The notes under the pieces are model-generated. The model was not told where the DNA came from and made no database searches. It saw only the letters and a program-made list of their open reading frames with translations. From Verrucomicrobiota bacterium (GTDB taxonomy: Bacteria; Chlamydiota; Chlamydiia; Chlamydiales; SM23-39), in NCBI GenBank assembly GCA_028873295.1, contig JAGWKO010000009.1:1-34550 (forward strand): a DNA stretch of 34,550 bases, written 5' to 3'. Shown here in pieces: positions 1 to 34,550 of this stretch (its first letter is position 1; the number at the start of each line of letters is the position of its first letter). The translations under genes and the position numbers were made by a program.

Positions 1-469
1 AAACACCTATAATAGCTATACTATTCACCTCTTTTTCAAGAAGAGACAGGATAGCTTTACGGGTTTCTTCTTTGCAGAGATCAGTTAAAGTGCCTCCGTG
101 ACATTCTAATCCTCCTCTGATCGTTTCTATTCCTCCGATGACAGCATTTTTTAGCTCCATAGGCCATGCAAAGGCTACGGGTAATGTTTCTGGTCTTTGT
201 CCTGCGATCCGAATCACCCCAACACGGAACAAATCCCTTTTTTGCAAAATGGCGTTTGTTGCATGGGTTGTCCCTAAAAAGACACCTTGAATTTGCTCTG
301 GGCTAACAGCTGATTGTTCTATTAAATTGGTTAAGGCAGCCTCAAATCCCAGACTGATGTCTTCGGTGGTAGTTGTTTTGACGGCCCAAACAATCTTGTT
401 TTGTTCATCCAAAAGGACGGCATCCGTATTTGTTCCTCCAATATCCATCCCAATAACGTACTTTGTCAT
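1..469 (-). CDS. Hydantoinase/oxoprolinase family protein, N-terminal part (runs off the left edge)
   Basis: Only the first about 156 codons are in the window; the gene continues beyond base 1. The start ATG (469-467) follows a GGAGG Shine-Dalgarno at good distance, and it begins 3 nt after the stop of the DUF917 gene. Residues 6-16 read IGMDIGGTNTD, the glycine-rich phosphate-binding start of the hydantoinase/5-oxoprolinase N-terminal domain (actin-like ATPase fold), and a GTTHATNAIL stretch follows, also typical of HyuA. Members open five-membered cyclic amides such as hydantoins or 5-oxoproline with ATP. Placed after DUF917 and an NCS1 permease, it probably acts in the cytoplasm on the imported compound. 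The substrate cannot be read from this fragment. Family call is sure; function is inferred. Confidence 0.9.
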   Translation of the reverse strand, partial: MTKYVIGMDIGGTNTDAVLLDEQNKIVWAVKTTTTEDISLGFEAALTNLIEQSAVSPEQIQGVFLGTTHATNAILQKRDLFRVGVIRIAGQRPETLPVAFAWPMELKNAVIGGIETIRGGLECHGGTLTDLCKEETRKAILSLLEKEVNSIAIIGV

Positions 470-472
470 AAA

Positions 473-1546
473 TTAACCTCCTATGATTGTTTGCAAAATG
501 GGTTGATAGTCGATTTCATACCCAAAGGCTTTGGGTCCTACAAGTTTAAGGCCGTCCAAGGTCTGCCAAATGTCTGGAGCAGGAAGTACAATGAGAGCAA
601 CTTGGAGTCCGTATCGTAGCATTTCGGAAGTCAAAGGAGTGCCGCTATTTTCATCCAATAAGACCAAAATATCTGGTGTAGAAGCCAGAACTTCAGCTCC
701 TTTTTTGGCGAGTAGATATTCATTTTGATAGAACAATTGAATTTTTTCTTTATCGCATAGAAGGGTAACAGAGCCTTGCAGAAATCCATCTTTTACTTCT
801 TGATTCACATCAATAAGAGTGCCACGTCCTATTGTCACTCCGTTTGCACTTTGGACAAGCGCTTGAATAGAATCTTTTCCAGCCTCTTGGGCTGTCCTAA
901 TAGCATTCCCTAAACTTAAGGCCTTTGATAAACTACCTGTAACTACACTTCCAGGAACCTCAATTCCTTTCATCAGGTAGAATCCTACAGCACTACTAGA
1001 CCCCATAGATACAGTCACTGATCTTGCTATTTTTTCCAAAGTCTTAGCATTTGAAGTTTCAATAATCACACGATTACCGAGACAGTCCACCATAACAGCA
1101 GGGGTACTTTCAAGATTTTTTAAAAAACAACTGCTCATCTGCAATTCAGGAAAGGCTCTGCCAATCATATCGGCATCTAAGACTGACAATTTTAATTTTG
1201 CTGCAGCCAATAACGGTGTAAAAGCATTTGCTCCCCCAATTTCAGCCGCCATTAAAACAGTCGGCTTGCGCCCTAAGCGATCTTCAATCGTTTGAAGAAG
1301 AATGTTTAATTCATTGCCGCTAGGTAATCTTTCCATATTGATGAGAGGAGCTCCCATCATAGAAAGAGGCACTACCAAATCATCTTCCCCGAGCTCATCT
1401 ACTGTGATTATTTGTATAGGGCCATATTTTTCGATTAGATAGCGTGTCATTAAAGCAGCGTAAGAAGGGTCTCCGCCACCTCCTGAACCCAAGACAGCAC
1501 TTCCTAGACTCAAGTCTTCTAAATCGTTAACTGTCAATTCTTTCAT
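473..1546 (-). CDS. DUF917 family protein (S-methyl thiohydantoin desulfurase-like)
   Basis: The 357-residue product has the length and look of the DUF917 family (Pfam PF06032), including a glycine-rich GSGGGGD segment at residues 20-26. The family is almost always encoded beside hydantoinase/oxoprolinase genes, and one member has been linked to desulfurising S-methyl thiohydantoin. The start ATG at 1546 has a strong AAAGGAG site 8 nt upstream. The first 20 bases overlap the end of the permease gene, and its stop is 3 nt from the hydantoinase start, so the three are very likely translated from one mRNA. The exact substrate is unknown; a partner role in hydantoin or cyclic amide breakdown is inferred from context. 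Confidence 0.85.
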   Translation of the reverse strand: MKELTVNDLEDLSLGSAVLGSGGGGDPSYAALMTRYLIEKYGPIQIITVDELGEDDLVVPLSMMGAPLINMERLPSGNELNILLQTIEDRLGRKPTVLMAAEIGGANAFTPLLAAAKLKLSVLDADMIGRAFPELQMSSCFLKNLESTPAVMVDCLGNRVIIETSNAKTLEKIARSVTVSMGSSSAVGFYLMKGIEVPGSVVTGSLSKALSLGNAIRTAQEAGKDSIQALVQSANGVTIGRGTLIDVNQEVKDGFLQGSVTLLCDKEKIQLFYQNEYLLAKKGAEVLASTPDILVLLDENSGTPLTSEMLRYGLQVALIVLPAPDIWQTLDGLKLVGPKAFGYEIDYQPILQTIIGG

Positions 1547-2753
1547 AAGTTTTTCTCCTTTGATAAATAAGATTTAAAGTTGTTTGTATTAAAAATGATG
1601 TGAGGAAAGCGTCCATGGCAGGAACACCTGTTGTCCACCATTGCAACAATGAGGAGGATATGCTGATTACAACTCCTATAGACCAGCTCACAAGAGATAC
1701 CTGCGGAATCGGTGTATAGTTTGTAGTCGTTCTTTCCATGAGATAGTTAGCAAGAATGACAGCCCCCATTCCTCCGATGGTAATCCCTAAAAAATCAAGA
1801 ACAGATTCAATGTTTCCTAGAGGGTTAAAACAGGCGATCAAAGTGCCTATTCCTCCTAAAGCAATGGCTCGAACCCAAGTAGGGAACGTACCTGGCAATG
1901 AAGCGGAAGAAGCAATAGAGGAGTACAAATTTGCATTGTTTGTTTGCCATCCTGATAGCAGGACAAAACAGCAGGTCCACATCGCCCACAAAGCGCCGTG
2001 TCCTATCTGCAGCGTATCCAAGATGGAATTTCCTCCTATGATAGAGAAAAGATAAACCCCAATGATTTCAATTAAAGGAACTACTATCCCATAGAGTAAA
2101 AGAATGCAGAGCTTTGCATCTTTTTTTGATTTTGCGTGCCTAAAAAAAGTTGGCAAATCAATAACAGCCGCAATATTAGCCCCAATCACCAAAGAAAGAC
2201 CCGAAATCCATGAGATAGGTAGAGAAGTCATAGCAGGCATAACTCCTCCAGCAGAAAAAGCAGCATAAAGGAGGGTAATGGCTAACAGTGGAGCGCTAAT
2301 GTAAGACAAGTTCTTCATCGCTTTCATGCCAAGACACATGATCAAGCTGATGATTAGACCCATTCCAATATTGAGAGGAAGAAAGGGAATTGAAAACCCT
2401 AATCCACTAAAAACTTGAGCTGCGCTTAGGCTCATTACATTCAACTGAATGCCAAACCAACCTAACATGGAAAGGATCATTACAAATCCAAAAAGCCACT
2501 TACCTGTCTTGCCAAAATAGGTTGTAGCGTGTTCCACAGTGCTTTGGGGACGGTATGTGCTCAAAGATGCTAGAAGGTATCCCAAAACCAACAAAAACAG
2601 ATTGCCAGTACCTACACTCAGTAATGCGGCAACCCACCCAAATTTTTGACAAACAAGACTGCCAATCATGATAACGGGGAGACAGATTGTCCCCCCAGTT
2701 TGGATGCTTAACAGTTGCCACCAGGATTGTTTTTTAACGCTGCAAGAACTCAT
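1527..2753 (-). CDS. NCS1-type permease (cytosine/purine/hydantoin transporter family)
   Basis: This 408-residue protein is almost entirely hydrophobic, with about 12 predicted membrane segments. Its N-terminus (WWQLLSIQTGGTICLPVIMIG) resembles the opening helix of CodB/NCS1 cation-nucleobase symporters, which often start with a W-x(n)-G-x-x-I-x-L-P pattern. NCS1 carriers import cytosine, purines, allantoin or hydantoins in the inner membrane. The ATG at 2753 directly follows the TAG of the preceding reading frame (TAGATG) and has an unusually strong GGAGGAGG site; its 3' end overlaps the DUF917 gene by 20 nt. Together these suggest a transporter-enzyme operon. Substrate specificity is not resolved by reading; cytosine or a hydantoin are both possible. 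Confidence 0.85.
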   Translation of the reverse strand: MSSCSVKKQSWWQLLSIQTGGTICLPVIMIGSLVCQKFGWVAALLSVGTGNLFLLVLGYLLASLSTYRPQSTVEHATTYFGKTGKWLFGFVMILSMLGWFGIQLNVMSLSAAQVFSGLGFSIPFLPLNIGMGLIISLIMCLGMKAMKNLSYISAPLLAITLLYAAFSAGGVMPAMTSLPISWISGLSLVIGANIAAVIDLPTFFRHAKSKKDAKLCILLLYGIVVPLIEIIGVYLFSIIGGNSILDTLQIGHGALWAMWTCCFVLLSGWQTNNANLYSSIASSASLPGTFPTWVRAIALGGIGTLIACFNPLGNIESVLDFLGITIGGMGAVILANYLMERTTTNYTPIPQVSLVSWSIGVVISISSSLLQWWTTGVPAMDAFLTSFLIQTTLNLIYQRRKTYERIDS

Positions 2754-3080
2754 CTATACCTCCTCCTCAAGATAGCCCATGATTTGAGTGACAACTCTCT
2801 GAGGCCATTCTGCTATAGATCGTTCTGGCAGAAAAGTTTGTATAACTTTCTCTGCTAATCTGGCTTTTAATGCGATTTGAGGGAGGTTTCCAACAGTTGT
2901 TGGATAAACGTGTTGGATAAAAAATGTGCTAGGATTTTCTAAAGCATAGCCACTTGCACGAGCCATTTTTCGATAGCTTTCAAATTCCTCATCTCCTAGC
3001 TCTTCAATCCTTCGGTCTTCTTCAGGATCAGGATATTGCCTGTGATCGGCTGCTCCTGCGAGAATGACTCCTAAATTCAA
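2754..3080 (-). pseudogene. Open frame without usable start, likely the 3' part of the frameshifted gene at 3244-4038
   Basis: The last 108 codons can be read from a TTG at 3080, but the same frame is open back to 3276, just after a TAG at 3279-3277, and contains no ATG, GTG or TTG before 3080. The TTG has no Shine-Dalgarno site. The upstream extension reads like protein (VREECLFFKSNLNSR and on) and begins exactly where the 264-aa frame stops at 3244. I read this as the C-terminal half of one gene interrupted by a single-base frameshift or a sequencing error. It ends in EEEV and TAG, joined directly to the permease ATG. I do not recognise the family; no membrane segment is seen. Confidence 0.6.
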
Positions 3081-3243
3081 TGCTGAGATCGCGCTCTTCC
3101 ATGCTGCTGCAGAGGGTAATGATGTTGATGCAACAACTCCCTGTACAACGATTGCTGATGAGACTAAATCGCGTGGGTAAGGAGTGACTGCTTCATAAGT
3201 TTGATTGCGACTGTTTAGATTTGATTTGAAAAAGAGACATTCT

Positions 3244-4038
3244 TCACGAACAATGAAGATACTCCATGTCCTTTGCTAAGAATTTGGCACACACTACAAG
3301 AGGAACGCCCATTTTTTGTGCTGCCAAAAGAAGGGTTTTATAGGTCCAAAACATAGGAATGCACGGCCAGCTGTTATAGCTAACTGTAAAACGCTCAGAA
3401 CACATCGCTTCTAATTGCCTATCATCCAAAGATTTTGCCTGTTCACGAACAAAATCCACAGAGGCTGTTGATAAGAGTTGCCGCATTTTTCTAACAAGAT
3501 TGTCAGTAAAACTTGTTGAGACCTCTTTTTCAAATTGTTTCAACTTTTTCGGATCAGCTGCATCATTTCTGCATAAAGGAGAGGAGGCTTTCGATGCTTT
3601 TACTGTTTTTGCAACCGAGAGTAGGAAAGATTCCACTAAGAAGAGCTCATCGGCTGTTAGTGCAATATCTAAACCTTGTTCTTGTAACAACGTTTGTAAA
3701 GATACCCCACTTTTCATAAGAGGTTCCAAAGATTTGGATAACTTTTCCATCTTCTGTTGAGCTATTGCGATTTGAGCTTGAACAGATTCAATTGCTTCCA
3801 AATATTTAGGAAACGCCATTGCAATTTTAACCGCGCGAATTTGGCAGGCATTTTCACCAACAACTGCATCAAATTGTTCTAGATCGCCGCTCTGTACAGC
3901 GATCATTGCTTGCTTCGTTGCTGCTAAGAGCAAACTGTACTCCTTAAGTCCTGTTCTCAGGCTTCCATTAATTTTAGTAGAAGCCTTATACGGCAATAAT
4001 TCACTTAAAAAATTTCTTTGAGTAACTAAACTAGTCAT
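3244..4038 (-). CDS. Unrecognised protein, probably the N-terminal part of a frameshifted gene
   Basis: This 264-residue frame starts at an ATG with a GGAGA site 5 nt upstream. The N-terminal half is rich in Ala, Leu, Gln and Glu with heptad-like spacing (about residues 30-110), so it is probably helical and may form a coiled coil; there is no signal peptide or clear membrane helix. The product stops at TGA in a stretch that continues as coding-like sequence in another frame down to 2754. Joined, the two would give about 427 residues. It is the first gene of the permease/DUF917/hydantoinase cluster, so it could be an enzyme or regulator of that pathway, but I recognise no motif that says which. 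Confidence 0.6.
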   Translation of the reverse strand: MTSLVTQRNFLSELLPYKASTKINGSLRTGLKEYSLLLAATKQAMIAVQSGDLEQFDAVVGENACQIRAVKIAMAFPKYLEAIESVQAQIAIAQQKMEKLSKSLEPLMKSGVSLQTLLQEQGLDIALTADELFLVESFLLSVAKTVKASKASSPLCRNDAADPKKLKQFEKEVSTSFTDNLVRKMRQLLSTASVDFVREQAKSLDDRQLEAMCSERFTVSYNSWPCIPMFWTYKTLLLAAQKMGVPLVVCAKFLAKDMEYLHCS

Positions 4039-4061
4039 AAAATCTCCATATATATTTGTAC

Positions 4062-4088
4062 TCTTTTCATGAACACTGCATGAAAAGA
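4062..4088. repeat. Perfect 10-bp inverted repeat upstream of the 264-aa gene
   Basis: Bases 4062-4071 (TCTTTTCATG) are the exact reverse complement of 4079-4088, with a 7-base spacer. On the minus strand it lies about 15-25 nt before the Shine-Dalgarno of the gene starting at 4038. There is no T-run after it, so it is a poor intrinsic terminator; an operator or mRNA leader hairpin fits better. Function is inferred from position only. Confidence 0.5.
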
Positions 4089-4197
4089 ATGGTTGTTAAA
4101 AAGTTTCTGTTTTTTGAATGGTTATTAGCAAAAGAACGCGTGGTTCTTAAGTCAAGAAAACCAGCTCAAAAAATATGTAAAAAATTTAGAGGAAAAA

Positions 4198-4326
4198 TTA
4201 ATGAGCGAGATGCTCATGATGAGAAGAATGATGATGAACGCGTACAGAGCTTGATAAGATGTACATGGATAGACCAGACTTAGCCGAATATGGCCTCGTC
4301 CCATAGTCAAATTGTTCCTGTTTCAT
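4198..4326 (-). CDS. Candidate small protein, 42 aa, histidine-rich C-terminus
   Basis: An ATG at 4326 is preceded by AAGGAG at 5 nt, a textbook ribosome site, and by a near-consensus promoter about 45 bases further up. The 42-codon product starts MKQEQFDYGTRPYSAK and ends in VHHHSSHHEHLAH, i.e. 7 histidines in the last 13 residues. Such a tail could bind Ni, Zn or Cu, but no family is recognised and the peptide may be a short leader. It lies in an otherwise gene-poor stretch of 425 bases; a 75-codon frame on the other strand (4056-4283) lacks a Shine-Dalgarno and was not kept. The promoter plus ribosome site makes expression plausible; the function is open. Confidence 0.45.
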   Translation of the reverse strand: MKQEQFDYGTRPYSAKSGLSMYILSSSVRVHHHSSHHEHLAH

Positions 4327-4345
4327 AGCCTCTCCTTAAATGGAT

Positions 4346-4369
4346 CGCCTATGCCACGAAGCATAAGCG
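4346..4369 (-). promoter_or_regulatory. Stem-loop at the predicted 5' end of the 42-aa transcript
   Basis: Arms 4346-4354 and 4361-4369 pair over 9 positions (one G-U) around a 6-base loop containing TTCG on the minus strand. The stem starts at the base where transcription from the promoter at 4375-4404 should begin. A 5'-terminal hairpin could protect the mRNA from 5' decay or mark a small RNA. Confidence 0.45.
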
Positions 4370-4374
4370 GCTTA

Positions 4375-4404
4375 ATTATACACAATTTTGAGTTTTTATG
4401 TCTA
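4375..4404 (-). promoter_or_regulatory. Near-consensus sigma-70/sigma-66 promoter
   Basis: On the minus strand TAGACA (4404-4399, five of six matches to TTGACA) and a perfect TATAAT (4380-4375) are separated by 18 bp. The predicted start is near 4368, leading into the stem-loop and the 42-codon ORF, and possibly on into the 264-aa gene at 4038. Confidence 0.6.
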
Positions 4405-4463
4405 TAGAAACATATCTTGCTTGTTATAAAAGACTTAAAAACCGACTTTGAGTTAAAAAATTT

Positions 4464-5552
4464 TTACACTTCGTCCCTTTCCAAAACATCCTCTGTCCGA
4501 TGCTGGGTGAGTTTTGCTTCAATTTCAGCAGCAGTTGGTAAGGTGCCCTGAAGTTCTTTCGGCAGTGCATCCATAATGGTTACTGCATATTCTGATACTC
4601 CCATGGGCATCGTACTTCTCTCTAAAGAATACTCAACTTTCAAATCATTTTTAGTACGACAGATAATCATGCCAATAGAAGGGTTATCGGATGGATGCTT
4701 TAGCTGTCGATCCACAGCCGTGAGGTAAAAATTGAGCTTACCAGCATACTCTGGCTTGAAATCTGTCGTTTTTAGCTCCACCACACAAAAACAGCGCAAT
4801 TTAATATGATAGAAGAGCATATCCAAATAGTAGTCATCTCCAGCAATTTCCATATGATATTGCCTGCCGATGAAGGCAAAACCCTGCCCTAATTCAAGAA
4901 TGAGCTTTTCCAGGTTATCTACCAGCCCTCTTTCTAGTTCTTGCTCTATGTAATCATCTTCTAAGGTTAAGAAGCTGAAATTGTAAGGGCTTTTTAGAAT
5001 GTCCTTGGCCAGTTGAGAGTGAGGAGCGGGAAGCCTCTCGCGAAAATTTGTGATTGCTTTCCCTTTTCTATCATAGAGATTGGATCGAATTGCTTCCTCT
5101 AAAGCTCTGCCACTCCATCCATTTTTTATCACCTCATGGGCATACCATTCCCTCGTTAATGGGTCTTTTAACTTCTCTAGTAAGAGCATGTTATGCCACC
5201 AAGGCAATTGTGCAAGCAGTGCCTGCACAAATTGAGAATCAGGATAAACCTCTGCAAATTTCCTCATATATTTGAGATTTCTCACAGAAAACCCAGACAC
5301 CCCTGGAAAATCCGAGGTCAAATCTTTAGCCATTCGTTCAATAATCTTGGCACCCCACCCCTCTACAGCTTGTTTATCAAGAATAGATTTACCAATAGAC
5401 CAGTAGAGAAGAACGAGCTCCTTATTCACAGATAGGCTGGCCCTAATCTGTGCCTCCCGAATCCTTCCCTTAATTTCCTCTAAAAACTCCTTGTATCCAA
5501 CAGGAAGAGCATGAGTCGATAGCCTTGAATCCGCAATGGGATGTGTTGTCAT
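4464..5552 (-). CDS. PDDEXK nuclease domain protein, YhcG/DUF1016 family
   Basis: The product of about 362 residues has the two parts of the YhcG family: an N-terminal DUF1016 winged-helix-like domain (about residues 15-160; WSIGKSI, GWGAKIIERMAKDL, FSVRNLKYMRKF) and a C-terminal PDDEXK nuclease-like domain (about 190-340) with DDYYLDMLFYHIKLRCFCVVELKT, where D and the E-x-K of VELK are the expected metal-site residues. Members are found in mobile elements and beside restriction systems and are presumed to cut or bind DNA. The ATG at 5552 is preferred over the in-frame GTG at 5561 because AAGGTGG sits at the right distance before it. It lies at the left end of the integrated element, alone on its transcript; it may be cargo. 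Confidence 0.88.
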   Translation of the reverse strand: MTTHPIADSRLSTHALPVGYKEFLEEIKGRIREAQIRASLSVNKELVLLYWSIGKSILDKQAVEGWGAKIIERMAKDLTSDFPGVSGFSVRNLKYMRKFAEVYPDSQFVQALLAQLPWWHNMLLLEKLKDPLTREWYAHEVIKNGWSGRALEEAIRSNLYDRKGKAITNFRERLPAPHSQLAKDILKSPYNFSFLTLEDDYIEQELERGLVDNLEKLILELGQGFAFIGRQYHMEIAGDDYYLDMLFYHIKLRCFCVVELKTTDFKPEYAGKLNFYLTAVDRQLKHPSDNPSIGMIICRTKNDLKVEYSLERSTMPMGVSEYAVTIMDALPKELQGTLPTAAEIEAKLTQHRTEDVLERDEV

Positions 5553-5687
5553 AATATCCACCTTGATAGGAAGGAAATTTTTTCACTTTTGCCTGGTGAA
5601 AGTCAATGATTTTTCCATATTTTTTGCGTATCTTAAAAGGCATTGCCGACGGTCAGACTTATATGCACCCCATGACGCACGCGCATA

Positions 5688-6020
5688 TTAGGGAAGAAAT
5701 TCTCGCCTTCTTGCCCAATAAGCAAGCATCCCACGATGTGCGGCTTCTCTGCTTTTATCTTTGCCTTCTTGTGTTTTTGCTCCCGTTGACAAGCCTCCAT
5801 GCATTCGGCAACGTCCATTAATCGGTTCACCTGTTTTAGAATTCACCACGGCCTGGGCTTTGCAGGCACGACCCTTTCGGCTTCGGCACTTAGCACCACA
5901 TAAAGGCCGATTCTTTTTCCATAGACTTTCGCTTTTCCAAAGAGCCGCATACATCTGAGCTTTTATGTGATTGTCATAACTCCATGGCTCCCAAGGTTTA
6001 TACTGCCATGATCTAGCCAT
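5688..6020 (-). CDS. HGGxSTG domain phage-type small protein
   Basis: The 110-residue basic product carries CGAKCRSRKGRACKAQAV followed by CRMHGGLSTGAKT (about residues 40-82), the hallmark of the small HGGxSTG proteins found in prophages and integrated elements. The four Cys and one His could hold a zinc ion. The ATG has a GAGGGG ribosome site. It lies 30 nt downstream of the MITE-broken gene and on the same strand, so both probably belong to the element's transcript. The biochemical role of the family is not known to me. An arginine-rich C-terminus (YWARRREFLP) hints at nucleic acid binding. Confidence 0.75.
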   Translation of the reverse strand: MARSWQYKPWEPWSYDNHIKAQMYAALWKSESLWKKNRPLCGAKCRSRKGRACKAQAVVNSKTGEPINGRCRMHGGLSTGAKTQEGKDKSREAAHRGMLAYWARRREFLP

Positions 6021-6050
6021 AATCAGCCCCTCTTTGATAAGTAAAATGGC

Positions 6051-6431
6051 TTACCACCAATAATGCCCCGCTTCTCTTGCCATCGTTTTGAATTCTTCAT
6101 CTTGCTCTCTGTGTTTCCTCATCGCTTTAATTGCTCTCATTTTTGCTTTATCATTAGACCTCTTGCGCAACTTGCTTTGCTTGAAAAAATTGATCATTTT
6201 TGAACGCATTTCTTGGCAAATTTTGAGAGCATATGCGTACATACGGTCGAAAAATTTGCCAAGAAATGCGACAAAAAGGGCAATTTTAGCAAGCGAATGA
6301 AGTTACGCAAGAGGTCTATTGCCTTTTTCTTTGGCTGCAAGCCACCGCCTAACATAATCCATATACGTACGTGCTCTTTGATTTTTGAGCTCTTCAACCT
6401 TCTCAAAATCATAAAAATCATACTTGTCCAT
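6051..6431 (-). pseudogene. Small element gene (71 aa when intact) interrupted by a MITE
   Basis: The start ATG at 6431 has GGAGG exactly 5 nt upstream. The frame reads MDKYDFYDFEKVEELKNQR to residue 38, then runs into the MITE and meets a stop there. On the far side the frame NDKAKMRAIKAM to GHYWW and stop continues. Removing the 162-bp element and one copy of its 3-bp target duplication leaves 216 nt, i.e. 71 codons plus stop, with no shift. The rebuilt protein is charged, mostly helical and basic in its second half; I do not recognise a family. Two shorter open frames seen here (6303-6491 and 6051-6242) are the halves, each extended artificially by MITE sequence. Confidence 0.75.
6156..6317. 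mobile_element. 162-bp MITE with IS5-like terminal repeats and 3-bp target duplication
   Basis: Both ends start AGACCTCTTGCG(C/T)AACTT, an 18-bp terminal inverted repeat with one mismatch, and the arms stay similar inward, with a perfect 20-bp pair beginning CGCATTTCTTGG at about 6205-6224 and its complement near 6252-6271. The whole thing folds as one long imperfect hairpin and encodes nothing. ATT occurs directly on both sides (6153-6155 and 6318-6320) as a target-site duplication. The ends resemble those of some IS5-family elements, so a resident IS5-like transposase probably moves it; none is in this window. The insertion splits a small gene. Confidence 0.85.
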
Positions 6432-6499
6432 ACCGTCCTCCAATTTTATGCACCAGGGCTGCGATGCTGTTTCCATATTTTCTCTATTCAAATCCTCTC

Positions 6500-6570
6500 G
6501 CTAAAGTTGCTAAACTGCTAAAGCTTCATTGGCTTTAGGTGCAAATCCTTAGCAGATTAGCAGGGTTAGC
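6500..6570. repeat. Iteron-like cluster of GCTAA motifs in an inverted arrangement
   Basis: Bases 6500-6523 hold three GCTAA copies at 8-9 base spacing, and 6547-6570 hold three more in opposite orientation; the two 24-base arms match at 19 positions when one is inverted. Between them is a perfect 7-bp inverted repeat (CTAAAGC at 6518-6524, GCTTTAG at 6532-6538). The right arm overlaps the stop codon of the primase gene. Regular short motifs beside a replication gene suggest a binding array for a replication protein or a replication origin; a structured terminator is the alternative. Confidence 0.6.
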
Positions 6571-8905
6571 TGACCTCCATGTTTTGTGGAGGTTTGATCG
6601 CCCATGCCTCTTTGTTCTTTTTATCATTGATAACGAGATTTGGAGTGGGGATGACCCACCCATGGCTTGCGAGGATGGACATGATCGTTCGAGCGCGGGC
6701 GGCATTCCTGATACCAAGAGAGAGGGGGCCATATTGGTAAACCATGCTCAGACCAACCTGTGTATGGTTCTCTTTCCAAAACCATTTTAGCAAAGAAGCT
6801 GCGCACACGAGGTCTGGATTGATCGAGACAAATCCATGAATGCGCAATCTCTCTGAAAGGTAGTATTGGATAAGAATGATCGCCCTTTGGATGTACTTCG
6901 CGCTAATTTCCCGTACGGCAGGATTTTCAATCAGTACCAGTGAGCCACTAAGTCGTAAAACGTGTTCGGGTGCCTTGCTAGCGAAACGGCGAATTGGATG
7001 ACGTGGGTTGCCTTCTGCCAGTTCCTCTTCGTTTTTGTTATGAAAAGCGATCCAAATCTTTTTGGCATCGTGGCTTAACGAAAGGGAAATAGGTGAAATC
7101 TCGTTCTTTGGAGAAAGGGGTGAGCTTCCCATCGCATTCGAGTCTAATAGACGATTTATCGCATCGTTGAATCGTTTAATAGCGGGATCGGTGGAGAGGT
7201 CTTCTTCGACATAGGTTCGATTTCCAGCCATAGATTGAGGAAACACGATCAGACAGCGAGGTAAGAACCCCTGTAAATCAAAGATGGGGTTACTTAGGAG
7301 TTGGCTGAGAACAACTTCTTGCATCATCAAGTGTAGAGAAAGCCTTCTCCCATAAAGGAGCATGTCACCATCGCCCGCCCTCATCCGCGAAATTTCTTTG
7401 CCATCCCAAAGAGACGACAACCCAGCCAGTGTTTTTAATAGGTTATCGCGATCCATGGCATGCCCTCCAAAGAATCTTCCACCCTCATCGCTAAATAGAC
7501 CGATACTGGGTTGACCATCCGCAGAGAAGTATTTGACGATACCCTCGTAGGTGGGTTCTTCAGCAAGAACTAAGGGACGCAGGGGAGGTAAAGGGAGTGG
7601 TTCGGAAAAAGTCGAAGCCGAAGAAGGATTTTTGATCCATTCTTTCTTCCTCGCTTCCCAGGCTTCCTTTTCAATCTGGAATTTTGGATATTCTGTTCGA
7701 TAGCAATCAGCTAACATTTTCTGCCAGGAGAATATCGCCTTTAAAGCTACTTTGTCCGTTGCGCTCTTTCGATCACCCGACTCTGCGACAGTGAGGTAGA
7801 ACTCTGAAAGAGGAATCTCTCGACCGTCGATAATAATATTTGCATGAGTCTGAGTTGCTAGTGAGGTTGCCGCAAGAACGCTTTGGGCACATATGCTGTC
7901 TGGCGCCTTGATGACTCTATGCATGGCTTGTGCAGCAGGTCCAAGAATAGGACCAAGTGCATCCATAGGAAAAGGTTGGGCTGCTTCAATTTGGCGATAG
8001 AGGGGAATGGGGTCCATTGAACAATGGATATCTACTTCTAGAAAAGAGGCCAGATCATAAATGGTTTTCAGTTCGCAATGCTTATGGAAACACTTGAATC
8101 CATGAGTTGAATAGCCATTTGTATTTGGTTCGTAATATTTTGTGCCTGTGTCTTGCTGAGAATGAAGCTTTCCCCACGGGCATTGGATGCTCCAACATCC
8201 CTGCGGATGTGATTGTTTTTGAATCAGCATTCCTCGATGTTCGAGCGCTTCAAGAACAGGATTGTTGATTACCGATTTATGTGAGGAAATAGGCGGTATT
8301 GGTTGGGAAGAAATAGTGATTTCAAAGGCATCCAGAAATTGTCGTGCAGAGAAGGGTTGTTCTCCGCTTTCTTTGATGATTTTGGTGAGAAAGGAATCTT
8401 GTTTTTGGTGGAGGAAGCCTGGAAGGCGCATAACGCGCGGTAAATCATGAACTTTGGGATCGGCTTGGTAGCGAGTGATTAACTGTTTTTGGATCAAAGA
8501 AAAATGTTCTCGATTGATTCCCTCGACGATCCAGTATGCATGATAACGGTCAGGGCTCGATTCGATGATGATATGCGGAGATAAGGGTGCACTTAAAATT
8601 GGCCCCAATGGGCTACCATCGAGATCGACGAAAAGAGCCCTCACTCCAACGATGTTTTCTGTTTTCCGTCCTTTCCCATCTGTTTGATTGATTGTGACGA
8701 AAATGCCAGCCCCCTGTTCTTGAAGTTGCATAAACTGATCCACGAATTGATCGAACGTCCCGCAGAGTACTTGTGGTATTACTGACGATCCAGATTTTTT
8801 CCGATCGTCAAAGATTTGGAAGGCAAAAATAGATTCTTCATCTTGTGAAAGATGGCTTAAGAATCTTTTTGCCATTGTGATATCTTGTGAGGTATAATGA
8901 TTCAT
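6566..8905 (-). CDS. RepB-type primase domain plus DUF3987 protein
   Basis: The 779-residue protein has two parts. The N-terminal part (about 1-200) resembles the RepB/archaeo-eukaryotic primase family: FVDLDG at residues 92-97 supplies the D-x-D metal site, DRYHAYW at 119-125 and DLPRVMRLPGF follow. The C-terminal part (about 290-770) resembles DUF3987, a replication-linked P-loop-like domain, with ESGDRKS as a degenerate Walker A and LFSDEGG as Walker B. Such proteins are common in phage satellites, plasmids and prophages and probably prime or help unwind the element's own DNA. AGGA precedes the ATG. It lies between an excisionase-like gene and the GCTAA repeat array, which supports a replication role. 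Confidence 0.82.
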   Translation of the reverse strand: MNHYTSQDITMAKRFLSHLSQDEESIFAFQIFDDRKKSGSSVIPQVLCGTFDQFVDQFMQLQEQGAGIFVTINQTDGKGRKTENIVGVRALFVDLDGSPLGPILSAPLSPHIIIESSPDRYHAYWIVEGINREHFSLIQKQLITRYQADPKVHDLPRVMRLPGFLHQKQDSFLTKIIKESGEQPFSARQFLDAFEITISSQPIPPISSHKSVINNPVLEALEHRGMLIQKQSHPQGCWSIQCPWGKLHSQQDTGTKYYEPNTNGYSTHGFKCFHKHCELKTIYDLASFLEVDIHCSMDPIPLYRQIEAAQPFPMDALGPILGPAAQAMHRVIKAPDSICAQSVLAATSLATQTHANIIIDGREIPLSEFYLTVAESGDRKSATDKVALKAIFSWQKMLADCYRTEYPKFQIEKEAWEARKKEWIKNPSSASTFSEPLPLPPLRPLVLAEEPTYEGIVKYFSADGQPSIGLFSDEGGRFFGGHAMDRDNLLKTLAGLSSLWDGKEISRMRAGDGDMLLYGRRLSLHLMMQEVVLSQLLSNPIFDLQGFLPRCLIVFPQSMAGNRTYVEEDLSTDPAIKRFNDAINRLLDSNAMGSSPLSPKNEISPISLSLSHDAKKIWIAFHNKNEEELAEGNPRHPIRRFASKAPEHVLRLSGSLVLIENPAVREISAKYIQRAIILIQYYLSERLRIHGFVSINPDLVCAASLLKWFWKENHTQVGLSMVYQYGPLSLGIRNAARARTIMSILASHGWVIPTPNLVINDKKNKEAWAIKPPQNMEVS

Positions 8906-8967
8906 AGCTGTTCCTGTATGTTAGAGCCGTTGAGTTTGCCAACCGACGGCTTGTTTATTTTTAATAT

Positions 8968-9168
8968 TCATCTTCTTGCCTGTTTCTCGAGCCAAGCGAT
9001 GAAGAGGTCCCTGCGGATCAGTACTTTTTTTGCCCCAACCCGACGAAGTGCTGTCGCAAGCCCGTTTTTATGGGCGTGAAGTATGTAGTACCTGAGCATC
9101 GGTACCGTAAAACAAAAAGTGGGGTCTGAAGCGATCTGCTTCACTGTGCAATATGTTTGATCAGTCAT
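8968..9168 (-). CDS. Excisionase-like helix-turn-helix protein
   Basis: The 66-residue protein (LRYYILHAHKNGLATALRRVGAKKVLIRRDLFIAWLE) matches the small winged-helix proteins found beside integrases in many bacterial elements, whose usual pattern is a tryptophan- or tyrosine-rich helix, NGL-x-x-A-x-R-R-x-G and a beta wing ending in F-x-x-W-L/I. They act as excisionases or as transcription activators. The start has AGGAG at 8 nt. A small inverted repeat (AAGCC/GGCTT, near 9190-9205) lies in its leader. The 153 bases between this gene and the 478-aa gene hold no other gene that I see. Confidence 0.75.
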   Translation of the reverse strand: MTDQTYCTVKQIASDPTFCFTVPMLRYYILHAHKNGLATALRRVGAKKVLIRRDLFIAWLEKQARR

Positions 9169-9321
9169 GATTTGTTCTCCTGAGGTTAGAAGCCTAATTC
9201 GGCTTTGTTAATAAACCCCATTATCAGGCAACACAAATCCAGCCGATACGCAGTAAAAAACGGGTGATCGGAAAATTTGGAAGCGGAATTGATCTAAATG
9301 ACTAAATTAGAATCTTATGTG

Positions 9322-10758
9322 TTAAGATTTTGGTGGAAGATTAGAGGATTTCTCAACGAGCTGACGCTTGAGTTCTTGATGCGAGATGGGGTCATGATAG
9401 ATTGGAAGAGGATTTTTCCGCTGCTCCCGCAGATGTTTTGGAAGCATTCTTACATTCTTATGAGGGTGAGGGAAGAGAAGGAATGCTTCGGGTAAAGCAG
9501 GAATAGTCCCTGGAGGAAGGATTTTTTCAGAGGCTCGCCTGAATCGATCTGCGAGATTGTCTGCATCCAGATTAGGAAACAGGTTTTGTGGCTTTTTCAA
9601 AGGCTGATCTCCGATGTATTCCTTCAGTAAAATAGCTACTCCTTCGGAGTGTTCTATTTCTTCGTCATCTATCAGGAACCTATTTTCAATAACATTCGCT
9701 GTTGTCAATTCTAAAAGCCGTTTGATGGAATAGGAGCGAGTGCCGTTTTGCGAAATATAGGCCATGACCCAAAGTAGCAGAACGATTTCTCCTTCGATCT
9801 CGCGGCCGAAGATGTCTGCAAGAAATTCATCGGCAAAATGAAGGATAAACTTTCCAAATGTGATTCGATCGATTGCATGGCCCGATTTCCATCGAGAAGT
9901 AGATGAGTGTTGTTTAGGTTGTTCAATTGAGAGAAGTTCTTGTAGGAGAGCTTCTTGCTTGTCCATACTCCATGCGACTCCCGAAAAAATCAGTCTTCGG
10001 AGCTTGATTTTCCATAGTCTCTGAAAGTCCATGAAATGTCGCTTCTTGCCAGCAGTAATCGAATGGGATACTTGGGTGTAGGCTTCAGCAACTGAGGTAT
10101 TTTCTTTAGGAGCAAACTCTAGTGTTTCTAGTGTTCTACTCCTCATCTTTGAATCCTGCTTGAGATATTCCTTTATCGTTTGCAGGAAGAGCTTGTGTGA
10201 TCCTTGGTGGAGATTTCGTATTACTGGTTCTCGTTCTTTCCCATATTCATGAACAGCGCATAATTGATTGGTCAAGGTATTGGCTTTATTGTCTTTTTCA
10301 TACCAGTCTATCCATTCGGGCATCTCAGCTTTGGAGGCACAGTAGAGCAGCGCTTCTAACTTTCCTTCTTCGAGCTTTCTAAGATTCTCCTCTGGAAGGA
10401 CAATTTTAACGCCCCAAGGAATATGCCAAATCACATTTGAAACTCCTGGCGGAAAGAAGCAGACTCGAGAACGTGGATAAAACGCAGGGGTTAAAACCAT
10501 GCCAATGAAGGGAGCTGATTTGGCTGCCTCGCGCATCTTTTCATTCGGAGAAAAAATGCTCAATGCATATAAGTGAGTACGCATCATTGTTGCCAGTGCT
10601 TTTTCCGTTATGAGTGGCCTGCCAAGGATGAGATGCGTTTCATAGAAGTGGAATTGAAGAACATTGGATACTTTTGTCACTTTTAGGTGAAAGTCATCTA
10701 AAGCATCTAAGAGGGATTTGATCCCTCTTGCAAGTTTTTGGTGTTTAGTGAGAGCCAT
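9322..10758 (-). CDS. Unrecognised 478-aa protein of the integrated element
   Basis: The frame opens with three ATGs in a row overlapping the end of the integrase gene. AGGAG lies 6 nt before the third ATG (10758), so that one is chosen. The product has no signal peptide and no membrane helix. It is rich in charged residues, with a predicted alpha/beta first half (WHIPWGVKIVLPEENLRKLEEG, PEWIDWYEKD) and a helical second half (LADIFGREIEGEIVLLLWVMAYIS, SVKRLLELTT-like). I see no nuclease, helicase or HTH motif. Translational coupling to the integrase suggests a role in integration control, replication or defence of the element, but this is a guess. Confidence 0.75.
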   Translation of the reverse strand: MALTKHQKLARGIKSLLDALDDFHLKVTKVSNVLQFHFYETHLILGRPLITEKALATMMRTHLYALSIFSPNEKMREAAKSAPFIGMVLTPAFYPRSRVCFFPPGVSNVIWHIPWGVKIVLPEENLRKLEEGKLEALLYCASKAEMPEWIDWYEKDNKANTLTNQLCAVHEYGKEREPVIRNLHQGSHKLFLQTIKEYLKQDSKMRSRTLETLEFAPKENTSVAEAYTQVSHSITAGKKRHFMDFQRLWKIKLRRLIFSGVAWSMDKQEALLQELLSIEQPKQHSSTSRWKSGHAIDRITFGKFILHFADEFLADIFGREIEGEIVLLLWVMAYISQNGTRSYSIKRLLELTTANVIENRFLIDDEEIEHSEGVAILLKEYIGDQPLKKPQNLFPNLDADNLADRFRRASEKILPPGTIPALPEAFLLFPHPHKNVRMLPKHLREQRKNPLPIYHDPISHQELKRQLVEKSSNLPPKS

Positions 10759-11866
10759 CATCATCTCCTGAGTCTGAATTAGTCGCGATGATTGCGCTCA
10801 AATTAGTTGTGCTGACCAATTTTTCATACACCTTTGTCGTCAATTGCTGTACGCTGGCCGCATCTGGATGACAATATCTAAGTAATTGAGACAGAGTGCG
10901 ATGTCCTGTGGCGGCGGACAATTGTATGTTAGAACTTCCTGATACGGAAGCTGTTGTCGCGAAACAATGTCTCAAATCATGCACGCGGAAGTCCTCAATT
11001 TTTCCGTCTTTTAAAGCTTTTTCCCAGGGCTTGCGCAGAGTTAGTTGGCCGAAGCGAGTTTTGCTGGCAAAAACCAAGAGTTTTTCTGGATTTCTTTTAG
11101 AGAATAGCTCTTTGAGCATCTCCAACACATCTCCGACTATGGCCAATACGCGAGGACGTCCGTTTTTGGTGCTTTTGAGATGAATCATGCCATTTTCAAG
11201 GTCCACTGAATTCCACTGCAGGCCAAGGAGCTCGCCGCTTCTTGCTCCTGTTGTCAGTGCCAAGATCACAAAAGGGAGGAGCAGCTTGTTGGAGCTTTTT
11301 GCACATGCCGCCAGCAAACGAGAGCACTCATCAGGAGAAAGAGTTCGGTTTCTACCTTCTGCTTCCTTAAGCTTTTTAACGCGGGACATGGGATTTGATG
11401 AAATCCATTCGCATTCTTTCACTCCATGGCTTAGGACAGCTGAAAGAGAAGCAAGGTAGCGGTTGACAGTAGCCTCAGTGCGTTTTTTGCCTTTTGGTAG
11501 AACCTCATCCAGGAGCTCTCTTCGATGTTTTGAGATCAAGTCTGAAGAAACATGTTTGAGAGTGAATTTCCCCAGTTTCAGTTTCCACCAGTTGAGGTGG
11601 CGGAGAACATCTTCTGCGCTTTTGATAGAGGGAAGAATATCTTGAATATAGCGGTCGATGAGTTCAGCTAAAGTGTGCTTTTGCCTGGACTTTTCAGGGA
11701 AGTATAGACCTTGTCTTCGCTTTGCCTCTTCTTGAATTGCCCAGTCTTTAGCTTCCTGATTTGTTGGAAAAGTTTTATATTGGATTGGAAGCCCGTCGTC
11801 AGGACGGATCATGACGCGGTAGCTGGTAGCACCGTTTTTCTTTTTTCTTTTTTGTATTGTTGCCAT
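10745..11866 (-). CDS. Tyrosine recombinase / phage integrase
   Basis: The 373-residue protein has the standard order: an N-terminal arm-binding segment (1-60), a SAM-like core-binding domain (about 65-170) and a catalytic domain (about 175-350). Catalytic residues visible are the Arg of TGARSGELL, Lys of STKNGRPR, the HDLRH box, the GH of TGHRTLSQLL and the Tyr of RYCHP. GGAG at 8 nt supports the ATG at 11866. It transcribes away from the tRNA gene that begins 165 bases upstream, the usual position for an integrase that inserts into the 3' end of a tRNA. It should insert and, with the small HTH protein, excise the element. Confidence 0.93.
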   Translation of the reverse strand: MATIQKRKKKNGATSYRVMIRPDDGLPIQYKTFPTNQEAKDWAIQEEAKRRQGLYFPEKSRQKHTLAELIDRYIQDILPSIKSAEDVLRHLNWWKLKLGKFTLKHVSSDLISKHRRELLDEVLPKGKKRTEATVNRYLASLSAVLSHGVKECEWISSNPMSRVKKLKEAEGRNRTLSPDECSRLLAACAKSSNKLLLPFVILALTTGARSGELLGLQWNSVDLENGMIHLKSTKNGRPRVLAIVGDVLEMLKELFSKRNPEKLLVFASKTRFGQLTLRKPWEKALKDGKIEDFRVHDLRHCFATTASVSGSSNIQLSAATGHRTLSQLLRYCHPDAASVQQLTTKVYEKLVSTTNLSAIIATNSDSGDDDGSH

Positions 11867-11918
11867 CTGTTCATCTCCATTTGTGGTTTACGTGAACAGA
11901 CAGTTCTGATGGGACGAG

Positions 11919-11990
11919 CTGACACGCATAAGATGTCAGCGTGCCGTATAAGTGCCATAAGGTACAATGTTAAGTGAAAAATTCACTTAA
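11919..11990. promoter_or_regulatory. Inverted repeats between integrase and tRNA (possible recombination arm sites)
   Basis: Three structures sit in the 164-base gap: CTGACA (11919-11924) with TGTCAG (11934-11939); a direct repeat of GTGCC about 10 bases apart (11942 and 11952 region); and a perfect 9-bp inverted repeat TTAAGTGAA/TTCACTTAA with 3-base centre (11970-11990). Their place between int and the tRNA suggests binding sites for integrase, excisionase or an int repressor. No gene is seen here. Confidence 0.45.
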
Positions 11991-12030
11991 ATTTCATCTT
12001 AACTTATTGCAGCACAGGCACTTAAAAATG

Positions 12031-12103
12031 TGGGGCAACCTGGACTTGAACCAGGGACCGACGGGTTATGAGTCCGCTGCTCTAACCGCTGAGCTATTGC
12101 CCC
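12031..12103 (-). tRNA. tRNA with CAU anticodon, probably tRNA-Ile2 (lysidine type), else tRNA-Met
   Basis: The 73-base sequence folds as a cloverleaf: acceptor GGGGCAA/TTGCCCC, D stem GCTC/GAGC, T stem CCTGG/CCAGG, discriminator A, no encoded CCA. The anticodon is CAT in CTCATAA. The D-loop (AGCGGTTA) and T-arm resemble bacterial tRNA-Ile2, in which C34 is changed to lysidine; elongator Met is the alternative. In the anticodon stem one pair is A-C (positions 31-39) and the outermost is G-U. The tRNA is the likely attachment site of the element to its left. Confidence 0.9.
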
Positions 12104-12213
12104 TTACCCTAATAATTTTAGGTGATATGAAACGTTTTTGGAAAGAGGATCCGAATCCAAAGAGAGAATACACTATAGTGCAAATGTAAGGGAAGCAGTT
12201 ATGATACTCTCGC

Positions 12214-13431
12214 ATGGAAAGTCTGGCTGTACGACATAGCAAAATGGGGAGGGCGCTTTTTTGGACAAGCTGCTTAAGCGAACCTCTTTTTATCCTCTAC
12301 GGCCTTGTTGCCTTTATCCTCTACAAAGACCTCGGAGCAACTCCCTTCCAAATCGCGCTTTTGACCTGCTGCAAACCCCTCGTAACCATCCTTTCTTTCT
12401 ACTGGAGCTCCTGTGTCACTAGCACATTGAAAAAAAATGTTGTCCTGGCGGGGCTCTTGATGCGACTCCCCTTTCTCCTCTGTCCATGGATCGACACGCC
12501 CTGGTTTCTCATCGGCGCTGCTGTCAACTATATGTTTTTCTTCCGGGCCGCCATCCCCGGATGGATGGAAATGGTACGCAAAAATGTTCGTCAGGAGAGC
12601 CGGGGCAAGCTCTTTTCCTGGAGCTCGGCTCTTGGCTATCTGGAAGGAACAGTATTAACCATCGCTTTGGGAGGAGTACTCGATCGCGATCCTTCGCTCT
12701 GGAAACTCCTCTTCTTTGCATCTGCTCTCCTCGGCCTGATTGTAGTTGCAATCCAGTCGCGCATTCCTGTCGACGAAGAACCCCCACCACAAAAAAGAGC
12801 CCTCTCTCTGAAAGAGTTGCTGATCCGCCCATGGAGAGACAGCTTACGCTTATTGCAGAACCGCCCGGACTTTGCCCGCTACCAGTGGGGATTTATGATC
12901 TATGGTTTCGGTATCATGTTCATTCAGCCCGCACTCCCCCTCCTCGTCGTCGACCACCTCGGACTCTCCTATACGGCGCTTACGGTAGGCATCTCCCTTG
13001 CAAAAGGAATGGGATTTGCCCTCTCCTCTCCTCTTTGGTCCAAAGGACTGGAGCGCTTCCATTTCTTTAAACTCTCAAGCCTAGTTTTCTTCATTGTCGG
13101 AATGTTCCCCATCTTTCTCGCCGGTTCGCTCTGGGGGATCAGCTGGTTCTATCTGGCCTATTTCCTCTACGGTATCGGCCAGGGAGGCAGCCACCTGATC
13201 ACTCACATGGCAGGACCACATTTCGCAGCGCAGGAAGAGAGCTCTCGCTACACGGGGGTTACCATTGCCTTGGGAGGCGTTCGAGGCGCTATTGCCCCTC
13301 CTTTGGGCAGTGTCTGCGCCCTTTTTCTCGGCCCCATCGCAGCTCTTCTCGTCGGAGGAAGCTTCTGTTTTTCCAGCGCCCTCTTCCTACTGAGAAAAAG
13401 GAAAAGGGCTAGTCTTTTTACGTCTCGTTAA
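12214..13431 (+). CDS. MFS transporter
   Basis: This 405-residue protein has about 12 membrane helices in two six-helix halves, with a charged central loop around residues 190-210 (PVDEEPPPQKRALSLKELL) as in the major facilitator superfamily, and helix-boundary features such as YKDLGATPFQIALL in the first half. Substrate is not evident. The first ATG lacks a ribosome site; a start at MGRALFW (12244) would also serve. It lies directly beyond the tRNA, so it marks the chromosomal side of the integration site, and it is followed after 14 bases by the DUF1207 gene, so the two may share a transcript. Confidence 0.82.
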   Translation: MESLAVRHSKMGRALFWTSCLSEPLFILYGLVAFILYKDLGATPFQIALLTCCKPLVTILSFYWSSCVTSTLKKNVVLAGLLMRLPFLLCPWIDTPWFLIGAAVNYMFFFRAAIPGWMEMVRKNVRQESRGKLFSWSSALGYLEGTVLTIALGGVLDRDPSLWKLLFFASALLGLIVVAIQSRIPVDEEPPPQKRALSLKELLIRPWRDSLRLLQNRPDFARYQWGFMIYGFGIMFIQPALPLLVVDHLGLSYTALTVGISLAKGMGFALSSPLWSKGLERFHFFKLSSLVFFIVGMFPIFLAGSLWGISWFYLAYFLYGIGQGGSHLITHMAGPHFAAQEESSRYTGVTIALGGVRGAIAPPLGSVCALFLGPIAALLVGGSFCFSSALFLLRKRKRASLFTSR

Positions 13432-13445
13432 GTATACACCAAAAA

Positions 13446-14654
13446 ATGAGATCTATTGATAAGCGACGGGAGAGTTCTGCTCGCCCACTTTTTCATCCTC
13501 TCTTCTACTGCACCCTCTTCTCTTTAACCTTCGCGCAAAATACTGCCACAGCCTCTACCGTCACAAGAAGCGATGCGTTCCCCGCCGAAGTTGAAAACGC
13601 ACCAGATGCCTACTTCGAAGGCTATATCCAGGCACTTGTCGACATGCACTATGCAGAATACCATGTCATCGTCATCGCCCAAAGCAAGAAGATTTGGCTC
13701 TCAAACCTCCCCAAAAACGAACTGCTTGCCAAAAGTATCGTGCAGTTCGTCAAAGATGTGCCAGGAGTAAGAGAAGTCATCGTCCTTGATCATATCCCGG
13801 AAGAAACAGAAGAATTGCGCGTAGAATATGTAGAGAGACCTCGAGTCGAGGGAATCTGGTTCCCACAAATGACAGAACTCTTTCAACCCCTCGTAGGTTC
13901 CCCAAGAGTGATCTCCTATACACTCGGCTTCCGCACGGGAGACCACATATGCGGCAATTTCTGCGCCGACATCTCCCTCGGCGATGACTTCCCCATCTAC
14001 CGTTGGCTCGATGTCCTCTGGCATGGAGATCTGCAGCTCGGCATCGAAGGCGGCATCTTCTCCGTTTTCAACCTGCACCCAAGCCCGGATATCGTGGTGG
14101 GAGCAGAAGGCACAGAGCTCGTCAATACCGATTTTTACGGAGCCATCCCCTTAAGCTACGCCAAAAATAAATGGTCCGCCCGCGTGCGTATTTTCCACTG
14201 GTCCGGCCACCTCGGCGATGAATACATGATCAACCACCCCAATGTAAAACGGCTCAACCCAAGCAACGAAATCATCGACTTCTTCGTCTCCTATCAGTAC
14301 AACGAAGCGCTGCGCTTCTACGTCGGCCCCGCTGTCATCGTACACAGCGACCCTACCTTCCCCTGGAAGCCCCTCTACATCGACTATGGGACAGAAATCC
14401 GCTTCCTGGGAACAAAGTTTTTAAAGCAAAGAGTTTATGGAACACTCTTCATGACCTTTCATTTCCAAAACATGCAAGAGCTGGACTGGAATTTTGATGG
14501 CACTTACCGCGCCGGATATGAATTCAGCAAACTCCAAGGCATCGGCCGCAAGTTTCGCTGCTACATCGAATACCACCGCGGCTACAGCTATGAGGGGCAA
14601 TTCTCCAAGAAAAGAGACCACTATATGCAGTACAATATTAACTATGGGTTCTAA
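13446..14654 (+). CDS. Exported BON-like plus DUF1207 envelope protein
   Basis: The 402-residue product has a basic N-terminus and a hydrophobic stretch (about 15-32, LFHPLFYCTLFSLTFA) that looks like a signal peptide, with cleavage probable after the Ala-rich region near residue 37. Residues about 58-112 (IQALVDMHYAEYHVIVIAQSKKIWLSNLP to VPGVREVIVL) resemble a BON domain, a small lipid-associated fold. Residues about 135-402 match DUF1207, with aromatic alternating strands (IWFPQMTELFQPL, GIEGGIFSVFNL, YMQYNINYGF) and a terminal Phe typical of outer-membrane beta barrels. It is probably an envelope protein. DUF1207 is known from chlamydiae and other bacteria with no assigned function. Confidence 0.75.
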   Translation: MRSIDKRRESSARPLFHPLFYCTLFSLTFAQNTATASTVTRSDAFPAEVENAPDAYFEGYIQALVDMHYAEYHVIVIAQSKKIWLSNLPKNELLAKSIVQFVKDVPGVREVIVLDHIPEETEELRVEYVERPRVEGIWFPQMTELFQPLVGSPRVISYTLGFRTGDHICGNFCADISLGDDFPIYRWLDVLWHGDLQLGIEGGIFSVFNLHPSPDIVVGAEGTELVNTDFYGAIPLSYAKNKWSARVRIFHWSGHLGDEYMINHPNVKRLNPSNEIIDFFVSYQYNEALRFYVGPAVIVHSDPTFPWKPLYIDYGTEIRFLGTKFLKQRVYGTLFMTFHFQNMQELDWNFDGTYRAGYEFSKLQGIGRKFRCYIEYHRGYSYEGQFSKKRDHYMQYNINYGF

Positions 14655-14677
14655 AAAATAGAGCGACGCTTTATACT
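14649..14677 (+). promoter_or_regulatory. Possible promoter of the SRP RNA
   Basis: TATACT (14672-14677) matches the -10 consensus at five of six positions and lies 7-9 bases before the RNA 5' end. The -35 candidate TTCTAA is weak, at 17 bp spacing. Confidence 0.45.
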
Positions 14678-14685
14678 CTAAGATT

Positions 14686-14782
14686 CACCGGGGAATCTGC
14701 AGAGCGTACACTCTGAACCAGGTCAGGGCCGGAAGGCAGCAGCCTTAAGGAATCTGGCGCCGCTGTAGGCCATTCTCCGGTG
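14686..14782 (+). ncRNA. ffs: Signal recognition particle 4.5S RNA
   Basis: The 97-base RNA begins CACCGGGGAATC and closes with CATTCTCCGGTG, forming the basal helix. The apical part carries CAGGTCAGGGCCGGAAGGCAG with a GGAA tetraloop and the asymmetric AGCAGC side, the conserved Ffh-binding domain IV of bacterial SRP RNA. It lacks the Alu domain, as in the short 4.5S type. It works with Ffh and FtsY in co-translational targeting to the inner membrane. A run of eight T directly follows. Confidence 0.92.
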
Positions 14783-14789
14783 TTTTTTT

Positions 14790-14790
<1 letters not shown>
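14771..14790 (+). terminator. Terminator of the SRP RNA, abutting the trpS stop
   Basis: The closing helix of the SRP RNA is followed by T8 (14783-14790). The last T is the reverse complement of the final base of the trpS stop codon, so the converging genes meet without a gap. Confidence 0.75.
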
Positions 14791-15866
<1,076 letters not shown>

Positions 15867-15887
15867 TTATGGGAAACCCTTTGTCGT

Positions 15888-18566
15888 ATGGCAACGAAAA
15901 TCACTGAAAATTCGACAAGGGAGCAAGCGATCGGCCCCTATGCCGTATTACAGCATCTGGGCAAGGGAGGTATGGGAGAGGTCTTTTTAGTCAGAGACCC
16001 CCTCTGCGGAAGGAAAGTCGCCCTGAAGAGGATCCGCCAGGAACTGAAAGAGAGCGCCGTTCTACAGGGGCGTTTCTTGCGCGAAGCACATGTCGCAAGC
16101 CTGCTGACTCACCCCTCCATCGTCCCCATCCTCTCGATCTCCAAAGAAAAGGAGGAGATTTATTACACCATGCCCTTCATCGATGGAGAAACGCTGCGAC
16201 AGGTGCTGAAGAAAAAATGGCATCCACTAACCCTCTCCATTCCTTCTCTTACGCGCATCTTTCTTCAAGTCTGTGAAGCGATTGCCTATGCGCATTCCCG
16301 AGGAGTCATCCACCGCGATCTCAAACCGGAAAATATTATTGTGGGGCGCTATGGGGAAGTCGTCATTCTCGACTGGGGTATAGCCGATTTTATCGACTCA
16401 AAAGAACAGGATCAGGCCCTGGAAGAGATGGTCATAGAGGGCGAAGAGCTCACAAGACCCGGGAAAATAGCAGGAACCCTTGCCTATATGCCCCCAGAGC
16501 GGCTGACCGACCAGACTCCTACCATTCAGGCAGACCTCTACGCGTTGGGTGTGATCCTCTATCAGATCCTGACCCTGCAACTCCCCTTCCAAAGAAAAAC
16601 CCTGGCTCATTTTCGCAGAATCGCCTCTTTAGAATCGCTCATTGACCCCATCGAAATCGCCCCCTACCGCGACATCCCACCGGAACTCTCCGCTCTCTGC
16701 AAGCGATGCCTTGCAACAAGTCCTGAAGATCGCTACAGCAGTGTAGAGCAGTTAATCGCAGAGCTCAAACACTATATCGAAGGCAAACCAAACTGGGCCT
16801 ACTTTAGTACTCTGGATGTGGGAAAGCAGGAGCATTGGCAATACCAGGAGCACATTCTTTTAGCAAAACAGGTTGCAATCACACGCTCTCTTGACCGCAC
16901 GGAATGGGCCCTTTTGATGGTTTCCAGGGACCCCTTTCCTGAGACACTGCGCATCGAAACAGAGCTCTCTTTAGAAAGCGAAGGAGAGGGCGTTGGCATC
17001 CTGCTCAATCTCCCTGGTGCCAGCGTTGAAGAGGGTTATACCCTTTGGATAGGCTCCAAAAAAAACCCCTCCTGCAAACTCTTTCGCAACAATGTCCAGG
17101 TAGCAGAAGCAAAGGGCCTTTTTCTCTCTCCTGGAGAATGGCATCAGATCACAATCGAAAAAACCGCCGATGAAATCATCTTCTCCCTGGATGGAAAGAC
17201 AGTACTCAGCTTCACAAGCCACCTTCCTCCTACCGGACATTACCTGGGATTTTTGCATAAAGATAGCCACTGGAAAATGAGGGAATGGAAAATTTCGGAC
17301 AGGTCCAGCGATGTCATGGTGCGCTGTCTTGCTGTCCCCAATGCCTTCGTCAGCCACAAACTGCACGATCTTGCCCTCGCCGAATACCGGCGCATTGGAC
17401 AGGCCTTCCCAGGTCGCCCTGAAAGCAGAGAGGCTCTTTTCCGCGCAGGCCTTGTTCTTCTTGAAAAAGGAAAACAACAAAAAGAAGAACGCCTTCTTCA
17501 CCTCTCCCTCAAAGAGTTCGAGCATCTTCACGGAACACCCGGCGCTCCTTTGGAATATTTGGGAAAAGCTTTTGTCTATGAAACGCTTGGGGATTTGGAA
17601 GAGGAGGCAAAATGCCTAGAGCTCGCTTTGAGAAAATTTCCCAAACATCCGCAACTGCCCCCTCTCAAAGAGCACCTCCTCTATCGCATCCACAAAAGCT
17701 CTCTTTCGCATCGGGAGGCCGCCTACCGCATGCTTTTGATCGGCTTGCGCCACATTCCCGATCTTTTGAATAATCCGGACACCTGCTCCCTTGTCGAAGC
17801 GCTGCGCACCCATTGGGAGCCACTCCCCTTCATTGAGGAGTCTCCCGACCTTCTTCTCTCCACAGCCATTCCCCTTGCCTTTTGGCTTGCTGCCACCCCG
17901 ATCCTCGTAGAGATCGCCGAAGTGCTCGCCAAAAAACCGGCCTTCAATGAGGTGGCATTGGCAAATACGCTCTTTTGTTTGATCGAACTGGAGGCCTACG
18001 AAAAGGCTGAAAAATACCTTTCGATCCCCTCACCGCGCATCGAACAGGTGCGCCTCGCGCTCGAGCCACTGGCTGAGCTCCCCTCCCCTCTTGACGCCGG
18101 AACATTGCGCACACTCTATTACCAGATGCTCCGCGCGCTAAGAGGGCGCGAGCTTGATCGCATTGAGTTTATGGGAAGAGCACTTCCATTACGCTCCAAA
18201 GAACGCCTTCGCTTTGACGCCCTCCTTGCTTGGGCCTACCTCCTGCAAAAAAAGATGGGTGCTGCTGAAGCTCTTTTTCGCAAGGCGCCCCTTGCAGCAA
18301 TCATGCAGGAGAGCTCTCCCCTTCACTTTCCCTATGGCACATGGCTCTACCTCGAAAAGGGGCCCGCCGTAGCCATGGCGCATTTTGGCGCAAGCCTTGA
18401 AACTTCCTATCCTCACACCTCAGCGCTCCCAAGTCTTTTTCTTGCCGGAAAATTAGGCGGCAAAAAAGGATGGTCAGAGCGCGCCTTCTGGTGGGAAAAG
18501 AGGGAACTTGCGCATCAATTGGAACTCTTTTCTACAGTAACTGGAGGAACATGGACCACCCTATAG
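15888..18566 (+). CDS. pknD: Ser/Thr protein kinase PknD, chlamydial type
   Basis: The 892-residue protein has an N-terminal Hanks-type kinase domain (about 17-290): glycine loop GKGGMGEV at 25-32, Lys47, Glu66, HRDLKPEN at 142-149, DWG at 162-164 in place of DFG, and PPER as the APE box. All catalytic residues are present, so it should be active. Residues about 310-470 look like a jelly-roll/LamG-like beta domain (LWIGSKK, WHQITIEK, FSLDGKTV). The rest (about 490-880) is helical and TPR-like. No membrane helix is obvious. Chlamydial PknD is of similar length and has been studied as a Ser/Thr kinase. The 3' end overlaps the nudix gene by 16 nt. Confidence 0.95.
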   Translation: MATKITENSTREQAIGPYAVLQHLGKGGMGEVFLVRDPLCGRKVALKRIRQELKESAVLQGRFLREAHVASLLTHPSIVPILSISKEKEEIYYTMPFIDGETLRQVLKKKWHPLTLSIPSLTRIFLQVCEAIAYAHSRGVIHRDLKPENIIVGRYGEVVILDWGIADFIDSKEQDQALEEMVIEGEELTRPGKIAGTLAYMPPERLTDQTPTIQADLYALGVILYQILTLQLPFQRKTLAHFRRIASLESLIDPIEIAPYRDIPPELSALCKRCLATSPEDRYSSVEQLIAELKHYIEGKPNWAYFSTLDVGKQEHWQYQEHILLAKQVAITRSLDRTEWALLMVSRDPFPETLRIETELSLESEGEGVGILLNLPGASVEEGYTLWIGSKKNPSCKLFRNNVQVAEAKGLFLSPGEWHQITIEKTADEIIFSLDGKTVLSFTSHLPPTGHYLGFLHKDSHWKMREWKISDRSSDVMVRCLAVPNAFVSHKLHDLALAEYRRIGQAFPGRPESREALFRAGLVLLEKGKQQKEERLLHLSLKEFEHLHGTPGAPLEYLGKAFVYETLGDLEEEAKCLELALRKFPKHPQLPPLKEHLLYRIHKSSLSHREAAYRMLLIGLRHIPDLLNNPDTCSLVEALRTHWEPLPFIEESPDLLLSTAIPLAFWLAATPILVEIAEVLAKKPAFNEVALANTLFCLIELEAYEKAEKYLSIPSPRIEQVRLALEPLAELPSPLDAGTLRTLYYQMLRALRGRELDRIEFMGRALPLRSKERLRFDALLAWAYLLQKKMGAAEALFRKAPLAAIMQESSPLHFPYGTWLYLEKGPAVAMAHFGASLETSYPHTSALPSLFLAGKLGGKKGWSERAFWWEKRELAHQLELFSTVTGGTWTTL

Positions 18567-19078
18567 TCGTTTCTACTCAAATTTGGAACCGCGGCTATTT
18601 CACCTGGCAGGAGGACCTCCTGGCAAAAAATGATGAGCGGCATCCCTACACAATACTTCACTGCCGCACCGATGCTGTAGCAGTTCTTGCGCAGGATCCG
18701 GAAGGAAGATGGATTCTTAACCGTGAATACCGCCATGCGACGGGGAAATGGATCCTCGGCTGTCCCGGAGGAAGACTCGATGAGGGGGAAGACGCAGTAC
18801 AGGGGGGCTTGAGAGAGCTCCTGGAAGAGACAGGCTTTGTACCAAAAAAAGCGAGCCTGCTCGGAAGCTCCTACCCCTTCCCGGGCGTCTGCTCGCAACA
18901 GATCCACTACGTTTTTGCTTCAGGAGCTGAACAAAAGGCCGCTTCGCAGTGCGACCCCCTGGAGTTCATCAAGCCAGTTGCGCTTACCTCCAAAGAACTT
19001 CTTGAAGAGATGCAAAAAGGAACTCCTATCGACGGCATCCTCCTCGGAGGTCTCTGGCTGTATGAAAAGAATCTATAG
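18551..19078 (+). CDS. Nudix hydrolase, ADP-ribose pyrophosphatase-like
   Basis: The ATG at 18551, with GGAGG 3 nt before it, lies inside the end of pknD; an upstream in-frame extension is only the pknD shadow. The 175-residue product carries a complete Nudix box (G-x5-E-x7-REL-x-EE-x-GF) starting at GRLDEGED. Overall layout, with a strand-rich N-terminus and HATGKWILGCPGG before the box, fits the ADP-ribose/nucleoside diphosphate sugar branch. It hydrolyses X-linked nucleoside diphosphates; the real substrate is unknown. Translational coupling to pknD is likely. It is tail-to-tail with acpS, two bases apart. Confidence 0.88.
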   Translation: MDHPIVVSTQIWNRGYFTWQEDLLAKNDERHPYTILHCRTDAVAVLAQDPEGRWILNREYRHATGKWILGCPGGRLDEGEDAVQGGLRELLEETGFVPKKASLLGSSYPFPGVCSQQIHYVFASGAEQKAASQCDPLEFIKPVALTSKELLEEMQKGTPIDGILLGGLWLYEKNL

Positions 19079-19080
19079 GT

Positions 19081-19449
19081 TCATAGGTTCGTACTCATGA
19101 CAACAGCAAAGGCATACTCTTTTGTGTGAGTGATCGAAAGAAGTAACTCCACACTCGCAAATCGCTCCTTTGCCTTAGGCGACAACTCGATGAGGGGCTT
19201 CCCCTGACTGTCATTCCCAATTTCCATGTCAAGCCAACCGAGGTGCTCTCCAATGCCCACTCCAAGAGCTTTGGCGGCAGCCTCTTTGGCCGCAAATCTC
19301 CCGGCAAAATGAGGCGCCGGATCCTTGAATTTAAGACAATATTCCTGTTCCTTTTCTGTGAAAAGGCGTCGAAGAAAATGTGTGCCATACTGCTCAATGC
19401 TGCTTCTGATGCGCGCCACCTCGACGAGGTCGCTACCAAGTCCCTTCAT
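19081..19449 (-). CDS. acpS: Holo-[acyl-carrier-protein] synthase
   Basis: The 122-residue protein transfers 4'-phosphopantetheine from CoA to acyl carrier protein. GSDLVEVARI at the N-terminus carries the metal-binding Asp, and FAAKEAAAKALG in the middle carries the Glu and Lys of the active site; SITHTKEYAFAVV closes the fold. Length is standard for the AcpS trimeric type. Ribosome site is weak (AAGAA). It is divergent from the small membrane protein, which starts 45 bases away. Confidence 0.95.
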   Translation of the reverse strand: MKGLGSDLVEVARIRSSIEQYGTHFLRRLFTEKEQEYCLKFKDPAPHFAGRFAAKEAAAKALGVGIGEHLGWLDMEIGNDSQGKPLIELSPKAKERFASVELLLSITHTKEYAFAVVMSTNL

Positions 19450-19454
19450 ATTTC

Positions 19455-19484
19455 TTGATTATACCAACTTATCTGATCTACACT
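19455..19484 (+). promoter_or_regulatory. Possible promoter for the membrane protein-valS unit
   Basis: TTGATT (19455-19460) and TACACT (19479-19484) are 18 bp apart, and the ATG at 19495 would lie within about 5 bases of the start, making the mRNA nearly leaderless. This agrees with the missing Shine-Dalgarno. Confidence 0.35.
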
Positions 19485-19494
19485 AGCGGCATAT

Positions 19495-19944
19495 ATGTCA
19501 ACACGCGCTTTTTTTTCTCTTTCTGGGGTTACCTGGGCCCTTCTTGCTCTTTTTCTCTTTTCCAAGGGATGCCTTTGCTGGAAAGAACTGCTTGCACACG
19601 CTGAACCTATGCCCTTGCAAACACTATTCGGCTCTACAGAGGGCAGCCTCTTTTTTTGGGGACTACTTTCCCTTGCTATCGGTTTTTTAAAAGGACACTT
19701 TGTTCTGCAAAAAAGCGTAGACCGGACAGTAATGAAATTCACCAAGCTTCCTCATCCGGTACGCCTCTCTCACCTCTACCCCAAAAGTTACCTGTTTCTC
19801 ATCGGCGGCATGATGCTCCTCGGCATGCTCCTTCGCTTTTGCCCTTTGAGTCTCAGAGGGGGCATCGACATTGCTGTCGGCACCGCTCTTGGCTATGGAG
19901 CCTTTCTCTATTTTCGGAAAATGCGTAAAATTTCCACGAACTGA
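19495..19944 (+). CDS. Small membrane protein, four helices, upstream of valS
   Basis: The 149-residue product has four hydrophobic segments (about 10-30, 50-68, 98-116 and 122-140), with a polar loop VDRTVMKFTKLPHPVRLSHLYPKS between the second and third. It starts three bases before valS when read by stop-to-start spacing and is co-directional. In Chlamydia trachomatis an integral membrane protein gene also sits beside pknD and valS, so this is probably its counterpart. The protein family has no function known to me. Confidence 0.75.
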   Translation: MSTRAFFSLSGVTWALLALFLFSKGCLCWKELLAHAEPMPLQTLFGSTEGSLFFWGLLSLAIGFLKGHFVLQKSVDRTVMKFTKLPHPVRLSHLYPKSYLFLIGGMMLLGMLLRFCPLSLRGGIDIAVGTALGYGAFLYFRKMRKISTN

Positions 19945-19947
19945 CCA

Positions 19948-22740
19948 ATGAACGATCTTCCTAAAGCTTACGATCCCAAAACGGTAGAAGAGAAATGGCT
20001 CATTCCTTGGGGCAAAGAAGAGACCTTTCAGGCAGATCCCACCTCCTCAAAGCCTCCTTTTTCGATTGTGATGCCACCTCCCAATGTGACGGGCAGACTT
20101 CATGTAGGGCATGCGCTTGTAAACACTCTGCAGGATCTCGTTGTTCGCTGGAAGAGAATGCAGGGATTTGAGGTACTCTGGCTCCCCGGCACCGATCATG
20201 CGGGCATCGCAACACAGACTGTCGTTGAGAGAGCCCTCTATCAAGAGACCGGCAAACAGAGAAGAGACTTTCCTCGCGAAGAGTTTTTACAACACCTTTG
20301 GAGATGGAAAGAGTCGAGTGAGCAAGAGATCCTTTCGCAGATCAAGCGCTTGGGCTGTTCCTGCGACTGGAGCCGCCTGCATTTCACGATGGATGCAGAG
20401 AGCAATCGCAGCGTGCGCACCGCCTTTAAGAGGCTCTTTGACGCGGGGCTCATCTACAGGGGCGACTATCTTGTCAACTGGGATCCCGTAACTGGAACAG
20501 CTCTCTCCGACGACGAAGTGGAGCACGAGGAGATCTCCTCTTTTCTCTGGCATATCCGTTATCCCCTTGTGGGGGAAAAGGGAGCAATGATCGTTGCCAC
20601 CACGCGACCCGAGACGCTCTTTGGCGATGCGGCAGTCGCTGTGCATCCCGAAGATCCACGCTATCGCCATCTCATCGGCAAGCAGGTTCGCCTGCCACTC
20701 ACTGCGCGCACAATCCCCATCATCGGAGATATTGCTGTCGATCCTGCCTTCGGCACTGGAGCGTTAAAGATCACACCGGCTCACGACTTCCTCGATTTTG
20801 AGGTCGGAGAGCGCCATCAGCTGCCTCGCTTGAATATCCTCACCCCTGATGCAAGACTCAACGCAGATGCCGGCCCTTGTGCAGGCATGAGCATAGAAAA
20901 GGGACGGCGCACTGCAGTAGCGCTTTTGAAAGAAGAGGGTCTTCTGGAAAAGGAGGAGCCCCATCTTTTGCGCGTCGGCATCTCCTACCGCTCAAAGGCC
21001 ATTCTACAGCCCTATCTCTCCAAACAGTGGTTTCTCAGAATGGGGCCCTTTAAAGAGAAGCTCCTCTCCATTGTTCGGGAAAAACAGGTGCGCCTTATTC
21101 CAGACCATTGGGAGAGTACCTATGTGCAATGGATTGAAAATCTCCGCGACTGGTGTCTTTCGCGCCAGCTCTGGTGGGGACATCGCATTCCCATCTGGTA
21201 CAAAGGGGAAGAGATGGTCTCTTACGACGGAGAGGGAGAACCTCCTTGTGTAGAGAAAGAGCCTGGAGAGTGGCATCAGGATCCCGATGTGCTCGACACC
21301 TGGTTTTCCTCTGCTCTCTGGCCACTTTCAACGCTTGGCTGGCCTGAAAACAGCCCTGAATTCAGGCGCTTTTATCCCACCTCTCTTCTTGTCACAGGGC
21401 ACGACATTCTTTTTTTCTGGGTAGCGCGCATGATTCTGATGGGCGATCACTTCACCCACTCCCCTCCTTTTAGCGAAGTATTTCTCCATGGTCTCATCTA
21501 CGGTAAGTCTTACTGGCGCAAGGAGGCACATGGCGCCATCTCTTACCTAAGTAAAGAAGAAAAGAGGCGCTATGACCTCGGAGAAACTCTTCCTGCAAAT
21601 CTGGAGTCAAAGTGGGAAAAGATGTCGAAGAGCAAGGGCAATGTCATTGACCCGCTCGAGATGATCGATCGCTATGGTACAGATGCGGTGCGCTTTGGTC
21701 TTGCTTCACTTGTCACGGGAGCTCGCCAGCTCGATCTCGATGAGCGGCGCTTTGAGGAGTGTCGCAATTTCCTCAACAAGATCTGGAATGGAGCGCGCTT
21801 TGTTCTTGGGCAAATCGACTCCTCCTCTCTATCGCAGGGACTCAATCTCGCAAAAGGCTTGCGCCTGGAAGACCGCTGGATCCTTTCTCTTTTACAAAAG
21901 ACGATTGCAGAGGTGCAAGAGGAGCTTTCACGCTATGCTTTTGACAAGATGACAGCGCTTGCCTACGACTTTTTCTGGAACGATTTTTGCTCTCTCTATC
22001 TGGAAGCGAGCAAGCCGGCTCTTTTTGGCAAAATGAGCTCGGAAGAGCAGGCGCAAAAACGGGCACTTCTCTCTATTCTTCTTACTGCCCTTGTGCGCCT
22101 TCTCCATCCTCTTCTCCCCTTCATTACAGAGGAGCTCTTTTCTCACCTCAAACAGTGCCTTCCTCCTGAGATCCCTTCAGAGATTGATTGCTACACAAAG
22201 GAGACTCTCTCTGCCCTGCAGGCAAAAAACTGCTCTCTTGCACCTTTCCCTTCCCCTGTCGCAAAAAGAGATGAAGAGGCTGAAACCGATTTTGCCTTAA
22301 TGAAGGAACTTGTGCGCACTGTCCGCAATATTCGTGCTGAAATGGCGATCCCTCCAACAGAAAAAAGCGACCTCTACCTCATAGGCAAAGGCCCCGCCTC
22401 TCTTCTTGCACAAAAAGAGAAGGAACTTCTTCTTTCCCTCACACCCACAAAAGAGCTCTTTTTCACCGAGGAGCAACCCTCCGGGTTTGGCGCAACAGCG
22501 CTTTGGCAGGGAGTGCTGCTCTACATTCCCCTTCCCCCCGCATTGAAGGCAAAAGAACTCTCTCGTCTCGAGAAGGAGAAGGACAAATGGGAAAAAGCGC
22601 TCTCCGGGTTACGGGGACAATTGGCAAATGCTGACTTTTGTGAGAGGGCCCCTCAGGCAGTAAGGGAAAAAGTGAAAGCGCAGTACGAAGAGGCAGAGCT
22701 TACATTGCGCAAACTGGAAGAAAAGATCAGAACTCAGTAA
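19948..22740 (+). CDS. valS: Valyl-tRNA synthetase
   Basis: The 930-residue class I enzyme charges tRNA-Val and edits mischarged threonine. PPPNVTGRLHVGHAL holds the HIGH motif (HVGH at 52-55), TTRPETLFGD marks the CP1 editing domain (about 215-400), and KMSKS is at 558-562. The C-terminus (about 865-930) is a charged coiled coil (LSRLEKEKDKWEKAL, YEEAELTLRKLEEK), the tRNA-binding arm of ValRS. Length fits the family. The 3' end overlaps the oppositely oriented helical-repeat gene by 14 bases. Confidence 0.97.
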   Translation: MNDLPKAYDPKTVEEKWLIPWGKEETFQADPTSSKPPFSIVMPPPNVTGRLHVGHALVNTLQDLVVRWKRMQGFEVLWLPGTDHAGIATQTVVERALYQETGKQRRDFPREEFLQHLWRWKESSEQEILSQIKRLGCSCDWSRLHFTMDAESNRSVRTAFKRLFDAGLIYRGDYLVNWDPVTGTALSDDEVEHEEISSFLWHIRYPLVGEKGAMIVATTRPETLFGDAAVAVHPEDPRYRHLIGKQVRLPLTARTIPIIGDIAVDPAFGTGALKITPAHDFLDFEVGERHQLPRLNILTPDARLNADAGPCAGMSIEKGRRTAVALLKEEGLLEKEEPHLLRVGISYRSKAILQPYLSKQWFLRMGPFKEKLLSIVREKQVRLIPDHWESTYVQWIENLRDWCLSRQLWWGHRIPIWYKGEEMVSYDGEGEPPCVEKEPGEWHQDPDVLDTWFSSALWPLSTLGWPENSPEFRRFYPTSLLVTGHDILFFWVARMILMGDHFTHSPPFSEVFLHGLIYGKSYWRKEAHGAISYLSKEEKRRYDLGETLPANLESKWEKMSKSKGNVIDPLEMIDRYGTDAVRFGLASLVTGARQLDLDERRFEECRNFLNKIWNGARFVLGQIDSSSLSQGLNLAKGLRLEDRWILSLLQKTIAEVQEELSRYAFDKMTALAYDFFWNDFCSLYLEASKPALFGKMSSEEQAQKRALLSILLTALVRLLHPLLPFITEELFSHLKQCLPPEIPSEIDCYTKETLSALQAKNCSLAPFPSPVAKRDEEAETDFALMKELVRTVRNIRAEMAIPPTEKSDLYLIGKGPASLLAQKEKELLLSLTPTKELFFTEEQPSGFGATALWQGVLLYIPLPPALKAKELSRLEKEKDKWEKALSGLRGQLANADFCERAPQAVREKVKAQYEEAELTLRKLEEKIRTQ

Positions 22741-24328
22741 AGACCCTGAGTACCTCGGATTTTTCATAACCGGCCTGAGTCATTGCACAAGCAATAGTCT
22801 TGGAAAGCAGGTGAAGATCCAGGTTCTGCGTAGATGCGTGGAGAAAAGTTAATATCTCATCTACGCTGCGACGAGCAGAAACCATCGCCAGCACAATCTC
22901 TGAAACAAAAACTTCATTTAAATACATCTTGGAAACAATTACTACAATATCGCTTATATTACAGCTAGCGCTTGCCATTGCACAAGCGATGTTCTTCAGA
23001 ACATCATTTTTATTTAATTTACCACCTGTATTTACAGAAGTTGCATCGTCAGCCATAGTTGCTAGGTGGAGGAGATCTTTTGTGGTAGAGCCCTCTGCAA
23101 CCATCACCTGAACCATTTCCTTCATAGCATGGATACGCCAGGATGCATTTTTCACTTCTTGTAAAAGCTGCACAAACGCCCCTATCTCTCCACAACAACC
23201 TTGTCCCCTTTTCTTTTTTACCTCATCTGTGATGCTTACAAGCCGGATTGAGCAAGCGTCGGCGGTATCTTTTATATGACCCATGTCAGAGAACCCGTCT
23301 TCAGGGGTACTCTGATCCAGAATCCGCTGAAAGTCGCCCCTGCTGGAGCCATTACAAAGCATCCTGGGAAAAATGTGATGTAGCGCCAATCTACGCACGA
23401 GTCCACGTGTTATCTTCTGCAATACAAACAGCAGCTCATCCGTGCTGCGAGGAGAATGAACCATTTCGAGAATAACATCCAGAGATTCCCAAAGGTTATA
23501 GGATGGATCGATTTTTTTTATCTCTTGCTCAAGACTTAAAATTGTATCTATTCCGTAACCTTCCGCAGCCATTCTAGCTGCCGCATACTGCAAAAGTTGG
23601 ATACGTCTCTTTGACTCTCTTTCTTCCTGTATAACATTCAAACAGTCCTGCAAACTACAGCCGGTACGGATCATCTGCTGAAGGATACTATTCCAGGCTT
23701 CACACCGCCTCTGGCCATGTTCTATCTTGCTTGCCAGATTCACACAATCAGCAGTTCTATGGGGAAGAGAAAGCAGTACATCGATCACAAGCTCAAGGAA
23801 AAGATCTTTCTGATGCATTTGACAGATTGTAGCCCACAGTTCTTCTTTACTGGACCCTGTAAGAGCCATCGCAATGATGACCTTATAGGACAGACGATCG
23901 CGCATAAGATCCCAGCAAGCACTGTAAGTAACTTTTTCGATCACCTTACGCGCCAGATCAAATGCCTGGAACTGAACCAGCACCGGCACACTTTCCGCGG
24001 TTGATTGGTAATATGCCTTGGTGATCAACGCATGCAGAATGGGCCTCTGAAGTCTGGGAGAGGAGTCTAAAAAGAGCTGCATCAGATTGGGAATAGGTTG
24101 ATTGAGATCAGCCAAAAGAGTCCACTGTATGATGCGACCGCTACAAAAAAAAGAAGCATCCTGGAAAGAGTCCGTCTGAAAAGAGCCAAGAGCGCGGTCC
24201 ACTACACCTGCGATCCTCTCCTCAAGGGCGATATCGTCAGTAGCGCTGTTATTTGTCCTCGCGCCCACAAGATCACCGACTTGCAGCGAACGCTCTACAT
24301 TATTACTTAAATCAATAGTCGTATTCAT
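22727..24328 (-). CDS. Helical-repeat protein of unknown function
   Basis: The ATG at 24328 has GGAGG at 7 nt; an in-frame TTG just before it is not needed. The 533-residue product is all-helical in look, without signal peptide or membrane helix. A degenerate unit recurs, with the core pattern I-x-x-A-M-x(3)-G/A-x(3)-D/E-x-L: IIAMALTGSSKEELW, LQQMIRTGCSLQDCL, AAARMAAEGYGIDTIL, VQVMVAEGSTTKDLL, IACAMASASCNISDIV, IVLAMVSARRSVDEIL and IACAMTQAGYEKSEVL, about 34-38 residues apart. This resembles TPR/PPR-type solenoids used for protein binding. It is probably lineage-specific. An effector or adaptor role is possible but not shown. Confidence 0.75.
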   Translation of the reverse strand: MNTTIDLSNNVERSLQVGDLVGARTNNSATDDIALEERIAGVVDRALGSFQTDSFQDASFFCSGRIIQWTLLADLNQPIPNLMQLFLDSSPRLQRPILHALITKAYYQSTAESVPVLVQFQAFDLARKVIEKVTYSACWDLMRDRLSYKVIIAMALTGSSKEELWATICQMHQKDLFLELVIDVLLSLPHRTADCVNLASKIEHGQRRCEAWNSILQQMIRTGCSLQDCLNVIQEERESKRRIQLLQYAAARMAAEGYGIDTILSLEQEIKKIDPSYNLWESLDVILEMVHSPRSTDELLFVLQKITRGLVRRLALHHIFPRMLCNGSSRGDFQRILDQSTPEDGFSDMGHIKDTADACSIRLVSITDEVKKKRGQGCCGEIGAFVQLLQEVKNASWRIHAMKEMVQVMVAEGSTTKDLLHLATMADDATSVNTGGKLNKNDVLKNIACAMASASCNISDIVVIVSKMYLNEVFVSEIVLAMVSARRSVDEILTFLHASTQNLDLHLLSKTIACAMTQAGYEKSEVLRVFTEF

Positions 24329-24432
24329 CAATCATCCTCCCAACTCTTCACCGGTATTGGTCTCCGCATGACTTACCAGGTAATTGACACACACATCAAA
24401 CGACATAAAACCTCGATTAAATTTATATATGT

Positions 24433-24461
24433 ATTTTATTATAAATTACAGTTTAAGTCAA
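24433..24461 (-). promoter_or_regulatory. Promoter of the helical-repeat gene
   Basis: On the minus strand TTGACT (24461-24456) and TAAAAT (24438-24433) lie 17 bp apart in very AT-rich DNA, giving a leader of roughly 100 bases before the ATG. Each box has five of six consensus bases. Confidence 0.5.
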
Positions 24462-24467
24462 TTTATT

Positions 24468-24860
24468 TTATCGATCTAAAGAAATTAATTTCGTCCAGAA
24501 CTGATGTTCCCAGTTATCGACTATCTCCCCGCTTTCTGCAATAGCGCGCAACCGGTATGTCAACAATTTATTTTGAGAAGGAAAAGAAAAAGATTTTGAA
24601 CCGAAACGGCTGGAAATAGGATAGAGAAAGAGTTCCTCTTTCCCTCCAAAAAAATGCACGGTGCACTCCAGCGTTAATTGCTCTTTAAGCAGATCCTCCG
24701 GAAAATACCAGTGAACCATCAGCTCCTGCCGCTCTTCGCGCAAAGAGTCCGGAGTGCCGAGATGGCTGCTTGCAAAATCGCTTTTTTCCCACTGAATTTC
24801 ACGGACATGGAAATGATGCTGCATGCAGCTTGTGAGTAACAGAAAAAGAAGATAGAGCAT
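24468..24860 (-). CDS. Small predicted lipoprotein
   Basis: The frame is open back into cydB, but the ATG at 24860 gives MLYLLFLLLTSC, a lipoprotein signal with the lipidated Cys at residue 12 (lipobox LTSC). The mature part is about 118 residues, with beta-rich pattern (LTLECTVHFFGGKEELFLYPI, KLLTYRLRAIAESGEIV) and no domain I know. No clear ribosome site is present; a TATAAT about 20 bases upstream could be a -10 box. It would sit in a membrane facing the periplasm. It follows cydB by 55 bases on the same strand, but the MITE trace lies between. Confidence 0.7.
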   Translation of the reverse strand: MLYLLFLLLTSCMQHHFHVREIQWEKSDFASSHLGTPDSLREERQELMVHWYFPEDLLKEQLTLECTVHFFGGKEELFLYPISSRFGSKSFSFPSQNKLLTYRLRAIAESGEIVDNWEHQFWTKLISLDR

Positions 24861-24893
24861 AGGATTTGAAAATATTATACCCAAAGAACTAAT

Positions 24894-24917
24894 AGACCTC
24901 TTGCATAACTGAGGTCT
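24894..24917. mobile_element. Possible 24-bp remnant of the MITE family
   Basis: AGACCTCTTGCATAACT matches the MITE terminal repeat of 6156 at 15 of 17 bases, and seven bases of the opposite end (GAGGTCT) follow directly. AAT flanks both sides (24891-24893, 24918-24920). It reads as an internally deleted copy. Its end contributes two bases of the cydB stop TAG (24918-24916). A simple hairpin of unrelated origin remains possible. Confidence 0.5.
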
Positions 24918-25932
24918 AATAACTTGCGTGATCAAGACGCACTTTGCCGCGAAAGATGCGATAGACCCAGAAACCATATCCGAGGATAAGAGGGATTCCG
25001 ATAAGGACAACGATCAGGAGATTGGCAAGGGTGCCGTGGCTTGAGGCGGAGTTGTAGATCGTGAGGCTGTGCGTTGCCGGCTCTATGGTAGAAGGAACGA
25101 TGATCGGGTACGTTCCGATGCCATAGAAGAGAAAGAGCAGAACGAGGCAGAGACAGGACGAGAGAAAAGAGAGACCATCATTCCTGCGATGGATCTGCCA
25201 AAAGAGATTGACAATGACGCCAATTGCCAGAAGTGGAAAGAAAAAGAGCAGCGGATGAGCAAAAAATCTTTCTACCATGTGAGACGCGTGAAAGAAGGTC
25301 GCAAGAGTAGCAAGGGTAACAAAGAAAAGGAAAAACATCAGACTCGGCATGATCCAACGGCGCACCTCTTCATGAGTCTCCCCTTCCGTTTTCATCGCAA
25401 GAAAAAAGGAGCCGTGCATGGCAAAAAGAGAAACTGCCGTGATGCCGATGAGGATAGCGTAGGGTTGGAAGAATAGGGCAAGGGACCCATCAAAATTTTG
25501 CTCTGCATCAAGAGGCAGTCCCTCCACCATGTTGCCAATGATCAACCCGAGCAGAAAGGCAACCAGAATGCTCGACAAAGAGAAGAACAGATCCCAAAAA
25601 GAGCGCCACCAGAAAGATTCTCTCTTACTGCGGAACTCAATCGCCACAGCTCGAAAAATAAGCCCTGCAATCAGAAACATAAAAAGCGTATAAAAGCCGG
25701 AGAAAAGCGCTGCGTACACATTCGGAAAACCAGCAAAAAGCCCCCCCATCACAATGACAAGCCACACTTCGTTGCCATCCCACACAGGACCAATCGCATT
25801 GAGAAGCGTGCGACGCTGCAGATCGTTTCTGGCAAGAAGATGCAGTGCTCCTACGCCAAGATCAAAACCATCGAGAATCACGTAAAACATCGCTGCAATA
25901 CCGATCACAGCATACCAAAGTGTTTCCAGCAT
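24916..25932 (-). CDS. cydB: Cytochrome bd oxidase subunit II
   Basis: The 338-residue membrane protein is the structural partner of CydA in the bd-type quinol oxidase, which reduces oxygen without pumping protons. The N-terminus LWYAVIGIAAMFYVILDGFDLGVG and IGPVWDGNEVWLV are family signatures. About eight membrane helices are seen. It starts 2 nt after the cydA stop. The C-terminal stop is built partly from the MITE remnant. Confidence 0.95.
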   Translation of the reverse strand: MLETLWYAVIGIAAMFYVILDGFDLGVGALHLLARNDLQRRTLLNAIGPVWDGNEVWLVIVMGGLFAGFPNVYAALFSGFYTLFMFLIAGLIFRAVAIEFRSKRESFWWRSFWDLFFSLSSILVAFLLGLIIGNMVEGLPLDAEQNFDGSLALFFQPYAILIGITAVSLFAMHGSFFLAMKTEGETHEEVRRWIMPSLMFFLFFVTLATLATFFHASHMVERFFAHPLLFFFPLLAIGVIVNLFWQIHRRNDGLSFLSSCLCLVLLFLFYGIGTYPIIVPSTIEPATHSLTIYNSASSHGTLANLLIVVLIGIPLILGYGFWVYRIFRGKVRLDHASY

Positions 25933-25934
25933 TC

Positions 25935-27290
25935 TTATCTACTTATTTCCAAGGGGTTTCTATACTCCTCCATCTCCGGAGTAGGGCCATGCTTGATTTT
26001 GCGGTCGAGCAGGAAAATAAAAAGCGAAAAAAGAAGAAGGTAGATCATGGAAAACATCCAAATGGAACCGTGCACCTGTGATGCTCGGATGGACGAAGAG
26101 ACGCCCTGCGAGGTTTTAAGGATTTTCCATACGATCCAGGGCTGTCTTCCCAGCTCTGCTGTAAACCATCCCGCCTGCTGGGCAATATGGGGAAGGAGGA
26201 CGGAGAAGACGAGGATCCAGAGGAAGAATCGTTTGCTATCCAAGGTGTTGCGCCACCAGAAAAAGAGCCCCCCAAGAGCAATCAGAAACATAAGGCCCCA
26301 ACAGAGCACCATAATGTGGAACGCCTGAAAGACAACGGGTACATTGGGCCACTCATCGCGAGGCACCTGGTCGAGGCCCGCTACAGGAGTTGTGGTATCG
26401 CGGTAGGTGAGAAGGCTGAGGGCGCAGGGAATTTTGATGGAATGCACCTCCTCCTTTTCCGCATCAACCCATCCAATCACAGAAATAGGTGTAGAGGGCC
26501 TGGTGTGATAGAGTCCCTCGCAGGCAGCAAGTTTTGATGGCTGATATTTGGCGACAAGACGACTGCTGCTATCGCCGGAAATGAGTTGTAAAAGAAGAGT
26601 GATGACCGCAACAAAGAGAGCAAGACGCACCATTGACCTGGCCATAGGGAGATGGCGCCCTTTAAGGAGGTAGTAGGCCCCGACGCTCAGGACAAAAAAA
26701 GCACCGGTGAGCCAGCACCCTATCAGTGTATGAAAGAGCCTATCGAGAAAAGAGGGATTAAAGACCATTTCCCAAAAATTGGTCACAACAGCTCTTGGCC
26801 CTGTCGGCCCTTCCTGAATGGCAAAACCGGCAGGAGTCTGCATCCAGGAGACAGCGACGAGGATCCAGACAGCGCTGAAATGCGCTCCAAGAGAGACGCA
26901 GATCGTGGAGAGATAATGCAGCTTTGCAGAAACGCGATTCCAGCCAAAGAGCATTACGCCGAGAAAACCCGACTCAAGAAAAAAAGCAAAGATTCCTTCA
27001 GCAGCAAGAGCGCTTCCAAAGACGTCTCCCACAAAACGGGAGTAGCGAGCCCAATTGGTCCCGAAGGCAAACGCCTGAACGAGCCCTGTGGCGACACCCA
27101 TCGCAAAGACAAGCGCAAAAATTTTCGTCCAAAAGACCGTCATCTGATGGTATTTTTCCTTGCGCGTCTTCAGATAGACCCCCTCCATGAGAACGAGCAT
27201 CAGCCCCAGACCAATGCTGATCGGCGGAAAGAGATAGTGAAAGGCTATATTGAGCGCAAACTGTATGCGGGAAAGTAGAAGAACATCCAT
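25935..27290 (-). CDS. cydA: Cytochrome bd oxidase subunit I
   Basis: The 451-residue membrane subunit binds the haems and quinol. His18 (FHYLF) is the N-terminal haem ligand; [11 protein letters not shown] and [12 protein letters not shown] are the conserved quinol and haem regions. It has the short Q-loop form, without the long insertion of E. coli CydA. It lies 23 bases after the pyk stop on the same strand, so pyk-cydA-cydB may form one operon. The ATG has no Shine-Dalgarno. Confidence 0.96.
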
Positions 27291-27313
27291 GCGCCCAGTG
27301 TATATAAGGTTTT

Positions 27314-29107
27314 TTATAAAGAAAAGAGATGGCAGGCAAAGTTCTCAGACGTGCCTCGATAGATCAGTCCTTTGCGAGGATCGAGAGTCACCTCTTCCCC
27401 CTCTGAAAGAAGGTGCATTGCTCTATCGGCACGAGAGATCATCGGAAGAGAAAATGTTTTTGCAATGAGCAGAGCATACTTTTCCGAACTGGCATCATCG
27501 ACAGCATTTTGAAGAATGATCCCCGCGGCGCGATGCAATACGGAAAGAAAGCTGCGATCGCAATAGGGAATCACGACAAGTCGCCCGGCAAACTCTTCAG
27601 GTGAGCGACTGTTTGGAGAAGAGAGGTGGATAATTTTTCCCTGCACCTTCTCTCCCCAGCCTGCATGGCCGCGAATTACGATCTCACCAACACCTGTGAC
27701 AGTGACGAGATTTGTCGAGCCTTTTTGTCCAAAAGGGACTCCTGTGACAACAACAACAAAATCGCCAAAAGCGATGATCCCTTCCCGCAAAGCCACCTGA
27801 CTTGCCGCGGCAAAAGCCTCTTTGGCGCTACCACATCCTTTAGCAAGGACAGGTAAAATACCCCAATTGGAGGCAAGCTGATGATAGACCTTTTCATCAG
27901 GCGTCACGGCAAGGATAGGGACCTCTGGGCGAAGACGCGAAATGAGACGCGCGCTCATCCCACTCGTTGTAAAAACAAAAAGAGCTCTTGCATGTGTTAC
28001 GTAAGCAGTGCGCACTGCTGCCGCTGCCATAGCAGATGCGATATCGTGGTATTCCCTCTCTCCGCTCTCTTCAAAAAAGGCGCGGTAGGGAAAATCTTCC
28101 TCCGTCACTTGTGCGATCTCCCGCATGTAGCGGACTGCCTCCATTGGATAACTCCCGATGGCAGTTTCCCCTGAGAGCATGATGGCAGAGGTGGAGTCGT
28201 AGATCGCATTGGCCACATCCGATGCCTCTGCCCGCGTGGGGCGAGGATTGTGGATCATCGACTCGAGCATCTGTGTAGCAGTGATAGAGGGCTTACAGGC
28301 CAGATAGCACTTGCGGATCATCTTTTTTTGCAGTTTGGGCACAAGAGAAAAATCGATCTCTACGCCGAGATCGCCCCGTGCCACCATGATCCCATCTGAC
28401 ACCTGCACGATGCTGTCGATATTTTTCACTCCAAGACGGCTCTCTATCTTCGCGATAACGCCAATTTCCGGTCTCCCCTTTTCCTTCAAAATATTTTTAA
28501 TCGCCAGTACGTCTTTGGACGAGCAGACAAAAGAGGCAGCAATAAGATCCACATCCTCTTCGCAGGCAAAAGAGAGATCCTGCAAATCTTTTTCCGTAAC
28601 AGAGGGTAAATCAAGAGGCGCATCAGGCATGTTGATCCCCTTGTTGCTCTGCAGAATCCCACCATTTTCTATCTCGACAACAGCAAAACCATTCTCTATC
28701 TCCACAACCCTGGAAAGGATGTAGCCATCATCGAAGAGAACCTTCATTCCAGGTGCAAGAAAACGGAGCGCCTCTGCCGGGCGCATCGGAATCTCCCCAT
28801 CACCCAAAAACTGCTCTATGGAGACGAGCTTCCATCTCTCTCCAGCGGCAAGCGAGATCCTTCCCTCGGCAAACCGGCCGACGCGAATCTCGGGCCCCTT
28901 GATGTCCACAAGAATGGCTAAAGGGCGCTGCAACTCCTCGCGAACCTTCTTCAAAAGACGAATGGTCGCGCGATGCCCCTCCACAGTCCCATGACTGCAG
29001 TTGATTCTGGCAACACTCATCCCTTCCCGCATCAGTTGAAGAAGAGCTTCATAGCCCTCTACTGCGGGGCCCATCGTGCAGATAATTTTCGTGCGCACCC
29101 ATTGCAT
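27314..29107 (-). CDS. pyk: Pyruvate kinase with extra C-terminal swivelling domain
   Basis: The 597-residue enzyme makes pyruvate and ATP from phosphoenolpyruvate and ADP. Visible are RTKIICTMGPA at the start, ARINCSHG, AKIESRLGV with the active-site Lys, MARGDLGVEI, and TATQMLESMIHNPRPTRAEASDVANA. Residues about 500-597 (RLVVIPYCDRSF to EEVTLDPRKGLIYRG) are a PEP-utilising swivelling-type domain as in Bacillus pyruvate kinases, but lacking the catalytic His loop; Chlamydia trachomatis Pyk is shorter, about 485 residues. AGGA precedes the ATG. It is divergent from uvrA with 52 bases between. Confidence 0.95.
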   Translation of the reverse strand: MQWVRTKIICTMGPAVEGYEALLQLMREGMSVARINCSHGTVEGHRATIRLLKKVREELQRPLAILVDIKGPEIRVGRFAEGRISLAAGERWKLVSIEQFLGDGEIPMRPAEALRFLAPGMKVLFDDGYILSRVVEIENGFAVVEIENGGILQSNKGINMPDAPLDLPSVTEKDLQDLSFACEEDVDLIAASFVCSSKDVLAIKNILKEKGRPEIGVIAKIESRLGVKNIDSIVQVSDGIMVARGDLGVEIDFSLVPKLQKKMIRKCYLACKPSITATQMLESMIHNPRPTRAEASDVANAIYDSTSAIMLSGETAIGSYPMEAVRYMREIAQVTEEDFPYRAFFEESGEREYHDIASAMAAAAVRTAYVTHARALFVFTTSGMSARLISRLRPEVPILAVTPDEKVYHQLASNWGILPVLAKGCGSAKEAFAAASQVALREGIIAFGDFVVVVTGVPFGQKGSTNLVTVTGVGEIVIRGHAGWGEKVQGKIIHLSSPNSRSPEEFAGRLVVIPYCDRSFLSVLHRAAGIILQNAVDDASSEKYALLIAKTFSLPMISRADRAMHLLSEGEEVTLDPRKGLIYRGTSENFACHLFSL

Positions 29108-29159
29108 AATTTTTATCCTATCCGGAACCTCCTATATCGTGCTACCATAATACCTGATA

Positions 29160-32100
29160 ATGTCCTCCATAACCCTTCGCAACGTACTTGTCCACAACCT
29201 CAAAGGTGTCAGCCTCACCATTCCTCAGGGTAAACTGGTTCTTTTTACCGGCCTTTCCGGTTCAGGGAAATCGTCACTTGCCTTCGACACCATCTATGTA
29301 GAGGGGCAAAGGAGGTACATCGAGTCTCTTCCCACAAAACCGGGGCACCTTCTACGCCTTCACAAGCCAGAAGCTGCAGAGATTTCTGGCATCGCTCCGA
29401 CTGTCGCCATTGAACAGAAGATGGCGGCTCGCACTCCGCGCTCGACTGTTGGGACTTTGACGGGGATCTACGATTTTCTCCGCGTTCTCTATGCCCGTCT
29501 TGGGACTCCCTACTGTCCCATCAGCAAAGAGCCGGTCTCCGCTCAGAGCAGGGAGCAGATCATCTACCGCATCCAGTCTCTTCCGGAAAAGTCAAAGACT
29601 GTCATCCTGGCTCCCTATGCACAGGCAAAAAAAGGGGAAGGAGAGCTGCAAGAACTGATGCGAAAAGGCTTTTTGCGCCTCCGCATCGATGGCGCCTGGG
29701 TCGACCTCTCCGAATCTCTGCATCTGGAAGAGAAAATGGCGCACACAATCGATGTGGTCATTGATCGCGTGCAGGTGACAAAAGAGACCTTTCCCCGCCT
29801 TGCCGAATCATTGCAGCTTGCCTTGGAAATGGGGGGCGGGGTGTGCAGCATCTACTTTCCAGACTCACAGGAAGAACTCACCTTTTCCGAAACGGCCTTC
29901 TCTCCCAAATCAGGGAAATCCTACCCTCCCCTTTCTCCCCATGATTTTTCCTTCAACCACCCTCTGGGCTGGTGTCCTCTTTGCCAGGGACTTGGCGAGA
30001 AAGAGGAGATGCCCTGCCCGGAATGCCATGGCAGAAGAATCAAGCCCTACCCTGCCGCGACAAAACTTTTTGGTCGCACAATCACAGAAATCGTCCGTCT
30101 ACCACTCGATGATCTCTCCTCTTTTCTGGAAGGCCTTTCCCTCACTTCTGTAGAGGAGGCGATCGGAGGAGAGATGCTAAAGGAGATTCGCGAAGAGCTT
30201 CGCTTTCTCCTCCATGTAGGACTCGGCTATCTCTCTCTTGATCGCTCTGCTCCCTCACTCAGCGGGGGCGAGTCGCAACGCGTGCGTCTGGCAGCGCAGA
30301 TTGGAGCTGGTCTTGTAGGGGCTATCTATGTGCTCGATGAGCCCTCTATCGGGCTTCACGCAACTGACCATCATCGTCTCATTGAAACGCTCTTTTCTCT
30401 CCGCGACCAGGGGAACAGCCTTCTTGTCGTCGAACATGACGAAGAGACGATCCGCGCGGCAGACTGGATCGTCGACGTAGGCCCGGGAGCTGGCAAAGAG
30501 GGAGGCGAGATCCTCTTCACAGGCCCCCTGGAAAAGCTGCTTCAGTCCCCCAAATCTCTCACGGGCGCCTACCTCTCTGGGAAGAAAAAGATTGAAATTC
30601 CCAAAAAGAAGAGAAAACCCAAAGAATTTTTGACAATTGTTGACGCAACCCATCACAACCTCCGCAATGTCACAGTAGAGATTCCTCTGCACCTCTTCAC
30701 CTGCGTGACAGGCGTCTCCGGCTCTGGCAAATCCTCTCTCATCTCCGACGTGCTCTTTCCCGCACTTGCAAAAGCATTGCACCGTGCAAAGCTTCCCGTA
30801 GGGGCGCATAAAAAGATTGTTGGATGGGAAAAGTTGGAGAAGGTGATCGCCGTTGACCAGTCGCCTATCGGACGCACCCCGCGCTCCAACGCTGCGACCT
30901 ACATCAAACTCTTCGACGACATCCGCGATCTTTTTTCTGAACTGCCCGAGAGCCGCCTGCGCGGCTTTAACGCCTCTCATTTCAGCTTCAATGTGCCCGA
31001 AGGGACCTGCCCCTACTGTCAGGGACTTGGAAGCGTGGCGATCGATCTTGACCGCTTTGAGGAAGCTCAAGAGGTTTGTCCTCAATGCCTCGGCAGTCGC
31101 TTTACGCCGGAGGTGTTAACGATCCGCTTCAAGGGAAAGACAATCCGGGAAGTGCTGGAGTGCGATGTCAATGAAGCGCTCCTTCTCTTTGCCGACCTCC
31201 CCAAGCTGAGGGAAAAGCTGCAAGTGCTGCAAGAGGTGGGCCTCGGGTATCTCAAACTGGGACAGCCCTCCACTACTCTCTCTGGAGGTGAGGCGCAGAG
31301 AGTTAAGTTGGCGCGGGAGCTTGTAAGACCCTCTTCTGGAGAAACGCTCTATCTTCTCGATGAACCGACAACAGGCCTTCATTTCGAGGATGTGAAAAGA
31401 CTGCTCTCCGTTCTTCAAAAGTTGACAGATCGCGGCAACAGCGTCCTTGTGATCGAGCACAATCTCGAGCTGATTCGCTCCGCTGATTGGGTGATCGATC
31501 TCGGCCCAGGCGCTGGCATACGCGGAGGCAATCTACTGGCTGCTGCGCCCCCTGAAAAGATCGCGACTCTGGATAGCCCTACAGGAAGAGCCCTGCGCGG
31601 GGAGCTGCCTCTCTTGCAGCAAAGCAGCCTTAAAACAAAAGAGCAAAACGATGCGATTGTTGTAGAAAATGGGAAGGAGAACAACCTCCAGTCGGTCTCC
31701 GTAGAGATCCCACGCGGCAAGATTTCACTCTTTACAGGACCCTCCGGTTCTGGAAAATCATCGCTTGCCTTCGACACTCTCTATGCAGAAGGGCAAAGGC
31801 GCTACGTAGAGACACTCTCCCCCTACCTGCGCTCAATGCTCCCTCAACTTGCAAAGCCGAAAGCAGAGAGGATCTCAGGTCTCCCCCCCTCTATTGCTCT
31901 GGAACAGAAGCGCGGGGGGCTGAATCCCAGAAGCACGGTGGGAACTCTGACGGAGATCTACGATCTTTTTCGCCTTCTTTTTGCGCATTTGGGCGAGGCT
32001 TTCTGTCCTGAAACTGGTGAAAGGATCCGCCATATCAGCAAGCAGTGGGTAGTCGATCGGTTGCTCCAGCTTCCCGAAGAAAGAATCGCTATTCTTGCAC

Positions 32101-34418
32101 CAATCAGCGCGAAGAAAGAGAGAAAAGCCCTGCAGGAAGAGTGGCTGCGACTGGGATTCCTGCGCATCCGCCTCAATGGAGTTTTCTACGCCCTTGATGA
32201 AGAGATCCCCTGGATTCGCGGCCGCAAGGAAGAGCTCTTTCTAGTGATCGACCGCCTCACTCCCACTTCTCAAAATAGTCAGCGCCTCTATGAAGCGATC
32301 GACCAGGCGGACAAACTCTCGCGAGGCCTTATCGCTGTCGCAAGAGAGAAAAAGGAAGACCTTCTCTTCAATCTCTCCTTTGCAGTAGAAACCACCGGCA
32401 AATCCTACCCGCCTCTCACCCCACAAACCTTCTCTTTCAACCATGACTCTGGAATGTGTCCTGAATGCCAGGGTCTTGGTGTAACCTATGGCCTCAGCAG
32501 AGCGCATCCGGAGCTGCTGCCTCTTTCTCTCTCTGAGCTCACTGAAGAGCTCTTTGGTGAACTTGGAACAAAGACCTCTCTTCGCATTGTCGAGGAATAT
32601 TGGGAAAAGCAGGGGGTCAATCCTCATGCTCCTCTGGAAACGCTCTCTGATGCGGCGCTTGAAAAGATTTTTCACGGTGCGCCTTTACAAGAGAGTTCCC
32701 TTGGGCTCCAACTTCAATGGGCTGGCCTTACGCCTCTTTTTGCAGCCATCGCCCGTATGGGAAAGAGAGAGTGGCGCGACTCTTTCCTTCCCCTTATGGC
32801 AACAACTCCTTGTGTCAGTTGTGAAGGCTCGCGTCTCAATGCACTCGCGCGCCATGTCAAACTCCAGGGAAGGACACTCCCCTCTCTTTGCAAAGAGTCT
32901 CTTGCCGCACTTCCCCCTTTTCTTCAGACGCTCTCTTTGGAGAAGGCGCCTTTTCTACAAGAGGCCTACGCGCAGATCTGCAACTCCCTGGACCTTTTGC
33001 TCTCTTTAGGTCTTGGCTACCTCTCTCTTGACCGCAGCGCTCCGGGGCTCAGCGGAGGAGAGTGGCAGCGCATTCGCCTTGCAAAGCAGCTCGGAACAGG
33101 GCTCACCTCCTGTCTTTATGTTCTGGATGAGCCGACACTTGGGCTGCATCCCGACAACAATGCTGATCTGCATGTAGCACTTAAAAGTCTTGCGGCAAAG
33201 GGCAACACGCTTCTTCTTGTGGAGCATGATCCGATGACGATGCGCATTGCCGACCAGATTTTTGACTTTGGGCCAAAGGCTGGGCGCGAGGGGGGCAAAA
33301 TTTGTGCTTCCGGCACTCTTTCCGAGATTCTGCAAAACGAGAATTCAGTCACTGGGCGGTATCTGAGTGGGAAGGAAAAGATTTCGATCCCCGCAAAAAG
33401 ACGCGCGTTTCAGTCTGGGCTTCAGATCGCAGGAGCAAAGCTGCACACGCTCAAAAACCTCTCTTTAACCATTCCTCAAGGGATCATCACTTGTATAACA
33501 GGGGTCTCTGGGGCTGGCAAATCGACCCTTATGTGCGATCTCATCCAGCCTGCGATGGGGAAATGTCTGCAAAACAGAAGGCCCCCTGATACCATCGAGT
33601 ATGAGGGGACTCATTTTTCCGGTTGCAGTCAGTTTCGAAGGCTGGTGGTCGTTGACGCATCGCCATTTGGCCAGACATCGCGTGCAGATGTGGGGAGTTT
33701 TGCAGAGATTATGCCTCTTGTGCGCGCGCATTTTGCAGAGCTTCCCTTCGCAAGAGCGCGTGGATTGCGCGGTGCGCACTTCAGCCCGAACCATCTGCGC
33801 GGCATGTGTCGCACCTGCTGGGGGCTTGGCTACAAAATGGTCAACCTGCAGTTTCTCCCCTCTGTGCGCGTCACTTGCGAGGGATGCCGCGGTTTTCGCC
33901 TCAACCCTCTCTCTCTTGAGGTTCGTTACAAGGGGAAACATTTTGGCGATCTCTTCTCTTTCACGATCGCAGAAGCGCGCTCCTTTTTTTCCGACTTGCC
34001 GAAGTTGGCCCTCCGCCTCCAGATGCTGGAGGAGGTGGGGCTCTCCTATCTCCAGCTGGGGCAAGAGATCGCCTCCCTCTCCGGTGGGGAACTGCAGCGC
34101 CTGCGTCTTGCAAAAGAACTCGGGAAGCGGGAAACCGGGCAAACGCTCTATCTCATCGACGAGCCCACAGTCGGCCTGCACTTCTCAGACATCGCCAAAC
34201 TACTCCCCATTTTGCATCGCCTGGCAGATCATGGCAACACACTGCTCATCATCGAGCACAATCTTGACCTGATTGCAAACGCCGATTACCTGATCGATCT
34301 CGGTCCTGGCGCTGGCCCCGAAGGAGGAGAAATTGTTGCTCAAGGCACGCCAGAAGGGGTGGCCCTCTCCAACAGCAGATTGGCGCCCTACTTGCGCGAG
34401 CGACTCGCTGAAAATTGA
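29160..34418 (+). CDS. uvrA: Double-length excinuclease ABC subunit A
   Basis: The 1752-residue protein is two UvrA copies in tandem, joined near residue 830. Each half has two ABC ATPase modules. Walker A motifs start at residues 31, 518, 860 and 1448; LSGGE signatures start at 367, 707, 1297 and 1640, each followed by LDEP or IDEP. Zinc-binding CxxC pairs accompany each module. UvrA finds bulky DNA lesions and loads UvrB. Ordinary UvrA is about 950 residues and works as a dimer; the fused form is known from chlamydiae and makes an intramolecular dimer likely. No Shine-Dalgarno precedes the ATG. The fourth Walker A reads GVSGAGKS. Confidence 0.96.
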
Positions 34419-34516
34419 GAACTTATTCAAGAAGCATCGACTCTATACCGAAAATGGTTGAAGAGTTGACAACTGGCCTTTGGTCTCAGGAAGAAAACAT
34501 GATGGGAAGGATGTGC

Positions 34517-34550
34517 ATGATACGCATGATAAATTTATCATGCGTATCAT
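34517..34550. repeat. Perfect 34-bp palindrome at the window edge
   Basis: The last 34 bases are a perfect palindrome centred between 34533 and 34534. The arm holds the octamer GCATGATA, and with the base just before it a second GCATGATA lies 9 bases upstream, so the motif occurs twice on each side. Being self-complementary to the very end, it may be longer. The 98 bases between uvrA and the palindrome hold no other gene, though an ATG at 34499 with AGGAAG upstream could open a gene running off the edge. Confidence 0.7.

Follow-up and report, generated by a model that had tools for sequence, protein, structure and literature searches.

The question raised by this locus is how a small gene of a chlamydia-like bacterium came to lie in two pieces on either side of a long palindrome. 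The window, a stretch of 34,550 nucleotides of contig JAGWKO010000009.1 (assembly GCA_028873295.1), had been the subject of a preliminary description made from the letters alone, according to which a 162-bp MITE with an ATT target duplication splits the gene. We found the element and its ATT copies as claimed, and consider it very probable (roughly 93%) that a 162-bp non-autonomous hairpin transposon, moved in trans by an ISL2-like transposase of the IS5 family, interrupted a 71-codon gene. The features concerned are the following.

6156..6317, + strand: 162-bp palindromic non-autonomous transposon (MITE); covariance model match of 174.9 bits on the + strand and 115.6 bits on the - strand
6156..6173, + strand: left terminal inverted repeat AGACCTCTTGCGCAACTT, by end-sequence comparison
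6300..6317, - strand: right terminal inverted repeat AGACCTCTTGCGTAACTT, matching the left one at 17/18 positions, by end-sequence comparison
6153..6155, no strand: left copy of the target-site duplication ATT, from the sequence and the 3-bp duplications found family-wide
6318..6320, no strand: right copy of the target-site duplication ATT, on the same grounds
6321..6431, - strand: 5' portion of the split 71-codon gene, beginning at 6431; intact homologue at L060:1450-1665 of a related genome (G021), 87% identical
6051..6152, - strand: 3' portion of the split gene; 162 + 3 bp equal 55 codons, which keeps it in frame with the 5' portion
6437..6441, - strand: ribosome-binding site GGAGG of the interrupted gene, from the sequence
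5688..6020, - strand: next gene, 110 aa; neighbour also present in G021, 73% identical

The element reads AGACCTCTTGCGCAACTT...AAGTTACGCAAGAGGTCT, and its 18-bp terminal repeats do differ at a single base, as had been stated. Pairing extends well beyond these short ends, the hairpin taking in the whole 162 bp with a folding energy of -85.7 kcal/mol compared to -34.9 +/- 3.7 kcal/mol for shuffled sequences (z = -13.7). No transposase frame is present, and the element thus has the make-up of a MITE: short, non-coding, with terminal inverted repeats and flanked by a target-site duplication. When 165 bp (the element and one ATT) are taken out, the minus strand from 6431 to 6051 reads as 71 codons and a stop (MDKYDFYDFEKVEELKNQRARTYMDYVRRWLAAKEKGNDKAKMRAIKAMRKHREQDEEFKTMAREAGHYWW*), which agrees with the arithmetic of the preliminary description, and the good ribosome site that it noted corresponds to the GGAGG 5 nt upstream of the ATG. 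With the element in place the frame ends in ...KEKGNRPLA*, after 42 codons, at a TAA within the terminal repeat, and the gene would have lost its function through the insertion. The 71-aa protein had no match in Pfam or PHROGs.

The state before insertion is preserved in G021, where one continuous stretch matches both flanks, the left one ending and the right one beginning at the ATT, so that the insertion at 6156-6317 is a real MITE insertion with a matching empty site in a relative. The uninterrupted gene sought in related elements therefore exists: it encodes 71 aa, joins at the same ATT and is followed downstream by the syntenic homologue of the 110-aa neighbour. The upstream primase-like genes of window and G021 showed no homology and hence only a two-gene block is common to both. 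More distant homologues in three further genomes (G014, G015 and G044) are all single frames, and no homologues of the gene halves as separate proteins, which would have spoken against the preliminary description, were found among the relatives. It is accordingly hard to believe that the insertion broke nothing, with the halves as separate small genes or with a functional C-terminal piece of 63 codons (6242-6051) made by re-initiation; in favour of this reading, an ATG within the element lies in frame with the 3' half. As to the surroundings, the primase-like gene of the window (6566-8905) has RepB_primase and DUF3987 domains, and a phage-type integrase gene (10745-11866) adjoins a tRNA gene of the same orientation (12031-12103), an arrangement suggestive of an integrative element that entered at the tRNA. 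A gene with a DUF1016_N / YhcG nuclease domain lies nearby at 4464-5561.

A frame-preserving length also raises the question whether the element is tolerated within proteins. Rickettsia palindromic elements, about 100-150 bp long, are mobile DNA of obligate intracellular bacteria and are well known for inserting in frame, so that the genes stay readable. The chlamydial element resembles them in being palindromic mobile DNA of intracellular bacteria, its 165 bp amount to 55 codons by which a protein could be extended in frame, and 23 of 41 copies have a particular minus-strand frame open, an excess over permutations that preserve the pairing (p=0.007). In the window, however, the host frame meets a stop 4 codons into the element and the host gene is not left readable; many copies of the family measure 161, 163 or 164 bp, and the majority of copies lie outside genes, which they mostly avoid. 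Coding inside the element was considered for the unusually open frame but rejected, as divergence between copies has no codon-position periodicity (p=0.79), and we regard tolerance within proteins as very improbable.

The preliminary description had suggested that further copies of the ends might be found in the genome. Indeed, the 18-bp end has 56 matches at <=2 mismatches in the 1.41-Mb genome compared to 0 for a reversed control pattern, and these matches are therefore not due to chance; many are accompanied by a 3-bp duplication, which is usually AAT or ATT. Only the window copy was found there as a member of the 162-bp subfamily, the other hairpins examined being cousins of 170 bp and shorter derivatives. 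This second family of about 170 bp has similar ends and a different interior (AGGTTCTGTCGATTTTCGGGTTCTTTTGAGCC...), with copies at L039:541-710, L034:1349-1518, L058:692-861 and L040:1783-1953 and shortened derivatives of about 78-130 bp. At 24894-24917 of the window, a 24-bp relic (AGACCTCTTGCATAACTGAGGTCT) lies between AAT and AAT, and the same genome has comparable 24-bp relics, also with duplications, at other places (L021, L025, L048); to judge from its sequence, the relic seems to be what a deletion between two GAGG copies left of a hairpin element, namely one end and part of the other. Yet another variant, a hairpin of 180 bp with similar asymmetric arm motifs, is present in many copies in a related genome (G006, e.g. 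L074:1504-1683).

The IS5-like transposase with the same ends, likewise anticipated, was encountered in related genomes. These contain complete insertion sequences, mostly of 900-955 bp, with ends of the form AGACYTCTTKCRNAAC, 3-bp duplications AAT, ATT or AGT, and two frames that together encode a transposase with HTH_Tnp_4 and DDE_Tnp_4 domains; the window element thus has its ends and target duplication in common with autonomous insertion sequences of the IS5 family. In its own genome, several contigs stop within an insertion sequence present in multiple copies, whose end, AGACCTCTTGCATAACCTCATTTCC, is 25/30 identical to the right end of the window element and is followed by a similar transposase start. 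The draft assembly holds only this start at contig ends and no complete transposase gene of the IS5/ISL2-like kind, and a search of plasmids with the transposase start gave no match. ISCaa2 and ISCaa3 of Amoebophilus asiaticus have been placed in the ISL2 group of the IS5 family, ISCaa3 being 914 bp long with two frames and having relatives that include one in Parachlamydia acanthamoebae (PMC3196728). By their domains, size, split transposase frames and likeness to ISCaa3, the chlamydial insertion sequences resemble this ISL2 group. The window element differs from them in having no transposase, and from the sequences it appears to be a passenger, having nothing but the ends and target duplication in common with them.

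On these grounds we propose that an IS5-family transposase of the ISL2-like group, provided in trans, would recognise the approximately 18-bp AGACYTCTTKCRNAAC ends, the choice of transposase for the window copy being our assumption. DDE transposases generally act by cut-and-paste chemistry. By analogy the element would be excised and joined to a staggered cut in an ATT target (ANT type) at about codon 38 of the 71-codon gene, within what is probably an integrative element of a chlamydia-like bacterium. Gap filling would then produce the 3-bp duplication, and translation would end after 42 codons.

The element belongs to a large and apparently undescribed family spread through environmental chlamydiae, which is the new part of the finding. 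Searched on its own, the 162-bp sequence had matches, many of them full length, in 45 of the 234 genomes of the order, and a covariance model built from 41 copies matched 98 of the 234, the weaker matches including cousin hairpins. At E <= 1e-6 the model gave 133, 103, 66 and 54 matches in four related genomes, numbers that exceed those of distinct copies because a palindrome can match on both strands. A degenerate core pattern compared with 84,980 species genomes had 22 exact matches, all in genomes of the chlamydial order, and no exact core match among viral contigs. Lengths ranged from 161 to 164 bp across the 105 copies examined, of which 85 (33/41 and 52/64) have perfect 3-bp duplications, with AAT or ATT in nearly every case; flanks compared across different copies agreed in 30% and 45% for the 41- and 64-copy sets, respectively. 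Copies within one genome (G116) are up to 100% identical (median 97.5%), and since they are near-identical the family must have moved there recently. After removal of the element from 61 copies with enough flank, 10 lay within an open frame of >=100 codons, most of them near the frame end, where 79% would be expected at random; the 3' ends of neighbouring genes were close (median 36 bp), and 18 copies lay between convergent genes compared to 5 between divergent ones. As family copies mostly avoid open frames, the mid-gene insertion of the window is unusual and fits a dispensable gene.

Across the 41 aligned copies, the 60 pairs of the hairpin are formed in 95.6% of cases (33-52% with partners slid), compensatory changes on both sides occur at 36 of the 60 pairs, 38 copies out of 39 distinct ones have their better fold on the + strand, and G-U outnumbers A-C 108:59 family-wide. 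The near-fixed length, the conserved internal loops and the compensatory changes are why the fold itself might be needed, and we think it possible, if rather unlikely, that the 162-bp hairpin is kept order-wide as a structure, either as RNA or as single-stranded or cruciform DNA. If so, the fold would be needed for transposition by the ISL2 group or would have a regulatory role at 3' ends. Less likely still is that the hairpin is a functional RNA or a regulatory 3'-end element, spread by transposition and kept for the fold of its transcript, with the gene insertion as a by-product. The pairing, the better folded + strand and the G-U excess agree with it, as do the scarcity of copies in open frames and their position near gene 3' ends and between convergent genes; avoidance of genes, however, would equally be left by selection against damage. 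Selection on an RNA strand, suggested by the family-wide G-U excess, gained no support from changes within single genomes, where one-sided changes giving G-U or A-C numbered 34:24 (p=0.24) beside 34 mismatches, and single copies look unconstrained after insertion. Nor did a known RNA emerge, as no Rfam family matched at threshold and the sub-threshold matches were mostly microRNA hairpins, as for any long hairpin. Given the non-significant within-genome bias and the frequent mismatches, mobile lineages seem to stay palindromic while inserted copies decay freely.

Returning to the transposon insertion as the preferred reading, its age can be bounded on one side. The preliminary description called it recent and took the MITE to have been active after the integrative element arrived. 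Comparison of the sequences indicates that the insertion postdates the split from the G021 version, and in that sense it is recent; activity after arrival does not follow, since the window copy is the sole member of its subfamily found in this genome and its nearest relatives, 86% identical, are in another family, so that it may have come in as a passenger with the integrative element. In a tree of copies it had no well-supported sister.

The kind of element is already known, and it is the chlamydial family that is new. Hairpin-folding MITEs of bacteria include the Correia elements of Neisseria, ERIC of enterobacteria and the QMITEs of Coxiella, which are likewise short, AT-rich and non-coding, with terminal inverted repeats, a target duplication and stem-loop transcripts, and lie mostly between genes (PMC10969869). 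The chlamydial element differs from these in sequence and host phylum, and in forming one stem throughout, of about 162 bp across families, with compensatory changes that keep the pairing. No description of the family was found in a literature search whose coverage mostly excluded subscription journals. For a chlamydia-like lineage, the locus records a hairpin MITE insertion together with its empty site, and it offers a natural marker of gene loss in an integrative element. The family moreover numbers several hundred copies, with co-variation of the arms in six or more chlamydial families, and could be used to ask whether the complementarity of the arms is due to selection on structure or to the copying of either arm from its partner.
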